This document shows, piece after piece, positions 1 to 64,000 of a stretch of DNA of 64,000 bases. The stretch is taken from positions 83,105 through 147,104 of the forward strand of contig NZ_WOSX01000005.1 of the NCBI RefSeq assembly GCF_011516735.1, read 5' to 3'. This DNA is from Acetobacter fallax. GTDB lineage: Bacteria > Pseudomonadota > Alphaproteobacteria > Acetobacterales > Acetobacteraceae. Within the stretch, counting starts at the first letter, position 1. The number at the start of each line of letters is the position of its first letter. A model generated the notes under the pieces. The model searched no databases. It was not told the DNA's origin and worked only from the letters and a program-made list of their open reading frames with translations. The position numbers and the translations under genes are program-made.

Positions 1-304
1 GGACGACGGAGGCGCGATGGACGCGCATGCGCTCGCCTGCAGCCTGAAGCGCGGCTTCGGTGTGTTCGGCGGCGTCGATGACGAGGTGGCTGTAGGCCTC
101 GGCGAGGCTGACGAAATCGCCCTCCGGGTCGATGATGGCCTGCTGGACGAGGTTGCCGGTCTGTTCGAGCAGGCGACGGAGAAGATGCGACTTTCCGGAG
201 CCGGAATTACCCTGGACGAGCAGTCTTGTGGCGAGGAGTTCGGCGAGATTCATTATTGCCGGTCCGCCGCCGACGATCTGTCCCATTTCGATGCTGCTGC
301 TCAT
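1..304 (-). CDS. HerA-like ATP-binding protein (partial, N-terminal 101 codons)
   Basis: The first 101 codons of a minus-strand gene are visible; the rest lies beyond position 1. About 28 residues after the ATG at 304 there is a Walker A loop, GNSGSGKS, followed about 30 residues later by IIDPEGDF, the pairing typical of HerA/DUF87-type ATPases (helicase HerA central domain), which act on DNA or in defence and repair complexes. There is no signal peptide, so it is cytoplasmic. What is seen is the P-loop and its context; family membership is inferred from the Walker A plus DPEGD pattern. The C-terminal half needed to tell a HerA helicase from another RecA-fold ATPase is absent. Confidence 0.7.
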   Translation of the reverse strand, partial: MSSSIEMGQIVGGGPAIMNLAELLATRLLVQGNSGSGKSHLLRRLLEQTGNLVQQAIIDPEGDFVSLAEAYSHLVIDAAEHTEAALQAAGERMRVHRASVV

Positions 305-399
305 GGTGCCGGGGATAGCTTGCCGACTCCCTGTGAGGCAACCGGGAACAGGCGGGAATGCTGCCTCAGGGGCTTTATCGGAGGTTGGGTGCATCGAAG

Positions 400-478
400 A
401 ACCCGGGCTCTGCCCTGGAACCCGCCAAAGGTCGCAGACCCTTGGAAACCATTTTATTATTAATCAATCGGGGTGCAG
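400..478. repeat. Modular palindromic repeat, copy 1
   Basis: Lies between the HerA-like gene start (304) and the flavoprotein end (508). It contains GGGCTCTGCCC, an AAAGGTC-GCA-GACCCTT hairpin, then GGAAACCATTTTATTATTAATCAATCGGGGTGC-type linker sequence (read in two parts), the same modules found at a dozen other places in the window. It encodes nothing. Confidence 0.8.
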
Positions 479-507
479 CGGCATGCGGTCCCGGGCGAGG
501 TCGGCGA

Positions 508-1743
508 CTACCGGTTCAGCCAGTTCAGAGCGCCTAGAGCGGCGGCGCGTCCGGTGGCCATGCAGGCCTGGAGGAGATAGCCGCCGGTGGGGGCTTCCCA
601 GTCGAGCATTTCGCCGCAGACGAAGATGCCGGGGATAGCGTGAAGCATGAAGTGGCTGTCCACGGCGGACTGGGGGACGCCACCGGCGGTGGAGATGGCG
701 CGGTCGAGGGAGTCCGGGGCTGTGAGGCGGATCGGGAGGGCCTTGATACGGCGGGCGAGATCGGCGGGAGTTGTTGAGAGGTCACCGGCTTCGCGCAGGA
801 GTGCTGTGGCGACGGGGGGAAGCTGAGCCGCTTTCCGGAGGCGGTTGGAAAGGCTTTCGCGGGCGCGGGTTTTGCTGAAGCGATCTGTGAGAATGGCGAG
901 GTCGAGATCGGGGCGGAGATCGAGGAAGACAGTGGTGGGACCGTTCTGTTCGATGGCGTCGCGGAGGGGAGCGGACAGAGCGTAGAGAGCGCCGCCCTCG
1001 ATACCGGTGCGGGTGATGATGGCTTCACCGCGGATGGTGACTGTGTTGAAGGTCAGGGCGATGCGTTTGAGAGGGGTTCCGGCGAAGCGGTCTCGGAGAA
1101 TGTCGGACCAGACGACATGGAAGCCACAATTGGCGGGGCGGAAGGGTGCGAGGGGGATGCCTTGCCGGAGGAGGAGTGTGGCCCATGAGCCGTCTGAGCC
1201 GAGACGGGACCAGCTTGCGCCACCGAGGGCGAGGATGGTGGCGTCGGGTGGAGCGATGTCTGCGGGGGATCCGTCTTTTTGTGTGAAGGTGAGATGGTTG
1301 TCGGTGTTCCAGCCTGTCCAGGTGGTGTTGGGACGGAAGATGACACCGAGGGTGTTGAGGCGGGCGAGCCAGGCGCGGAGGAGAGGCGAGGCTTTCATGG
1401 CTTTGGGAAAGATGCGGCCGGAGCTCCCGGTGAAGCAAGGCAGGCCGAGGTCTTCGGCCCAGGCGACCATCATCTTCGGCGTGAAGTCCGCGAGGGCCGG
1501 GGCGAGCCAGGGGGCGGCGGTGCCATAGCGGGTGAGGAAGTGCGGTTCGGGTTCGGCGTTTGTCAGGTTGAGGCCGCTTTTTCCGGCCATCAGCAGTTTG
1601 CGACCGGCGGTGGGCATGCGGTCGGTGACGGTGACGACGCAGCCGGCTGTGGCGAGGATTTCGGCGGCAGCAAGGCCGGCGGGGCCTGCGCCGACGATGA
1701 CGATGTGGCGTGCCGGCTCAGGAATTGCTGGTGTTGCGCTCAT
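508..1743 (-). CDS. FAD-dependent oxidoreductase, HI0933/BaiN-like flavoprotein
   Basis: A flavoprotein of the HI0933/YhiN/BaiN-like group (the TIGR03862 type). The dinucleotide-binding motif GAGPAGLAAAEILA lies near the N-terminus, followed by GRKLLMAGKSGLNLTN, the family's second signature, and the C-terminus carries the closing FAD motif ETLDWEAPTGGYLLQACMATG-like segment (here GEMLDWEAPTGGYLL). The ORF opens at 1794, but the ATG at 1743 (MSATPAIPEP) places the Rossmann motif at the usual distance from the start, so I prefer it; this gives 411 residues. Family members reduce unsaturated or quinoid substrates, but the true substrate is unknown. It stands alone between the HerA-like gene and the flagellar cluster. 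Confidence 0.85.
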   Translation of the reverse strand: MSATPAIPEPARHIVIVGAGPAGLAAAEILATAGCVVTVTDRMPTAGRKLLMAGKSGLNLTNAEPEPHFLTRYGTAAPWLAPALADFTPKMMVAWAEDLGLPCFTGSSGRIFPKAMKASPLLRAWLARLNTLGVIFRPNTTWTGWNTDNHLTFTQKDGSPADIAPPDATILALGGASWSRLGSDGSWATLLLRQGIPLAPFRPANCGFHVVWSDILRDRFAGTPLKRIALTFNTVTIRGEAIITRTGIEGGALYALSAPLRDAIEQNGPTTVFLDLRPDLDLAILTDRFSKTRARESLSNRLRKAAQLPPVATALLREAGDLSTTPADLARRIKALPIRLTAPDSLDRAISTAGGVPQSAVDSHFMLHAIPGIFVCGEMLDWEAPTGGYLLQACMATGRAAALGALNWLNR

Positions 1744-1899
1744 GATGTTCCTGCCTGTGCCCCGGTCTGTTTTTCGGTGTGTTGAGGCTCTCATAGCCTC
1801 AAAGAAGGGTGCCGTGACAGGTTATGGTGGTTTTATGTGAGGGGAAGAGGTCGGGCTCTGTTTTCCGGATGGGCACGTGATGCTGGCCTGCGGGCGATG

Positions 1900-2985
1900 T
1901 TACAGGACGGGTGGCGGGGCTGAAGCCGGAGGGCGTTTAAGTTTCCACACGTAGGCGATCACGGCGGCGACGGCCTGGAAATATTCGTAGGGAATTTCTG
2001 TGTCTTCGGGGAGTGTATAGAGCGAGCGGGCGAGCGGGGGATTCGAGACGATCGGGACTTTTGATTCGTTTGCAAATTCTCTGATTCTGGCGGCAAGTTC
2101 GTCCATGCCTTTTGCCACGACCCGGGGCGCGTTGCCGGCTCCCTGATCGTATTCGAGCGCGACGGCATAATGCGTCGGGTTGGTGATGACGACTGTTGCG
2201 TTTTTCACGGCTTCACGGATGCGTTTGCGCGTCCGCCGCATCCGCAACTGCTTCTGACGGCCTTTGACGTGCGGGTCGCCTTCTGTCTGTCTGGTCTCTT
2301 CCTTAGTGTCATGCCGGCTCATTTTAAGACCCTGCAGGCGGTGATAACGTGTCCATACTTCGTCGAGGACGACGATGATCATCTGCACGACGAGCACGGC
2401 GACGAGAGTCCGCATTGTCAGGTCGTATAATGTGGTTGCGAAAACCTGGGGCGACCAGTCCATGGTGTTCGGTGCCAGCCTGAGCGTATCAGTCACCACG
2501 CCGTAGAGAAGAAACGAAAAAGCCCCGAGTTTGGCAATAGATTTTATTGTATCGATCAGGCTCGTCACGCTGAAGATGCGCTTGATGCCTTTCATCGGGT
2601 TGAGGCGTGTGAGATCCGGGATCAGTGCTTCGGTGCGGATCAGAAAGCCGGACTGAAGCGTGGATGTGGTTACGGCAGCGACGGCGGCGGCTCCTGCGAC
2701 TGGCAGGCCGAGCAGCATGGCTGTTTTCATCGCGAACAACATGACCTGCGCGGCTGTGGACGGATCGAAATCGATATCGCCTGAATGTTCCAGAAGGCCT
2801 TTCATTTCCAGCACAAACCGGCGAGCTCCGGTGGGCAGCACCATGACCAGAGCGATGCTTGCCAGACCCAGGCTTGAAAACAGATGCAGTTCGCGCGACT
2901 GGGCGATGTTGCCTTCTTCGCGCGCCCGTTCGAGCCGTCGGCCGGTCGGGGCTTCTGTCGTGTCACCCGTATCGGAGTCAGCCAC
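1900..2985 (-). CDS. flhB: Flagellar type III export protein FlhB
   Basis: Substrate-specificity switch of the flagellar type III export gate in the inner membrane. Four hydrophobic segments occupy roughly residues 35-210, followed by a charged cytoplasmic domain. The autocleavage motif N-P-T-H is intact at residues 269-272 (ITNPTHYAVAL), so self-cleavage between N and P is expected. The length of 361 residues is normal. The start ATG at 2985 gives MADSDTGDTTEAPTGRRLERAREEGN, the classic FlhB N-terminus with the TEAPT...R..AREEG signature. It is the last gene of the minus-strand run flgB-flgC-fliE-fliQ-fliR-flhB, 51 bases after fliR. Confidence 0.97.
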   Translation of the reverse strand: MADSDTGDTTEAPTGRRLERAREEGNIAQSRELHLFSSLGLASIALVMVLPTGARRFVLEMKGLLEHSGDIDFDPSTAAQVMLFAMKTAMLLGLPVAGAAAVAAVTTSTLQSGFLIRTEALIPDLTRLNPMKGIKRIFSVTSLIDTIKSIAKLGAFSFLLYGVVTDTLRLAPNTMDWSPQVFATTLYDLTMRTLVAVLVVQMIIVVLDEVWTRYHRLQGLKMSRHDTKEETRQTEGDPHVKGRQKQLRMRRTRKRIREAVKNATVVITNPTHYAVALEYDQGAGNAPRVVAKGMDELAARIREFANESKVPIVSNPPLARSLYTLPEDTEIPYEYFQAVAAVIAYVWKLKRPPASAPPPVL

Positions 2986-3036
2986 GGCTTATCTCCGGAC
3001 TACTTTTCTGGCATGACGCGTTTTGCAGATTCTGGC

Positions 3037-3837
3037 TCATAGTCCGCCGATTCCGGGCAGACTGGCCAGTGCTGCATCAAGATGCTGCGTCCATGTTGCG
3101 ACCATGCCACGAATGAGAAGCGCCAGCAGAAAGATGCCACCCAGAAGCTGCGCGGGCATGGCGAGAGAATACACCTGGAGGCCCGGAGAGAAGCGGCTTA
3201 GCAGCCCCAGCATGGCAGGCCACACGGTTCCGAGCAGCACGAAAGGCATCGCGAGCTGGAATGCCAGCAGAAAGGAACGCTGCGTCATCTCCGTAACACT
3301 GTGTGCCGCATCACCCATGAGAGGAAAATGTCCGGGTGGGAAGACCTGATAGCTTCCGGCGAGAGCATAAAGCGGGAAAACGTAAAGGCCGGTCGAAAAC
3401 ATCACGACAGGCACTGAAAGCGAGGCAAGGTGACTGACGGCGGTGCTCTGGGCACCAAGGTCCGGGTCTGGTTGCAGGACGTTTGAAAGTCCGGTGAATG
3501 TTGAAAGAATCTGCACGGAGACAGGAAAAGACAGAGCCATCAGCTGGGCAAGCCAGCCGATGAGACCTCCGCTCAGCGTTTCGGAGCAGATCAGCACGAT
3601 GGCGCGCCCGGGATCAAGAATATCTCCGGTTTCCGCTGCCAGAAAATGATTTTTCAGAACAGGGAACATCAGAAAGGCGATACTGATTGCCAGGCCGGCT
3701 TTTATCGTCGATGGAACGGTCTGCGTGCTGAGGCCGGGCAGCGTGACAACCATCGCGACGACACGACACAGGATGGCTACGAAAACGACCATCTGCGTCG
3801 GCAGAGCCGCAATGAAGACTGTCAGGTCGCCACTCAA
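3037..3837 (-). CDS. fliR: Flagellar export gate protein FliR
   Basis: An inner-membrane component of the flagellar export gate, forming the FliPQR helical assembly. The protein has 266 residues with about six strongly hydrophobic stretches and the FliR-typical VQILSTFTGLSNVLQPD region in the middle. The start is a TTG at 3837 overlapping the fliQ stop in a TTGA arrangement, which suggests translational coupling; no strong Shine-Dalgarno is visible. The neighbours fliQ (upstream) and flhB (downstream) match the usual fliR order. Confidence 0.95.
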   Translation of the reverse strand: MSGDLTVFIAALPTQMVVFVAILCRVVAMVVTLPGLSTQTVPSTIKAGLAISIAFLMFPVLKNHFLAAETGDILDPGRAIVLICSETLSGGLIGWLAQLMALSFPVSVQILSTFTGLSNVLQPDPDLGAQSTAVSHLASLSVPVVMFSTGLYVFPLYALAGSYQVFPPGHFPLMGDAAHSVTEMTQRSFLLAFQLAMPFVLLGTVWPAMLGLLSRFSPGLQVYSLAMPAQLLGGIFLLALLIRGMVATWTQHLDAALASLPGIGGL

Positions 3838-4106
3838 GAGGCGCCCGCGACGATGACCTGATCAAAAATATGCCGTGTATAAGAAAGAAGTGTTGAATAC
3901 ATAAACGAACCGGCGAACAGAAGAGCCGACATTGAGGCCACGAATTTTGGCACGAATGACAACGTCGATTCATTAATCTGGGTGACGGCCTGCAGGATGG
4001 AGATCAGCAGGCCCGCAGCCAGGGACGCGATCAGTGAAGGAGCGCCGATTTTTACCGCAACGATGAGCGTCTCTCGTAACAGGGACGCGATATCAACAGA
4101 ATTCAT
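3834..4106 (-). CDS. fliQ: Flagellar export gate protein FliQ
   Basis: A small (90 residues) two-helix membrane protein of the FliPQR export gate. The pattern of two hydrophobic segments around residues 15-40 and 50-75 separated by QAVTQINESTLSFVPK is the diagnostic FliQ signature (Q..TQI.E.TL.F.PK). The four-base overlap with fliR indicates co-transcription and coupling. Confidence 0.96.
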   Translation of the reverse strand: MNSVDIASLLRETLIVAVKIGAPSLIASLAAGLLISILQAVTQINESTLSFVPKFVASMSALLFAGSFMYSTLLSYTRHIFDQVIVAGAS

Positions 4107-4144
4107 AAAATAAAATGTCCTGAAATAAATAAGCTTTCCGGATA

Positions 4145-4480
4145 TCAGATCGTCATGCGCATGACATCCTGATAGGACTGAATCACCCGGTCACGGACGG
4201 TCGAGGCTGTCTGAAGGACAATCTGGGCCTGTGAGATCGAGGTGACGATATCGGTCAGGTTTCCCTGCCCGTTCAGGCCTGCGGCTGCCTTTGCTTCCGT
4301 ATCTTTTCCGTTCTGAACCGCGCCCTGGATGGCACTTTGCAGAGCATCCCCGAAGCTTGTGCCGGAATCGGTGCCGGCACTGTCATCAATGGAGGACGCC
4401 TGGTCGGCGAGAGAAGCGCCGGATTGCGTTCGCGCGTATGCGGCGGCGGCTGTTTTATTCGCGACGGAGGAGATCATCAT
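4145..4480 (-). CDS. fliE: Flagellar hook-basal body protein FliE
   Basis: FliE links the MS ring to the proximal rod. The 111-residue protein ends with the family's conserved region: LTDIVTSISQAQIVLQTAS followed by TVRDRVIQSYQDVMRM. The N-terminal half is low-complexity and Ser/Asp rich, as is common for FliE. Its ATG overlaps the flgC stop (ATGA). Between fliE and fliQ lie 38 bases with no other signal seen. Confidence 0.93.
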   Translation of the reverse strand: MMISSVANKTAAAAYARTQSGASLADQASSIDDSAGTDSGTSFGDALQSAIQGAVQNGKDTEAKAAAGLNGQGNLTDIVTSISQAQIVLQTASTVRDRVIQSYQDVMRMTI

Positions 4481-4884
4481 TTCAGCAGGTCAATCGTTCT
4501 GGTGATCATGGAGCGGGTGGTCTGCAGAGTGTTCAGATTTGCCTCGTAAGAACGCTGAGCTTCGTGAGAATCCATGATTTCAACCATAGTATTGACGTTT
4601 GATGTTTTGACATAGCCGCGTGCATCGGCGGCTGGGTGCGTCGGATCGTAACGCATCTGAAAATCGGACATGTCGTGGTCGATTTTTTTGACACTAACGT
4701 TCGAGACACCTGTATTCTGATCAATCGTATTCTGAAATGTTATTGTCTTGCGGCGATAGGGATCAGCTCCGGGTGTGGAACCGGTCGTATCCTGATTGGC
4801 GATATTTTCCGCGACAACACGAAGACGCTGTGACTGCGCTTCCATGCCCGCAGCGGAAATTCCCATTGTGCTGTTGATATCCAT
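4477..4884 (-). CDS. flgC: Flagellar proximal rod protein FlgC
   Basis: Proximal rod subunit, exported by the flagellar type III system. The N-terminus GISAAGMEAQSQRLRVVAENIANQDT is the rod/hook family signature (AENIAN), and the C-terminus ends NVNTMVEIMDSHEAQRSYEANLNTLQTTRSM, typical of FlgC. The length of 135 residues is normal. It is 15 bases downstream of flgB and overlaps fliE by four bases. Confidence 0.96.
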   Translation of the reverse strand: MDINSTMGISAAGMEAQSQRLRVVAENIANQDTTGSTPGADPYRRKTITFQNTIDQNTGVSNVSVKKIDHDMSDFQMRYDPTHPAADARGYVKTSNVNTMVEIMDSHEAQRSYEANLNTLQTTRSMITRTIDLLK

Positions 4885-4899
4885 ACGTGATCGTTCTCA

Positions 4900-5295
4900 C
4901 TATTTTCCAAGAACGAACGTCAGCATACTTTTGTAAGCTGAATAGACATTTGTCGCGAAACGCTGCTGATCGCCTGTTTCGGCAACCTCTTCCATCTGGC
5001 TCTCCAGAGAAACAGCATTGCCGTTCGGGGCCTGCTCACCCTCCGTCGTGACGGAAGAGGACCGGCCCCGGCCTCCAACCGGGATGTGGCGGGGAGAGGT
5101 TGTGGCCAGACCGACCTGGAACTGAGCCAGCGCGCTGGAAAATGGCGTGATATCCTGGGCTGTATAACCAGGCGTGTCGGCATTGGCGACATTGTTCGCG
5201 AGCACCTGCTCGCGTTGTTCCAGCCAGGACATCCGCCTCTGGGCCAGTCCGAAAAGATCAGTTCCGCCTGTGGCGGGACGTGAGGCATCCAGCAT
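4900..5295 (-). CDS. flgB: Flagellar proximal rod protein FlgB
   Basis: Proximal rod subunit. The core motif QREQVLANNVANADTPGYTAQDI and the C-terminal region with MEEVAE...FATNVYSAYKSML match FlgB. The reading frame extends upstream to 5403, but the ATG at 5295 (MLDASRPATGG) has GGAG at a good distance and gives 131 residues, the family's normal size, whereas the upstream start has no clear ribosome binding site. First gene of the minus-strand flagellar operon, divergent from fliO-fliP. Confidence 0.92.
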   Translation of the reverse strand: MLDASRPATGGTDLFGLAQRRMSWLEQREQVLANNVANADTPGYTAQDITPFSSALAQFQVGLATTSPRHIPVGGRGRSSSVTTEGEQAPNGNAVSLESQMEEVAETGDQQRFATNVYSAYKSMLTFVLGK

Positions 5296-5426
5296 CCGGT
5301 TCTCCGCAAGGTTAAACAGGTGGGCCGGTGCAGACCGGTCCGTCTGCTGACCATGCGTTGTGAAACGCTGAAATATCGTTAAAAGGCCGGAGCAATGGAG
5401 CATTTGTTTATTCGGTCATGAAATCA

Positions 5427-5449
5427 CTAAACGTAAACGTATTGTTTAC
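5427..5449. promoter_or_regulatory. Inverted repeat in the flgB/fliO divergent region
   Basis: The AT-richer stretch between the divergent flgB and fliO genes carries GTAAAC (5433-5438), five bases, and GTTTAC (5444-5449), preceded by CTAAAC at 5428-5433. This is a plausible operator for a regulator of both flagellar transcripts; no specific regulator can be assigned from the sequence. Confidence 0.35.
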
Positions 5450-5502
5450 TTTGGGATCGCAAATCTGTGGCTCTTCTGAACCGCCTCACGGAATGCGCCC
5501 GT

Positions 5503-5781
5503 ATGGGATTTTATGACATCATTACGACTGTGGCGGCGCTTGTTGCGGTCCTTGCCATGATTCTGCTCAGCCGGAGTGGCTGGCAGGTTCTGGCGCGGCT
5601 GCGCGGTCCGGTAAGGAATAACGCTGGTCTCGCTCTGGACGGATCGCTTGCTCTGGATGCACGTCGCCGCCTCAGCGTCATTTCCTGTCACGGGCGAAAG
5701 GTTCTGCTTCTGACGGGCGGACCGTCCGATGTTGTCGTCGGGTGGCTCCCGGAACCCGGAACAGAGGATCAGTCCTCGTGA
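5503..5781 (+). CDS. fliO: Flagellar biosynthesis protein FliO
   Basis: A small single-pass membrane protein (92 residues from the ATG at 5503; the frame opens with a GTG at 5467) that helps assemble FliP in the export gate. One hydrophobic segment (IITTVAALVAVLAMILL) is followed by LDGSLALDARRRLSVISCHGRKVLLLTGG, the FliO pattern of a cytoplasmic beta-rich domain (L.LD.RRRL..I.....LLL.G). The GGAA before 5503 favours that start. Its position directly before fliP, with overlapping stop and start, supports the call despite weak conservation in this family. Confidence 0.85.
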   Translation: MGFYDIITTVAALVAVLAMILLSRSGWQVLARLRGPVRNNAGLALDGSLALDARRRLSVISCHGRKVLLLTGGPSDVVVGWLPEPGTEDQSS

Positions 5782-6572
5782 AGGCAGGTTTCACGTCCCC
5801 GACAGGGAGATTCCGGAGCGGCAACATTTCTGTTGTGCTGCTGTCTTCACTGGTGATTCTGGTGCTTGCTGCCGGGTGGCCTCATGCGGCTCATGCACAA
5901 TCTCTCAATATCGATCTCGGGCAGAAAGGCGACTCCGGCACTGCCGGGCGGCTGGTGCAGCTTTCGGCGCTGATTACGGTTCTGTCGCTTGCTCCCAGCC
6001 TGCTGGTGATGGTGACGGCATTCACACGGATCATCATCGTGCTGTCGCTGCTGCGGAGTGCGATTGGCGCGCAGGGCACGCCGCCGAACACAGTGCTGAT
6101 CGGGCTGGCGATTTTTCTGACTTTTTTTGTCATGCAACCGGTGATGGAGCAGTCATGGGCGAATGGCATTTCTCCGCTCATCGCAGGGAAAATTGCTGAG
6201 CTGGATGGTCTGCGCGCAGCGGCCGAACCGTTTCATGGTTTCATGGTTGCCAATGCCCGTCCTGCCGATCTGGCGACATTCTTTCATCTGGCGAATGTTC
6301 ATCCTCCGGCAGCGGCGGCTGACACTCCATGGCGCGTTCTGATGCCGGCTTTCATGATCGGGGAACTACGCCGGGGTTTTGAGATGGGCTTTTTGCTCTA
6401 TCTGCCGTTTCTCGTGATCGACATCGTGGTGTCGACGGTACTGATGAGTCTGGGCATGATGATGCTGCCGCCGGCTACGATCTCCCTGCCGTTCAAACTG
6501 ATTTTCTTTGTGATGGTGGATGGCTGGCAGCTTGTCGCGGGGAGCCTCGTCCGCAGTTTCGGGGGCGGATAG
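5778..6572 (+). CDS. fliP: Flagellar export gate protein FliP
   Basis: Core subunit of the FliPQR export channel. It starts at a GTG (5778) that overlaps the fliO stop as GTGA and is preceded by AGAGGA at a suitable distance; the frame is open further upstream, but that would run into fliO. The N-terminus is a cleavable-type signal (LVILVLAAGWPHAAHA), then SALITVLSLAPSLLVMVTAFTRIIIVLSLLR, the FliP signature, and MPAFMIGELRRGFEMGFLLYLPF near the C-terminus. 264 residues, slightly longer than usual because of the N-terminal leader. Confidence 0.96.
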   Translation: MKAGFTSPTGRFRSGNISVVLLSSLVILVLAAGWPHAAHAQSLNIDLGQKGDSGTAGRLVQLSALITVLSLAPSLLVMVTAFTRIIIVLSLLRSAIGAQGTPPNTVLIGLAIFLTFFVMQPVMEQSWANGISPLIAGKIAELDGLRAAAEPFHGFMVANARPADLATFFHLANVHPPAAAADTPWRVLMPAFMIGELRRGFEMGFLLYLPFLVIDIVVSTVLMSLGMMMLPPATISLPFKLIFFVMVDGWQLVAGSLVRSFGGG

Positions 6573-6589
6573 AGAAACGTCCCCTCCCC

Positions 6590-7115
6590 TGATTTATGTA
6601 AGAAAACGGTTTTCAAAGGCGAGCCTTTGCCGGGTTCCGGGGCAGAGCCCTGCCAGTTCTGCACCTGCCAGTCTCACACAGGACCCTCTGGTATTAGTTG
6701 GCACCTTCCCGGGGCTTTGCCCGTGATGACCACCAAAGGTCGCAGACCTTTGGAAAGACTCTGTTCGCGTTATATATTGATCTTTGATTTTTCAAAGGGT
6801 TAGCAGAATCCGGGCTCTGCCCGAACCCGGCAGGGACCGCAGGCCCCTGCACCCCGATTGATTAATAATAAAATGGTTTCCAAAGGTCTGTGACCTTTGG
6901 TGGGTTCCAGGGCAAAGCCCTGGGAAGGAGCCAGCACTTAATGGCAACAGAGACTTTGTAAACCGGCCTGTTTATCAAAACAGATCCGGGTGAAGGGGGC
7001 TGCGACCCCTTCCGGGTTCGGGCACAGCCCGTGCTGCCGACGGACCTTTGAAAAACCACACGTCAACATTTAACGATAACAAAGGCCCGCGACCTTTGGC
7101 GGTCATCACGGTAAC
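6590..7115. repeat. Modular palindromic repeat cluster, copy 2 (composite)
   Basis: The gap between fliP and the GGT-like gene is almost wholly made of repeat modules in both orientations. At 6882-6898 is AAAGGTC-TGT-GACCTTT (module A), followed by CAGGGC-AAA-GCCCTG at 6908-6922 (module B). Upstream of these come CGGGC-TCTG-CCCG (module C) and GCAGGGACC-GCA-GGCCCCTGC (module D). A second A/B pair in the opposite order lies at about 6710-6755, and an inverted D-C pair at about 6990-7035. No coding capacity. Confidence 0.85.
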
Positions 7116-7147
7116 GGCCTGAGACTCCTGGCACTCACATATGCGGA

Positions 7148-8605
7148 TCAGTCGCGGGCTGATCCTGAGGCATAGCCGCCGCCGCGTGGGTCAACTGAGC
7201 CGAAGCAGCGGGCGCTGTTGCCCGGCAGACCGGAACGGCAGGAGATCGCGTTGGCACGACCGGACGATGTCGCGGGTTTCAGCTGATCATCACCCCGGAG
7301 CGCACCGGAAAGAGCGGCGGCTGCCGCATCCGAGGCATCGCCCTGACCGGAGGCTGTTGCCGCCGCGACGAACGCCCCGTCGCGATGGGCAATGGCGCCG
7401 GGGAGCAGCGGACGTGGCAGATGAGCCGAGGATGCGGCGAGCACGATGCCCGTGGAGCCAGCGACGCGGCCTGTTCCGAACAGATTGTTCATCGTCAGCA
7501 CGCAGGAGACAGCCTCACCCTGCCGGTCCACGACAGCGTAGGATGTCGATGCGGGCAGGTTCGGAAGTGTGCCGCCGGATGGCGTGCGGCCGGAATCGAG
7601 CAGTTCCTGAGCCCGCGCGGCGAGAACGGAAGCAGAGCTGCCGCCTTCGCTGGCACGCCAGCCGGCGACAGCCCGAGCGCCTGCGCCGCCGGAGGTGGAC
7701 TGGCCATTTTCCATCGCTCTCCAGGCCACGGCCATTCCGTAACCACCATCCGCCGGTGGTGGCAGGAAAGAAACCTGGGTGCCCTGCACGGTAACCGTAA
7801 GGGGCATGACGACCTGCGGGAGGGCAGCGCGGAGACCAGCCATGGTGAGGCCGCCACCGGCTGCATCGCTTGCTGCGACGAAGGTGCGGGCCAGTGAACC
7901 GATATAGAGATCGCCCGGCCCGGCAGAACGGATTCGCTCCAGAGAGCCGGCAAGCCTCGGCTGGGTAAGGATGTCACCTGCTTTCATAACGGTGCCGTCG
8001 GAACGTCCGAAGATATGGAGGGCGCCGTCATCCGCCAGAAGCGGGGCCTGCACCGCGGCAAGATCGGAGGCAAGCTGGGTGCCCACTTCCAGGCCACCAC
8101 GGGCGAGCTGAAGAGCGGGCTGGGTCAGTTCGGCAAAATCGACGCTGCCATAACGGAGCTGCATCATGAACAGGCCGCGGGCCAGCATGGGCGACGAGGC
8201 AGGGCGATCCGCGTGTGGCGTCGGACCCTGCACAGCATCGGGCGGGGAATCGCCCGTTGGAAGGAAAACGAAGGCCTGACCGCCATTTCTGTCACCGGGA
8301 CGCCAGGCAAGGCAGGCGCCGCCTGCACCAAGCGAGGCGCGGGATGGCAGAGTGGCCGACAGAGCGAGACCCAGGGCCGCGGCGGCATCGGCCGCGTTGC
8401 CGCCACGTTGCAGAACGGTCTGAGCGGCGAGAGCGGCCTGGGGCTCGTCGGCGACGATGGTGCCGACATAGCCGGAAATCATATGTGAACCGGAACCGAA
8501 CAGGGAGAGTACGGCATGTTCTGTGCCGCCGTTGTTCCCGAAAGGAAGGAGCGAACAGGCGGAGACAAGTCCTGCGGCGGCCACGACAGCGCCGTTGCGC
8601 TGCAT
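7148..8605 (-). CDS. Gamma-glutamyltransferase-like lipoprotein, probably inactive or altered
   Basis: A member of the GGT (Ntn-hydrolase) family by its overall pattern: DEPQAALAAQTVLQRGGNAADAAAALGLAL near the N-terminus, a central YAVVDRQGEAVSCVLTMNNLFGTGRVAG block and a closing FGSVDPRGGGYASG. The ATG at 8605 starts a lipoprotein signal ending LVSAC, so the product is probably anchored in an envelope membrane; the frame is open to 8740. Two catalytic landmarks differ: the position of the processing Thr (T of TTHYSVVD in E. coli GGT) is Ser in STSYAVVD, and the arginine that binds the substrate carboxylate is not found after the GAGG motif. The small-subunit half is also shortened. Glutathione hydrolase activity is therefore doubtful. 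Confidence 0.75.
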   Translation of the reverse strand: MQRNGAVVAAAGLVSACSLLPFGNNGGTEHAVLSLFGSGSHMISGYVGTIVADEPQAALAAQTVLQRGGNAADAAAALGLALSATLPSRASLGAGGACLAWRPGDRNGGQAFVFLPTGDSPPDAVQGPTPHADRPASSPMLARGLFMMQLRYGSVDFAELTQPALQLARGGLEVGTQLASDLAAVQAPLLADDGALHIFGRSDGTVMKAGDILTQPRLAGSLERIRSAGPGDLYIGSLARTFVAASDAAGGGLTMAGLRAALPQVVMPLTVTVQGTQVSFLPPPADGGYGMAVAWRAMENGQSTSGGAGARAVAGWRASEGGSSASVLAARAQELLDSGRTPSGGTLPNLPASTSYAVVDRQGEAVSCVLTMNNLFGTGRVAGSTGIVLAASSAHLPRPLLPGAIAHRDGAFVAAATASGQGDASDAAAAALSGALRGDDQLKPATSSGRANAISCRSGLPGNSARCFGSVDPRGGGYASGSARD

Positions 8606-9206
8606 CACGGAGGCTGTCCTGCGGAAACGACTTGAGGCAGGCGCTTTTGCGCGCGAGGCAGACTGGGGTCTCACGGGACGCTCACGCACGCGACAGGCAC
8701 TCCATACATCTTCGGCCGGGAGCGTTAACACGGGACGCACCAGGCCAGTGTCACCAGACGGCAGGGATCCGACCGTCTCATTAATGCCGCAGAATGCGAC
8801 ATCAGCCCCACTCGTTAGCTTTCTTCCGCGCAGGCGGCAACGGGTGGCGCGTAGTGATTGCTGTTCCGGTTGTGGGCAAAATGCGAGCCGGATACTTCCG
8901 GCACAATGCCGGTGGTCTGGCTGGCGTGGGTCAATGGTTATGCACCAGGCTTTGTCGGGATGCGGTTCGATCTGGCTTCGGCCTGAGGGAAATGCTGGCT
9001 CAGGCCAGACCGCATGATCTGCTTATTTCCGTGTCGCGTTGCTGCGAGCGTCGAAATCCGCGACTTCTGAGTGGGTAATGAGCGTCTCAATGCGTCGATA
9101 AAGGCCCGGTTCGCGTAAGTGCTGATGCTAACAGAGCCAACAACAAAGGCTTTACGACGAATACCGCGTGGCCTCAGTGCGGTTTTCCGGGCAGCGGTAT
9201 TTCTCG
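8606..9206. other. Gap with no supported gene
   Basis: About 600 bases upstream of the GGT-like gene. Several short overlapping frames exist on both strands but none has a family motif, a convincing start or codon bias. I see no tRNA or repeat module here beyond a weak AACAAAGGCTTT similarity to the repeat family near 9140. A promoter for the GGT-like gene is expected. Confidence 0.5.
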
Positions 9207-9854
9207 TTACTGTTCTGCGAATGTCGCTGACACGCCGTGTTCACGGTTGTAGGCCAGCTGTGTTTTCGTCAGCTGGAAGCCGACTTCAAACTGATAATCG
9301 TTCTGTCCGTTTGTTGGTTTGATCGGCAGATCGACGGTGACGAGGCGGGTATCGACCGCGACTGTCGAGCTGCCGGCGGGGAAGGCCACGGCCTGCTCGA
9401 AGATGTGTTTTCCGACGATTTTGTCATTGTGGACGACCGCGACGAACCACGGCAGCGTCAGTGAATCATATTTCGCGGCTGGTCCACGACGAACCACCAT
9501 GTGGACGCCGACGCGGGTTTGCAGGTTTTTTTTCTTCTCGTTTTCGCCCGCTGAAACGCAGTCTCCGCTCAGATGGGTGATGCTGGCTCGTGTCACGAGG
9601 TGATCGAAGCTCGGACCTTTAGCGGAATAATTATAATAATCCGCGACTTCGGCCGGGATGTGCATGGCGGGGCATGTCGGGGCGAAACCGACGCCGTCAT
9701 CTTCTCCGCAGGCCACCAGGGTGAGCGGAAGCGTGATCGCAATGGCGAGGCCCGCCAGTTGCCGGGCGAGCGGTGCGCGGAGAGCGGAGGCGATCCGAAT
9801 CGGGGAACGGAGTTCCGTCACGGGGGAGAGGAAACGGGACAGAGGATGGGTCAT
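9207..9854 (-). CDS. Unknown lipoprotein
   Basis: A 215-residue protein of unknown function. The N-terminus is long and basic, then a hydrophobic stretch (LAGLAIAITLPLTLVAC) ending in a lipobox with Cys at about residue 49, so it is probably a lipoprotein. The mature part has KNLQTRVGVHMVVRRGPAA and a C-terminal DYQFEVGFQLTKTQLAYNRE region that look beta-rich. No known domain recognised. It stands alone, transcribed away from ispH. Confidence 0.75.
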   Translation of the reverse strand: MTHPLSRFLSPVTELRSPIRIASALRAPLARQLAGLAIAITLPLTLVACGEDDGVGFAPTCPAMHIPAEVADYYNYSAKGPSFDHLVTRASITHLSGDCVSAGENEKKKNLQTRVGVHMVVRRGPAAKYDSLTLPWFVAVVHNDKIVGKHIFEQAVAFPAGSSTVAVDTRLVTVDLPIKPTNGQNDYQFEVGFQLTKTQLAYNREHGVSATFAEQ

Positions 9855-10220
9855 GCGGCAGTCCAGGATAGCAGGTCATGCATCCGACGGACGCACAGCC
9901 GTCGTGAGCGGAGAGCCTGAAGGGAAACGGGCGGGCAGAAAAGTGACGGGACAAAAAGCATGAGGCGAAGTATTAAACATCAAGTGCGTCCGGGAAAACC
10001 GGGCCGAACCAGAAATCAGTGTGCGGGCCGCACGGGGAGCGCTTCCAGGCCGCATTCGTATGCCCGGATTATCGCCTGCCGGACGGATCGGTCCGACCGA
10101 TATGGCTTGCGCGATCCGCGTGTCTTGCGTAGGGCGAGGCAAAACTGATTATCTCCTGGCCGGACCGGACATCAGTGCCGGCCGCCCCGTATATCGCCCG
10201 CCGAACGTTTGGGGAACACC
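9855..10220. other. Divergent intergenic region
   Basis: Separates the unknown lipoprotein (minus) from ispH (plus) and should contain both promoters. No repeat module, RNA gene or supported small gene seen. Confidence 0.4.
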
Positions 10221-11219
10221 ATGCCCGACCAGCTTATCTCGACACTCAGGCCTGAGACCGCGGATGCGGACACCCGCGCACTCAAAGTTCTTCTGGCTGG
10301 CCCGCGTGGCTTCTGTGCCGGCGTCGATCGCGCCATCCGCGTGGTTGAGGAAGCCATCCGGGCTTATGGCGCGCCGGTCTATGTCCGTCATGAGATCGTG
10401 CATAACCGGACGGTTGTTGAGGAGCTTGAGGCGAAAGGGGCGATCTTCGTTGAGGAACTCGACGAGGTGCCGGCGGACGGACATGTTGTCTTTTCCGCGC
10501 ATGGCGTTCCGAAGACGGTGCCGGCTGAGGCTGCACGCCGGAATCTGCTTTATCTTGATGCGACCTGTCCGCTGGTTTCCAAGGTTCATCGCGAGGCTGA
10601 GCGGCATTATGCCGATGGTGGCCCGGAGAGCCGTCATATTCTGATGATTGGTCATGCCGGGCATCCGGAAGTGATTGGCACGATGGGGCAGCTACCTGTC
10701 GGTGCTGTTACGCTGATCAACGACGCGGAAGAGGCCCGGACGGTTCAGCCGGACGATCCGACGCGTCTTGCCTTCATCACCCAGACGACGCTCTCGGTGG
10801 ATGACACGGCTGAGATTGTGGACATTCTCCGGGATCGTTTCCCTCTCATCGAAGGGCCGAAGCGCGAGGATATCTGCTACGCGACGACGAACCGTCAGGA
10901 AGCGGTGAAGGCGATCGCGCCGGAATGCGACCTGGTGATCGTGATCGGGTCTCCGAACTCATCGAACTCGCAGCGCCTGCGTGAGGTTGCGGAGCGGTCG
11001 GGCACGAAGCGGGCACTGCTGGTGCCGAAGCTCGCGGCTCTGGACTGGTCGGTTCTGGATGGTGTGAACTCGGTGGGCATTACGGCGGGGGCTTCGGCTC
11101 CGGAGGCTCTGGTGCAGGAAATGGTCAATGCGCTCGCGAAGCGTTACACGCTGGAGATCATTGAGCGGACCGTGAAGGAAGAGAACGTGACGTTCCGCCT
11201 TCCTGCGCCGCTTGGTTGA
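10221..11219 (+). CDS. ispH: 4-hydroxy-3-methylbut-2-enyl diphosphate reductase
   Basis: Last enzyme of the MEP isoprenoid pathway: a [4Fe-4S] protein that reduces HMBPP to IPP and DMAPP. Three cluster cysteines can be seen in [24 protein letters not shown] and [14 protein letters not shown]; the substrate-binding [15 protein letters not shown] block is intact, as are the conserved histidines in HEIVHN and SAHGVPK. The ATG at 10221 is preferred over a TTG at 10209. The 332-residue length includes a short N-terminal extension typical of alphaproteobacteria. Confidence 0.97.
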
Positions 11220-11339
11220 AGCGGCATGGTGTTGTGACCGGCGGATCGCCGGTCAGGCGCGGGCTGATGGCTCATCGGGTATCTTTTTTATCGGGATTGG
11301 CTGAGTTTCTCTGATCCCGGCTTGCTCTGAAGGGAGCTC

Positions 11340-12332
11340 ATGGCCGTCTACACGGAAGTCGAGGATGAAGCCCTCGCCGGTTTTCTGACCGAATATGACA
11401 TCGGCCGTCTGACGGCTTTCCGTGGCATTGCTGAAGGTGTGGAAAACAGCAACTTCGTTCTGCGCACGCGGCAGGATGAGACGGACCGGGATTTTATTCT
11501 CACGCTTTACGAGAAGCGGGTGAATCCGGCGGAATTGCCATGGTTTCTGAGGCTGATGCGTCATCTCGCCACGAATGGCCTGTCCTGTCCGCTGCCTGTT
11601 GAGGGTCGTGACGGGCAGGCTCTGCGCGAACTGGCAGGCAGGCCGGCGGCGATTACGACGTTTCTTCCGGGTGTGTGGCCCCGGCATATTCATGTGGAGC
11701 ATTGCGCGCCTCTGGGTGCTGCGCTGGCGACTCTGCATGTTGCGGGTCAGGACTATGCGGCTGAGCGGCCTAACGGGCTTGGGCCTGAGGCATGGCGGCC
11801 TCTGCTTCGGGCTTCTCAGGGCTCCGGTGCGACGGAGCAGGCATTTCCGGGGCTGAGTGAAGAGCTGGATCTGGCGCTGGACAGGATTCTGCCAGCGTGG
11901 CCTGTAGCGTCGGGGCCTTCTGCTCTGCCTCGCGGGCAGATTCATGCTGATCTCTTTCCGGACAATGTGTTTTTTCTCGATGGGGCGATTTCCGGGCTGA
12001 TCGATTTCTATTTCGCCTGCACGGATCTGCTGGCTTATGACGTGGCCATCTGTCTCAACGCGTGGTGTTTTGGCGATGACGGCACATTTAATGTGACCTG
12101 TGCCCGGCGGCTGCTGGAGGGATATGAGAGCGTTCGTCCCCTGACTAAGGCTGAGCGCACGGCGTTGCCGGTCCTCTGCTCGGGCGCTGCGATGCGTTTT
12201 GCTTTGACGCGGCTTTATGACTGGGTGAACACGCCGCCGGGCGCGATGGTGACGCGCAAGGACCCGATGGCTTATGTGCGGCGGCTGCGCTTTCACATGG
12301 CTTCACCGACTCTGGAGGCTTACGGTGTCTGA
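11340..12332 (+). CDS. thrB: Homoserine kinase (ThrB, APH-like type)
   Basis: Phosphorylates homoserine in threonine synthesis. This is the proteobacterial kinase related to aminoglycoside phosphotransferases, not the GHMP type. The catalytic loop [11 protein letters not shown] and the metal-binding [10 protein letters not shown] are present, with [11 protein letters not shown] near the N-terminus forming the nucleotide loop. 330 residues, normal. It overlaps rnhA by eight bases, so the two are co-transcribed; the thrB-rnhA pairing downstream of ispH is a familiar alphaproteobacterial order. Confidence 0.95.
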
Positions 12333-12825
12333 TGTGACTGAGACTGTGGATCTGGTGGAAGATCCGGGGCTGGATGCCTCTGCTGTTGTTCAGGTGTGGA
12401 CGGATGGCGGGTGCCGGCCCAATCCCGGACCTGGTGGCTGGGGCGTTTTGCTGCGCTTTAAAGGGCGGGAGCGGGAGTTGTCTGGCGGTGAGGCGGAGAC
12501 AACCAATAACCGGATGGAACTGACGGCGGCGGCGGAAGCTCTGGAGACTCTCACCCGGCCCTGTGTGGTGGCGATCCATACGGACAGTGAGTATGTGAAA
12601 AACGGAATTACCCGCTGGCATACGGGCTGGGTGCGGCGGAACTGGCGGAATGCGTCGGGCGATCCGGTGAAGAACATGGATCTCTGGCGCCGTTTGCTGG
12701 ATGCGGCGAAGCAGCATGAGGTGTCGTGGCACTGGGTTCGCGGGCATTCCGGGGTGCCTGAGAATGAGCGCGTGGATCAGCTTGCGACGGCGGCGCGGAT
12801 TACTGTTGAGGCTGCGGGGCAGTAA
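12325..12825 (+). CDS. rnhA: Ribonuclease HI
   Basis: Cleaves the RNA strand of RNA-DNA hybrids. Catalytic acidic residues are seen in [32 protein letters not shown] and [10 protein letters not shown], and the closing [20 protein letters not shown] holds the conserved His and last Asp. I chose the GTG at 12325 ([10 protein letters not shown]), which has GGAGG upstream and overlaps the end of thrB; the longer frame from 12274 would lie inside thrB. 166 residues. Confidence 0.96.
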
Positions 12826-12861
12826 GCGCGCGGCTGCCTGGTTCGGGCTTGCTGATTAAGG

Positions 12862-12883
12862 AAGGGGAACCGAAGTTCCCCTT
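12862..12883. terminator. Hairpin between convergent rnhA and the Hint/GT gene
   Basis: A perfect 9-bp stem, AAGGGGAAC / GTTCCCCTT, with a CGAA tetraloop, sits between the convergent stops at 12825 and 12891. No long U-run follows on either strand, but the position fits a shared terminator. Confidence 0.6.
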
Positions 12884-12890
12884 CTGAGTG

Positions 12891-15800
12891 TTATGCTGAG
12901 CGGCTGAAAGGCCCCATCGCCTCCAGCGCGGCTTCCGGCCGGCCGAGGGCGCCCGCGAGGGTTCTGCTGACCTCGCCTTCGCTGAATTTCCCCCGGATCA
13001 GACGGGAGCCGGCCTGCCCCAGAGTGTCGACCATGTCCGGGTCCTGATGAAGGCGCACGATCTGTGCCGCGATCTCCCCTGCATCTTTCTGCACCAGGTC
13101 GCTCAGGTCTGCGGGCAGATCAATGCCTTCGGCGGCCATGGGGCTCATGACGCAGGGCAGTCCGGCGGCGAAGGTTTCCAGAACTTTGCCTTTGATCCCG
13201 GCGCCGAACCGCAATGGCGCGACACCCAGGCGGACGTTTTCGAAGAGATCGTCCCGCAGATTTTCGATTCTGCCGGCAATGTGCACCCCGCCGCATGATG
13301 CGTCTGCTTCACGGGCAAGATCTTCGATGTCCGCGTCTGCGTCGCTTCCAGCCAGTATGCACCGGATCTCCGGGGCCTGCTGCCAGACACGGGGCATGAC
13401 TTCGCTGACCAGCCATTCGGCGGCATCGCGGTTCGGGCCGTGACTGTAATTACCGAGGAAAGCCACGCCATGACGTTCTGACGCGGATTTTCTGACGGGC
13501 TGCGGTGCGATGTCCCATGGCACGACGTGGACGTTCAGTGCGGGCATAAGCCGCCGGAGTTCTGAGGCTTCGAAACCGGAATGGGTTATAACGACATCGG
13601 ACATGAGCGCCGCTGTGACTTCGAGCGTGCGGGTCCGGCCGGCCTCGTAGGCCAGATCCGTGTTGCCTTCGATCCCGGCCTGGCGCGCCATGCGGAGATA
13701 GTGAAGATCAGCCACGCTGTAGATCACGCGGCTGCCGCCCATGTAGCGTCTGACCAGCCCGGCATAGGATGAGGCGATGCTGACACGATGGAGATAGACG
13801 ACATCGAATGTGCCGGCCTGACGTCTCAGCACATCTTCGGGCGACTGGTAGAAAGGCGCGCAGGCCACTGACACGCCTTCGGCTTCCATGGCGGCGATCA
13901 GATCCTGCGGAATGTTTGCCGCGGGTGAGACGAATGTCACCTGGTAACCAAGGCGTCCGAGCGTACGGATATGAGAGTAAATCGCCTGCGATCCGGCGTC
14001 ACATCCCACACGCGGGAACTGTTCGTCGATGACAAGGGCACGGCGCAGTTTCGGTATGTCTGCGGCGGCCCGGCCCGCAAGACGGCGGGACCGTTCCAGT
14101 TCGGCTCTCTCTTCGCGCCGGGTATCATGATCGGCTTTTTGCTGGCTGATGCGTTCTGCCTGACGGGTCACGAAGGCGAGTGCCCTGCGGCGCTCCTCGT
14201 CGGTTTCCAGTCCTGCAACGGCTCTTTCGACGAAAGCTTCCATGTCGTCATTGAAGTCGCCTGCTACGGAAAGATGCTTTGGCGATCCGTGAAGATGATG
14301 ATCCGTGCCGGCGTGACGCACTTCGATGACATGGGGTGTGGCAGGATCAAGCAGCGTGCCGAAAGTCAGCTCAAACGCGGCCCAGCCATTCCCGATACCG
14401 GCTGAGGCGAGGTCCGGACGCTGGCTGGTTGCGCAGATCGTTGTGATATAATGTCCATCCACGAATACATCGACCTGCATTCTCTCCCATGGTCTGTCTT
14501 CATTCCATGCCCAGCCATTGAGCCTGTTCCGGCTGGCGAAATCCAGCCAGCCGTGGAATCTGCCGGTTTTTTCTGGCCGGTCACCGGCTTCCGGATTTTC
14601 CGTCGTGACCGGCCGATGCGGGGATGGCTCCTGATGATGCGAGGGCTCTGTGCCTGCGGCCTGCGCGCAGAGTGCGGCGAGATCGACATAGCCCGCGTGG
14701 ACCGGGACAGTCCCTGCTCCGTGTGGCCGGGCACGTTCTGCGAGCTGTCGCCAGATTTTTGCGAGATGTTCTCCGCCTTCGACGCGGGGGGCGCAGTAGA
14801 TTGCTTCTTCGCGTTTTGCATCGGGGTAGCGGGCGTAATAATCGGCGGCGTTCTGAAACATGCCGCGCGATCCGTCTTCCACGTAGGTTTCGGAGGGGGC
14901 GCCTTCTGCCAGGAGCAGATCGTGGCTTTCCAGTTCGAGGTGGATATAGGCCACTTCGCCGGGCTCTTCATCCTGCACGATGCTGATGCCGTTGATCAGC
15001 GCGCTGGCGGGAACGAGCACGCCATCGACATACATGGCGTGAAGGGGTGACACGCGGAGATCGCGTTGCGGGATGTTGTCGGCGATGGCACCGGCTTTGA
15101 TGGTGACCGGAAGCAGTTTTTTGTTTTTCCCCACGAATTCGGGGGCGTAGCTGCGGCGACCGATCCAGCGGACGGGGCGTAGTTCACCGGACGCTGTGCG
15201 GACGAGATCGCCGATCTCCAGGGTCTCGATCGCGGCTTCTCCGTCCTGAACCGCGATGCGTGTTCCCGGGCAGTAGCAGGCGATGTAGCTCAGTTGCATG
15301 CCCTTATCGCCGGAACTGTCCGTGGTGACTGTAGAGGACGAGAAATCGGCGGCGTCAAACCCTGGGACTGGAGATGCCAGGCTGATAGTGTCAACGGTTT
15401 TACCGGAACTGTCCAGAATCGTGATTGCGGAGTCAGAATAAGACACTGAGTACTGGGTCGGATCGAGGTCGATCTGAAGGGTTGCACCCTTTACCAGAGA
15501 GAGATTCGTCAGCGTGTCGTCGAGGCCACCGATTTCCAGTGTGCCGCCATTTTCAACGGTAATGCCGTTGATGGTCGAATTTACGCCGTCGAGATCCAGA
15601 ATATCAACGTAACCACTGCTGCTGATGGTCACGTTACTGACGCTGGCACCGGCTTCCAGCGTCGCGGAGCCACCGGACCCGACAACGATGCCGGAGAGTG
15701 TTCCGCCGGACTGAACGTCTTCCAGGCCACCGGAACCAATGGTGACATCATAGGAACTGCCACTACCCTGGACCTGCTGCTGGCCGCCGGACAGAATCGT

Positions 15801-16409
15801 GGTGTTGCTGGCGTAACCGCCGCTTGTGACGGCCTGGTTGACACTGAATCCCGTTCCGCTGAGCGTGGTGTCAACAGCCGAGCCACCGGCGTTGATGGTC
15901 TGAAGCGCGTTGCCGAGGACAGTGGCCCCAGACGCGATTCCGCCCGCTGCTACAGTCTGTAATGCCTGCGTGTTGCCGGTGCCTGAGGACAGCATTGCCC
16001 CCGTATCTGTTCCATAGACATTCTCCGACGCCCCGGCATCAATGATCATGTTTCTGGCGGTGCCCTGCGACCAAACAACCGTCGAGGTTCCTGATGTCAT
16101 GGTGACATCGCTGATGGTGGCCCCGTTTTCAACAGCGAACCCACCGGACCCCGTGCTGCCGCCGGAAACCGTGCCGCCGGAAACCGTGCCTTCGGTTCCC
16201 GGACTGGCGTTACCTGTAATGCCAACAAAAAGAGAGCCGCCGGATATGAGCGTGATGCCAGATACAACGCCACCGGATGAGACATAGGCGGTGCCTCCGG
16301 AATTAACCGTGAGGCCACTCACGACAGCTGTGTCGATGATTTTGAGCGTATCGCCGCTACTAACGGTCTGGTTAGTCTGCGTGCCCGTGTTCACCGTCGT
16401 TGTTGTCAT
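12891..16409 (-). CDS. AIDA-repeat / Hint domain / glycosyltransferase fusion protein
   Basis: A 1172-residue multidomain protein. Residues about 30-300 are Gly/Ser/Thr-rich AIDA-type repeats (recurring SGGT...V.SGG.. units of about 20 residues) expected to form a beta-helix. Residues 378 to about 520 are a Hint_2 (hedgehog/intein) domain: Cys378 in CYCPGTRI, LEIGDLV, RVSPLHAMYVDGVLVPA and the usual LLLAEGAPSETYVEDG tail. Residues about 614-712 form a beta-rich module with LNGWAWNEDRPW and RPDLASAGIGNGW. Residues 720-785 are charged and probably coiled coil. Residues 788-1172 look like a GT4-type glycosyltransferase (GSQAIYSHIRTLGRLGYQV, then FLGNYSHGPNRDAAEWL and GAGIKGKVLETFAAGLPCV). There is no signal peptide. 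Autoprocessing at Cys378 could separate the repeats from the transferase, but this is inference. Confidence 0.85.
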   Translation of the reverse strand: MTTTTVNTGTQTNQTVSSGDTLKIIDTAVVSGLTVNSGGTAYVSSGGVVSGITLISGGSLFVGITGNASPGTEGTVSGGTVSGGSTGSGGFAVENGATISDVTMTSGTSTVVWSQGTARNMIIDAGASENVYGTDTGAMLSSGTGNTQALQTVAAGGIASGATVLGNALQTINAGGSAVDTTLSGTGFSVNQAVTSGGYASNTTILSGGQQQVQGSGSSYDVTIGSGGLEDVQSGGTLSGIVVGSGGSATLEAGASVSNVTISSSGYVDILDLDGVNSTINGITVENGGTLEIGGLDDTLTNLSLVKGATLQIDLDPTQYSVSYSDSAITILDSSGKTVDTISLASPVPGFDAADFSSSTVTTDSSGDKGMQLSYIACYCPGTRIAVQDGEAAIETLEIGDLVRTASGELRPVRWIGRRSYAPEFVGKNKKLLPVTIKAGAIADNIPQRDLRVSPLHAMYVDGVLVPASALINGISIVQDEEPGEVAYIHLELESHDLLLAEGAPSETYVEDGSRGMFQNAADYYARYPDAKREEAIYCAPRVEGGEHLAKIWRQLAERARPHGAGTVPVHAGYVDLAALCAQAAGTEPSHHQEPSPHRPVTTENPEAGDRPEKTGRFHGWLDFASRNRLNGWAWNEDRPWERMQVDVFVDGHYITTICATSQRPDLASAGIGNGWAAFELTFGTLLDPATPHVIEVRHAGTDHHLHGSPKHLSVAGDFNDDMEAFVERAVAGLETDEERRRALAFVTRQAERISQQKADHDTRREERAELERSRRLAGRAAADIPKLRRALVIDEQFPRVGCDAGSQAIYSHIRTLGRLGYQVTFVSPAANIPQDLIAAMEAEGVSVACAPFYQSPEDVLRRQAGTFDVVYLHRVSIASSYAGLVRRYMGGSRVIYSVADLHYLRMARQAGIEGNTDLAYEAGRTRTLEVTAALMSDVVITHSGFEASELRRLMPALNVHVVPWDIAPQPVRKSASERHGVAFLGNYSHGPNRDAAEWLVSEVMPRVWQQAPEIRCILAGSDADADIEDLAREADASCGGVHIAGRIENLRDDLFENVRLGVAPLRFGAGIKGKVLETFAAGLPCVMSPMAAEGIDLPADLSDLVQKDAGEIAAQIVRLHQDPDMVDTLGQAGSRLIRGKFSEGEVSRTLAGALGRPEAALEAMGPFSRSA

Positions 16410-16587
16410 GAGTGCCTCCGAAAATCACGCGAAGCCTTTTTTTGGCTAACGGTGCTGTGAAATGTTTCCGGGTCTCATTCTTCCGACAAATCGCTAATTT
16501 TTCGGATACAATGCTTTCTGGCTGTTCATAATTGGAGTTCAGGGCCTGTCGTCAGACCGTTTCGAAGCTCTGTCCGAACGCAAAACG

Positions 16588-16618
16588 GCCGCGCCGGGTG
16601 GAGACCCGGGCGCGGCCA
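16588..16618 (-). terminator. Rho-independent-type terminator of the small secreted protein gene
   Basis: A GC-rich hairpin, GGCCGCGCC(C)GGGT on each side of a short loop, lies 28 bases after the stop of the minus-strand gene at 16646 and is followed on that strand by GTTTTGCG. One unpaired base in the stem. Confidence 0.7.
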
Positions 16619-16645
16619 TCAGAGACAAAATATGTCAGTGGAAAA

Positions 16646-17149
16646 TCACTGACCTTTCAGACGCTTATTGCAGAGGCTGTAATATCCGCCGCCCTTCTGG
16701 ATCCAGCGCAGGCCACCGTTTCCGCCGGTTGCCTTATTGGCCTTGTACTGGTCATCGCATGTTTTACGGCGACCGGTGCCAGCGCTGAGCGAGGAATATT
16801 TCGAAGAAATCTGACCCGGGTAGACCACGTTGCCGGTCGGGGTAGCGCTTGCGGTTGTCTTCGCTGCGGGTGCGGCGGGAGTCGCCGTTGCCGGAGCAGC
16901 GGCGGGGGCGGATGCTGCCGGGGTGGTGTCTTCCGGTTCGGCCTCGGAGCCGGTGCATTGCGCGGCCTTGAATTCCTTGTAGGTCTGTCCGGATGTGAGG
17001 GTTCCGCTTTTCCGCGCTTCGGTGAATTTCGCGCGACATTCCTTAGCGGTCATCGCCTGTGCGGCATCTGCGGAACCGAGCCAGAGAGCGCCTCCGGCAA
17101 GCAGGGCGAGCGACGTGGCGGCGGCGCGCGCTGAACGATTGAAGCCCAT
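16646..17149 (-). CDS. Small secreted protein with Ala/Pro-rich linker
   Basis: A 167-residue exported protein of unknown function. The signal peptide ends near ADAAQA, then AMTAKECRAKFTEARKSGTLTSGQTYKEFKAAQC resembles the short Cys-bracketed repeat seen in PsiF-like and rhizobial exported proteins (read in two parts). A low-complexity Ala/Pro/Thr linker follows, then a C-terminal part with two Cys (RRKTCDDQYKANKATGG and YYSLCNKRLKGQ). Monocistronic: its own terminator downstream, amtB upstream on the same strand. Confidence 0.75.
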   Translation of the reverse strand: MGFNRSARAAATSLALLAGGALWLGSADAAQAMTAKECRAKFTEARKSGTLTSGQTYKEFKAAQCTGSEAEPEDTTPAASAPAAAPATATPAAPAAKTTASATPTGNVVYPGQISSKYSSLSAGTGRRKTCDDQYKANKATGGNGGLRWIQKGGGYYSLCNKRLKGQ

Positions 17150-17283
17150 CAGCTATCCTTATTCTTCTCAGGTTCACATGCACGCCCTGTGGCATGACGC
17201 GCTGTCGTCGATGCCTGCGTTGAAGGGCGGGCATCCGGGCATTCCATGGCCCCTTGCGACTCTACAGCGTGACCGCCGGATAT

Positions 17284-17317
17284 GACAGAGGCCGGATCAT
17301 GGACTCCGGCCTCTGTC
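17284..17317 (-). terminator. Hairpin after amtB
   Basis: A perfect 13-bp stem (GACAGAGGCCGGA / TCCGGCCTCTGTC, loop of 8) 38 bases after the amtB stop. It lacks a U-run, so it may act as a Rho-dependent or 3'-end stabilising structure. Confidence 0.6.
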
Positions 17318-17354
17318 GCTAGTCTGCGATTGTCACGTCGGCCTTTGTGCCGCG

Positions 17355-18719
17355 TTATGAGATCCGTTCGCCGTGCAGGGCGACATCCAGGCCTTCCTGC
17401 TCGGCTTCCGCCGGCACACGCAGACCGAGGACGGCATCGACGATTTTCAGCAGAATGAAGGTCATGACGCCACACCAGACGATGGTCACGCCGACGGCCT
17501 CCGCCTGAATCAGCAACTGATGGAGTGAGCCCGGGGAGCCGGCCGGATTCGCATCTGTCGCGGAGAGCGGGCCGTAAGCCAGCACACCGGTCAGCAGGGC
17601 GCCGACGATGCCGCCGACACCGTGGACACCGAAGGCGTCGAGGCTGTCATCGTAACTGAACATGTGTTTGAGCGTGGTGGCGCTCCAGTAGCAGACGACT
17701 CCGGTGACGAGGCCAATGATCAGGGCGCCCCCCGGCAGAACGAAACCGGCGGCGGGGGTAATGGCGACCAGGCCGCCGACCGCGCCGGAGATGATGCCGA
17801 GAACTGTTGGTTTGCCTGTGCGGACCCATTCGGCCAGCATCCAGGCGACGCCGGCGGCGGCGGCGGCGATCTGTGTGGTGGCCATGGCCATGCCGGCGCG
17901 GCCGTTGGCACCAACGGCGGAGCCGGCATTGAAGCCGAACCAGCCGACCCAGAGCAGGGAGGCGCCGATGACGGCGTAGGTGAGGTTGAAGGGTGCCATG
18001 TCGTCTGTGCCGAGGCCGCGACGTTTGCCGAGAACGATGGCGCAGACGAGTCCGGCGATACCGGCGTTGATGTGGACGACCGTGCCACCGGCGAAGTCGA
18101 GCGTGCCGAGGCCGAGCAGCCAGCCCACGGGGCTCCAGACCCAGTGCGCGACGGGGGCGTAGACGAGCAGCGACCAGAGGATGGTGAACACGCACATGGA
18201 GGAGAACTTCATGCGCTCGGCATAGGCGCCGGCGATCAGGGCCGGGGTGATGATGGCGAAGGTCATCTGGAACGTCATGAAGACGCTCTCGGGGATGGTC
18301 ATCACGGTTGCGTTCGGCGAATCGGCACCGAGGGTGAAGCCGACATCGGCGCCTCTGGAGATATGGTCGCCGATTGTTGCCAGGAAGGCTTTCGAGAGGC
18401 CGCCGATATAGGGCGTGCCGGTCGAGAATGCGAGGGAGTAGCCTGCGATCATCCAGACGACGGTGATGATGCAGCAGATGGCGAAGCTCTGCATGACGGT
18501 GGACAGCACGTTTTTCTTACGCACCATGCCGGCGTAGAACAGGGCCAGTCCGGGGATGGTCATCATCAGGACGAGAGCGGTGCTCACGAGCATCCAGGCG
18601 GTGTCGCCGCTGTCGATTGCGGGAGGAGCATCGGCGGCCTGCGCGGGGATGGCGGCGGCCAGTCCTGCGATCAGCGCGGCGCCGGCGGCGGACGTTTTCA
18701 TGCCCGGAAACAGGCGCAT
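17355..18719 (-). CDS. amtB: Ammonium transporter
   Basis: Trimeric inner-membrane ammonium channel. An N-terminal cleavable signal (AALIAGLAAAIPAQA) is followed by the Amt core with about 11 hydrophobic helices; DSGDTAWMLVSTALVLMMTIPGLALFYAGMVRKKN is the start of TM1 (read in two parts), and DFAGGTVVHINAGIAGLV is the Amt signature with the pore histidine. The C-terminus DAFGVHGVGGIVGALLTGV carries the second conserved histidine. I chose the ATG at 18719; ATGs at 18773 and 18701 are also possible, and the frame open to 19214 runs through repeat DNA and is not real. No glnK is adjacent, which is unusual for amtB. Confidence 0.93.
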   Translation of the reverse strand: MRLFPGMKTSAAGAALIAGLAAAIPAQAADAPPAIDSGDTAWMLVSTALVLMMTIPGLALFYAGMVRKKNVLSTVMQSFAICCIITVVWMIAGYSLAFSTGTPYIGGLSKAFLATIGDHISRGADVGFTLGADSPNATVMTIPESVFMTFQMTFAIITPALIAGAYAERMKFSSMCVFTILWSLLVYAPVAHWVWSPVGWLLGLGTLDFAGGTVVHINAGIAGLVCAIVLGKRRGLGTDDMAPFNLTYAVIGASLLWVGWFGFNAGSAVGANGRAGMAMATTQIAAAAAGVAWMLAEWVRTGKPTVLGIISGAVGGLVAITPAAGFVLPGGALIIGLVTGVVCYWSATTLKHMFSYDDSLDAFGVHGVGGIVGALLTGVLAYGPLSATDANPAGSPGSLHQLLIQAEAVGVTIVWCGVMTFILLKIVDAVLGLRVPAEAEQEGLDVALHGERIS

Positions 18720-19003
18720 CCTGTTTTTTTGCTCCGGGTTTCGTCCTGCGAACGAAGAAAACTGAATATCCATTAACGCGTGTGGCCCCCTGCCCCATTC
18801 GCATCTGCGGTCGGGGGGATCAGGGCGTGACGGTCTTTGTCCTCCGTGCCCCGTCTGCCGGGGCAGATCAGGGCGAAAGCGGACATAGGAATGCCATGCG
18901 CTGATCCCGCCGGCCACACGACGACCGAACAAAATCTTCACTTTGTTACGTAGCTTATCCGAAACGAAATGCTCAAGCCCTGTGACGGTGACAAACGCAC
19001 TAA

Positions 19004-19437
19004 TACCAGAGGTTGTGGTGGCAGACCTTTGGCTGAGAGAAGCCGGGCTCTGCCCGAACCCGGAAGGGGTCGTGGACCCTTTCACCCCGATCTGCTGATA
19101 AATAATACCAGAGGGTCTGGCCTTTGAGCTGTGCGAGACTGGCCGGTGCAGGACCGGGAGGTGCAGGACTGGCTGGGCTCTGCCCTGGAACCCGGCAAAG
19201 GCTCGCCTTTGCAAACCGTTTTATCGTTTTATGATCAGCAAACCGGGGTGCAGGGGCCTGCGGTCCCTGCCGGGTCCGGGCTGAGCCCGGATACTCTCAT
19301 CGACAGGTCAGTCTTCACAACCTCTGGTATAAGCCGGTTTCCAAAGGTCTGCGACCTTTGGCGGGTTCCAGGGCAGCCCCCTGCCAGTCCCACACCGGCC
19401 AGTCCCACACGGCTCAAAGGTCAGACCCTCTGGCACC
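19004..19437. repeat. Modular palindromic repeat cluster, copy 3
   Basis: Fills most of the gap between amtB and gor. Modules C and D (GGGCTCTGCCC; GAAGGGGTCGTGGACCCTTTC) at about 19048-19085 are followed by the TACCAGAGGGTCTGGCCTTTGA motif (module E, about 19107-19128), and the A/B pair at about 19335-19385. TACCAGAGG also occurs at about 19012 and 19320 (inverted), giving a nested arrangement. Confidence 0.8.
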
Positions 19438-19457
19438 ATGTCGGCTCCGGCATTGCG

Positions 19458-20873
19458 TCAGTCGTCTGCCCTCCCCCGGGCACCGGCCACGCGGGTACGG
19501 GTCCGCATTGTGACGAACTCCTCGGCGGATGTTGGGTGGATGCCGATGGTGCGGTCGAAATCGGCCTTGTGCAGGCCGGCTGTGACGGCGATGGCCAGGC
19601 CCTGCATCAGTTCCGGCGCGTCCTCGCCGATCATGTGGGCCCCGACGACTTTCTGCGTGGCCTGATCGACGACCAGTTTCATGAGGGTGCGTCGCTCTCG
19701 CCCGCTCAGGGTGTGGCGCATCGGGCGGAATTTCGAGACGTAGATATCGGTGGCGCCCTGTTCGGCGGCCTCGGCTTCGGTGAGGCCGACACTGGCGAGA
19801 GGCGGGGTGAAGAACACGGCTTTCGGGGTGGTGTCGAAGGACCAGCCCCGGGCGTGATCGCTGTAGAGGCGATCCGCGAGGATATGCCCTTCGGCGATGG
19901 CGACGGGGGTCAGGTTCAGATGGTTGGTGACATCGCCGATCGCGAAGATGCCGGGGTCCGTTGTCTCGAAGTGACGGTCGATTTCGATGCGGCCATCCTC
20001 TGTTGTCCGGACACGGGTGGTTTCCAGGCCCAGTTTTTCAGTCTTCGGGTGGCGTCCGGTGGCCATCAGCACGCAGTCTGCTTCAAGGCGGGTGCCGTTA
20101 TCCAGCGTGACGGTGAGAGCGTCACCGTTCCGGACGATGCGGGTCGGGCTGGATTTTTCGTGCTGACGCACGCCGCGCTGGTCGATAGCATCGTGAAGGG
20201 CCGTGCGGAGATCTTCATCGAAGCCGCGCAGGGGGAGCGCCTGTCTGTAGACGAGATCGACGCTGGCACCGAGGCCAGCGAAAATTCCGGCGAATTCGAT
20301 ACCGATATAGCCTGCGCCGATGATGCAGACCCTGCGGGGCATGGAGGGGAGGCTGAACACCTCGTCGGAAGTGATGGCCAGGTCTGCCCCCATGACGGGC
20401 AGCTTTGTGGGCGTGGAGCCTGTTGCGATGACGATATGTCTGGCGGTGATTCGCCCGGGTTTCGCTTCGGGATCGAGGCCTGTGGGTGTGGTGACGATCG
20501 TGTGGGTGTTTTCGAAGCGGGCGTGACCTGTGATGAGGCGGACGCCGGCTTTTTCGAGCATTGAGACATAGATGCCGTTCAGGCGGTGGATCTCGCGGTC
20601 TTTCGCGTCGATCAGTTTTACCCAGTCATGGGTGCCGGGTTCGGTGTTCCAGCCGAATCCGTGGCTGTCGGCGACGTAATCGCCGTATTCGCTGGCCTGG
20701 ACCATGAGTTTTTTCGGCACGCAGCCGAGATTGACGCAGGTTCCGCCCCAGTGGCGTCCTTCGACGACGGCGACCCGGGCTCCGTGGCTGGCAGCGATGC
20801 GGGCGCAGCGGACGCCGCCCGATCCTGCGCCGATGACCAGGAGATCGACGTCGTAGAGTGTGTTTTCGGGCAT
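19458..20873 (-). CDS. gor: Glutathione-disulfide reductase
   Basis: NADPH-dependent FAD enzyme that keeps glutathione reduced in the cytoplasm. The N-terminal GAGSGGVRCARIAASHGA FAD loop is followed by the redox-active GGTCVNLGCVPKKLM motif; the NADPH-binding GAGYIGIEFAGIFAGLG lies mid-protein, and the C-terminal dimer interface ends with GIHPTSAEEFVTMR, carrying the catalytic His of the partner subunit. 471 residues, normal. Glutathione reductase is favoured over dihydrolipoamide dehydrogenase by the GGVRCAR and VNLGCVPKKLMV wording. Preceded by fpr on the same strand across a repeat. Confidence 0.94.
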   Translation of the reverse strand: MPENTLYDVDLLVIGAGSGGVRCARIAASHGARVAVVEGRHWGGTCVNLGCVPKKLMVQASEYGDYVADSHGFGWNTEPGTHDWVKLIDAKDREIHRLNGIYVSMLEKAGVRLITGHARFENTHTIVTTPTGLDPEAKPGRITARHIVIATGSTPTKLPVMGADLAITSDEVFSLPSMPRRVCIIGAGYIGIEFAGIFAGLGASVDLVYRQALPLRGFDEDLRTALHDAIDQRGVRQHEKSSPTRIVRNGDALTVTLDNGTRLEADCVLMATGRHPKTEKLGLETTRVRTTEDGRIEIDRHFETTDPGIFAIGDVTNHLNLTPVAIAEGHILADRLYSDHARGWSFDTTPKAVFFTPPLASVGLTEAEAAEQGATDIYVSKFRPMRHTLSGRERRTLMKLVVDQATQKVVGAHMIGEDAPELMQGLAIAVTAGLHKADFDRTIGIHPTSAEEFVTMRTRTRVAGARGRADD

Positions 20874-20894
20874 CTGTGCTTCGGGGCTCCGCCT

Positions 20895-21005
20895 GGGGGG
20901 AATCGGTTATTATGCCCGGGCTCTGCCCGGACCCGGCAGGGACCACACACAGGCCCCTGCACCCCGGTTTATTTTAGCTCAATGGTTTGCAAAGGTCTGC
21001 GGTCT
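20895..21005. repeat. Modular palindromic repeat, copy 4
   Basis: Between fpr and gor. Shows module C (CGGGCTCTGCCCGG), a D variant around GCAGGGACC...GGCCCCTGC, the CACCCCGGTTTAT linker and half of module A (AATGGTTTGCAAAGGTCTGC) truncated close to the fpr stop. Confidence 0.8.
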
Positions 21006-21012
21006 GAGTTTT

Positions 21013-21891
21013 TCAGCGCTCGGCGAACGCCTTTTCGACGACATACGCCCCCGGACGCGAGTTGTTGCCTTCGTCGAAGCCGCGCGCTTCGAGGAGTTTC
21101 TCGGTGTCGGCCAGCATTTCCGGCGAACCACAGATCATCACACGGTCATGCTCGGGGTCGATTTCCGGGATATTCAGGTCGCGGAAGATCCTGCCGTTTT
21201 CTATCAGGGTGGTGATGCGGTCGGAGACTTCGAACTCTTCGCGGGTGACGGCCGGGTAGTAGCGGAGTTTCGAGGAGATGTATTCGCCAAGGAACTCATG
21301 CCCGCGCAGGTCGGCGCTGATGTATTTCTGATAGGCGAGTTCGCTTCTGATGCGGACGGTGTGCGTCAGGATGACGTTGTCGTAGCGCTCGTAGCACTCA
21401 GGGTCACGGATGAGGCTCATGAACGGGGCGAGGCCGGTGCCGGTCGAGAGGAAATAGAGATTGCGGCCAGGACGCAGGTTGTCGAGCAGCAGGGTGCCGA
21501 CGGGCTTGCGCCCGATCAGCACGGTATCACCGACCTTGACGTGTTGCAGGCGCGAGGTGAGCGGGCCGTCCGGCACGGCGATGGAGAGGAACTCCATGTG
21601 GTCTTCGTAGTTCGCCGAGGCGATGGAATAGGCGCGGAGGAGCGGCTTGCCGTCCACCTCGATTCCGATCATCGCAAACTGGCCGTTTTCGAACCGGAGC
21701 GCCGGGTCGCGCGTTGTGGTGAAGCTGAACAGGCGGTCTGTCCAGTGATGCACCGTCAGCACTTCCGCCGGGTAGAGGTGCGGGTATTCTTTCGTCGGCG
21801 TGGCCAGATGCCACACGCCTTCATGGCCTTCGACCGGCAGGAGGCCGGAGGGAGCCAGTTCGGGAGCGAGGCGCGTCAGCGTTTCGGACAT
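21013..21891 (-). CDS. fpr: Ferredoxin/flavodoxin-NADP reductase
   Basis: FAD enzyme moving electrons between NADPH and ferredoxin or flavodoxin. The FAD-binding RAYSIASANYEDHMEF motif (R.YS) and the NADP-binding FLSTGTGLAPFMSLIRD and DRVMICGSPEML blocks are all present; the C-terminus ends YVVEKAFAER, the short aromatic-poor tail with AFVE-like ending seen in the bacterial subclass. 292 residues, about 30 longer than the E. coli enzyme, with the extra length at the N-terminus. Confidence 0.95.
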   Translation of the reverse strand: MSETLTRLAPELAPSGLLPVEGHEGVWHLATPTKEYPHLYPAEVLTVHHWTDRLFSFTTTRDPALRFENGQFAMIGIEVDGKPLLRAYSIASANYEDHMEFLSIAVPDGPLTSRLQHVKVGDTVLIGRKPVGTLLLDNLRPGRNLYFLSTGTGLAPFMSLIRDPECYERYDNVILTHTVRIRSELAYQKYISADLRGHEFLGEYISSKLRYYPAVTREEFEVSDRITTLIENGRIFRDLNIPEIDPEHDRVMICGSPEMLADTEKLLEARGFDEGNNSRPGAYVVEKAFAER

Positions 21892-22155
21892 GGCCGGGAA
21901 GTCTCCGTGTTTAAGGGCGTCACACTGTGGAACAGGGGCCGTCTGGTCGTGCAGAACCTGTCCGGCGGGCGTGCGCCAGATTGCCGGGCGAATTGGGTGG
22001 CGTTTTTAAGGGCAAGTGCTGTCTTATACCAGCATAATTTGTGCGAATCTGGTGCGAAGCCGGGACAAAGCACATGGTGAGGGCGTGGTTTTCGGGGGCT
22101 GGTCATTTTCTGATGCGCGGAGCTGAAGCTGCGCATTCTTAAGAAACCAGGGTGC

Positions 22156-22719
22156 TCATGGCTTCTGTTCAGCCATTTTGGGCAAGGCCGGGTCCGACCG
22201 AAGGGGAGCCTGATCGAAGACCTGTGTTGAGTTTGCGGGCGCGCACATCTGGCGGGCGAAGTGCTGATGCAGGTCGCCGGGGGGAATGTCGAGCACGAGG
22301 AGGTCCGGTGTGACGCAGTTTCCGGCGTCATAGGCGTCACTGGCGACCCAGTGCAGGCGGGTTGTCAGTTCGGGCTCCGGCGCAATGGCAACGGGGAGCA
22401 TGACCGGACCAGGATGCATGCCGGGCGACGGGCGCCGTTCAGCGGGCACAAAGTGGCCGCTGCTGTCCTCGAAGTGCAGATGCGGCAGCGTCTGTACCGT
22501 GCAGGGTGATGCGCTGATATTGCGCAGCACCAGTAATGTGCCGCTCTGTGACATGCCGTTAAAGGCACCATTTTCGTCGTCGAAGCTGAGGGAAAGGTCC
22601 GCTGCGGTGCAACCGGGATATTGATATTCCCTGACCGGGGCGGTCTCCGCTCCGAAGAGCGGTGAAACGACCGTGCCGAGGGCCAGTGCGACGGCAAAGC
22701 GAACGAGTATGGTGGTCAC
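22156..22719 (-). CDS. Exported DUF4232-type protein
   Basis: From the GTG at 22719 (VTTILVRFAVALALG) the product has a signal peptide ending near FGAETA and one beta-sandwich domain of the DUF4232 type: YQYPGCTAADLSLSFDDENG, then GTLLVLRNISASPCTVQ and a closing LLVLDIPPG. Function unknown; DUF4232 proteins are exported and often lipoproteins. The frame is open to 22899, but that would overlap the preceding gene by more than 160 bases. The 13-base gap to that gene suggests a two-gene operon. The start is uncertain because no strong ribosome binding site is visible. Confidence 0.7.
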   Translation of the reverse strand: MTTILVRFAVALALGTVVSPLFGAETAPVREYQYPGCTAADLSLSFDDENGAFNGMSQSGTLLVLRNISASPCTVQTLPHLHFEDSSGHFVPAERRPSPGMHPGPVMLPVAIAPEPELTTRLHWVASDAYDAGNCVTPDLLVLDIPPGDLHQHFARQMCAPANSTQVFDQAPLRSDPALPKMAEQKP

Positions 22720-22732
22720 TGGTCGCACTCTG

Positions 22733-23200
22733 TCATGGTCCGGGCACCACATCCGGCCCTGGGCGGGCGACAAAACCGAGCACGTGGCCGGTTGCCGGAT
22801 CAAGATGGCAGGCCCATGAAAACGATGTCCAGCGGATTGTTGCTGTTCCTGCATGGAGGAACTGGCCCCGGCCTTCCACCAGTGCGGGACTGACCACATG
22901 CTGGCTGTCCAGCCGCTCGTCCTGAAGGAAGAACCGGTACGGAGAGCTTCCGAGTTTCACAAGGGTCTTTCGGGCTGCGTCCTGACAGAGGAAGGTTGTC
23001 ATCAGCCAGGCCGCACCCTGATCCCGTGTGGCCCTGCGTTCGTCAGGATTCTTCATTGCTGCGAGATGCTGGTCGATGATCTGCTGTTCGACGGGTGATG
23101 GACGGATCCCTGTTGAGTCAGCGTGTGATGATGTGATGAATGCCGGGAACGTTATGACGCAGATAATAATTCCGCTGAGATATCCGTTCATGTTTCTCAT
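22733..23200 (-). CDS. Small exported protein of unknown function
   Basis: A 155-residue protein with an N-terminal signal (YLSGIIICVITFPAFITSSHA) and a mature part of about 125 residues. DQGAAWLMTTFLCQDAARKTLVKLG includes one of two cysteines (the other is in FSWACHLDPATG). No family recognised. It sits directly upstream of the DUF4232-type gene and is probably co-transcribed and co-exported with it. Confidence 0.65.
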   Translation of the reverse strand: MRNMNGYLSGIIICVITFPAFITSSHADSTGIRPSPVEQQIIDQHLAAMKNPDERRATRDQGAAWLMTTFLCQDAARKTLVKLGSSPYRFFLQDERLDSQHVVSPALVEGRGQFLHAGTATIRWTSFSWACHLDPATGHVLGFVARPGPDVVPGP

Positions 23201-23439
23201 TCAACCTGATCCGGCACTATTCTGTTCGCCTGCGCTTTTGCCTGTGTTTTAAAATCAGTGTTTTAAAATATGACGCGCTGTGTGTCTTCACGTTGCCGGA
23301 TATTCGCTGAAAAGGTCATAGGAAATCAGCATCATAAGCATATTCCGGGAGAGCGTTTGTCTGGCGCGTACTTTTGATTATCGAAGCGTAGCGGGGATTT
23401 GCCCCGCTGCAAAGGCACGCTTCTCGTTGCCGGCAAGCG

Positions 23440-23580
23440 CTTCGTCAGGGCTTTGCCCTAAAACCTGCCAAAGGTCTTTGACATTTGGAAACCTGCTTAT
23501 TTATCAAACGATAAAGATGAAGAGATCCGCGACCCCCTGCCGGGTGCGGGCAGAGCCCGCTTCCCTGCCCGGACTTATTT
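23440..23580. repeat. Modular palindromic repeat, copy 5
   Basis: In the gap between the exported pair and the S10 peptidase end. Module order is B (AGGGCTTTGCCCT), A (AAAGGTCTTTGACATTT, one mismatch in the stem), linker with CTTATTTATCA, D (GCGACCCCCTGCC) and C (CGGGCAGAGCCCG), i.e. the reverse orientation of copy 6. The rest of 23201-23440 shows no gene. Confidence 0.8.
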
Positions 23581-23583
23581 TTC

Positions 23584-25260
23584 TCAGTTCGGAAGGTTGT
23601 CGTTGGCGCGGATGAAGGCGGCGGCATTATCGTGCAGTTCCTTCAGAGCGGGCGCGTGGGTGTAGACCATATGCCCTGACATATACTGATGGAATTCGAT
23701 ATTTCCGGCCAGCTTACGTGGAATGGGGAGGTGGTTCATCTCATAGATACCCTCGAAATACGGAGTGCCGAGATCGAAATAGCCCTGGTTGAGCTGCACT
23801 TTCAGGGAGGGATTCTGTTTCATGGCATCAGCAAGATCCGGCAATACGTTGGGCAGACCGCGTTTTGAGGAGGGCATGCCGGGCTGTGCGTGGCTGAAAT
23901 CCCATTTGCCGATTGAGTGGGCGCTGGGTTTGTATTCCTGGTAAGCGCCGGTTGCGCTGTCGCCACCATAATGCAGGACTTCGCGAGAGTAATCATTGAA
24001 AGCCGAGAGGTAGGCGGAGCCGAGCGCCGAGCCCATCGGGTCATAATACGGGTGCTGGGAGAGCGGATCGATCGAGAAGCCCGAGAAGCGGCTGTCGAGG
24101 CGACCGGTGTCGATGTCCTGATCTCCCAGGAGGGTTTTTTCAAATTCTCCGCCATCGACACGCAGACTGGCGTGTTTGATGTAGTCCACTGGCAGGCCTG
24201 TATAACCGTGTAGCTTTTCGGCGATTTCGTTGAATTTCGCTTCCGGCAGGGCGGTTCCCTGTTGCAGCGCGGCTGTGTAGTCGGTCAGCGTGAAATGCTC
24301 GACCTCGTGAAGGAAGGCGGGCAGATCTGTCGGCATCGGGGAAAGTTTTTTGTGATACCAGGCTGTTGCGGCGAAGCTCGGCAGGGCCAGGATGTAGGGC
24401 ATATCCATGCCGGGGTTGGCCTGCGGGCGGTCGATGGTGTTGTCGTAGTTCAGGATCTGGGACAGGAGCATGACGCCGTTCAGGTCGATGCTTTTGTCTT
24501 CCGCCAGCATGTTGGCGACGATTGCGGACCGGGTTGTGCCGTAGCTTTCACCGAACAGGAATTTCGGCGAGTTGTAGCGTTTGTAGCGACCGAGAAACTG
24601 CGCGATGAAATCGGTGAAGGCGCGGGCATCGGGGTCGGTGCCGTAAAAGGCTTTGTCCTTGTCCTTACCGCCAAGGCGACCGAAGCCGGTTCCGGGAGCG
24701 TCGATGAACACCAGGTCGGTGACATCGAGCAGGCTGTCATCGTTGTCGATCAGTGTGTAAGGCGCGGCGGGGGTGTGCGTGTCGTCTGCTGTCCGGATAC
24801 GGCGGGGACCGAAGGCGCCCATGTGGAGCCAGACCGTCGCTGAGCCGGGGCCGCCGTTATAGACGAAAGTGATGGGGCGCGAGGCGGCGGGAACGCCTTT
24901 TTTGAAATAGGCGACGTAGAACATGGACGCGACGGGTTCGTCTTCCGGCTTCGTTGTTTTTTCCGGCGCGGCGTCATCCCAGCCTTTGGGGTGGACGATC
25001 AGCGTGCCGGCGATGGCCTGATAGGCGATTCTCTGGCCGCGGATGGAGACGGCACCGTCGCTGACGACCTGCTGTGGTTTGAAGGAGAACGGGCTGTCTT
25101 CTTTGTGTGTTTCGGCGGAGGTGGGTTTTACCGGTCCGGAGACATCGCTGGCACAGGCTGACGGAGCGGAAAGCGCGGTCGATGCGATGATTGCGAGGGG
25201 GAGGGAGAGAGGGAGAAGGCGGCGGAAGGCGGATTTCGGCCCGGTGTAAGGACAGATCAT
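23584..25260 (-). CDS. S10 family serine carboxypeptidase-like protein
   Basis: Exported 558-residue peptidase of the serine carboxypeptidase (S10) family. A signal peptide (LLPLSLPLAIIASTALSAPSACA) is followed by the oxyanion region FVYNGGPGSATVWLHMG, the nucleophile elbow LFGESYGTTRS (Ser), the Asp in QGYFDLGTPYF and the His in MSGHMVYTHAPAL, so the triad is complete. S10 enzymes usually remove C-terminal residues at acid pH, which suits an acid-producing bacterium. Substrate unknown. Monocistronic. Confidence 0.92.
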   Translation of the reverse strand: MICPYTGPKSAFRRLLPLSLPLAIIASTALSAPSACASDVSGPVKPTSAETHKEDSPFSFKPQQVVSDGAVSIRGQRIAYQAIAGTLIVHPKGWDDAAPEKTTKPEDEPVASMFYVAYFKKGVPAASRPITFVYNGGPGSATVWLHMGAFGPRRIRTADDTHTPAAPYTLIDNDDSLLDVTDLVFIDAPGTGFGRLGGKDKDKAFYGTDPDARAFTDFIAQFLGRYKRYNSPKFLFGESYGTTRSAIVANMLAEDKSIDLNGVMLLSQILNYDNTIDRPQANPGMDMPYILALPSFAATAWYHKKLSPMPTDLPAFLHEVEHFTLTDYTAALQQGTALPEAKFNEIAEKLHGYTGLPVDYIKHASLRVDGGEFEKTLLGDQDIDTGRLDSRFSGFSIDPLSQHPYYDPMGSALGSAYLSAFNDYSREVLHYGGDSATGAYQEYKPSAHSIGKWDFSHAQPGMPSSKRGLPNVLPDLADAMKQNPSLKVQLNQGYFDLGTPYFEGIYEMNHLPIPRKLAGNIEFHQYMSGHMVYTHAPALKELHDNAAAFIRANDNLPN

Positions 25261-25650
25261 GGCGGACTCTTCGTTAAGGCTGAACAGGACTTGCTATAAT
25301 GAAGGTGGACCGATTCGGGCGGGGAACGCAACCTGGCGGGCCATAAGGTGGCAATGCATGGTATGCACTGTGGCATCGCCGGTTCGGGTTATGATGAAAC
25401 ACATCGCACCGTTGGGGCTGATTCATGAAACACTGAGATATTCCGTGAAACTCTCAGCATGTCGCGCCGAGCCGCGCTGACCGGATGACGCTTTCCGACA
25501 CCGTTGAGATGACGGTGATCACCCTTCACATCGACGATGAGCCGGCGCTGGTCGCGACGCTGACGGTGTCGTCATCATGTGTGAGCGCACGCCATTTCCG
25601 GCGGCAGATATCGCCGGGCCGGTCCGTGTTATTTTGTGAGGGTGGTGGTT
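25261..25650. other. Gap with no supported gene
   Basis: Between the S10 peptidase start and the end of the next gene. A short inverted repeat TGCAT-GGT-ATGCA lies at 25355-25367. A frame of 87 codons at 25485-25748 on the plus strand overlaps the end of the neighbouring gene and has no recognisable content. Confidence 0.4.
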
Positions 25651-26094
25651 TTACGACGAGCGTTTCCCGCTATCGCGCATGGCGACAACCAGGTTCATAT
25701 GGGGAGCGAGAAGACGCTGCGGAAGCGTTGGAAGATAGATTCGGATAACGTCCAGCTTCTTCGAGTCAGGGAGTGCGGCGAAGACCGGACGTGATCCGGA
25801 TTCATCACCACCCTCAGCGTAGCTTTTTGCAATCGCGGCGGTAATTGTCGCGGGGACGGAGGCGAGGAGGGCTTTTTGCGCCGGGGTCAGCAACCTGTCA
25901 CGTAAAGGCCCTGACAGTGTGCGTATTTCCGCGACTTTCGGTGCTTCGTAAGGCTTGAGCTGGCTCAGGGGGAACTCGACCTCGACGCCGTTGCCTTGCA
26001 GCACGTAGCCGGTCTGGCCTTCGATATCGACCAGCTTGCCGTCGTGAGCCCCTCTGAGGTCCGATACATGATCACCGATCGACAGATGGACCAC
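25651..26094 (-). CDS. Conserved-looking small protein of unknown function
   Basis: A 147-residue soluble protein. The first 50 residues (VHLSIGDHVSDLRGAHDGKLVDIEGQTGYVL, then VEFPLSQLKPYE) look like a small SH3- or KOW-like beta barrel; the remainder, KALLASVPATITAAIAKSYAEGG and IRIYLPTLPQRLLAPHMNLVVAMR, is helical. I recognise no family. No signal peptide. Codon use matches its neighbours, so I take it as a real gene. Confidence 0.65.
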   Translation of the reverse strand: MVHLSIGDHVSDLRGAHDGKLVDIEGQTGYVLQGNGVEVEFPLSQLKPYEAPKVAEIRTLSGPLRDRLLTPAQKALLASVPATITAAIAKSYAEGGDESGSRPVFAALPDSKKLDVIRIYLPTLPQRLLAPHMNLVVAMRDSGKRSS

Positions 26095-26224
26095 AGCTCA
26101 CCTCCTGATATCCGCACAGATGCGGTTCACAGGGGGTCATGGATAAGACGACCGGTCAAGCAATCAGGTGACGTCAGGGTTTGCGGGCCGGCGCGATGAG
26201 ACGCCGCCCCACGGACGGCCCTTA

Positions 26225-27430
26225 TCAGCGCATGATACCGGTGTGACCGACGGAGTAACGGCCTGGCTGCGGCCAGACGGTCAGGCCGTGGGGTTCGGCG
26301 CCGACGGGAATCTCTTTCATCGCGCCTGTTGTGGTGTCGATCGCATAGACGACATCATCGAAGCGTCCGGAGAGCCAGAGCAGTTTTCCGTCGGCGCTGA
26401 CATTGCCCATATCGGGGCTGCCGCCGCCGGGGACCGGCCAGGTTCTGATGACCTTATTTGTGGCGAAGTCTACGACCGAGACGCTGCCATCCTTGCTGTG
26501 GCGCGGGCCGTGGACCTTATGCGAGCCACGATTTGCGACATACATGACGGTGTCGTCGCGGCTTGGGTAGATGCCGTGCGTGCCGACGCCGGTATGGATG
26601 AAGCCGGTCTCTTTGAACGTGTCTCCATCGAGAACGAATACGCCGTCTGCATGCATGTCGGCGACGTAGAAGGTTTTGCCGTTCGGAGCGGCCAGGATGT
26701 CCTGGGGCATACCGCCGGTGGAGAGCTTCAGATAGCCGAGCAGCCGGCGGTTAACTGTATCGACTTTGGCGACCATGCCGCCGAATTCGCAGGTGAAGAT
26801 CGCGTAGCGGCCGTCGATGGAGAAGGCGGCGTGGTTGATACCGCGACATTCCGGCGCTTCGACGGAGCCCTGCATCGCCATGGTGTGCGGGTCACGGAAA
26901 TCGAGGCGTTTGCGGGCTTCGGCCACGACGATTGCCGATTTTCCGTCGGGGGTGAAATACATATTGTACGGGTCATCGACCGGGATGGCCTGACCCGGCT
27001 TGCCGGTACGCGGGTTGATCGGAGTCAGGCTGCCCTGGGTTGTGCCTTCGGCATTGTTGGTCGCCCAGAGGGTACGCAGATCCCAGGACGGGACGACGTG
27101 CTGCGGGCTGCGGCCAACCGGGAAGCGATCGACGACGGTCATTGTTGCGGGATCAATCACGTAGACATCGTTTGACCGGAGGTTCGGCACGTAGATCCGG
27201 GCAGGATCTTTCGCCACTTCCGGCGCGATGTTGTCCGGACGGGCTTCCGAATAGATGTTGTTCGGATTGATTACCGGGGGCATGCCGGGGATGGTCTGGA
27301 TCGCACTGGCTGTCGCAGGTGCGGGCAGGGCCGCAGCGGGCTCCGGGGTCTGGGCCCGGGCTGGCGCCAGAGCGCATATGCCAAGCAGTGCCGCTGTCGC
27401 AACGCCGGTCAGAAATGTATTTTTCATCAT
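26225..27430 (-). CDS. Exported YVTN-type beta-propeller protein
   Basis: A 401-residue exported protein: signal peptide ending ALAPARAQ, a short Pro/Ala linker, then about seven blades of roughly 45 residues with the YVTN-type pattern (ARIYVPNLRSNDVYVIDPATMTVVDRFPVG is the first; GKTFYVADMHADGVFVLDGDTFKETGFI is a later one). The family binds surfaces or ligands in the periplasm, with no single reaction assigned. Monocistronic, preceded by repeat DNA. Confidence 0.85.
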   Translation of the reverse strand: MMKNTFLTGVATAALLGICALAPARAQTPEPAAALPAPATASAIQTIPGMPPVINPNNIYSEARPDNIAPEVAKDPARIYVPNLRSNDVYVIDPATMTVVDRFPVGRSPQHVVPSWDLRTLWATNNAEGTTQGSLTPINPRTGKPGQAIPVDDPYNMYFTPDGKSAIVVAEARKRLDFRDPHTMAMQGSVEAPECRGINHAAFSIDGRYAIFTCEFGGMVAKVDTVNRRLLGYLKLSTGGMPQDILAAPNGKTFYVADMHADGVFVLDGDTFKETGFIHTGVGTHGIYPSRDDTVMYVANRGSHKVHGPRHSKDGSVSVVDFATNKVIRTWPVPGGGSPDMGNVSADGKLLWLSGRFDDVVYAIDTTTGAMKEIPVGAEPHGLTVWPQPGRYSVGHTGIMR

Positions 27431-27559
27431 AATATGTCAGCTTCCTCCGCGGGCGCACGCATAGCACAGGCGCGGGGGGCGGCAAGCGATCTGCATCAAA
27501 CCGGTGAAAAATATGGTGTGTGGGAGGTGTGCCCGCAGGCCTGGCCTGAGACCACACGC

Positions 27560-27735
27560 TCCTGCACCACGATGTGTTTTCAATAAAATGGTTTCCAAAG
27601 GTCTGTGACCTTTGGTGGGTTCCAGGGCAAAGCCCTGAGAAGATGCTGGCACTTAACGCTAACAAAGCCTTTGAAAACAGGTTTGTTTAACGGATCGGGG
27701 CGCACAGGGGCTGTAGTCCGGATGGGTTCCGGGGT
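27560..27735. repeat. Modular palindromic repeat, copy 6
   Basis: Between the beta-propeller start and the tsaD stop. About 50 bases here (27586-27637) are identical by eye to 6871-6922, covering module A (AAAGGTC-TGT-GACCTTT) and B (CAGGGC-AAA-GCCCTG), and near-identical to 31332-31383 and 56895-56943. Such identity suggests recent spread or gene conversion. Confidence 0.85.
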
Positions 27736-28853
27736 CAGGCCGGCTCGAAACGGCCGGCCATTTCCGCCAGAGGCCAGCGGGGGCGTGGACGCATGGCGCG
27801 GTCATCGGGGACGGGCAGATCGCGGCGGGCGGCTTCGCGGCAGATTTCGAGGGCCGCCCATCCGACCATGACGGCGTTATCCGTGCAGAGGCGGAGTGGC
27901 GGGGCCACGAAAGGGAGGCTGTGTTCGGCGGCGAGCCCGGTGAGGCAGGCCCGGAGCACGCTGTTGGCCGCTACGCCGCCGGCGGCGACGAGGGCGGTGG
28001 GGCGTTCCATCATCGCGAGGGCGTGAGTGACGCGGTCCCTGATGACGTCCGCGACGGCCTGCTGGAAACTGGCGGCGAGGTCGGCGGCGACCTGGCGTGG
28101 CAGAGGGGCCGATCCGAAGGGTTCGAGCTGACGGGCGATGGCGGTTTTCAGGCCGGAAAAGGAGAAATCGCAGCCTGCGCGTCCTTTCAGGGGGCGCGGC
28201 AGGGCGAAGGCGGTGGGGTTCCCTTCCCTTGCGAGTGTTTCCAGGGCGGGGCCGCCGGGCCAGCCGAGGCCGAGCATTTTGGCGACTTTATCGAAGGCTT
28301 CGCCGGCGGCGTCGTCGATTGTGCCGCCGAGGCGGCGATAATGTCCGACGCCTTCGACGGCGAGGCACTGGCAGTGCCCCCCTGAGACGAGCAGCAGCAG
28401 GTAAGGGAATAAAAGTTGCCCGTCAAAAACACCGGGCAGCCTTGCCGAGAGTGCATGTGCTTCGATGTGATTGACGGCGATGAACGGCTTTCCGAGCGCG
28501 ATGGCGAGGCCTTTTCCGAAGCTGGCGCCGACGATCAGGCCGCCGATCAGACCGGGCCCGGTGCTGGCGGCGACGGCGCTCAGATCAGACCGTCTGAGGC
28601 CGGACGATTCCAGTGTTTTTCGTGCCAGATCGGGCAATAATGCCAGATGCGCCCTTGCGGCGATCTCGGGCACGACGCCTCCGAAAGCGGCGTGATCTTC
28701 CTGGGAAATCAGGCGTTCGGCGAGGATGGTTCCGTCCGGTGCGAGGATGGCGCAGGCGGTCTCGTCGCAGGAGGACTCGATGGCCAGGAGGGGACCCTCG
28801 GGACTCGTCTTTCCGACAGGATAAGCATTGCTCCTGATGCTGTCTGGCGTCAT
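27735..28853 (-). CDS. tsaD: tRNA N6-adenosine threonylcarbamoyltransferase
   Basis: Transfers the threonylcarbamoyl group to A37 of ANN-decoding tRNAs, together with TsaB/TsaE encoded elsewhere. The N-terminal LLAIESSCDETACAIL, the metal-binding VNHIEAHALSARL and LLVSGGHCQCLAVEG, and the C-terminal LVAAGGVAANSVLR are all intact. 372 residues. Divergent from hemC with 41 bases between the two starts, a common alphaproteobacterial arrangement. Confidence 0.97.
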   Translation of the reverse strand: MTPDSIRSNAYPVGKTSPEGPLLAIESSCDETACAILAPDGTILAERLISQEDHAAFGGVVPEIAARAHLALLPDLARKTLESSGLRRSDLSAVAASTGPGLIGGLIVGASFGKGLAIALGKPFIAVNHIEAHALSARLPGVFDGQLLFPYLLLLVSGGHCQCLAVEGVGHYRRLGGTIDDAAGEAFDKVAKMLGLGWPGGPALETLAREGNPTAFALPRPLKGRAGCDFSFSGLKTAIARQLEPFGSAPLPRQVAADLAASFQQAVADVIRDRVTHALAMMERPTALVAAGGVAANSVLRACLTGLAAEHSLPFVAPPLRLCTDNAVMVGWAALEICREAARRDLPVPDDRAMRPRPRWPLAEMAGRFEPA

Positions 28854-28894
28854 GTCACCTTTCCTTCACCCTGCGCTGGTAATAAATACGCGAC

Positions 28895-29968
28895 ATGGTT
28901 TCCGCACAGCCAACCCAACCGTCCCCGTCCGCAGCCCTGCAGAAAATTGCAGCGCAGGCGGCAGCCCGCCAGAAGATGGCGGTTCCGCAGCACCGTCGCC
29001 AGCAGTTGCCGCTGCGTGTCGGGACACGCGGCTCGCCGCTGGCATTATGGCAGACGCGGGCCTTTCTGACACGACTGACCCGCTTTTGTCCTGTTCTGCG
29101 GGACATGAACGCGTTTCAGGAGCACCTGATCAACACGACGGGCGATCAGGTGCAGAATCGCGCGCTGGCGGAGATTGGCGGCAAGGGGTTGTTCGCGAAG
29201 GAAATTCACGAAGCGCTGGCTGACGGGCGAATCGACTTTGCGGTGCATAGTCTGAAGGATCTGGAGACCACGCTGCCGGACGGGCTGGTTCTGGCCTGCA
29301 CGATGCGGCGCGAGGATGCGCGGGATGCGCTGATTCTCGGACCGGGGCTGACGCCGGGCGATGATCCGGCTGATCCCTACTCTGCCCTGCCTTATGGTGC
29401 GCTGGTCGGCTGTGCTTCGGTGCGCAGGCAAGCGCAGATATTGCATGTGCGGCCCGATCTCCGCTTCGGGCTGCTGCGGGGCAATGTGCAGACGCGGCTG
29501 GACAAGCTGGCGGCCCGTCAGTGCGATGCGACTCTGCTGGCTCTGGCCGGTCTGCGTCGTCTTGGGATGGAGGATCGGGCCTCTGTGGTGATCGATCCGA
29601 ACGTGATGGTACCTTCCGCCGGGCAGGGCATTGTCGGGGTGACGGTTCGTGAGAGCGATATTGAGCTGCGCGAATTGCTGTCGGCGATTGAGGATTATGA
29701 GGCGCGGGCGGTTTCGACGGCTGAGCGGGCCTTGCTGGCTGAGCTGGATGGCTCGTGCCGGACGCCGATTGGCGGTTATGCCCGGTTACTGACGCCTGTG
29801 GCCGGTCCGAAGAGCCAGCTTCATCTGACAGGACTCGTCGCCTCCGAAGACGGGACGTTTCTGCTGAAGCGCGAGATTGTGGGTTCTGCGGCCGATGCGG
29901 AACGGATGGGGCGTGAACTCGGGCACAGTCTGCGCGCGGACAGTCCGTCCGATATTTTCACGGACTGA
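28895..29968 (+). CDS. hemC: Porphobilinogen deaminase (hydroxymethylbilane synthase)
   Basis: Polymerises four porphobilinogens in haem synthesis. The RVGTRGSPLALWQT N-terminal motif, AEIGGKGLFAKEIHEAL, FAVHSLKDLETTLPDG and the cofactor cysteine in LDGSCRTPIGGYA are present. About 40 residues precede the conserved core; the ATG at 28895 is the ORF start, and an ATG at 28976 is a shorter option. hemD follows 480 bases downstream, separated by repeat DNA, so this hemCD pair may be transcribed less tightly than usual. Confidence 0.96.
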   Translation: MVSAQPTQPSPSAALQKIAAQAAARQKMAVPQHRRQQLPLRVGTRGSPLALWQTRAFLTRLTRFCPVLRDMNAFQEHLINTTGDQVQNRALAEIGGKGLFAKEIHEALADGRIDFAVHSLKDLETTLPDGLVLACTMRREDARDALILGPGLTPGDDPADPYSALPYGALVGCASVRRQAQILHVRPDLRFGLLRGNVQTRLDKLAARQCDATLLALAGLRRLGMEDRASVVIDPNVMVPSAGQGIVGVTVRESDIELRELLSAIEDYEARAVSTAERALLAELDGSCRTPIGGYARLLTPVAGPKSQLHLTGLVASEDGTFLLKREIVGSAADAERMGRELGHSLRADSPSDIFTD

Positions 29969-29994
29969 TACCTGAAGTCCATGGAGACTGACCT

Positions 29995-30345
29995 TCGGAT
30001 AAGCGAAGCCGGACCCGGCAGGGGCCACCGGCCCGTGCGCCACGGTTTTCTGATCACAAAATGGTTTGCGAAGGCTCTGTTGCCGTCAGGTGCTGGCACT
30101 TTCTCAGGGCTTTGCCCTGAAACCTGCCAAAGGTCGCAGACCTTTGGAAACCGGCTTATTTATCAACAGATCAGGGTGAAGGAGTCTGTGACCCCTTCCG
30201 GGTTCGGGCAGAGCCCGGATCTTCTGTTAATCCTTTGAAAAATCACAGATCAACGCCTGACGCGAACAGAGCCCTTGCAAAGATTTTTGACCTTTGCCGG
30301 GTTCCAGGACAGCGCCCCGCCGCCAGTCTCCCACCTGTCATCAGT
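29995..30345. repeat. Modular palindromic repeat cluster between hemC and hemD, copy 7
   Basis: Fills most of the hemC-hemD gap. Order: degenerate C/D at 30010-30035; B (CAGGGCTTTGCCCTG) at about 30107; A (AAAGGTCGCAGACCTTT) at about 30128; the CTTATTTATCAACAGATCAGGGTGAAGG linker in two parts; D (TGACCCCTTCC); C (CGGGCAGAGCCCG) at about 30205; then a worn second A/B pair near 30290-30330. Confidence 0.85.
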
Positions 30346-30449
30346 CGCATACAGGGCAAAGGCGAGCCCGGCTGGTATGGGGTGATGACGACCCGTGCCG
30401 GTGTCGCGTGTGAGGGGTCGTTATGCGCTGAAAACGGGAGACGTGGGCA

Positions 30450-31172
30450 ATGACGGGTAAGAATGTATTGCCGCGCCGTAGGACCGGCGTTCTCATTGGC
30501 CGTCCTGAACCGGGGCTTTCCGAGACCATGGAGGCCGTTCGAGCGCTTGGCTGGATTCCTTATGCGGCGCCCGCACTGACAATCGAGCCTCGTGTGATAC
30601 GACGACAGACAGGCATAGCCGCTGTGTTGCTGACCAGCAGCCAGGCGCTGCCGGCGCTCGCGGGCGCTGTCGGATCTGATGTGCCTGTATTTACTGTGGG
30701 CGATGCGACGGCGCGACGGGTGCGGGCGGTAGGTTTTCGTTCCGTGGAAAGCGCCGGGGCGGATGCCGTGGCGCTTGTCGGACTGGTGCGGTCGCGTGTT
30801 GCACCTGCTCCGGTGCTTTTGCTTTCAGGAGCCGGACAGGGGCTGGATCTGGCGCTGGCACTGCGGCAGGCGGGATTCATAGTTCGGCGCCGGGTGGCTT
30901 ATGCGGCAACTCCTGTGCGCGATCTTCCGGTGCGGGTGCTGAACGCACTGCGAGCGGACGAGATTGGTGTCGTGATGGCGTTTTCCGCCCGGAGCGCGGC
31001 TGCGACGGGTGCGGCGCTGCGGGCGAGCGGTTATTCCGGCGAGAGGATGCATGGGATCGCGATTTCTGAGAATGCAGCTTTTGCGTTGAAAAAAAACGAT
31101 ATCACGGATGTTGTGGTGGCGTGGCGTCCGGATGCGGAAGCCATGCTTGCCGCGCTGGGTTCTGTGTTCTGA
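30450..31172 (+). CDS. hemD: Uroporphyrinogen-III synthase
   Basis: Closes hydroxymethylbilane to uroporphyrinogen III. The family is poorly conserved, but VLIGRPEPGLSETMEAVRALGW at the N-terminus, AAVLLTSSQALPALAG and PVFTVGDATARRVRAVGF, and the later VVMAFSARSAAATGAAL are the usual landmarks of its two-lobed fold. 240 residues. Placement downstream of hemC supports the call. Confidence 0.88.
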   Translation: MTGKNVLPRRRTGVLIGRPEPGLSETMEAVRALGWIPYAAPALTIEPRVIRRQTGIAAVLLTSSQALPALAGAVGSDVPVFTVGDATARRVRAVGFRSVESAGADAVALVGLVRSRVAPAPVLLLSGAGQGLDLALALRQAGFIVRRRVAYAATPVRDLPVRVLNALRADEIGVVMAFSARSAAATGAALRASGYSGERMHGIAISENAAFALKKNDITDVVVAWRPDAEAMLAALGSVF

Positions 31173-31194
31173 AACGGGGCTTATACTGGCGGTT

Positions 31195-31500
31195 GGGGAA
31201 CACTGGCTGCTGAGGGGGGAAGGTATTCGGGCGCTACCGGGTCCGGCTGTTGTTTACAAAAGTCTGGCGGAATCCGGGCTCTGCCCGCACCCGGAAGGGG
31301 TCGCAGACCCCTTCACCCCGATTGGTTTATAATAAAATGGTTCCCAAAGGTCTGTGACCTTTGGTGGGTTCCAGGGCAAAGCCCTCGAAAGGAGCCAGTA
31401 CTTAACGCTAACAGAACCTTAACATACCGTTATTTTAACAAATCCGGGTGAAGGAAATCCGCGACCTTTGCCGGGTGCGGGCAAAGCCCGCTCTCTCACC
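31195..31500. repeat. Modular palindromic repeat cluster, copy 8
   Basis: Separates convergent hemD and gntK. Forward-order C (CGGGCTCTGCCCG, about 31273), D (GAAGGGGTC-GCA-GACCCCTTC, about 31295), A and B (31346-31383), then an inverted D/C remnant to about 31495. It may serve as the transcription stop for both flanking genes, since no other terminator is seen. Confidence 0.85.
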
Positions 31501-31502
31501 AT

Positions 31503-32093
31503 TCAGAAACCGGCTTTTCTGATCGACTTCTGATGATCGGCCTTCAGAGCTTCCAGTGCGTGAGCCACTTCCCCGGCTGGTGTTTCGCTCATTTCCAGTT
31601 CGATGGCGTGCTCATCCGGGCCGGGCAGTTCAAGCGCTTCAAGCTGGCTTCCGAGCAGGCTGGGCGGCATGTAGTGGTCTTTCCGCTGCATCATCCTGTT
31701 TGCCAGAATGTCCTGAGGAACTTTCAGAAAAAGAAAGACAATATCGGTTCCGCCCGCCCGGAGACGATCGCGGTACACACGCTTCAGAGCTGAGCAGGAG
31801 AGGACACAGCCAGTACCGGAGGTCGCGCATTCGTCGAGCCAGGCGCGGCATTTGTCCAGCCAGGGCCAGCGATCTTCGTCGGTCAGCGGGATACCGGCCG
31901 CCATTTTTTCAACATTGGCCGGAGGATGCAGGCCGTCGCCTTCCTGAAATGTCCATCCGAGAAGATTGTTCAGGCCGCTGGCAACTGTGGTTTTACCGGA
32001 CCCGGAGACGCCCATGACCACCACCACGCGCGGGGGCAGCCAGACGGGGGCAGAAGACGCCGCAGCGCTCTGTGCTGAGCGATCAGAAGACAT
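31503..32093 (-). CDS. gntK: Gluconate kinase
   Basis: Makes 6-phosphogluconate from gluconate, feeding the oxidised sugars of acetic acid bacteria into the pentose phosphate pathway. The P-loop VMGVSGSGKTTVASGL, the FQEGDGLHPPANVEKM substrate region and LKVPQDILANRMMQRKDHYMPPSLL (in two parts) fit the GntK/shikimate-kinase-like family. I chose the ATG at 32093 over an upstream GTG. It overlaps rpiA by 11 bases, so it is the last gene of the tal-pgi/gnd operon. Confidence 0.95.
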   Translation of the reverse strand: MSSDRSAQSAAASSAPVWLPPRVVVVMGVSGSGKTTVASGLNNLLGWTFQEGDGLHPPANVEKMAAGIPLTDEDRWPWLDKCRAWLDECATSGTGCVLSCSALKRVYRDRLRAGGTDIVFLFLKVPQDILANRMMQRKDHYMPPSLLGSQLEALELPGPDEHAIELEMSETPAGEVAHALEALKADHQKSIRKAGF

Positions 32094-32811
32094 TGCCGGC
32101 ACCTGTGACGGTCACGTGAATGAGACCTTCCGGTCCGCATGTGACGGCTTCGCTGGCGATGCCGGTGAACAGGCCGGAATCGACAACGCCAACGATCCGG
32201 CGGATGGCGTCCTCGGTGTCCGCAGGTTTTGCGATTGTCCCGAAATTACAGTCGAGGATCAGATTTCCGCCGTCACTGACAAAGAATTGTCCGGTCGGGC
32301 TGCGACGGGGGGAGACACGCGCGCCGAGACGGCCGAGATGGCGCGCTGTGCTTTCCCAGCCAAAGGGTGTGACTTCGACCGGCACCAGGCAGTCCGCGCC
32401 GAGATGATCAACAAGTTTGCTGTCATCAGCCACGACAACGAATTTTTTCGAAGCCGCAGCGACGATTTTTTCACGCAGCAACGCGCCGCCCAGACCTTTG
32501 ATGAGATTGAGTGTGCCCCGTTCGATTTCGTCGGCGCCGTCGATGGCGAGATCGACACTCTCGTGTTCGGCGAAGCTGGTCAGTGGAACTCCGAGACTGC
32601 GCGCCAGCTTTTCAGTTGCGATTGAGGTGGGGATTCCTAGAAAGCGGAGACCTTCGCGATGTCTGCGCCCCAGAGCTTCTACCAGAAAGACGGCGGTGCT
32701 GCCGGTGCCCAGGCCGACGATCATACCATCCTGCACCATATCGGCTGCGAACTCCGCCGCCTGACGCTTGTATTCACGCACCTGATCCGCTGCGGCTGTC
32801 GCAGAACTCAT
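32083..32811 (-). CDS. rpiA: Ribose-5-phosphate isomerase A
   Basis: Interconverts ribulose and ribose 5-phosphate. GLGTGSTAVFLVEAL, IDGADEIERGTLNLIKGLGGALLREK (in two parts, with the catalytic Asp and Lys) and VVADDSKLV are the RpiA landmarks. 242 residues. Eleven bases after pgl and overlapping gntK. Confidence 0.96.
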   Translation of the reverse strand: MSSATAAADQVREYKRQAAEFAADMVQDGMIVGLGTGSTAVFLVEALGRRHREGLRFLGIPTSIATEKLARSLGVPLTSFAEHESVDLAIDGADEIERGTLNLIKGLGGALLREKIVAAASKKFVVVADDSKLVDHLGADCLVPVEVTPFGWESTARHLGRLGARVSPRRSPTGQFFVSDGGNLILDCNFGTIAKPADTEDAIRRIVGVVDSGLFTGIASEAVTCGPEGLIHVTVTGAGNVF

Positions 32812-32822
32812 ATTTTTCTTCC

Positions 32823-33554
32823 TTATGCTGCGGCGTCTTTATCCACGATCCATTCGATCTGGCCATCCGAGGTGATGTGGCTGGCCGGCTCGACCGGGTC
32901 TCCTTTCCGGACACGGGTATAAACGGCGGCTTTTGGGGCACCCGTGACCAGAAACAGCACATAGCGGCTGGAGGCGATCGCCGGATAGGTCAATGTCAGG
33001 CGCGTATGCGGTGCGTCGTCCGGGACGCAGGGCGCGACCCAGCGGGTTTTCTCCTCAAGCACGGGCTGACGTGGAAACAGGGATGCTGTGTGTCCGTTTT
33101 CCCCCAGGCCCAGCAGGACAACATCGAAGAGAGGCTTGTCGTTGCGCAGCACCGGCGAACCATAGTGCGCCTGCAGCACGGCTTCATAAGCGCGGGCGGC
33201 CTCGTCCGGGTCGCCCTGATCGGGCATCGGGTGGATGTTTTGTGTCGAAATCGCGACGCGGGAAAACAGGGTTTTCCGGAGCATCCCGCGATTGCTGTCG
33301 GGCGAGTCTTCCGGAACAAACCGGTCATCACCGAAGAAAAACTCCGTTCGGTTCCAGGGAAAACGCTCAGCGTAATCCGGTTCTGCCATCATCGCGTAAA
33401 GCCGCTTTGGCGTGGACCCGCCGGAGAGGGCGACACGGAAGACCCCGGTGGCGCGGAGGGCTTCCGTGAGAAGAAAATCGGCGACGTGGCGGGCGACGGC
33501 GTCGCTGTCAGCAAGCACAATGGCCTTTGCCGAGACAACATCATGGCCGTTCAT
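32823..33554 (-). CDS. pgl: 6-phosphogluconolactonase
   Basis: Hydrolyses 6-phosphogluconolactone in the oxidative pentose phosphate branch. VALSGGSTPKRLYAMM, WNRTEFFFGDDRFVPEDSPDSN and LLGLGENGHTASLFP are the classic NagB/Pgl-type motifs, the last with the catalytic His. 243 residues. ATGA overlap with the HAD gene before it. Confidence 0.96.
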   Translation of the reverse strand: MNGHDVVSAKAIVLADSDAVARHVADFLLTEALRATGVFRVALSGGSTPKRLYAMMAEPDYAERFPWNRTEFFFGDDRFVPEDSPDSNRGMLRKTLFSRVAISTQNIHPMPDQGDPDEAARAYEAVLQAHYGSPVLRNDKPLFDVVLLGLGENGHTASLFPRQPVLEEKTRWVAPCVPDDAPHTRLTLTYPAIASSRYVLFLVTGAPKAAVYTRVRKGDPVEPASHITSDGQIEWIVDKDAAA

Positions 33555-34393
33555 TTGCTGTCTCCCGGCACATAGCGTTCGATGGCGATCGCAAAGCCTT
33601 CATCGTCGCAGGATTCGGTGACGTGAGTCGCCTGTGCTTTGACCGCCTCGCTCGCCTGCCCCATGGCCACCGAGAGGCCGGAGGCATGAAACATTGGAAT
33701 ATCATTGGACTGATCGCCAAGAGTAGCAATCTGTGTTGCGGGAATATCAAGCAGTCGTGACAGGGTGTGCACGACGCTGCCCTTATTTGCATCCGGGTGG
33801 GTGACGTCGAGATAATAAGGCTGGGAGAGGGCCGCGAAGGCGTTGTTTCCGAGAGTTTTCCGCGTCTCGGCTTCAAGCTGTTTCATGGTGTCCGGGTTGT
33901 CGCTGACCCCTGTTATTTTCACGACGCCGTCGGTGATGGAATCGATGTCAGCACATGCGATGGGACCGAACTTCACTGTCCGGCGCTCGCGGGCGACATG
34001 TGGATGCGTGATGTCAGGAACGATCCAGTCATTTCCACGATAGATCCAGACATCGACACCGCGGTCCCGCATGAGGGCTCGCGTCTTTTTCACGCAGTCC
34101 GGCGACAGGGTGAGCGACTGAACCACGGAGAAATCGGGCATGACCATCAGGCCACCGTTGAAACCGGCGATGGGTGTGTCGAGTTGCAGCGGTGCGATCA
34201 GCATTTCCATTCCTTTCGGGGGCCGACCGGAGGTGATGGCGAAGCGGATGCCGCGTTTGCGCAGGCGGGCGACTGCGCTGATGGCCCGTTCTGTCAGAAC
34301 TTTTTCCCGCGTGACGAGGGTGCCGTCCACATCCGCCAGAACGAGGCGGATGCCGGCACCTTCGTGCGATGTCGCGGGCGCGGCCACTGTCAC
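33551..34393 (-). CDS. Cof-type HAD-IIB phosphatase (copy 1)
   Basis: A 280-residue HAD phosphatase of the Cof subfamily. Motif I is LVLADVDGTLVTREK (nucleophile Asp), motif II FAITSGRPP, motif III around Lys in the HPDANKGSVVHTL segment and motif IV TLGDQSNDIPMFHASG. Substrates of this family are sugar phosphates, FMN or PLP; here the operon suggests a pentose- or hexose-phosphate derivative. ATGA overlaps with the genes on both sides. Paralogue of the adjacent gene at 34390-35259. Confidence 0.88.
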   Translation of the reverse strand: MTVAAPATSHEGAGIRLVLADVDGTLVTREKVLTERAISAVARLRKRGIRFAITSGRPPKGMEMLIAPLQLDTPIAGFNGGLMVMPDFSVVQSLTLSPDCVKKTRALMRDRGVDVWIYRGNDWIVPDITHPHVARERRTVKFGPIACADIDSITDGVVKITGVSDNPDTMKQLEAETRKTLGNNAFAALSQPYYLDVTHPDANKGSVVHTLSRLLDIPATQIATLGDQSNDIPMFHASGLSVAMGQASEAVKAQATHVTESCDDEGFAIAIERYVPGDSK

Positions 34394-35259
34394 TTTGCTC
34401 CGGCTACCGGAACGCGGGGGAGCACGAAGGTTTCGATTGCTTTTGCCCAGCCATTCGCTTCGTTCGTGTCGGTCTGAACATGCGCGTGGGAGGCAACTTC
34501 ATCCGTTGCGTTCCCCATGGCGATGGCGAGACCGGCGATATCCAGCATCGGGATGTCGTTGCGCATGTCGCCCAGGCAGGCGATTTCGTTCACAGGGACG
34601 TTCAGGAGGCGTCCGAGTTCACGCAGGGCGTGGCCCTTATTGGCTTCGAGTGGCGTGATGTCGAGATAATAGGGTGCGGAGCGGGCAACACTGGCCTGGC
34701 CTTCCAGCATCTGCCCGACTTCGCCTTCCATGCGTTCCAGAAGATCATAATCCGCGCTGGAGCCGGTCACTTTTCCGACCTTGTCTTCCCAGGGCGTAAA
34801 GTCCTTTGCGACCACTGGCGTTGTTCTGATCACGCGTTTTTCGTTGGGCACATAGCCGGTGCTGTCATCATGGACGACCCAGTCTTTTCCGGAAAAGAGC
34901 CACGCATCGACATCATGGACGTCGAACATATCGAGTGCGTCCCGCACTGCGCCGGCGCTGAGAACGAGGGATGACAGCACGTTACTTTCCGCGTCACAGA
35001 TGATGGCGCCGTTGAGGCCGGCATAGGGCGTGTGGATTTTCAGGGCGTCGAAATACATGGCGATACCCTGCGGCGCGCGGCTGCTGACCAGGCAGACCGG
35101 CACGCCTGCAGCGCGGAGTTTCGCGATGGCATCGAGCGTTGCGTGCGTCACCTGTTTGTCCGGGGTGAGCAGGGTGCCGTCCATATCCGTCACGACGAGG
35201 CGAACGGTCTTTGTAGGCGCCGGTTTGGCATCATGCCGTGCTATGTCGTCAGTTCTCAA
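34390..35259 (-). CDS. Cof-type HAD-IIB phosphatase (copy 2)
   Basis: A 289-residue paralogue of its neighbour. Motif I LVVTDMDGTLLTPDK, motif II VCLVSSRAP, KGHALRELGRLLNVP with the motif III Lys, and CLGDMRNDIPMLDIAG as motif IV; all catalytic residues look intact. The two copies have diverged clearly (for example the cap region), arguing for different substrates rather than a recent duplication. Between gnd and copy 1. Confidence 0.88.
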   Translation of the reverse strand: MRTDDIARHDAKPAPTKTVRLVVTDMDGTLLTPDKQVTHATLDAIAKLRAAGVPVCLVSSRAPQGIAMYFDALKIHTPYAGLNGAIICDAESNVLSSLVLSAGAVRDALDMFDVHDVDAWLFSGKDWVVHDDSTGYVPNEKRVIRTTPVVAKDFTPWEDKVGKVTGSSADYDLLERMEGEVGQMLEGQASVARSAPYYLDITPLEANKGHALRELGRLLNVPVNEIACLGDMRNDIPMLDIAGLAIAMGNATDEVASHAHVQTDTNEANGWAKAIETFVLPRVPVAGAK

Positions 35260-35301
35260 AATTCCACTCCATGTGCGGCAGTCGGGCGCCCGTGTTGCTG
35301 A

Positions 35302-36300
35302 TTATTTCTTCTGTTCCACATGGCCGCCAAAGCCGAACCGCATGGCGGACAGCACTTTCTCGGCGTAATTATTGCCTGTGCGTGAGCGGAAGCGTGTGAA
35401 CAGGGCGGCGGTCATGACCGGGACTGGCACGGACTCTTCGATGGCGGCTTCGATTGTCCAGCGGCCTTCGCCGGAATCCTGAACCTGACCAGAGAATTCT
35501 GACAGTTCTCCGTTTTTCGCCATTGCTTCCGCTGTGAGATCGAGCAGCCAGGAGGACACGACGCTGCCACGACGCCAGACTTCGGCGATATCGGCCATGT
35601 TCAGCGGGAAGCGTTCGTTTTCGGGAAGAAGCGGAGAGTCCTTGCTTTTCATGACGTCGAAGCCTTCGGCGAAGGCCTGCATCATGCCGTATTCGATGCC
35701 GTTATGGACCATTTTCACGAAATGACCTGAACCGGCCGGACCGCAATGCAGATAACCCTGCTCGGCGCGTGGATCGAGACTCTCTTTGTCGCGACCCGGC
35801 GTGACGGGCACGTCTCCCTTGCCGGGCGCCAGGGCGCTCAGGATGGGATCGATATGCGAGGCTGCCGCGGGCGTGCCGCCATACATCATGCAGTAGCCGC
35901 GTTCGAGACCCCAGACACCGCCTGAGGTTCCGACATCGACATAGTCGATACCTTTTTCAGCCAGTGCAGCAGCGCGGCGGAGATCGTCTTTGTAATAGCT
36001 GTTGCCGCCATCGATCAGGATGTCGCCTTTTCCGAAGAGATCACCGAAGGTTTTCACAGCCTGTTCGGTGATGTCGCCTGCCGGCAGCATCAGCCAGACG
36101 ACTTTTTTCGGTCCCTGGAGCTTTGACGCCAGATCGGCCTCGCCCGAAGCGCCGGTGGCCCGGCCACCTTCCGCCCGGGCCACGATTTTTTCGACGGCGG
36201 ACGGGTCGCGGTCATAGACGACGACATCATGTCCATGCCGGGTCAGTCTGACGGCGATGTTGCCGCCCATTCGGCCGAGACCGACGATACCGATCTGCAT
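35302..36300 (-). CDS. gnd: 6-phosphogluconate dehydrogenase, decarboxylating (short form)
   Basis: Oxidative decarboxylation of 6-phosphogluconate to ribulose 5-phosphate. The N-terminal [17 protein letters not shown] is the NAD(P)-binding loop; [37 protein letters not shown] and [20 protein letters not shown] carry the substrate and catalytic (Lys/Glu) residues. The 332-residue length is that of the GndA-like short dimeric form, which often prefers NAD. Seventeen bases after tal-pgi. Confidence 0.96.
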
Positions 36301-36317
36301 ACTCTGATTTCCTCCGC

Positions 36318-39173
36318 TCAGATGACGGCTTTGATGGCCGAGGCCAGCGTTGCCAGGCCTGTTTTCAGATCGCCTTTGATGTGGACACGGAGGGCGCGGC
36401 GTCCACGTTCGGCGAGAACGTCGAAATCGCCACGGGCCTGTGCGGCTTTTACCACACCGAAGCTGTAACGCTCGCCGGGGACGGGCAGATCATGCGCGTC
36501 ATCAGCGGTGATTTGCAGGAACACACCTGTGTCAGGGCCGCCTTTATAGGCCTGGCCTGTCGAGTGCAGGAAACGGGGGCCAAACTCGGCAGCTGTGGCG
36601 ACGGTTTTTGCATCGCGGATGGCCAGCCTTGTGTGCTGAATCCATTCGATCGAAGCCCGGTCGCGCTCGATATAGGCGAGGAGACCGACATAATCACCGG
36701 GTTTCACGCGGTCAAAATGGGCTTTCAGAATGGCCTGAGTGTTCGTGCCTTTCAGGGCCGAGGTATTTTTCGCATCGGCGAAGAAGGCGAGATCACCGTC
36801 TGTGGCGAACGGGGCTTCCGCAGGAAGGGAACCGGTTTCGTTATAGGCTGATGTCAGCTTCTTTGTTTCGATTTTGCTGGCTTCGACGTCTGGCTGATCG
36901 AACGGGTTGATCTTCAGATAAGCCCCGGCCACCGCTGTTGCGATTTCCCAGCGAAAAAATTCCTGCGCGATCTGGCGACGGTCATGCAGATTGATGGTGA
37001 CGACCGGCTCGCCGGCGTCGATCAGGGTGCGGACGGCTTCGTCCTGCTCGTGGGAATGTTCGTTCGACAGGCGGAAGTAAACGAACAGGCGATCTTTGCC
37101 GTAATGTTTCGGACCGGCCAGAGTTTCGTCATCGACGGGGATCAGACCCTTACCGAGCTTGCCGGTTGATTCCGCGATGAGCTGTTCGGCCCAGGCACCG
37201 AAATCGGCGATCTGTTTCGTTGCGATGATGGTGATTTTGTCGCGGCCGAACTCCGTGGCGCCGACGCCGAAGACGGTGCCAAGCAGGACGCCGGGGTTGA
37301 CGGCAGGGGGGACGCTGCTGTCGGAGGCGCGGACGCCATGCAGTGCGTCATCCAGGAACAGTTTCAGCGGCACGCCGGATGCGGCAGCGGGAACGATGCC
37401 GAAATTCGACAGCACGGAATAACGACCGCCAATCTGCTTTTCACCGAAAAAGACTTTCCAGAACCCGTCTTTTTTCGCCTGGGCTTCGAGTTTCGATCCG
37501 GGATCGGTCACGGCGACGAAATGCTGGCCGGCTTTCTCGCCGAGCGTCTTCTTCGCCACATCGAAGAAATACGCGAGCATGATGTTGGGTTCGAGCGTGC
37601 TGCCTGATTTGGAAGAGACGATGAACAGCGTGTGTGCCGGATCGATTTTCTTCCCGAAGGTCGCGACCTGCTGAGGGTCGGTGCTGTCCAGAACATAGAG
37701 ATGGGCAAAACCTTCGTGCTTACCGAAGGTTTCCGCGAGCACTTCCGGGCCGAGGCTGGAGCCGCCCATGCCGAGGAGCAGGATCTGCTTAAAGCCGCGG
37801 GCTTTCACCTCTGTCTGGAAGGCTTCGAGTTCTTTCAGATGCGCCAGGCGATCATCGACGATATCGAGCCATTTCAGCCATTTTGACTCGTCGCTGCTGG
37901 TCCAGACCGAGGCATCGCGTGCCCAGAGCTTGCGGATCGTGCCGGCTTTACGCCAGGTGTCCAGGCCCTTTTTGACGGCTTCATCGAACGCGGTCGGAAG
38001 AGAAAGTTTTGTGTCCGCCAGCTTCTTTCCGAGGATTGCGTTCTGTTTGGCGGCCACGGAGCCCAGCAGGCTGTCAAAGGCTTCCGCGAAGGAGGCGACG
38101 CCTTCATCGACGAGTGTGCGGGTAATGCCTTCGAGATCGAGTCCGAGACGTTCTGCTTCTTTCATCACGTGTTCGGCTTCGCTGACGTTCTCGCCCAGTG
38201 AGGCACGCAGCTTGCCGTGATCGCGAAACGCATCCAGCGTGGCGGGCGGGATGGTGTTGACGGTTTCGGAGCCGATCAGTTCCTCAAGATACAGCACGTC
38301 GCTGTAGGCTTTGTCTTTTGTGCCGGTGGAGGCCCAGAGCAGGCGCTGCGGCTGGGCGCCGGCGGCTTTCAGCTTCGACCAGCGGTCGCTTTTCATGACG
38401 CCGAGCCAGTATTGCCAGGCCAGTTTCGCGTTCGCGATGGCGACCTTGCCGCGCACGGCGGAGAGAGCCTTGCTATCGGCATCTCCGGCTTTCACGCGGC
38501 GATCGATTTCGGCATCGATCTTGCCGTCGATGCGGCTGACGAAGAACGAGGCGACGGAAGCGATGCCGGAGACCGGCTTTCCGGCCTTCAGGCGGTGTTC
38601 AAGGCCGGAAAGCCATGCTTCGACGACTTTTTTGTAAGCATTGAGCGAGAACAGCAGCGTGACGTTGATGTTGATGCCGTCCGCGATTGATTTTTCGATA
38701 GCCGGCACGCCTTCGTTCGTGCCGGGAATCTTGATCATGAGATTGGGTTCGGCAACGGCGGTCCAGAGGCGAGCGGCTTCGTGTTCCGTACCCTGCGTGT
38801 CACGCGCCAGGTATGGCGAGACCTCAAGGCTCACATAGCCGTCGAGGGCTTTTGTGGCGTCGAATATCGGCTTCAGAAGTTTTGCGACTTCCCGGATATC
38901 CTGAATGGCAAGCCGCTCGTAGAGCTGGCCGGCCGAAACAGTATCATGGGCGAGGATGTCGTGAATCTGCGCGTCGTAATCGGTGCCTTCACCCATGGCT
39001 TTCTGAAAAATCGCCGGGTTGGAGGTTACGCCCTTTACGCCATCTTCCGCGATGAGCTTTGCCATTGAACCGTCCCGCGTGTAACCGCGTCGGACAAAAT
39101 CCAGCCATGGCGACTGATCGAACTGTTCAAGCTCACGCAACGGACTTTTTCCGGTGCTCGACGTGGCGTTCAT
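36318..39173 (-). CDS. tal-pgi: Bifunctional transaldolase / glucose-6-phosphate isomerase
   Basis: A 951-residue fusion that links the non-oxidative pentose phosphate branch with hexose-phosphate isomerisation. Residues up to about 380 are transaldolase ([36 protein letters not shown] with the region before the Schiff-base Lys-containing AWQYWLG and [13 protein letters not shown]). The rest is glucose-6-phosphate isomerase ([30 protein letters not shown], and [17 protein letters not shown]). The ATG at 39173 has AGGAGA six bases before it; the longer frame runs into the upstream terminator. It leads the operon to gntK. Confidence 0.97.
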
Positions 39174-39225
39174 GGCAAATTCTCCTCTTCCCCGGCATCG
39201 GTGACGACGCCGGCACTCTTTCATC

Positions 39226-39254
39226 AAAAAACCCCGCGTCACGAAGACGCGGGG
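39226..39254 (-). terminator. Rho-independent terminator after tkt
   Basis: A 9-bp perfect stem (CCCCGCGTC / GACGCGGGG, 5-base loop) with a run of six U on the minus strand, 14 bases after the tkt stop. It separates tkt from the tal-pgi operon or attenuates read-through. Confidence 0.9.
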
Positions 39255-39268
39255 CATAGCATCAGATG

Positions 39269-41425
39269 TCAGGCACCCGCCTGTTTACGCGCGGCCTTCA
39301 CGACCGCATCGACAGTGAATCCGAATTTCTTCATCAGTTCGGGCGCGGGGGCCGATGAACCGAAGCCATACATTCCGATCACTTCGCCGGTCAGGCCGAC
39401 ATAGCGATGCCAGCCGACGGCGGAGGCGGCTTCGACCGAGACGCGTCCGGTCACCTCCGGTGGCAGGACTTCATCACGGTAGGACTGTGGCTGCTCTTCG
39501 AACAGTTCCCAGCACGGCATGGAGACGACCCGCGCGGCCACGCCCTCCGCGACGAGCTGTTCGTAGGCCTCGACGACCAGACCCAGTTCGCTGCCGGTGG
39601 ACATCAGGATGACGGCCGGTTTTTTACCGCTGTCAGCAAGGATGTAAGCGCCTTTGGCGAGGCCGCTGGCCGGAGCGTATTTGCTCCGATCAAGTGTCGG
39701 GAGGTTCTGACGGCTCAGGGCCAGAGCGACCGGACGATCCGTGAACGGGATCAGGGTGCGCCAGGCTTCTGCGACTTCGTTGGCGTCGCCGGGGCGGATG
39801 GTGATCAGGCCCGGTGTGGCCCGCAGCTGCACGAGCTGTTCGATGGGCTGGTGGGTCGGTCCGTCTTCGCCCACGCCGACGGAATCATGCGTGAAGACGT
39901 AGATCGAGGGCACTTCCATCAGAGCCGAAAGACGGATCGGCGCTTTCATGTAATCGGAGAAGATCAGGAAGCCGGCGCCGAAGGCCCGCAGACCTGACAG
40001 CGCGATACCGTTGACGATGGAGCCCATCGCATGTTCGCGCACGCCGAAATGCAGGTTGCGACCGGAATAGCTGCCGTTCCACTCCGGCGGCTGGAATGCA
40101 CCGCCGTTTTTGATCGCGGTTTTGGTTGATGGCGCCAGATCGGCCGCGCCACCGAGCAGCCAGGGCAGTTTTGCCGCGATGGCGTTGAGGACTTCGCCTG
40201 AGCTTGCGCGGGAGGCTATGCCTTTTGCGTCCGTTTTATAGGTGGGGATTTCCGAATCCCAGCCTTCCGGAAGACCACCGGAGAGGATCAGTTCGATCTC
40301 TTTTGCGAGATCCGGGTACTGTTTGCTGTAAGCAGCGAAGAGTTCGTCCCATTTCGCATGAGCCGCTTTGCCGCGTGCGCCGAGCTTATCCTGGAAGTGC
40401 TGCTGCACGCCGTCCGGTACGTAGAAGCTTTTGTCTTCCGGCCAGCCATAAGCGCGTTTGGTTTCGCGGATTTCTTCCTCGCCAAGCGGCTCGCCATGCG
40501 CGGCGGCGGTACCGGCCTTGTGAGGGGAGCCCCAGGCGATGATGGAATGGACGAGGATGAAGGTCGGGCGGGTCTTTTCCGCTTTTGCTTTTTCAAGCAG
40601 GTCCAGGAGGGTGGCCGTGTCGTTGGCATCCTTCAGGATGAGAACCTGCCAGCCATAGGCTTCGAAGCGCTTCGCCACGTCTTCCGTGAAGGCGAGGTCT
40701 GTGGAGCCTTCGATGGAAATCCGGTTGGCGTCGTAGATCCAGGTGAGGTTGTCGAGCTTCAGATGCGCGGCTGTGGAGGCGGCTTCGCTGGAGACACCCT
40801 CCATCATGTCACCGTCACCGCAGACGGTATAGACGTGATAATCGAAGAGCGGGAAACCGGGCTTGTCGAAGCGGGCTGACAGCCATTTCTGCGCGATGGC
40901 CATGCCGACCGAATTGCCGCAGCCCTGGCCGAGCGGTCCGGTCGTGGTCTCGACGCCGGCTGTGTGGCGATATTCCGGGTGGCCTGGTGTTTTGGAGCCG
41001 AGCTGACGGAATTTTTCCAGATCGCCGATCGTGAGTGACGGCTTATCTGTGGGTTTACCGTCTTTCAGATCACGGATGCCGGCCAGATAGATCAGGGAAT
41101 AGAGCAGCATCGACGCGTGACCGACGGACAGCACGAAGCGGTCACGGCCGGGCCATCGGGGATCGGCCGGATCATAATTCAGCACGTCCTGCCACAAGGT
41201 GTAGGCCACGGGCGCGAGGGCCATGGCTGTGCCGGGATGACCTGAATTTGCTTTCTGCACCGCGTCCATGGACAGCGTGCGGATCGTGTTAATGGCGGTC
41301 TGGTCGATATCCTGTGCCGGGGTATGTTGTACCGGGGCGCCGCCGGTTTCCGGAGCGCGGGCCACTCCTGCGCGCCCGGACCCGAACTGACTGATCCCGG
41401 ACTGACTGGCATGGGGAAAACGCAT
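39269..41425 (-). CDS. tkt: Transketolase
   Basis: Thiamine-diphosphate enzyme moving two-carbon units between sugar phosphates. KANSGHPGTAMALAPVAYTLW, the TPP-binding GDGDMMEGVSSEA region and DANRISIEGSTD, and later IYVFTHDSVGVGEDGPTHQPIEQL (in two parts) and NFGVREHAMGS-like HFGVREHAMGS are present. I use the ATG at 41425, with AGAGGA upstream, giving 718 residues: about 40 more than usual at the N-terminus (MRFPHASQSGISQF...). Own terminator downstream, with possible read-through to tal-pgi. Confidence 0.96.
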   Translation of the reverse strand: MRFPHASQSGISQFGSGRAGVARAPETGGAPVQHTPAQDIDQTAINTIRTLSMDAVQKANSGHPGTAMALAPVAYTLWQDVLNYDPADPRWPGRDRFVLSVGHASMLLYSLIYLAGIRDLKDGKPTDKPSLTIGDLEKFRQLGSKTPGHPEYRHTAGVETTTGPLGQGCGNSVGMAIAQKWLSARFDKPGFPLFDYHVYTVCGDGDMMEGVSSEAASTAAHLKLDNLTWIYDANRISIEGSTDLAFTEDVAKRFEAYGWQVLILKDANDTATLLDLLEKAKAEKTRPTFILVHSIIAWGSPHKAGTAAAHGEPLGEEEIRETKRAYGWPEDKSFYVPDGVQQHFQDKLGARGKAAHAKWDELFAAYSKQYPDLAKEIELILSGGLPEGWDSEIPTYKTDAKGIASRASSGEVLNAIAAKLPWLLGGAADLAPSTKTAIKNGGAFQPPEWNGSYSGRNLHFGVREHAMGSIVNGIALSGLRAFGAGFLIFSDYMKAPIRLSALMEVPSIYVFTHDSVGVGEDGPTHQPIEQLVQLRATPGLITIRPGDANEVAEAWRTLIPFTDRPVALALSRQNLPTLDRSKYAPASGLAKGAYILADSGKKPAVILMSTGSELGLVVEAYEQLVAEGVAARVVSMPCWELFEEQPQSYRDEVLPPEVTGRVSVEAASAVGWHRYVGLTGEVIGMYGFGSSAPAPELMKKFGFTVDAVVKAARKQAGA

Positions 41426-41647
41426 TACAACCGATCCTCTGTGACAGGCCTTCAATGGCTCCTGCCTCTTCACGGGCAGGAAATACCACGGACTCTTATT
41501 GACTGGCTTACATTCCCACGGCACCGATCGACCGGCAAGGCGAGGCGCGAAAACGGGAAAGCCGCTTGCAGGCTGCATGAACACAAGCGTTACCGGGGCT
41601 GACGGTTGCCCTGCTCACGGGCTTGTGAGCTTTTTCCGGATGAATTC

Positions 41648-42928
41648 TTAACTTTCAGCCGCGAGAGCACGGGCGCCGATGTCGGTGCGCCACACGGCAT
41701 CGTCCCACCGGATGGCTCCGACGCCCTTATAAGCCCGCGTGATGGCCTCTCCGAGTGTGGGCGCGGTCGCGCAGACTGTCAGCACGCGGCCGCCGGACGC
41801 GACCAGATCGCCGTTTGCATTGCGGCTGGTGCCGGCCTGGAACACGCGCACACCGGGCAGAGCTTCGGCGTCGTCAATTCCTGCGATGAGGCCACCTTTC
41901 GCATAGGTTTCGGGATAGCCGCGTGCGGCCAGCACGATGGCGGCCGAGGCCTCGTCCGAGAAGCCGATCGTCACGTCTGCGAGCGATCCTTTCGCGAGAG
42001 CCGCGAGAGCGGGAAGAAGGTCGGTGCTGAGCCGTATCAGCAGGGCCTGGGCCTCCGGGTCACCGAAACGCACATTATATTCGATCAGCTTCGGGCCTTC
42101 GGTCGTGAGCATGAGACCAGCGAAGATGATGCCATGAAAGGGGGTGCCGCGCCGGACCATTTCTTTCAGCATGGGGCGGACCATCAGGTCGAGTGCGTGG
42201 TTCTGTGCGGCGCGGTCGAAGCCGGCCGGCGGGGAGATTGCGCCCATACCGCCCGTGTTTGGCCCGGTATCGCCATCCCCGATGCGCTTGTGATCCTGCG
42301 CCGCGCCGATGAGCACGGCGGTTTCACCCGAGCAGAAGGCGAACAGCGAGACTTCCTCGCCGACAAGACATTCCTCAATCACGACTGCGTGGCCCGCATC
42401 GCCGAGCTTGTCGGAGGTCATCATGTCGCTGATAGCGGTTTCGGCTTCGGTGATGGTCTGTGCGACGACGACGCCTTTGCCGGCGGCCAGACCATCGGCC
42501 TTGACGACGATGGGAGCGCCGCGTCGGCGGACCAGCGCCATGGCGTGGGCCGGGTCTGTGAACCGTTCCCAGCGGGCGGTGGGAATTCCGGCGGCGTCAC
42601 AGATTTCCTTTGTGAAGGTTTTGCTGCCTTCCAGGGCGGCGGCGGCCCGGGTGGGACCGGCGCAGGCGATCCCGGCTTCCGCGCAGGCATCGGCGAGGCC
42701 GGCGACCAGGGGGGCTTCGGGGCCGGGCACGACGAGGTCGATGGCTTCGCGGCGCGCGAAATCGACCAGGGCGGCCACGTTGCCTGCCGCGATGGCAACA
42801 TTGGTGCCGCAGAGAGCCGTGCCGGGGTTGCCGGGGGCGATATAAAGCTGCGTGAGGTCGGGTGAGGCGGCGAGTGCCGCCGCGAGGGCATGTTCACGCC
42901 CGCCTGATCCAACCAGCAAAACCCGCAT
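41648..42928 (-). CDS. purD: Phosphoribosylamine-glycine ligase
   Basis: Second step of purine synthesis; ATP-grasp fold. It begins MRVLLVGSGGREHAL, and shows PGNPGTA, VVKADGLAAGKGVVVAQT and the metal-binding LIEYNVRFGDPEAQ. 426 residues, normal. Monocistronic; it faces away from xseA, 108 bases apart. Confidence 0.97.
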   Translation of the reverse strand: MRVLLVGSGGREHALAAALAASPDLTQLYIAPGNPGTALCGTNVAIAAGNVAALVDFARREAIDLVVPGPEAPLVAGLADACAEAGIACAGPTRAAAALEGSKTFTKEICDAAGIPTARWERFTDPAHAMALVRRRGAPIVVKADGLAAGKGVVVAQTITEAETAISDMMTSDKLGDAGHAVVIEECLVGEEVSLFAFCSGETAVLIGAAQDHKRIGDGDTGPNTGGMGAISPPAGFDRAAQNHALDLMVRPMLKEMVRRGTPFHGIIFAGLMLTTEGPKLIEYNVRFGDPEAQALLIRLSTDLLPALAALAKGSLADVTIGFSDEASAAIVLAARGYPETYAKGGLIAGIDDAEALPGVRVFQAGTSRNANGDLVASGGRVLTVCATAPTLGEAITRAYKGVGAIRWDDAVWRTDIGARALAAES

Positions 42929-43036
42929 CGTCTCACCCTTCCCGCGCCTGCCTGCGACAGGCGCTGCCGTCTGATTTATGACCCTGCCGCAGGGTCTCCT
43001 GTTGAGGCTGCTGCGTCTGTAGCATAGGGTCGGGCC

Positions 43037-44497
43037 ATGGACGATGCCCCACTTGCCGCGCCTTTCGGCAATGTTCCCGAATACTCGGTTGCCGAGATTT
43101 CAGGAGCGATCAAACAGACCCTCGAAAGCACCTTCGGGCGCATCCGCGTTCGTGGCGAGATCACGGAGTTCAAGCGCTACAGCTCCGGTCATCTCTATTT
43201 TTCACTGAAGGATGAGGGAGGCAAGATTTCCGGCGTGGTCTGGCGCGGGTCGGTATCGCGGCTCGGGCTGGTGCCGGAAAATGGGCTTGAGATCATCGCG
43301 ACGGGACGGATTTCCTCTTATGGCGAGCGGTCGAGCTATCAGCTGATCGTCGAGAAGATGGAGTATGCCGGCGAGGGTGCGTTGCTGGCGCGCATCGAGC
43401 GGCTGCGGCTGCGGCTGGCTGAAGAGGGGCTGTTCGATCGGGAGAGGAAGCGGCGGATTCCGCGTCTGCCGAAGCTGATTGGCGTTGTGACCTCGCCCCA
43501 GGGGGCGGTGCTGCATGATATCTGCACGACGATTGCGCGGCGCTTTCCACGGGAGCTGCTGATCTGGCCGGTTGCGGTGCAGGGCGAAGGAGCGGCGGCG
43601 CAGATTACGGCCGCGATTCAGGGTTTTGGCCGGCTTGGCGTGCCCGGTCCGGGGGCGTCTCTGCCGCGACCGGATGTGCTGATCGTGGCGCGGGGCGGCG
43701 GCTCGCTTGAGGACCTGATGGCCTTCAACGAGGAGAGTGTTCTGCGGGCCGTGGCGGCCTGTCCGATTCCGGTGATCTCGGCGGTCGGGCATGAGACGGA
43801 CACGACGCTGATCGATTATGTTTCCGACATTCGGGCCCCGACGCCGACGGCGGCGGCGGAGCTGGCGGTGCCGGTGCGCAATGAATTGCTGGCGGACCTT
43901 GCGCATCGGGCTGCCCGGATGGGGAGTGCGCTGACCCGGATTGCCCAGACGGCGCGATTGCGGCTCGATCGGGCGGCGTCCGGTTTACCGGATCTTCCTT
44001 CTCTGCTCGACACGGCCCGGATGCGGCTGGATGACCGGTCGCACAGGCTGGAGCTGGCGCTGCCTTCGCTGCTGGAGCGGCGGCGGACAGCGCTGATGGT
44101 TGCTGAGCGTCACATGCCGGCGCCCGGAACGATTATTGCGGAACGGCGCGCACGGCTGGTGCTGCGGACGGCGGCGCTGGATGCGGCGGCCACGGCGCTG
44201 GGACGAGCGGCGGAAGCCCGGCTTGGTCGCACCCGTCTTTCCCCTGCCCCGCTTCTGGCGCTGTGCCGGGAGCGACAGGCACGGCTGGCCGGGGTTGGCG
44301 GATTGCTTGAATCCGTCTCGCCGCGTGCGGTTCTGGAGCGTGGCTATGTGCTGGTGCGCGATGCCGCAGGCGAGCCGGTGACGCGGGCGGGGAAACTTTC
44401 GGCCGGGGAGCACGTCACGCTTGTGTTTGCTGACGGCGGGAAGGCTGCGCGCATTGAAGGCCGCAAAGACACACCACAAGGATTACTGGACCTGTGA
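43037..44497 (+). CDS. xseA: Exodeoxyribonuclease VII large subunit
   Basis: Catalytic subunit of exonuclease VII. An N-terminal OB domain (EYSVAEISGAIKQTLE, RVRGEITEFKRYSSGHLYFSLKD in two parts) is followed by the catalytic region with GVVTSPQGAVLHDI, LIVARGGGSLEDLMAFNEESV and PVISAVGHETDTTLIDYVSDIRAPTPTAAAE (in two parts), then a long coiled coil and the closing VLERGYVLVRD. 486 residues. GTGA overlap with the small gene after it. Confidence 0.97.
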   Translation: MDDAPLAAPFGNVPEYSVAEISGAIKQTLESTFGRIRVRGEITEFKRYSSGHLYFSLKDEGGKISGVVWRGSVSRLGLVPENGLEIIATGRISSYGERSSYQLIVEKMEYAGEGALLARIERLRLRLAEEGLFDRERKRRIPRLPKLIGVVTSPQGAVLHDICTTIARRFPRELLIWPVAVQGEGAAAQITAAIQGFGRLGVPGPGASLPRPDVLIVARGGGSLEDLMAFNEESVLRAVAACPIPVISAVGHETDTTLIDYVSDIRAPTPTAAAELAVPVRNELLADLAHRAARMGSALTRIAQTARLRLDRAASGLPDLPSLLDTARMRLDDRSHRLELALPSLLERRRTALMVAERHMPAPGTIIAERRARLVLRTAALDAAATALGRAAEARLGRTRLSPAPLLALCRERQARLAGVGGLLESVSPRAVLERGYVLVRDAAGEPVTRAGKLSAGEHVTLVFADGGKAARIEGRKDTPQGLLDL

Positions 44498-44769
44498 AAA
44501 AGAATTTCCTGGAGTCGAAGCTCGACGCGCTGAAATCTCCTCCGATGGATGTGAAGCTCGATCAGAAGCCTGTTGCCAAGCTGATCGTGATCGGGGTGAT
44601 CATTCTCGTGGGGCTGGGCATGATCGGCTATATCGCAACGTCTTTCGTTTCGGCTTATCGCGCCTCCACACAGCCGGGTGTGGCGCAGACACTGGACTGT
44701 AAGATGGTGTCTTCCGATAAGCCCGATGGTGATCCATCGCATTGCGGGACGAACGGGACGGGCAGGTAA
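44494..44769 (+). CDS. Small single-pass membrane protein
   Basis: 91 residues from a GTG that overlaps the xseA stop (GTGA), which implies coupling. The N-terminal 28 residues are charged, residues 29-51 form one membrane helix (LIVIGVIILVGLGMIGYIATSFV), and the rest is short and holds two Cys. Function unknown. Confidence 0.7.
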   Translation: MKKNFLESKLDALKSPPMDVKLDQKPVAKLIVIGVIILVGLGMIGYIATSFVSAYRASTQPGVAQTLDCKMVSSDKPDGDPSHCGTNGTGR

Positions 44770-44929
44770 TCTGCTGCGCGGTCGTGCCGGGACGAGGGGA
44801 TCTGTGGCCTGGATGGGACACCGTCCCCGGATCCGGGCGGGTCTCTGTCTGACCGGATCTGACGGATGCCGTTTGGGACCGGGCGTTGTTTCTCTTTGAC
44901 AGAGATGAAGGTCTCAGAGGCTGTGACGT

Positions 44930-45215
44930 GGATGCGGGCATCCGGGCTCAGCGCGGACCCGGCAGGACTGTAAGCCCCTGCACTCCGATTTGTTTGTAAA
45001 GGCTCTGTTGTCGTTAAGTGCTGACACTTTCTCAGGGTTTTGCCCGTGATGACCACCAAAGGTCACAGACCTTTGGAAACCGGCTTGTTGATCAACAGAT
45101 CGGGGTGAAGGGGGCAGCGACCCCTGCCGGGTTCCATAGCTGAGCCCTGCCAGCCTCACACCTGTCAGTCTCACGTAAGTCGTAAGGCCGGACCTCCTGA
45201 CATTACAGGCGACAC
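44930..45215. repeat. Modular palindromic repeat cluster, copy 9
   Basis: Between the small membrane protein and the TonB receptor. Worn C/D at about 44950-44990, B/A in reverse order (GGGTTTTGCCCGTGATGACCACC, then AAAGGTCACAGACCTTT at about 45057), linker with GATCAACAGATCGGGGTGAAGG, and a D remnant GGCAGCGACCCCTGCC. Sequence from about 45216 to 45424 is AT-rich and has no repeat module; it should hold the receptor's promoter. Confidence 0.8.
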
Positions 45216-45424
45216 GCCGGAACGGCGCTGCCTTACGCGTAACTGCTAACGGACTGATTCGACACCGAAACACACTGTGTTCCGCAGGACACAATGATCT
45301 GCGATACGATTAATATGCGCATATAATAAATTCACGCACTGAGTGAGTGGTGATAGCAACAACGAAACAGTGTGATTGTATGTAAAAAATACAACATATA
45401 TTCGTGGATTATGGAGACTCCATC

Positions 45425-48019
45425 TTGCCTTCACTCATTGTACCAGCCACGAATTCCTCTGATGCCAGCAGGAAAAAATCTGTTCCTGGGGGTCTGCTCA
45501 GGCGTGCGCTGCTTGCCGCCTCTGTTCTGCCACTTCAGCCGGTCGCACTGGCGATGGCTGCCGATGAGACGGGGCAGACCACGATCCGGCCTTCCGTCGG
45601 AGTGCGGACTCATAAGGCCCCTGTCGCTGCTTCGGCACGCACGGTGAATACGCCTGCGAGCGGGCGTGCGGTCAGTGCCACGGCGCATGTACCGGTCCGT
45701 TCCGTTGAGGCACCGGATATCGGCGAGACCGTTATTGTGACTGGCACGCGCGAGACGGGGAAAAAGGCGCGGGACAGTGTGGCGCCGATCGATATCATTT
45801 CATCGAAGCAGCTTGCATCGACCGGGCAGCCCAATCTCCTTCAGGCTCTTTCTCAGCTATTGCCATCACTGACGATTCCCACAGGTGGTTTCGACACCGG
45901 GGCCCTGACACGGTCTTTCAGTCTGCGCGGGCTGAGCCCGAATGAGACCCTTGTTCTCGTGGATGGCAAGCGGCGGCACACGACAGCGAATCTTTACGCG
46001 GATGGTGGGCCGCAGCAGGGTTCGACCCCTGTTGATGTCAGCCTGATCCCTCTTGCGGCGATCGATCATGTGGAAGTTCTGCGTGACGGCGCTTCCGCGC
46101 AGTATGGGTCGGATGCTGTGGCCGGGGTGGTGAACATCATCCTCAAAAAGCAGGATCACGGGTTCAATGCCCAGTCGATCACCGGGATCAATGCCGCGAA
46201 AGACGGGTTCCAGCAGGGTGTGAATCTGGATGGAGGCGCGAAACTCGGTAATCGTGGCTATGTGCATGTGAGTGGCGACTTCTTTCACCAGGATCACACC
46301 TATCGCAGCGCTCCTGATGGAAGGACGGGGACGAAGATCAACAAGTTGCTCGGACAGCCGGAAGAGACGCGCGAAAGCGTAGCGATCAAGGCGGGCTATC
46401 AGATTACGGATGACATCGAGGCTTATGCCCTCGCGACGTATGCGCACAGGCATGCAGAATCGTATCAGAATTATCGCCTGCCGGGCAGCGTTACCGCTTA
46501 TCCCGGCTATGCCGCGATTTATCCGGACGGCTACTCGCCTCTTGAGACTCTTGATGAGAATGACTGGGAGGTCACGGCGGGTGTAAAAGGCATTTTTCGT
46601 GGGTGGAACTGGGATCTTTCATCGGTTTATGGACGTGATTATGACGCGATCGGTCTGAAGGATTCGTCGAACTACGCTCTCTATACGGCGACGGGTCGCA
46701 CACCGACGACGTTTCAGGTCCAGAGTTTCAATAACTCGCAGTGGAGCAATACCTTTGATCTGAGCAGAGCCATTCATGTGTCCGGCTGGCCCCACAGCAT
46801 CAATGTGGCGGGGGGCGCGACCTATCGTTATGAGAGTTATTCGGTTGGCACGGGGTCACCCGATTCAACTTATGGCAGCGGGTCTGATGCCCTCACAGGC
46901 ATGAATGCAGGCAATGCCGGAAACTCGAACCGTGACGTAGTTGGCGGCTATGTCGATGTGGCGACGCATCTTCTGAAGAACTGGCAGTTTGATCTGGCTG
47001 GCAGGTTTGAGCATTACACCGATGTGGGTGATACGGAGACCGGAAAGGTCTCGACCCGTTATGATGCTTTCAGGTGGCTTGCTTTCCGGGCCACGATCTC
47101 GAACGGGTTCCACGCCCCGACGCTGGCGCAGGAGCATTACAGCTCGCTGACGGTCTCTCCGACAGCGGCGCGCGGTCTGATTGCCGCGAATTCACCCGGT
47201 GCACTGGCGAATGGCGCTTCGCAGCTGAAGCCGGAGCGGTCCACCAACGCGACAGGGGGCATCATCATCGAGCCGGTGAAGAAACTGCATATCACCGTCG
47301 ATGTGTATCAGATCAATCTGCGTGATCAGATTCTGCCTGGCGGGAACATTTATGGCACGACGGCGGCAAGTGCTCTTGCCATGAACGGGTTCTCGCTACC
47401 CGCCGGATCGGAAAGCTGGTCTTCTTCATCTCTTTCGGCAAACTGGTTTGCGAATGTGGCCAGCACGCGCACTCAGGGACTGGATCTGACGGCCACCTAT
47501 CCGACGCAGCTTGGCAATGTCGGGGTGATTAACTGGGATGTTGCGATCAACCTGAACCGTACCCGTCTGTCTCATGAAGCGAATAACAATCTGACCGGGG
47601 CGCCGCTGCTCTCCGCCCAGAGCGTTGCGTATATCACGACGGCTTATCCGCGCAGCAAGATGATCTGGGGCGGCCGGTTCACGAGTGGCAAATGGACGGT
47701 CGGGGTGCATGAGATCCGTTATGGCCAGACAACGTCCCAACTGACGTATTATGGGGGCGCGGGCAATACGAGTTCGCTGTCCAGCACGAACTTTCTTCAG
47801 TTCAGGAACACGCCGAAATTCGTCACCAATCTGGACATCACCTATCGCGTCAATCGCAACTGGTCGTTCACGCTTGGTGCGAACAACATCTTTGATGCGC
47901 GGCCGAGCCGGGTTCCGGACGGAAACCGTTATCTCGGAGTTCCGCAATATTACATGAGCACGTCACAGCTCGATATGAATGGCGGATTCTATTATCTGCG
48001 CGCGAATCTGACTCTGTAA
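45425..48019 (+). CDS. TonB-dependent outer-membrane receptor
   Basis: An outer-membrane transporter of about 864 residues. The start chosen is a TTG at 45425 with GGAG eight bases before it; a GTG at 45404 is in frame. A signal-like segment (RRALLAASVLPLQPVALAMAA) precedes a long linker, then a TonB box-like ETVIVTGTR, the plug (FDTGALTRSFSLRGLSPNETLVLVDGKRRH in two parts, VEVLRDGASAQYGSDAVAGVVNIIL) and the barrel, ending in RANLTL with the usual aromatic-poor final strand. Ligand unknown. A PQQ-type dehydrogenase-like gene follows on the same strand. Confidence 0.93.
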   Translation: MPSLIVPATNSSDASRKKSVPGGLLRRALLAASVLPLQPVALAMAADETGQTTIRPSVGVRTHKAPVAASARTVNTPASGRAVSATAHVPVRSVEAPDIGETVIVTGTRETGKKARDSVAPIDIISSKQLASTGQPNLLQALSQLLPSLTIPTGGFDTGALTRSFSLRGLSPNETLVLVDGKRRHTTANLYADGGPQQGSTPVDVSLIPLAAIDHVEVLRDGASAQYGSDAVAGVVNIILKKQDHGFNAQSITGINAAKDGFQQGVNLDGGAKLGNRGYVHVSGDFFHQDHTYRSAPDGRTGTKINKLLGQPEETRESVAIKAGYQITDDIEAYALATYAHRHAESYQNYRLPGSVTAYPGYAAIYPDGYSPLETLDENDWEVTAGVKGIFRGWNWDLSSVYGRDYDAIGLKDSSNYALYTATGRTPTTFQVQSFNNSQWSNTFDLSRAIHVSGWPHSINVAGGATYRYESYSVGTGSPDSTYGSGSDALTGMNAGNAGNSNRDVVGGYVDVATHLLKNWQFDLAGRFEHYTDVGDTETGKVSTRYDAFRWLAFRATISNGFHAPTLAQEHYSSLTVSPTAARGLIAANSPGALANGASQLKPERSTNATGGIIIEPVKKLHITVDVYQINLRDQILPGGNIYGTTAASALAMNGFSLPAGSESWSSSSLSANWFANVASTRTQGLDLTATYPTQLGNVGVINWDVAINLNRTRLSHEANNNLTGAPLLSAQSVAYITTAYPRSKMIWGGRFTSGKWTVGVHEIRYGQTTSQLTYYGGAGNTSSLSSTNFLQFRNTPKFVTNLDITYRVNRNWSFTLGANNIFDARPSRVPDGNRYLGVPQYYMSTSQLDMNGGFYYLRANLTL

Positions 48020-48238
48020 CCAACGACTTTCCGGTGGTCGGCGTTCCGATATGGACGGAGCTGACCGCCGCGACGCTACCGTCTCCTGTGATGGCCAGCC
48101 ACTCTCATTTTTCTGAGATCCGCGACCTTTCCATGATCCCGATGCGTGTTGCGACGTTGCTGTCTGTGGACATCGCGGGCACGCGGCAACGCATGGAAGC
48201 CCGCAGGGGCCGGGGCTGCACAGGGAGAAGGCGAAACA

Positions 48239-49468
48239 GTGTGGCCTGCGTTGCGACGAGCCCTGATCTGTCTTCTGATCTTTCCGGTTCTGTCATTGCT
48301 GTTTGGCGGAGAAGTTCGCGCACAACCTGATTCCTACATACGGCATGGGGTCTGTGACGGCTTTCCCCGTGTCGATCTGCGGACATCGGAGGGCCTTTGC
48401 GTCGGTCTTGTTGCCTCCGGCATCAATTTTCCCCGTGGTGTCGCGGTGAAGGGGAGCACGATCTACATCGCCGACATGGGTGGCTGGCACCATGATCGGG
48501 GTCGACTGCTCGCATTCGACCAGAATGGTCATGGGCAGGAGAAAGACGTGCTGACGGGGCTGGACCGTCCTGACGGGCTGGCACTGGCGGCTGACGGTCA
48601 GCTTTATATCGGACTGCCCGGCCATATTCTTCGGGTTCTGCTGCGTCAGGATGGCACTGCGACGGGGACGCAGGAGGTGATGACGGGTCTGCCCCTCACG
48701 GGGCGGAATGTTCTGACGGCGCTGGCAGCGGACCCGGGCGGCGGCCTTTATCTCAGCGCGGGCTCTGCCACGAACAATTGCGAATCAGGGTCAGGAAAGG
48801 CACCTGATGCTTCGCGGCGCTGTCCGGAACTGAATGCAAAAATTCCCCGCGCGTCGATCCTGTGGTTTCGACCGGGAGAGACGGTGCATCATGCGGGTCG
48901 TGGCGATGTGGTGGCGACGGGGCTCAGAAATCCCATGGCGCTCACTGTCATGCCGGATGGCGTTTTACTGGCAGCCGTGAATTCCCGTGACAGCATCGAC
49001 AGCATTGACCCGGAGCTCTCCGATGATGATCTGCCGCACGACACGTTTCATATTATCCGCAAAGGGCGCGATTACGGCTGGCCTTATTGTTTTGATAATG
49101 ACCGTCCCGCGCCGGAGTATCCGGACCATAGCTGCGCTGCCGTCCCGCGTCCGGATCTGCTGCTTGGCCCTCATTCCGCGCCGCTGGGGATGATCTTTTA
49201 CGACAGGGCCACTCTGCCCGGACTGAAAAACCGTGTTCTCATGGCATATCATGGCTATCGGGCCGCAGGGCATCAGGTGGTGAGTCTTGCTGTGGATGTG
49301 CATGGCAGACCGCAGGGAGAACCGATGCCACTTGTCCGGGGATGGCAGGATCTGTCCGACAGTGGTGGTCCCCCCGGCTCGCCTGTCGGGCTGGCTGTTA
49401 TGGGAGACGGGACTGTGCTGATCACGGACGATCACAACGGGACGCTGCTGCGGCTGGCGAAGGAGTAG
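48239..49468 (+). CDS. Exported glucose/sorbosone dehydrogenase-like protein
   Basis: From the GTG at 48239 (VWPALRRALICLLIFPVLSLLF) an exported six-bladed beta-propeller of about 410 residues follows, of the PQQ-dependent aldose/sorbosone dehydrogenase family. Supporting blocks are INFPRGVAVKGSTIYIADMGG, RPDGLALAADGQLYIG, VATGLRNPMALTVMPDG and IRKGRDYGWPYCF. Acetic acid bacteria use such periplasmic enzymes to oxidise sugars. Whether it keeps PQQ-binding residues cannot be settled by eye. It lies about 220 bases after the TonB receptor. Confidence 0.85.
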   Translation: MWPALRRALICLLIFPVLSLLFGGEVRAQPDSYIRHGVCDGFPRVDLRTSEGLCVGLVASGINFPRGVAVKGSTIYIADMGGWHHDRGRLLAFDQNGHGQEKDVLTGLDRPDGLALAADGQLYIGLPGHILRVLLRQDGTATGTQEVMTGLPLTGRNVLTALAADPGGGLYLSAGSATNNCESGSGKAPDASRRCPELNAKIPRASILWFRPGETVHHAGRGDVVATGLRNPMALTVMPDGVLLAAVNSRDSIDSIDPELSDDDLPHDTFHIIRKGRDYGWPYCFDNDRPAPEYPDHSCAAVPRPDLLLGPHSAPLGMIFYDRATLPGLKNRVLMAYHGYRAAGHQVVSLAVDVHGRPQGEPMPLVRGWQDLSDSGGPPGSPVGLAVMGDGTVLITDDHNGTLLRLAKE

Positions 49469-49474
49469 CGCTCT

Positions 49475-49555
49475 GCTTCGGAAACCATTTTTCTAAACCG
49501 GCAGAGATGCAGGGGCCTGCGGTTCCTGCCAGGTCCGGGCAGAGCCCGGAAGAAG
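49475..49555. repeat. Modular palindromic repeat, copy 10
   Basis: Short copy between the sorbosone-dehydrogenase-like gene and the terminator: GGAAACCATTTTTCTAAACC linker, module D (GCAGGGGCCTGCGGTTCCTGC) and module C (CCGGGCAGAGCCCGG). Confidence 0.75.
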
Positions 49556-49563
49556 CCCGCGAC

Positions 49564-49598
49564 AAAAAAGGGCCGCACACTGTGCGACCCTGTTTTTT
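49564..49598. terminator. Bidirectional Rho-independent terminator
   Basis: GGG(C)CGCAC-ACT-GTGCG(A)CCC hairpin with six A before it and six T after it, between the convergent stops at 49468 and 49624. It therefore has a U-run in both directions. Confidence 0.9.
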
Positions 49599-49623
49599 AC
49601 TGCCGCGCCTGAAAGCGTGGATG

Positions 49624-52227
49624 TCAGGCGAGAACTGTCGCCGCTTCCTTCCCGTCGATCAGCAGACCATCGCCATTGGCTGAAATGGTCACTGTCTCTC
49701 CGTCATGGATGGTGCCTTCGAGCAGCAGTTCCGCCAGCGGGTTCTGCAGGCTGCGCTGCACGACGCGCTTCAGCGGACGGGCGCCATAGACCGGATCGTA
49801 GCCTTCGTTGGCCAGCCACTGATGCGCGAGATCATCGAGTTTCAGGACGATGTTGCGGTCGGTGAGCAGGCTCTGGAGACGCGCGATCTGGATATCGACG
49901 ATATGCGTCATGTCCGCTTTCTGCAGACGTGAGAACAGTACGATTTCGTCCAGACGGTTGAGGAATTCCGGCCGGAAATGTTCCCGGACGACCTTCATCA
50001 CCTGAGCGTGGACCATCTCTGTCGACTCACCGTCCGGCTGGTTGGCCAGAACATCCGAGCCGAGATTGCTGGTCAGCACGATCAGCGTGTTGCGGAAATC
50101 GACCACACGCCCCTGCCCGTCCGTCAGGCGACCGTCATCGAGAACCTGGAGCAGGATGTTGAAGACATCGGGATGGGCTTTCTCGACCTCATCGAAGAGG
50201 ATGACCTGATAGGGACGGCGGCGCACGGCTTCCGTCAGCACGCCACCTTCTTCATAACCGACATAGCCGGGAGGGGCTCCGATCAGGCGGGCGACGGAGT
50301 GCTTCTCCATGAACTCGCTCATGTCGATGCGCAGCAGGGCCTTTTCGTCGTCGAACAGGAATTCGGCGAGAGCCTTGGTCAGTTCGGTCTTGCCGACGCC
50401 GGTCGGGCCGAGGAACAGGAACGAGCCGATCGGACGGTTCGGATCCTGAAGGCCGGCGCGGGCGCGACGGACGGCGTGGGCGACGGCTTTGAGGGCTGGT
50501 TCCTGGCCGACGACCCGCTTGCGCAGTTCGTCTTCCATGCGCAGCAGTTTGGTTCGCTCGCCTTCGACCATGCGGTCCACAGGGATACCGGTCCAGCGCG
50601 AGACGACGGAGGCGATGCTCTGCTCGGTCACGGCCTGGGAAACCAGATCACCGGTGTTACCGGACTGCTCTTCCTGCGCTCTGGTGATCTTCGCTTCGAG
50701 ATCCGGGATCACGCCATACATCAGTTCGGAGGCCTGACCGAGATCGCCCTTGCGCTGCGCGACCTCGACTTTTGACCGGGCTTCATCCAGTTGCTCCTTG
50801 AGCTTCTGGACAGCAGTCACCCGATCTTTCTCGGCGTGCCAGGCCGCGTTCATAGCGTCTGATTTTTCTTCAAGATCGGAGAGTTCGGCACCGACTTTTT
50901 CAAGGCGTTCACGGCTGGCGGAATCATCTTCCTTGCGCAGCGCTTCACGTTCGATCTTGAGCTGAATGACACGCCGATCGAGTTCGTCGAGTTCTTCCGG
51001 CTTGCTGTCGATCTGCATCCGCAGGCGGCTGGAGGCTTCATCCATCAGGTCGATGGCTTTATCCGGCAGGAAGCGATCGGTGATGTAGCGGTTGGACAGC
51101 GTGGCTGCCGCGACCAGGGCTCCATCGGAGATACGCACGCCATGATGGAGTTCATATTTCTCCTTAATGCCGCGCAGGATCGAGATCGTGTCGGCCACGG
51201 ATGGCTCGCCCACGAAGACCGGCTGGAAGCGACGGGCGAGGGCTGCGTCTTTCTCGATGTATTTGCGATACTCATCGAGTGTTGTGGCGCCGATGCAATG
51301 CAGCGTGCCGCGGGCCAGCTCCGGTTTGATCAGGTTGGACGCATCCATCGCGCCGTCCGAGCGACCGGCACCAACAAGTGTGTGCATCTCGTCGATGAAC
51401 AGGATGACCTGCCCTTCAGCGGATTCGATTTCCTTGAGGACAGCCTTCAGACGTTCCTCGAACTCGCCACGGAATTTCGCGCCGGCGATCAGGGCGCCCA
51501 TATCGAGGGAGAGCAGTTTCTTGTTGCGGAGTGCCTCGGGCACGTCACCGTTGACGATGCGCTGGGCGAGACCTTCCACAATCGCGGTTTTACCGACACC
51601 GGGCTCGCCAATCAGGACCGGGTTGTTCTTGCTCCGGCGTGCAAGCACCTGGATGGCGCGACGGATTTCCTCGTCGCGACCGATGACCGGATCGAGCTTG
51701 CCGGCCTGGGCTACGGCGGTGACATCGCGGGCGTATTTCTTCAGCGCGTCAAAACCGGCTTCCGCGTTTTCGCTGGTAACGGTGCGGCCTTTGCGGATCG
51801 CGACCACTGCCTTTTCAAGTGCATCGGCTGAAGCGCCATTATCTTTCAGGGCGCGACCGGCGGCGGAGTCAGAGGCCGCAATGGCGACCAGCAGGCGATC
51901 CTGTGCGACGAAGGAATCGCCGGCTTTCTGCGCGGCCTGTTCGGCACCGTCCAGAAGGCGGACAAGATCCGGAGTTGCCTGCGGCTGACCTGCGCCGCCA
52001 CCCTGTACTTTTGGCAGTTTTGCGAGTGCCTGTTCGACGGCGGCTTTGGCCCCGACGGGATTTCCGCCAGCGGCTTTGATCAGTGACGAGGCCGCGCCTT
52101 CTTCATCATCCAGCAGGGCCTTGAGCAGGTGCTCCGGCGTCAGTTGCTGGTTGTAGTCACGGAGCGCGATGGTCTGCGCGGCCTGCAGGAAGCCACGTGA
52201 GCGCTCCGTAAATTTCTGAATATCCAT
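49624..52227 (-). CDS. clpB: Disaggregase ClpB
   Basis: Hexameric AAA+ chaperone that rescues aggregated proteins with DnaK. The N-domain (residues 1-145) is followed by NBD1 with Walker A GEPGVGKT at 207-214, a coiled-coil middle domain at about 400-520 that marks ClpB rather than ClpA/C, and NBD2 with [17 protein letters not shown] at about 605. 867 residues, normal. It has an RpoH-type promoter and its own terminator; monocistronic. Confidence 0.98.
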
Positions 52228-52313
52228 TATTCCTGTTGTCCCTTTTCACTCAGGCGATCATCAGGCCTTGCCACACCCCTCCAGGAGGCAATGCGGCTCT
52301 GGTCTTCTGTGTA

Positions 52314-52345
52314 AATATGGGGACATAAAAGATGATCGCAAGGGG
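52314..52345 (-). promoter_or_regulatory. RpoH (sigma-32) heat-shock promoter of clpB
   Basis: On the minus strand CCCTTGCGA (52344-52336) and CCCCATATT (52322-52314) are separated by 13 bases and end 86 bases before the clpB ATG. This closely matches the sigma-32 pattern CCCTTGAA - 13 to 17 - CCCCAT.T, with C-G replacing AA at the end of the -35 box as is often tolerated in alphaproteobacteria. Confidence 0.8.
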
Positions 52346-52906
52346 TTGTCCCAGCCAACAGCCATGCATTGGAGAGCCCGTCACGAGATCAATCCGGATT
52401 CGTGCGGAATCCCGACGTTTTCTCACATCTGCCAGTTTGAATGACAACTGGCATCACACCGGTTCGTAGTGTCTGACCTGGAATGTGCGTGGATAAGAAG
52501 TTGAGTGATATCAATCTTTTGTAATTCAGTCCGGGTTACGAAACATCGGCGGAGGGTCTCATGGGGACCGATACCCCCTTGCGCAGCATGCGCGCAGGAA
52601 ACTGCGGCGGTCAGGCGATTTGACGCTTACGGAATGGCGCGTTCCGGAGCCGGTTATGCCGGCGGCGAAGCCGCGAGAGCGGACCAGGGTTATGCCGACA
52701 GGACGCGTGAACCCGGCATCCGCGCCGTGAGGACGAGGTCGGCTCTCAGTGATATGTCCTGTTCCGGGATATGTCCTGTTCTGGCGCCCGAAAGGCTGCG
52801 TGCCCCCCAACAGAAGGATTATTTCGGCCATGGCTACCCGGGCGCCGAACGACGCTCGCGCCGTTTTGTTGTATGGCACCGCGAACCGGCAGACAACCGC
52901 CAAAGA
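52346..52906. other. Gap with no supported gene
   Basis: Between the clpB promoter and the MITE. Frames of up to 149 codons exist on both strands but none has a motif or a credible start. No repeat module seen. Confidence 0.45.
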
Positions 52907-53066
52907 TTAAGAGGCTGTTTCAAAAGCCGCACTGCCGGGCGAGAACGCCCCTGAGAGGCGTGTGTTTTTGAGCACGGAAGCGGAGCGTCGTGCGGGCCGT
53001 GCGCATCGGAGGGCAGAAGACACGCGTCTGATCGCCGGCAGAGGAGCTTTTGAAACAGCCTTTAAG
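52907..53066. mobile_element. Miniature inverted-repeat transposable element with target duplication
   Basis: The element spans 52912-53061 (150 bp). It begins AGGCTGTTTCAAAAGC and ends with the exact reverse complement GCTTTTGAAACAGCCT; similarity between the ends continues inward with CTGCCGG in register, to about 27 bp. It is flanked by direct repeats TTAAG at 52907-52911 and 53062-53066, a 5-bp target-site duplication. No transposase or coding potential inside. It lies just upstream of the nadA promoter region. Confidence 0.85.
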
Positions 53067-53192
53067 ATCCCGGCAATGTGCCGGGTCGGAGTATTCTCCG
53101 GGACCATAACGCCGAGGCTGCCAGAGATTTTTCAACGGCCTCGTGAAAACGTGTACACGCACCACCTTGCGCCCGTGACCCCGGGCTCTATA

Positions 53193-53211
53193 TATGCTCA
53201 AATTGAGTATA
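53193..53211. promoter_or_regulatory. Palindromic operator upstream of nadA
   Basis: TATGCTCAA-A-TTGAGTATA, a 19-bp palindrome with one mismatched pair, centred 31 bases before the nadA ATG. The placement before nadABC suggests a repressor of NAD synthesis such as the alphaproteobacterial NadQ; I have not verified that this matches the published NadQ motif. Confidence 0.6.
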
Positions 53212-53232
53212 ACAGGGCGCAGGAGCGCGACC

Positions 53233-54213
53233 ATGTCAGAGACACTCACAGATCGCCGCGCAAGTCTTTATGAACCGGTCTCGCACCTTATGCACCGCGA
53301 CGACTGGGAGCGCCTCTATGCCGACGACATTGAGGCTATCCTGCGTCTCAAGAAGCAGCATGACGCCGTCATCCTGGCTCATAATTACCAGACCCCGGAA
53401 ATTTTCCACTGCGTGGCAGACATCCGGGGCGACAGCCTCGCTCTGGCCCGTGCGGCACAGACGCTTGATCAGAGCGTCATCGTCATGGCCGGCGTCCATT
53501 TCATGGCCGAAACCGCGAAACTACTGAATCCTCAAAAGACTGTTCTGATCCCTGATACCCGCGCGGGCTGTTCGCTCGCCGAAGGAATCACCGCTGAAAA
53601 CGTCCGCGCTCTTAAGGCTGCGCATCCTGGCGTCCCGGTGGTCACCTATGTAAACTCCACCGCCGCCGTCAAAGCGGAATCCGATATCTGCTGCACCTCA
53701 GGAAATGCGAAGCGCCTCGTTGAGGGTCTGGGCGTCCCGAAGATCATTATGATCCCCGATGAATTTCTCGCCCGGAACATCGAAGCCGAAACCGGTATCG
53801 AAATGGTCACCTGGCCGGCCCATTGTGAAGTCCATGAACGCTTCACTCCGCAGGAGATCCGGCAATACCGGCGTATCCATAAAGGCGTCACCGTCATCGC
53901 TCATCCGGAATGTCCGCCGGAAGTCGTCGCCGAGGCCGATTTTTCTGGCTCCACCGCTCAGATGCAGGACTACATCGCTGAAAACCAGCCGGAAAAAGTC
54001 CTGCTCGTGACGGAATGTTCCATGAGCGACAACCTCTCGGTTCTGTTTCCCGCCACCAGTTTCGTGCGTCCGTGCAACCTTTGCCCGCATATGAAACGGA
54101 TCACGCTCGCCGGTATTCGCCGCTCACTGGAAACGATGCAAACCCCGGTTTCCATTCCCGCGCATCTGCAGCCTCGTGCCCGTCTGGCCGTCGAACGCAT
54201 GCTGGCCGCCTGA
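53233..54213 (+). CDS. nadA: Quinolinate synthase
   Basis: A [4Fe-4S] enzyme condensing iminoaspartate with DHAP. Cluster cysteines can be seen in TRAGCSLAEGI, VLLVTECSMSDN and the central ESDICCTSGNA; AHNYQTPEIFHCVADIRGDSLALAR (in two parts) is the family's N-terminal signature. I chose the ATG at 53233, with AGGAG eight bases upstream. 326 residues. First gene of nadA-nadB-nadC. Confidence 0.97.
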   Translation: MSETLTDRRASLYEPVSHLMHRDDWERLYADDIEAILRLKKQHDAVILAHNYQTPEIFHCVADIRGDSLALARAAQTLDQSVIVMAGVHFMAETAKLLNPQKTVLIPDTRAGCSLAEGITAENVRALKAAHPGVPVVTYVNSTAAVKAESDICCTSGNAKRLVEGLGVPKIIMIPDEFLARNIEAETGIEMVTWPAHCEVHERFTPQEIRQYRRIHKGVTVIAHPECPPEVVAEADFSGSTAQMQDYIAENQPEKVLLVTECSMSDNLSVLFPATSFVRPCNLCPHMKRITLAGIRRSLETMQTPVSIPAHLQPRARLAVERMLAA

Positions 54214-54238
54214 CTTTCTCACCAGAGGAGGCAGAAAG

Positions 54239-55789
54239 ATGACCATTCTCTCCCGCTACGCCGGATGGCCCGTTATTGCCGGCGCCGGTCTGGCAGGTCT
54301 TTCGACCGCCCTGCATCTGGAATGCCCCTGCGTCCTGCTTTCCGCAGCATCGCCCGGAGATGACGCCGCAAGCAGCCTCGCTCAGGGTGGCCTTGCCGCC
54401 GCCGTCGGGCCTGATGATTGCCCGGACCTCCATGCCGCCGATACCATCGCCGCCGGCGCCGGTCTGTGCGATCAGACTGTCGTCCGTGCGATTACTGCCG
54501 CCGGCCCGCAAACCGTCGAAACGCTTCTGAATCTGGGTGTTCCTTTCGCCAGAAATCCGGAGGGCAGTCTTTCGCTTCATCTCGAAGCGGCCCATTCGCA
54601 TCCCCGTATCGTCTACGCCAATGGTGACGCCAGTGGTGCCGCGATCATGAAGACTCTTGTTGCCCGCGTAAAAAATACGCCCCGCATTACCGTTATCGAA
54701 AACTGTGTCCTCACTGGTCTCCGGATTGAAAACGGCGACCTCCACGGCGTCCGGACCAGCCAGGGCTTCATCCCCACCCGAATCTGCGTCATGGCCAGCG
54801 GTGGGATTGGCGCGCTTTATGCCGGTGCGACCAGTCCGCAAGGCTGCACCGGTTCCGGTCTTGCCATTGCCGCCCGTGCCGGTGCTGAGCTGACCGATAT
54901 GGAATTCACTCAGTTCCACCCGACAGCGCTCGATACCGGTTCCCGCTCGGGTCGCCGTCCACTCATCAGTGAAGCCGTTCGTGGTGCCGGCGGGCGTCTT
55001 GTTGACGAAACCGGCAAGACGTTCACAGATGAACTCGCTCCCCGCGATGTCGTCGCCCGTGCCATCGCTGCTCACCAGAGCGAAGGTCACAGGGTCTTCC
55101 TAGATGCGCGCTCCCTGTCCGCGGGCCCTTTCAGTAACCTTTTTCCTGGCATCACCACCGCCTGCCTGGCCATTGGCGTCAATCCGGAACAGCAGCCCAT
55201 CCCTGTCCGTCCCGCCATGCATTACCATATGGGCGGCATCGCTACGGACGCGCGTGGCCGCAGCTCCATCCCTGGTCTGTGGGCTGTCGGCGAAGTTGCC
55301 TGCAACGGTCTCCATGGTGCCAATCGTCTTGCCAGCAACTCCCTTCTGGAAGCTTTCGTCACTGGTCAGTGGACTGCCGGGGATCTGAACGGCAAATCCA
55401 TCGAAATCATGCCCTCCTTCCGTCCCGGCCTGGAAGCCTCCCGCTTTTCCTCAAAGCTGGACGTCAGCAACGCCTTCATGGAACACGCGGGGATCCTCCG
55501 CAACGCAACCGGCCTGCGCCGTCTTCTGGAAAAAGTCACTCCATACGTCGATTACGATCAGAATGCTCTGATTGCGGCCTTTGTCGCTCAGGCCGCTTTA
55601 AATCGGCGTGAAAGTCGGGGAAGTCACTTCCGGACGGATGATATTTCACAGGCTCAGTCCCTGAATCACCAAAGGCCGGAGACTTTTGAAAACCAGTATT
55701 CCGGCAGCGGACAGCATCAGATCTCCTCCCGTCAGATCCTTACCATCGAAGACATCTCATCTGTGAAAGTCTCTGAACAATGCCTGTAA
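54239..55789 (+). CDS. nadB: L-aspartate oxidase
   Basis: FAD enzyme that makes iminoaspartate for NadA. The dinucleotide motif VIAGAGLAGLSTALHL, SSLAQGGLAAAVG, TEFTQFHPTAL-like MEFTQFHPTAL, and YHMGGIATDARGRSSIPGLWAVGEVA (in two parts) are the usual landmarks. The ATG at 54239 has AGAGGAGG upstream. After RRESRGSHFRTDD, where most NadB proteins are near their end, there is a tail of about 55 residues; part of it (HQRPETFEN) is encoded by a copy of the genome's palindromic repeat. It overlaps nadC by 10 bases. 516 residues. Confidence 0.95.
   Translation: MTILSRYAGWPVIAGAGLAGLSTALHLECPCVLLSAASPGDDAASSLAQGGLAAAVGPDDCPDLHAADTIAAGAGLCDQTVVRAITAAGPQTVETLLNLGVPFARNPEGSLSLHLEAAHSHPRIVYANGDASGAAIMKTLVARVKNTPRITVIENCVLTGLRIENGDLHGVRTSQGFIPTRICVMASGGIGALYAGATSPQGCTGSGLAIAARAGAELTDMEFTQFHPTALDTGSRSGRRPLISEAVRGAGGRLVDETGKTFTDELAPRDVVARAIAAHQSEGHRVFLDARSLSAGPFSNLFPGITTACLAIGVNPEQQPIPVRPAMHYHMGGIATDARGRSSIPGLWAVGEVACNGLHGANRLASNSLLEAFVTGQWTAGDLNGKSIEIMPSFRPGLEASRFSSKLDVSNAFMEHAGILRNATGLRRLLEKVTPYVDYDQNALIAAFVAQAALNRRESRGSHFRTDDISQAQSLNHQRPETFENQYSGSGQHQISSRQILTIEDISSVKVSEQCL
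55669..55700. repeat. Palindromic repeat module A captured in nadB, copy 11
   Basis: ATCACCAAAGGCCGGAGACTTTTGAAAACCAG at this position (given in full as two 16-base halves it matches the B-A junction CACCAAAGGTCGCAGACCTTTGGAAACCAG-type sequence at 6731 and 45054) with a few changes that loosen the hairpin. It lies inside the nadB coding sequence and is translated. Confidence 0.65.
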
Positions 55790-56721
55790 CATCACTGCCC
55801 GATATCCTGTGGGAACCCATTATCCGTAATGCTCTTCTCGAAGATTTTGGCACAGGCGGCGACAGCACGACCCAGGCTCTCGTTCAGCCCGGACAAACCC
55901 TGAAAGCCGCATTCCGCGCCCGCAAAACCGGAATCCTCGCCGGTGTTCAGGGCGCACGTCTGGCTTTCACTCTTCTCGATCCCACAGTCCGCTTTGAGCC
56001 TCACATTACCGATGGAACTCTTCTTCAGCCGGGAAGCATCATCGCCACGGTGGAAGGCAGGGCGGAAACCGTGCTTGGCGGCGAACGCACAGCGCTCAAT
56101 CTTCTCTCGCATCTCAGTGGCATCGCCACCACCACCCGTCAGATCGCGGATGCCATCTCCGGCACAAAAGCCCGCATTGTCTGCACCAGAAAAACCCTGC
56201 CCGGTCTGCGTGCATTACAAAAATACGCCGTCCGCGCCGGAGGCGGCCACAACCACCGCTATCGTCTCGATGATGCTATTCTCATCAAAGACAATCACCT
56301 CGCCCTCTGCGGCGGAGACGTCGTCGCCGCCCTCAAAATTGCCCGCGACCGCGCCGGTCATCTCGTCAAAATCGAGCTTGAAGTGGACACACCCGATCAG
56401 CTCGAACGTGCACTCTCCTGCAACATCGCCGACGCCTACCTCCTTGACAACATGGACCTGCCAACTCTGAAAAAAGCAGTTATCCTCATCAACAAACGCG
56501 CTATCGCAGAAGCCTCAGGCGGCATCACTCCTGAAACCGCCCGCCCCATCGCCGAAACCGGCGTCGATATCCTTTCACTCGGCTGGCTGACCCACAGCGT
56601 ACAGGCTCTGGATATAGGACTTGATATTCCCGCCTGCCCCATACGCTTCTGCCGGAGCCAGCGCCTTACGAGCGCCACCTATGCCCCGGGCAATAAATAT
56701 AGCAGAGGATCCGGCCTTTGA
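55780..56721 (+). CDS. nadC: Nicotinate-nucleotide pyrophosphorylase (carboxylating)
   Basis: Makes nicotinate mononucleotide from quinolinate and PRPP. The motifs ERTALNLLSHLSGIAT, CTRKTLPGLRALQKYAVRAGGGHNHR (in two parts), DDAILIKDNHLAL, KIELEVDTPDQLERAL and YLLDNMDLPTLKKAV are all present. The enzyme body ends near DIGLDIPA; the last 25 or so residues, including NKYSRGSGL and the stop codon, come from the start of a palindromic repeat copy. 313 residues against a usual 280-290. Confidence 0.96.
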   Translation: MPVTSLPDILWEPIIRNALLEDFGTGGDSTTQALVQPGQTLKAAFRARKTGILAGVQGARLAFTLLDPTVRFEPHITDGTLLQPGSIIATVEGRAETVLGGERTALNLLSHLSGIATTTRQIADAISGTKARIVCTRKTLPGLRALQKYAVRAGGGHNHRYRLDDAILIKDNHLALCGGDVVAALKIARDRAGHLVKIELEVDTPDQLERALSCNIADAYLLDNMDLPTLKKAVILINKRAIAEASGGITPETARPIAETGVDILSLGWLTHSVQALDIGLDIPACPIRFCRSQRLTSATYAPGNKYSRGSGL

Positions 56722-57045
56722 CCGGTGTGAGGTTGATGAGTGTGAGGCTGGCAGGGGGCTCTGCCCTGGAACCATGTAAACGCTCTGTTGTCGTTACGTG
56801 TTGATCTGTGATTTTTTAAAGGGTTAGCAGAATCCGGGCTCTGCCCGAACCCGGCAGGGACCGCAGGCCTCTGCACCCCGATTGATTAATAATAAAATGG
56901 TTTCCAAAGGTCTGTGACCTTTGGTGGGTTTCAGGGCAAAGCCCTGAGTAAGGTTCCAGCACCTGATGACAACAGAGCCTTTGGAAACCGTTTATGATCA
57001 GCAGGCCGGGGTGTAGATCAATCTTCATAACCTCCGGTATAATGC
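56690..57045. repeat. Modular palindromic repeat cluster, copy 12
   Basis: Begins inside nadC with module E (AGCAGAGGATCCGGCCTTTGA, where the final TGA is the nadC stop) and continues with C (CGGGCTCTGCCCG, about 56836), D (GCAGGGACCGCAGGCCTCTGC), A and B (56906-56945), and a final worn copy to about 57045 ending in CCTCCGGTATAAT, the inverted E module. Confidence 0.85.
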
Positions 57046-57170
57046 GCATTCCCAGGCTGTTTTCCGGCAGGCATGATTACCACTACTTCGGCCTGCCCGG
57101 ACCCATCACCGTATTCCGGCCTGTCGTTTTTCTGACTGGCGACCGCACTCGTGGTCTGACAGGGAGCCCC

Positions 57171-58130
57171 TCAGGTTTCTGTATCCCCCGCCCCAAGATG
57201 CCGGGTTCCCCGCGCTGCTGCCAGCCGCGTCTGCCGCTCCCGGTCCGCATAACGCCGCCGCTGTTCATCTGTGCGCTCATCATGACAGGCCGGACAACTC
57301 ACGCCCGCCTCATATAGCGGCGATGCCTTATCCTCCGCGTTCACTGGCCGCCGGCACGCATGACACACGTCATAACTGCCCGGTTCCAGCCCGTGCTTCA
57401 CCGTCACACGCTGGTCGAACACAAAACACTCGCCATCCCACAGACTTTCCTCCTGAGGTATTGTCTCCAAATATTTCAGGATGCCGCCCCTGAGATGAAA
57501 CACCTCGGAAACACCTTCCGCTTTCGCAAAAGCCGTCGATTTCTCGCAGCGAATGCCTCCGGTGCAGAACATCGCAATCTTCGGCAATCGCCCGGCCGCC
57601 ACCAGTTCGTCACGTTTCGCCCGGAACCAGTCCGGAAACTCGCGAAACGTTGTAATATCCGGATCGATTGCGCCCCGGAACGTACCGACCGCAACCTCAT
57701 AATCATTACGCGTATCAATAACGATCGTATCCGGATCGGAAATCAGTGCATTCCAGTCTGTGGGCTCTACATATGCCCCGACCTCTGACAACGGATCGAT
57801 TCCCTCAATCCCCATTGTTACAATTTCGCGTTTCAGTCGTACTTTCATCCGCAGAAACGGCATCACCTCCGCACGGGACTCTTTGACTTCCAGATCCGCG
57901 CATCCCGGCAACGTCCGAAGATGGGCCAGCACCTGGCCGATCGCCGTATCGCTGCCCGCAATCGTTCCGTTGATTCCCTCCGGAGCCAGCAGCAAAATGC
58001 CCTTTACGCCCAGCGAGCAGCATAGCTTCGCCAGAGGCTGCCGCATCGCCGTGCAATCCTCAAATGGTGTAAACCGGTAAAGGGCCACAACCCGCACCGG
58101 CTGGGCCGGACAGTCGAAAGCATCACCCAT
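57171..58130 (-). CDS. trhO: tRNA uridine(34) hydroxylase TrhO
   Basis: Oxygen-dependent hydroxylation of U34 in some tRNAs (YceA/TrhO, rhodanese-like). The rhodanese loop CTGGIRC starts at Cys189 ([18 protein letters not shown]), with [19 protein letters not shown] before it. The C-terminus has a four-Cys zinc-like pair, [10 protein letters not shown] and [17 protein letters not shown], typical of the family. 319 residues. Its ATG overlaps the ABC ATPase stop by eight bases, so the two are likely co-transcribed. Confidence 0.94.
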
Positions 58131-58971
58131 GGTTGCTCATCGCCTCTGTATAAGCCGTCAGCACGTCAGTCGTCGGACCATCCATCTGCACGCGTCCGCC
58201 TTCCAGCCAGATCACCCGTGTGCACCATTCCGCAATGATTCCCAGCGAGTGTGAGGTAATCACCAGAATATCAGACCCGTCCACCACTCCGGCCAGACGC
58301 TGAAGGGCCTTTTCCTGAAACTTCGCATCGCCCGCCATGAACCATTCGTCCATCAGCAGAATCTGCGGGGCAATCGCCGTAGCCAGCCCGAAGCCCAGCC
58401 GGATCGCCATACCACTCGAATAAAGCCTTACGGGCAGATCCATGAACTCCCCCAGAGCCGCAAAACTCTCGACATCCTTCTCAAGCTTTTTCAGTTCAGC
58501 GGTCCGCAACGCCTTGTGCTGGGCCTGAAGAAAGATGTTCTCACGCCCTGTCAGTTCCGGGTTCATCCCCGAATTGGTGTCGATCAGTGTCTCCACCGAG
58601 CCTCTGACCGTCAGCATCCCCGGCTGCGGAACATAAATCCCGCCCAGAACCCTGAGCAGCGTGCTCTTGCCGGCGCCGTTATGCCCGATCAGTCCGATGC
58701 GCTCTCCGGCATGGATCGTAAACGACACATCAGTCAGCGCCCGGACATGCACCACACCCGACGAGTCCTCGCCGACGACGACCTGGCCGCCCGTCCGCGC
58801 TGCCCGCACAGCCGCCAGTGGCTGCTTTGCCCGACGGAACAGCGTCTTTTTCAAAGACCGCGCTCCGCCATGGAAGATCGGAAACTCCAGTGTCAGATGG
58901 TTAACCCGGATTATAGCCCGGTCCCGGTCAGCAGCGGCCGGCGACGAAGGCGAAGAGGAGAGAGATGTCAT
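58123..58971 (-). CDS. Polysaccharide-type ABC exporter, ATP-binding subunit
   Basis: A 282-residue ATPase of the KpsT/Wzt/TagH class. Walker A is [18 protein letters not shown], the signature region [17 protein letters not shown] and Walker [14 protein letters not shown] are intact. There is no C-terminal carbohydrate-binding domain as in long Wzt proteins. It pairs with the permease just upstream (4-base gap). No glycan synthesis genes are adjacent, so the exported glycan is unknown. Confidence 0.9.
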
Positions 58972-58975
58972 CGCA

Positions 58976-59950
58976 TCAGATCCAGAAAGCGAGCCGGGCC
59001 CGCGACCGCGAGAAAACGAGCAGACTCATAAGCCACAGGCTGACACTGATCCCCAGCGCCACAATCCATATCATCAGAGGAGGCACCACGCCCGTCAGTG
59101 GTCCGCGCACAATTTCGAGTAGTGAATAAAACGGATTGAAAATCAGCCACCAGCCACGTGCCCCAAGCTGCTTTACGCTCCAGATGATTGGCGTCACGTA
59201 AAATGCAACCTGCAACGCGCTGGCGATAATCGGCGGAATGTCACGATAACGGGCCCCGATCGAGCCAAACAGCAGACAAAGGGCAAACGCATTCGCCGCC
59301 CAGATCAGCAGACCTGGCACTGCCAGAAGCGCCACCACGCCAGGCAGCAGACCAAAAATCGCATAAACCGCGACCGGCACGACAATATTGTAGCTGAATG
59401 TCACGGAATTGCGCACCAGCGTACGAAACGCCTGAAGCGAAAATGGAAGCCGCATCGATCGTATCGAACCGGCTGCATTCGTGAAGCAGATGCAGGCATC
59501 CTGTGTCACACCGGCAATACCTACCTGCCAGAGGATCATCGAAATCGACAGATACGGCAGATAATCACGCAGTACGAGATGAAACAGTCTGCCATAAATC
59601 GCGCCCATGGACCCGATCATCACTGCTGTACCCAGCGTCAGCCATAAGGGTCCTACTGCTGAGCCCCGAAACTGTAATCTGATATCCAGCCAGCCCAGCG
59701 AAACCGCCAGACGCCATAGCCTCGCACCTTCGGCAATATCCTCAAGCGCCAGGATAATCCGGGATCGGTAGACAACCGGTTCCTGATCATCTTCCGGAGC
59801 ATGCAGGGTATGGCCCGTTCCGGCCTCCTCAGCCTCCGCCATCTGTAATGCCGGGGATGCTGCGGACGTTCCGCCGGACGGTGGAGCATCCGGAGAAGCT
59901 GTGGTGTGACCGGTCGATGCATTCATGATGTGCCCGCGTAACCCAATCAT
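58976..59950 (-). CDS. Polysaccharide-type ABC exporter, permease subunit
   Basis: ABC-2 permease (KpsM/Wzm class) of about 324 residues: a Ser/Pro-rich cytoplasmic N-terminus of some 75 residues, LAVSLGWLDIRLQFRGSAVGPLWLTLGTAV (in two parts) as the amphipathic entry and TM1, and five more membrane helices; RYRDIPPIIASALQVAFYVTPIIW is the usual conserved segment. Start uncertain: ATG at 59950 or 59926 (the frame opens with a GTG at 59956). The long N-terminal tail is unusual for this class. Confidence 0.88.
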   Translation of the reverse strand: MIGLRGHIMNASTGHTTASPDAPPSGGTSAASPALQMAEAEEAGTGHTLHAPEDDQEPVVYRSRIILALEDIAEGARLWRLAVSLGWLDIRLQFRGSAVGPLWLTLGTAVMIGSMGAIYGRLFHLVLRDYLPYLSISMILWQVGIAGVTQDACICFTNAAGSIRSMRLPFSLQAFRTLVRNSVTFSYNIVVPVAVYAIFGLLPGVVALLAVPGLLIWAANAFALCLLFGSIGARYRDIPPIIASALQVAFYVTPIIWSVKQLGARGWWLIFNPFYSLLEIVRGPLTGVVPPLMIWIVALGISVSLWLMSLLVFSRSRARLAFWI

Positions 59951-60246
59951 GGACACCCCCGCAACTACGGTCTCTGTAATCTGGTTTGAGTCAGTATGCC
60001 GGTGTCAGGAACTGTCTGATCTCAGGGAGGAACGACACTTCCGGCACCTCAGGGAACAATGCATCCGATATCCTGTCTCGCCGCCACGTTAGTGTCACAA
60101 TTCATCGGCACAGTGTCCGGACCGGAGAACGCATCGATAGCGCAGGCAGATAAAATGCGTGCAATTGAAGGCGTTGGACGATAATTCTTCCATGCGGATT
60201 GAATTGAGCGGGAGGCTTCAGCCTTGCGGACGGGACGAATACACCG

Positions 60247-61764
60247 ATGAGTCACTGGCCAGAAGCGTGTCAGAGGTCTGTAACGACCCGGCCTGAAATC
60301 TCCCCCGGAAGCAACATCAGCACATCGCGGACCATCTGCACCCGGCCGGTCCGCACCGTAGCGTTCATCGGCCTGCTGGCCCTGCTCTCCGCCTGTGCCG
60401 GGGAAACGCCAGGCTCCGATATGCAGATCCCCATCGCACAGGAAGAAGCGCAATACCGCTCTCATGCGAAATCCTATTACGCCCCGCCAGGCCCCGCAGA
60501 CGATCCATGGGGACCTTATATTCAGGAAGCCTCGCAGCGCTTCGATATACCGGATATGTGGATTCGCAGCGTAATCCAGCGTGAGTCCGGTGGTCGCATG
60601 TTCCATAACGGCCAGCTCGTTACGTCGGCTCCTGGTGCCATGGGTCTCATGCAACTCATGCCGCCGACCTATGATGAGATCAAACGTCAGAACAATCTCG
60701 GCGACGATCCGTACGATCCGCACGACAACATCCTCGCAGGCACGGCATACGTTCGTCAGCTCTACGACACCTATGGTTCTCCGGGCTTTCTCGCTGCCTA
60801 TAACGCCGGCCCGGGTCGCCTTGAGGATTTTCTCGGACATAATCGCACCCTGCCGCGCGAAACCCGGAACTATGTCGCAACTATCGGTCGCGAAATCGCA
60901 GGTACCTGGCCCAATAACCGCTCGCAGGCCGATCTTCTCGTTGCCAGCCACGAATCGTCGCGTTACGCCGCCTATGCGTCGGCCGCCATGCCGTCCGATA
61001 CTGCGAACACTGTCCGCTCCGCCTGGTCCCATCATAACAATGCAGATGCCGGTCAGCCCGTGCAGGTGGCCGAAGCCCCGGCGGAGTCGGATGCAACGGC
61101 ATCACAGACGCCGGCCCCGACCTATACCCATGCCTGGGCTCCTGTCGGACGTAATCCTGAATCACCGCAGGCGGTCAGTGCCGCCTGGCAGTCCCGCCTG
61201 AAATCCGGGAGTGCCGTGCAGACCGCCAGCGTCGCAACGGAGACCACCGATACCAGCGCGTCGCAGACCAGTGCCGTCTGGCAGAACCGTCTGAAATCTG
61301 AAGACACCACTCCGGTCGGTGTCACAGCCGCTACCGCCGAAAACCCGGCAGAGGACACGAACGAACAGCCAGCGGTGCAACGCACCTCACGTGCGGCGCC
61401 TGCCCGCTTTTCTCTGGTTTCCCGCGCCGCCGCCGCCACTACGCCCGTGCCAGCTCAGGCATCGCGCCTGACGTCCTCGCGCAGTAATGCCGCTATTGCT
61501 GAAGAGGCGCGTAACTGGGCTATTCAGGTCGGCGCATTCTCGTCGTCGTCCATGGCGCAACAGGCCGCATCCCATGCCCGTTCCCGCGCCTCCAGCGACC
61601 TCTCTGGCGCCCGTGCCCAGGTTGCCAGTGTCAAAGTCTCACGGGGACAGCTTTTCCGTGCGCGTCTGACCGGGATATCACGGGCCGAAGCCGTTTCCGC
61701 CTGTCGCAGGCTTGATGCGGGCGCATCGAACTGCGTGGTCGTCTCTCCTGACGTCATTCGTTAA
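60247..61764 (+). CDS. Lipoprotein lytic transglycosylase with SPOR domain
   Basis: A 505-residue cell-wall enzyme. A lipobox LLALLSAC places the lipidated Cys at residue 50. The SLT domain has the catalytic Glu113 in SVIQRESGGRMF, then APGAMGLMQLMPPTYDEI, NILAGTAYVRQLYDTYGSPGFLAAYNAG (in two parts). A long Ala/Ser/Thr-rich linker follows, and residues from about 430 form a SPOR domain (WAIQVGAFSSSSMAQQAASHA ... VSRGQLFRARLTGISRAEA) that binds denuded septal glycan, so a role in cell division or daughter-cell separation is likely. Confidence 0.93.
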   Translation: MSHWPEACQRSVTTRPEISPGSNISTSRTICTRPVRTVAFIGLLALLSACAGETPGSDMQIPIAQEEAQYRSHAKSYYAPPGPADDPWGPYIQEASQRFDIPDMWIRSVIQRESGGRMFHNGQLVTSAPGAMGLMQLMPPTYDEIKRQNNLGDDPYDPHDNILAGTAYVRQLYDTYGSPGFLAAYNAGPGRLEDFLGHNRTLPRETRNYVATIGREIAGTWPNNRSQADLLVASHESSRYAAYASAAMPSDTANTVRSAWSHHNNADAGQPVQVAEAPAESDATASQTPAPTYTHAWAPVGRNPESPQAVSAAWQSRLKSGSAVQTASVATETTDTSASQTSAVWQNRLKSEDTTPVGVTAATAENPAEDTNEQPAVQRTSRAAPARFSLVSRAAAATTPVPAQASRLTSSRSNAAIAEEARNWAIQVGAFSSSSMAQQAASHARSRASSDLSGARAQVASVKVSRGQLFRARLTGISRAEAVSACRRLDAGASNCVVVSPDVIR

Positions 61765-61904
61765 AGGCCTGAACTCTGCCTGGCTTTGTGGAGAGACTGG
61801 CAGAGCCCGAGCAGGGCTCCGCTCTCACCCTGCAACAGTTACATCCGTAAACCGTTGGTGCCACTGTCACACCTCCGCAGACCGGTCCATACGGAAAAAT
61901 AATC

Positions 61905-62453
61905 ATGAAAAAACGCCTTGTCCCTGTCTTTTTTTCAACCGTTCTGCTGCTTGCCGGAACACAGTTCGCGCATGCAGAACTCCCCGTCGGAAAGACCGCG
62001 CCGCCTTTTACCCTCCAGGCCAGTATGGGTGGAAAGGATTTCAGATTTTCCCTTGCGGATACGCTGAAAAAAGGACCGGTCGTGCTCTACTTCTACCCTG
62101 CCGCTTTCACGCCGGGATGCACGATCGAAGCGCATGACTTTGCCGAGGCCATGGACGAATTTCACGCATTAGGCGCCAACGTCATCGGTGTTTCCACAGA
62201 CGACATCGAAAAACTCCGCCGTTTCTCTGTCAGTGAATGCCGAAGCAAATTTCCCGTCGCCGCCGATCCGGACGGCAGCGTTTCCGCCGCTTACGATTCA
62301 AAATCGCCCGGCGGCACTCACGCCAGCCGGACATCCTACGTCATCGCTCCGGGTGGCAGGATTCTGATGAGTTATACTGATCGTTCGCCCGACGAACACG
62401 TCAGGCGCACTCTGGCCGCTCTCCATGCATGGAAAGATGCCCGGAAGCCCTGA
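61905..62453 (+). CDS. Exported BCP/PrxQ-like peroxiredoxin
   Basis: 182 residues with a signal peptide (VFFSTVLLLAGTQFAHA) and a thioredoxin-fold peroxiredoxin domain: PVGKTAPPFTLQ, YPAAFTPGCTIEAHDF with the peroxidatic Cys72. The resolving Cys found five residues later in E. coli BCP is His77 here; Cys112 in SVSECRSKFP could take its place. The export signal means it protects the periplasm, sensible in a strongly oxidising cell envelope. Monocistronic. Confidence 0.9.
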   Translation: MKKRLVPVFFSTVLLLAGTQFAHAELPVGKTAPPFTLQASMGGKDFRFSLADTLKKGPVVLYFYPAAFTPGCTIEAHDFAEAMDEFHALGANVIGVSTDDIEKLRRFSVSECRSKFPVAADPDGSVSAAYDSKSPGGTHASRTSYVIAPGGRILMSYTDRSPDEHVRRTLAALHAWKDARKP

Positions 62454-62679
62454 CAGTCCAGGAAGAGGCTGCTGTCGCCGAGACCTGTTTATTCATAACC
62501 AGACAGGTTTCGGGCGCATCCGGACAGAGCCGGAGATTTCCATGATCAGTCCGTGGCCATGCTCATTCCGGGCATAAAATAAAAGCCGGAACACGGCTCC
62601 GGGCCTTGCTATCTCTGCAAAGCGTCAATAAAGCTCACCACACATATCAGCCGTGCGTCAGGCTATCGCAGGAAATTTT

Positions 62680-63699
62680 ATGTTACAGACGCGCGGTTTC
62701 GAAACAGTATCGCCTGAGGTTATCAAATCGATAAAAAGCTATCAGAAATCTGATGTACTTGTGAGCCTGTACCAAGTTATTTCATCTGTCTCGGCTTTTG
62801 TGATTTGTTACGGTTTTTTACTGTTCTCCGTAAAAAATGGTTATTTATCAGCACTTTTTCTGTCTCCTCTGGCCTCCGGCCTCGCCATACGCGTGTTCAT
62901 TCTGCAGCATGACTGCGGTCACGGATCTCTGTTCCGGAGTCAGCGGGTCAATAACTTTGTCGGCAGGCTCTGTTCTCTTCTGACATTTACGCCCTACGAT
63001 CACTGGAAAAAGCATCATTCCATCCATCATGGTTCATGGAATAATGTGGATAACAGGGGCAGGCTTTCAGATCTGTACTCAGACTGCACCACTGTTTCCG
63101 AATATATGAGCAAATCCAGGTTCGGGAAAGTCATATACAAAATATCAAAAAATCCAGTATTTACCATATTTATCATGCCTCCGATTATTTTCTTTGTCGT
63201 TTACAGAATTGCATTTGATACACCGGTGGCCTGGCTTCGTGAGCGGATCGGCCTCTACGTGACAAATATCTGCCTGTTACTTATATACTGGGGTCTGATT
63301 GAGATATTTGGCTTGAAAACTGTGTTTCTTGTCGCCTTCTCGGTCATTTACCCGGCAAGTGTCATCGGCGTCTGGCTCTTTCTTGTGCAGCACAAATTCG
63401 AGGGTGTGAAATGGGCCAGTAACACCGGGTGGAATATGTTCGATGCTGCTACAGGCGGTTGTTCATTCCTGAAACTGCCCTCGGTATTAAAATGGTTTTC
63501 CGGCAATATCGGTATACATCACGTCCATCATGCAGCGCCCGGCATTCCGAATTATCGCCTGAACGCATGTCACGAGGCGCACGAAGTCTTCGCAACTGTC
63601 AAAGTACTGAATTTACGTGACGGTATAAGAGAAGCATTTACCAACACATTATGGGATGAAGAAAAAAGCGTTATGGTAAGCCTGCGGAGCGTCAGATAG
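62680..63699 (+). CDS. Membrane fatty acid desaturase
   Basis: A 339-residue membrane desaturase with the three histidine boxes of the di-iron family: HDCGH (residues 77-81), HHSIHH (112-117) and HHVHH near residue 278, between hydrophobic pairs. It introduces a cis double bond into an acyl chain. The ATG at 62680 has AGGA upstream (GTG at 62653 also in frame). The gene is clearly AT-richer than everything else in the window and lies next to a probable IS end, which suggests transfer. Confidence 0.92.
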   Translation: MLQTRGFETVSPEVIKSIKSYQKSDVLVSLYQVISSVSAFVICYGFLLFSVKNGYLSALFLSPLASGLAIRVFILQHDCGHGSLFRSQRVNNFVGRLCSLLTFTPYDHWKKHHSIHHGSWNNVDNRGRLSDLYSDCTTVSEYMSKSRFGKVIYKISKNPVFTIFIMPPIIFFVVYRIAFDTPVAWLRERIGLYVTNICLLLIYWGLIEIFGLKTVFLVAFSVIYPASVIGVWLFLVQHKFEGVKWASNTGWNMFDAATGGCSFLKLPSVLKWFSGNIGIHHVHHAAPGIPNYRLNACHEAHEVFATVKVLNLRDGIREAFTNTLWDEEKSVMVSLRSVR

Positions 63700-63890
63700 A
63701 GTATTTCGCAGGTTGTGCAAATAAGCATTCCTGAGCCAGCTTACAGACAGAATTGCCCCCAACCGGACAGGCGCTTCCTGATCCATGTCTGGCACAGATC
63801 AGGAAACGCACACCAGCAAGTGCAGGCCACTCTGTACATCCGGCCATCTGGCACCCGAAATTGACACATCTGCGCGAGGCAGATTTCCGC
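63700..63890. other. Gap after the desaturase
   Basis: No gene or repeat module seen. A terminator for the desaturase is not obvious. Confidence 0.35.
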
Positions 63891-63891
63891 T

Positions 63892-64000
63892 AGAGCACAA
63901 TCCGATCTAATAGGTTCATTTTAAGGATTCCCATACTGGTCGAAATCTGATTCATACTATGTGCCGGTATGGAGGCCGGCCCGTATGACCCGAGCCCTGT
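63892..64000 (+). mobile_element. Probable left end of an insertion sequence with transposase start (IS630-like)
   Basis: Beyond about 63892 the sequence reads AGAGCACAATCCGATC and so on, then GGAGG followed at 63985 by ATG ACC CGA GCC CTG (MTRAL), which is how many IS630-family transposases in this bacterial family begin. Only five codons are visible, so family assignment is a guess based on the start and its leader. No matching right end can be seen inside the window. Confidence 0.45.

Follow-up and report, generated by a model that had tools for sequence, protein, structure and literature searches.

Cutting, splicing and the attachment of cholesterol are the known activities of Hint domains. 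The reading frame described here, found in a window of 64,000 nucleotides (the whole stretch of DNA that was analysed) from Acetobacter fallax, resembles hedgehog Hog proteins in its N-terminal passenger, in a cysteine aligned with the nucleophile of 1at0, in the retained His of the TxxH motif and in a conserved region after the Hint domain. Unlike Hog, it is bacterial, carries Ser for Thr in TxxH, and has a tail, a GWAW module and a glycosyltransferase (GT) in place of the sterol region, while Pro or Ala precedes the family cysteine in 112 of 116 sequences. From the hedgehog arrangement Cys258/Thr326/His329 the family has Cys, Ser454 and His; an equivalent of Asp303 was not identified. In contrast to BIL domains and inteins, the family lacks Cys, Ser or Thr after an invariant Asn near the domain end in at least 116 of 120 sequences and is joined to a glycosyltransferase.

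Strand-loop-strand repeats and separate TIGR04414 genes, one of them beside a sister gene, are shared with the autotransporters AIDA-I, TibA and Ag43 and their BAHT enzymes, which are described in PMC4358343. Unlike these autotransporters, the present protein has no beta-barrel match and no obvious signal peptide, and Hint-GT replaces the barrel. GWAW-GT2-GT4 double glycosyltransferases likewise contain a GWAW module and a related GT4 domain; in contrast to the cassette they have GT2, and most were found without Hint in or beside the gene. Judged from the titles and abstract openings that were found, the open-licence PMC literature yielded no recognisable description of Hint coupled to a glycosyltransferase, although five papers contain both terms. 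One paper mentions a Hint-domain gene of unknown function that is mutated in a cellulose-overproducing mutant (PMC11999647), and another names PF13403 as one of the units found enriched in marine bacteria that grow fast (PMC12487129).

Architecture and integrity of the reading frame

The four-part order of AIDA repeats, Hint_2, GWAW and GT4-type transferase given in the preliminary description agrees with the Pfam search and the AlphaFold2 model taken together (Table 1). Pfam places AIDA in two stretches, the best at residues 196-247 (E 7.3e-8). The NCBIfam AIDA-I model covers residues 5-343 with a score far under its cut-off, the strand-loop-strand repeat TIGR04415 (NCBIfam) matches five stretches with 26.1 bits against a cut-off of 30, and all five sequences matched in the PDB belong to adhesins, namely TibA, Ag43 and members of the AIDA-I family. 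The passenger is probably a repeat protein displayed outside the cell. AlphaFold2, run on residues 340-1172 with 36 sequences (mean pLDDT 86.1), gives a model in which a beta part resembling Hint is followed by a helical tail, by the GWAW module, rich in beta strands, at 618-699 and by a GT-B domain at about 787-1158; with a pTM of 0.63 it fixes the domains, not their mutual placement.

Table 1 Features of the Hint-GT reading frame; positions are those of the window
Feature	Position	Strand	Basis or remark
Whole reading frame, 1172 aa	12891..16409	minus	ATG at 16409, stop at 12891
Order of parts: AIDA-type passenger, Hint_2, tail, GWAW, helical linker, GT4-type transferase	12891..16409	minus	
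GGAGG Shine-Dalgarno-like site	16415..16419	minus	five bases 5' of ATG, from sequence
Passenger, residues 30-300, AIDA / strand-loop-strand repeats	15510..16322	minus	Pfam, NCBIfam and PDB matches
Predicted scissile junction Ala377-Cys378	15276..15281	minus	Cys conservation; intein and 1at0 alignments
Hint_2 domain, residues 378-511 (Ser454-x-x-His457, His490, His496, Glu507)	14877..15278	minus	Pfam, alignment, structure comparison
Conserved tail after Hint, residues 512-562	14724..14876	minus	alignment, model
GWAW beta module, residues 614-712	14274..14570	minus	relatives, AlphaFold2 model
Helical linker, residues 716-787	14049..14264	minus	alignment, AlphaFold2 model
GT4-type GT-B transferase, residues 788-1158	12936..14048	minus	Pfam, Foldseek, model
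Likely donor-binding motif RFGAGIKGKVLE, residues 1067-1078	13176..13211	minus	alignment; donor-site role presumed

Single-chain relatives with the identical order are encoded by Acetobacter oeni (database length 1116 aa; 1143 aa in our own gene call) and A. musti (1137 aa). In the comparison with A. oeni, dN/dS amounts to 0.12 for Hint (185 codons), 0.16 for the GT (373), 0.21 for GWAW (99) and 0.29 for the passenger (366), rough figures because dS is 0.7 to 1.6; judged from these codon comparisons, Hint and transferase are under purifying selection. Because both relatives share the fusion and dN/dS of Hint and GT is low, a joining error or a pseudogene is ruled out and the frame is genuine. 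A plasmid search with the query matched 267 records, none with at least 80% query coverage.

Hint domain, junction and transferase

The Hint_2 match (PF13403, E 4.8e-43) reaches 147.5 bits against a curated cut-off of 28.4, and the Hint model (pLDDT 92.1) finds inteins, BIL domains and hedgehog as structural matches. The assignment of Cys378 to the position of the Hint nucleophile, made in the preliminary description, stands: all 118 aligned sequences that have this column carry Cys (2 of 120 are gapped there), and the alignments begin here against intein residue 1 and residue 258 of hedgehog (1at0). Cys378, His457 (120 of 120) and His496 are invariant in the family alignment, and Ser454, at the Thr position of hedgehog TxxH, is found in 119 of 120. 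Immediately ahead of Cys378, 76 of 116 sequences have Pro, 36 Ala, 3 Thr and 1 Leu; Pro before Cys disfavours N-terminal cleavage by known inteins.

Asn520 is present in 120 of 120 sequences, preceded by His in 91 and by Gln in the present protein and 15 others; the four commonest residues following it are Ala (105), Val (10), Ser (2) and Phe (1). Since at least 116 of 120 thus lack Cys, Ser or Thr after Asn520, splicing is not predicted. Some bacterial intein-like domains cut twice; here this would involve Cys378 and Asn520 and leave passenger, Hint and transferase as three pieces. The constancy of Asn520, the His that often precedes it and the separate GT chain of split pairs speak for such a course; however, most intein alignments stop at model residues 139-144 (protein 508-513), before Asn520 (model residue 151), and the Ala that usually follows also counts against it, which makes a second cut very unlikely. 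The conserved tail forms helices in the Hint model and, by comparison of position only, takes the place of the adduct-recognition region of hedgehog-type proteins.

The C-terminal part is modelled as a glycosyltransferase of the GT-B type, as had been expected from the sequence. Both features of GT4 membership were found, a GT-B fold in the model and the group-1 C-terminal domain as a Pfam match (Glyco_trans_1_4, residues 981-1123, E 6.6e-18). Within the motif RFGAGIKGKVLE, which we take to be the donor site from GT4 enzymes, Lys1073 is found in 108, Lys1075 in 116 and Glu or Asp at 1078 in 95 of 120 sequences. At position 1078, 15 of the 120 have Ala and 5 have Thr, so some transferases of the family may be altered. 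Foldseek matches comprise many GT-B enzymes, among them adhesin glycosylators such as SdgB. The GWAW module has no Pfam match; many relatives have two copies, often on both halves of split pairs.

A cassette with changing passengers, fused or split

The family search with query residues 370-1172, in which scoring was confined to the 7991 candidates with the most words in common, found 384 proteins at E ≤0.001, the best 120 of which (including the present protein) were analysed. Hint, GWAW and GT occur in all of these best 120 of 384, partly by selection since the query region spans the three. In contrast to this constant part, passenger domains among the best 120 of 384 vary: AIDA (PF16168) in 51, PF03372 (which we take to be endonuclease/exonuclease/phosphatase) in 10, PF09423 (presumably PhoD-type phosphatase) in 3, PF08548 (serralysin C-terminal) in 3, and subtilase, PKD and PF16754 in 1 each; 50 of the 120 were given no domain beyond those of the cassette. 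A rescan of seven relatives identified a subtilase-Hint-GT (P0059) and an M10-RTX-Hint-GT protein (P0115). The cassette is found across Acetobacteraceae and in Methylobacterium. Hint and GT thus look like a passenger-independent C-terminal cassette, and the combination of constant Hint-GT with varying passengers suggests a shared, putative way of finishing secreted proteins. In databases such proteins go by 'glycosyltransferase' or 'Hint domain-containing protein'; a single entry reads 'putative extracellular nuclease/glycosyltransferase involved in cell wall biosynthesis'; annotators have therefore already seen the architecture, for which we found no described function.

The source genome has seven Hint_2 genes, which include five cassette units. 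Three are fused, namely the window gene and the genes on C16 (2639 aa) and C4 (1749 aa; PF03372 passenger, taken as database entry P0094). In the two split units, on C51 (35 bases between the frames) and C23, a separate GWAW-GT gene follows the Hint gene. The remaining two Hint_2 genes have neither tail nor GT.

For a wider survey we used 40 genomes of Acetobacteraceae with at least 98% completeness, source genome included, 33 of which have Hint_2 (206 matches, summed from the table). Sixty loci with 62 Hint genes were sampled by taking about every second row among the Hint_2 matches listed and skipping some loci at contig ends; downstream sequence was below 5 kb at some of them, and the counts take all open reading frames, overlapping ones included. 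The tail was found at 30 bits or more in 9 of the 62 genes. Four of these nine have a GWAW-GT (two fused, two adjacent, one adjacent GT with an internal stop), as compared with 0 of the 53 Hint genes lacking such a tail. No GT was found near the other five, one of which (L129) has a fused Hint-GT gene (L074) about 5 kb upstream. Since tail-bearing Hint genes without a nearby GT exist, the GT is not obligatory, and the tail was dropped as a strict mark of GT linkage. Among the genes lacking such a tail, L138 has a GWAW module and L154 a neighbour with a weaker GT match of 90 bits.

The reverse survey with GWAW-GT as query against the 40 genomes gave 47 rows. At 20 loci both modules match, and 15 of these have a complete Hint (same gene 8, adjacent 7; 5 of the 15 are supplied by the source genome), 1 has a Hint remnant and 4 have none. 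Another 26 rows match the GT only, none of them within 20 kb of Hint_2 among the matches listed, and the one remaining row hits a Hint gene counted above, in its GWAW part. A quick tree built from 89 GT domains (fused 32, split 27, neither 30; window gene not among them) needs 6 changes between fused and split; support was so weak at 25 of its 86 inner branches that these were drawn open. Among its labels, the split L086, L107 and L111 are distant GT2-GT4-type neighbours or uncertain (L107 was scored differently in the tree and neighbour tables), and the fused L185 has only a Hint remnant. In the neighbour table, L135 (repeated as L190; stop inside the GT) and L193 (overlapping frames) were counted as true pairs by eye. 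Many split pairs have GWAW modules on both halves, but that of Asaia (L077) is divided between GWAW and GT, so the break point itself moves. The repeated switching between fused and split forms with adjacency kept is good evidence that Hint and GT work together.

The same surveys bear on the explanation that the linkage has no chemistry behind it, with Hint inactive or merely hydrolytic and the GWAW-GT being an ordinary envelope-glycan transferase or a lectin-like polysaccharide anchor. Hint and GT are indeed also found apart, and the 76 of 116 sequences with Pro before the cysteine fit as well. We nevertheless consider this explanation improbable, because Cys378, His457 and His496 are invariant, dN/dS of Hint is the lowest of the four parts measured, and the recurrent change between fused and adjacent genes argues for a joint function.

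Separate heptosyltransferases and the possibility of self-glycosylation

The fused GT might add sugars to Ser/Thr of its own passenger, which Hint would then release. Ser/Thr make up 28% of residues 30-300, the passengers of relatives average 23% against 9% in the Hint-GT part, and adhesin glycosylators such as SdgB are on the Foldseek list, although among many other GT-B enzymes. The source genome, however, has dedicated enzymes for AIDA repeats: TIGR04414 (NCBIfam, AIDA/TibA O-heptosyltransferase) has 2 matches over cut-off, both on contigs other than that of the window gene and one immediately following the AIDA-Hint-GT sister gene on C16. Among 19 genomes chosen for bearing Hint_2 or cassette matches, 17 have TIGR04414; the two without it (G070 and G074) encode fused cassettes with 0 and 2 SGG triplets in the passenger (L130, L191). 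In Acetobacteraceae KSS8 a TIGR04414-type enzyme follows the fusion gene after about 0.6 kb, and in Gluconobacter sphaericus a BLAST relative of the heptosyltransferase stands beside it. Of the GT-linked rows, 4 of 38 that are 'AIDA-like' have a heptosyltransferase within 3 kb (at 3 different loci, since L074 and L196 appear to be one gene), as against 0 of 21 others, 'AIDA-like' meaning at least 3 SGG triplets before Hint and therefore including some nuclease passengers. Direct adjacency of heptosyltransferase and fusion gene is the exception.

The GT is retained on nuclease, phosphatase and protease passengers, so its role in general cannot be to glycosylate AIDA repeats. Three of the four scanned GTs without Hint in the same gene are GT2-GT4 double enzymes, which look like polysaccharide enzymes. 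From gene content, the fused GT does not seem to be needed for AIDA repeats. Passengers without AIDA and the two separately encoded TIGR04414 enzymes thus speak, indirectly, against the initial suggestion that the fused GT glycosylates the repeats, and we regard self-glycosylation as unlikely. Self-anchoring by way of a glycan, which the preliminary description also named, may still apply.

Proposed maturation step and export

The reading we prefer, at about even chances, is that Hint cuts at Ala377-Cys378 and that the GT acts on a glycan during this one maturation step, whatever the passenger. Cys378 would attack the carbonyl of Ala377 in an N-to-S acyl shift aided by Ser454/His457, which would leave the passenger C-terminus as a thioester from which a nucleophile could then free it. 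The GT, kept beside Hint by the GWAW module(s), would probably supply or position this nucleophile, a sugar hydroxyl, or alternatively may modify a common site near the junction. Perhaps the glycan itself serves as acceptor for the ligated passenger, in the way that cholesterol does for hedgehog. Pro before Cys378 in 76 of 116 sequences, Hint with tail but without a nearby GT, the 4 of 20 GWAW-GT loci without Hint, and the Ala or Thr at position 1078 of some transferases count against this proposal, as does the cytoplasmic location of donor sugars, since such passengers should act outside.

A cassette of constant Hint residues and changing passengers would add a new means by which secreted proteins are finished and perhaps anchored, as well as a possible tool for ligating glycans to proteins, and it turns the question of what bacterial hedgehog-like domains attach, if anything, into a directly testable one. 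A bacterial counterpart of hedgehog cholesteroylation, in which a sugar or glycolipid hydroxyl held or built by the GT attacks the Hint thioester, so that unrelated secreted proteins leave with a C-terminal ester-linked glycan and are anchored to cell polysaccharide, is a doubtful extension; if true, Hint-GT would be a universal, swappable protein-to-glycan ligation tag.

With regard to export, a classical autotransporter is ruled out by the lack of a PF03797 beta-barrel in the protein (E up to 1) and in the genome. In a crude hydropathy test for signal peptides, with start sites as predicted by databases, 6 of the best 120 family members, the present protein counted among the 120, reach 2.0 in comparison to 4 of 6 controls presumed to be secreted; no clear signal peptide is seen. 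When flanking genes were clustered to look for an exporter among conserved neighbours, the outcome was chiefly local synteny and the broad ABC family, and T1SS genes near Hint_2 genes (few, e.g. L150) do not look enriched by a rough hand estimate. Type I export of the passengers is our leading guess. As a proven route it was dropped, because HlyD (TIGR01843) is near-universal with or without Hint_2, occurring in 39 of 40 genomes of Acetobacteraceae, including 6 of the 7 without Hint_2. No direct link was shown between the T1SS operon of the source genome (TPR-GT2-GT4, Sel1) and the Hint-GT genes. The one HlyD over cut-off in this genome lies on a contig other than that of the window gene, where its neighbours are an HlyB-like ABC protein (under its cut-off), Sel1, TPR-GT2-GT4 and GT4 genes.

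Hint_2 domains in the family and altered cassettes

Hint_2 (PF13403) is very numerous among the 40 Acetobacteraceae-family genomes surveyed, with 206 matches in 33 of them (summed by hand from the table) and up to 22 per genome. Most of the Hint_2 genes sampled from this survey have no adjacent transferase. In relatives, altered forms of the cassette of Hint_2, GWAW module and GT4-type transferase were found. The transferase of a split Hint / GWAW-GT pair (L135 / L190, G062:C51) is interrupted by an in-frame stop, and in the GWAW-GWAW-GT fusion of locus L185 the Hint part is only a remnant scoring 29 bits, which possibly represents a natural loss of the predicted cutting domain.

Features located in this part of the analysis
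Feature	Location	Remark
GWAW-GWAW-GT fusion with Hint remnant	L185 2882-5449	
AIDA-type O-heptosyltransferase (TIGR04414)	L039 10074-11669	
AIDA-type O-heptosyltransferase (TIGR04414)	G000:C3:28953-30083	
Hint_2 gene without GT, exporter-like neighbours	L042 (G000:C10) 7532-13606	
Type I secretion gene run	L184 (G000:C7) 4826-16739	one strand
Dispersed repeat	window 18940-19260 = G000:C5:102044-102364	genome similarity search

Surface routes and secretion genes in A. fallax

Because the A. fallax genome (G000) encodes two AIDA-type O-heptosyltransferases and gave zero matches to the autotransporter barrel PF03797, its AIDA repeats may be brought to the cell surface in a way that does not use this barrel.

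Next to the GT-less Hint_2 gene of L042 lie genes for a small protein whose leader resembles the double-glycine type, for an HlyD-like protein and for an ABC protein similar to bacteriocin exporters; the last two score below their own NCBIfam cut-offs.

In L184, an HlyD and HlyB-like type I secretion pair is accompanied by two Sel1-repeat genes, a GT4 gene, a 392-aa ChW protein and a 1145-aa TPR-GT2-GT4 protein. A relative of the latter (34% identity) is encoded near a giant Hint-GT fusion of Acidisoma silvae (L070).

Dispersed repeat in the window

A 321-base query from this dispersed repeat gave 91 matches in the A. fallax genome, itself included, many of them 60-150 bases long with 75-90% identity and found on both strands. 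The pattern suggests a family of intergenic elements of the REP type.
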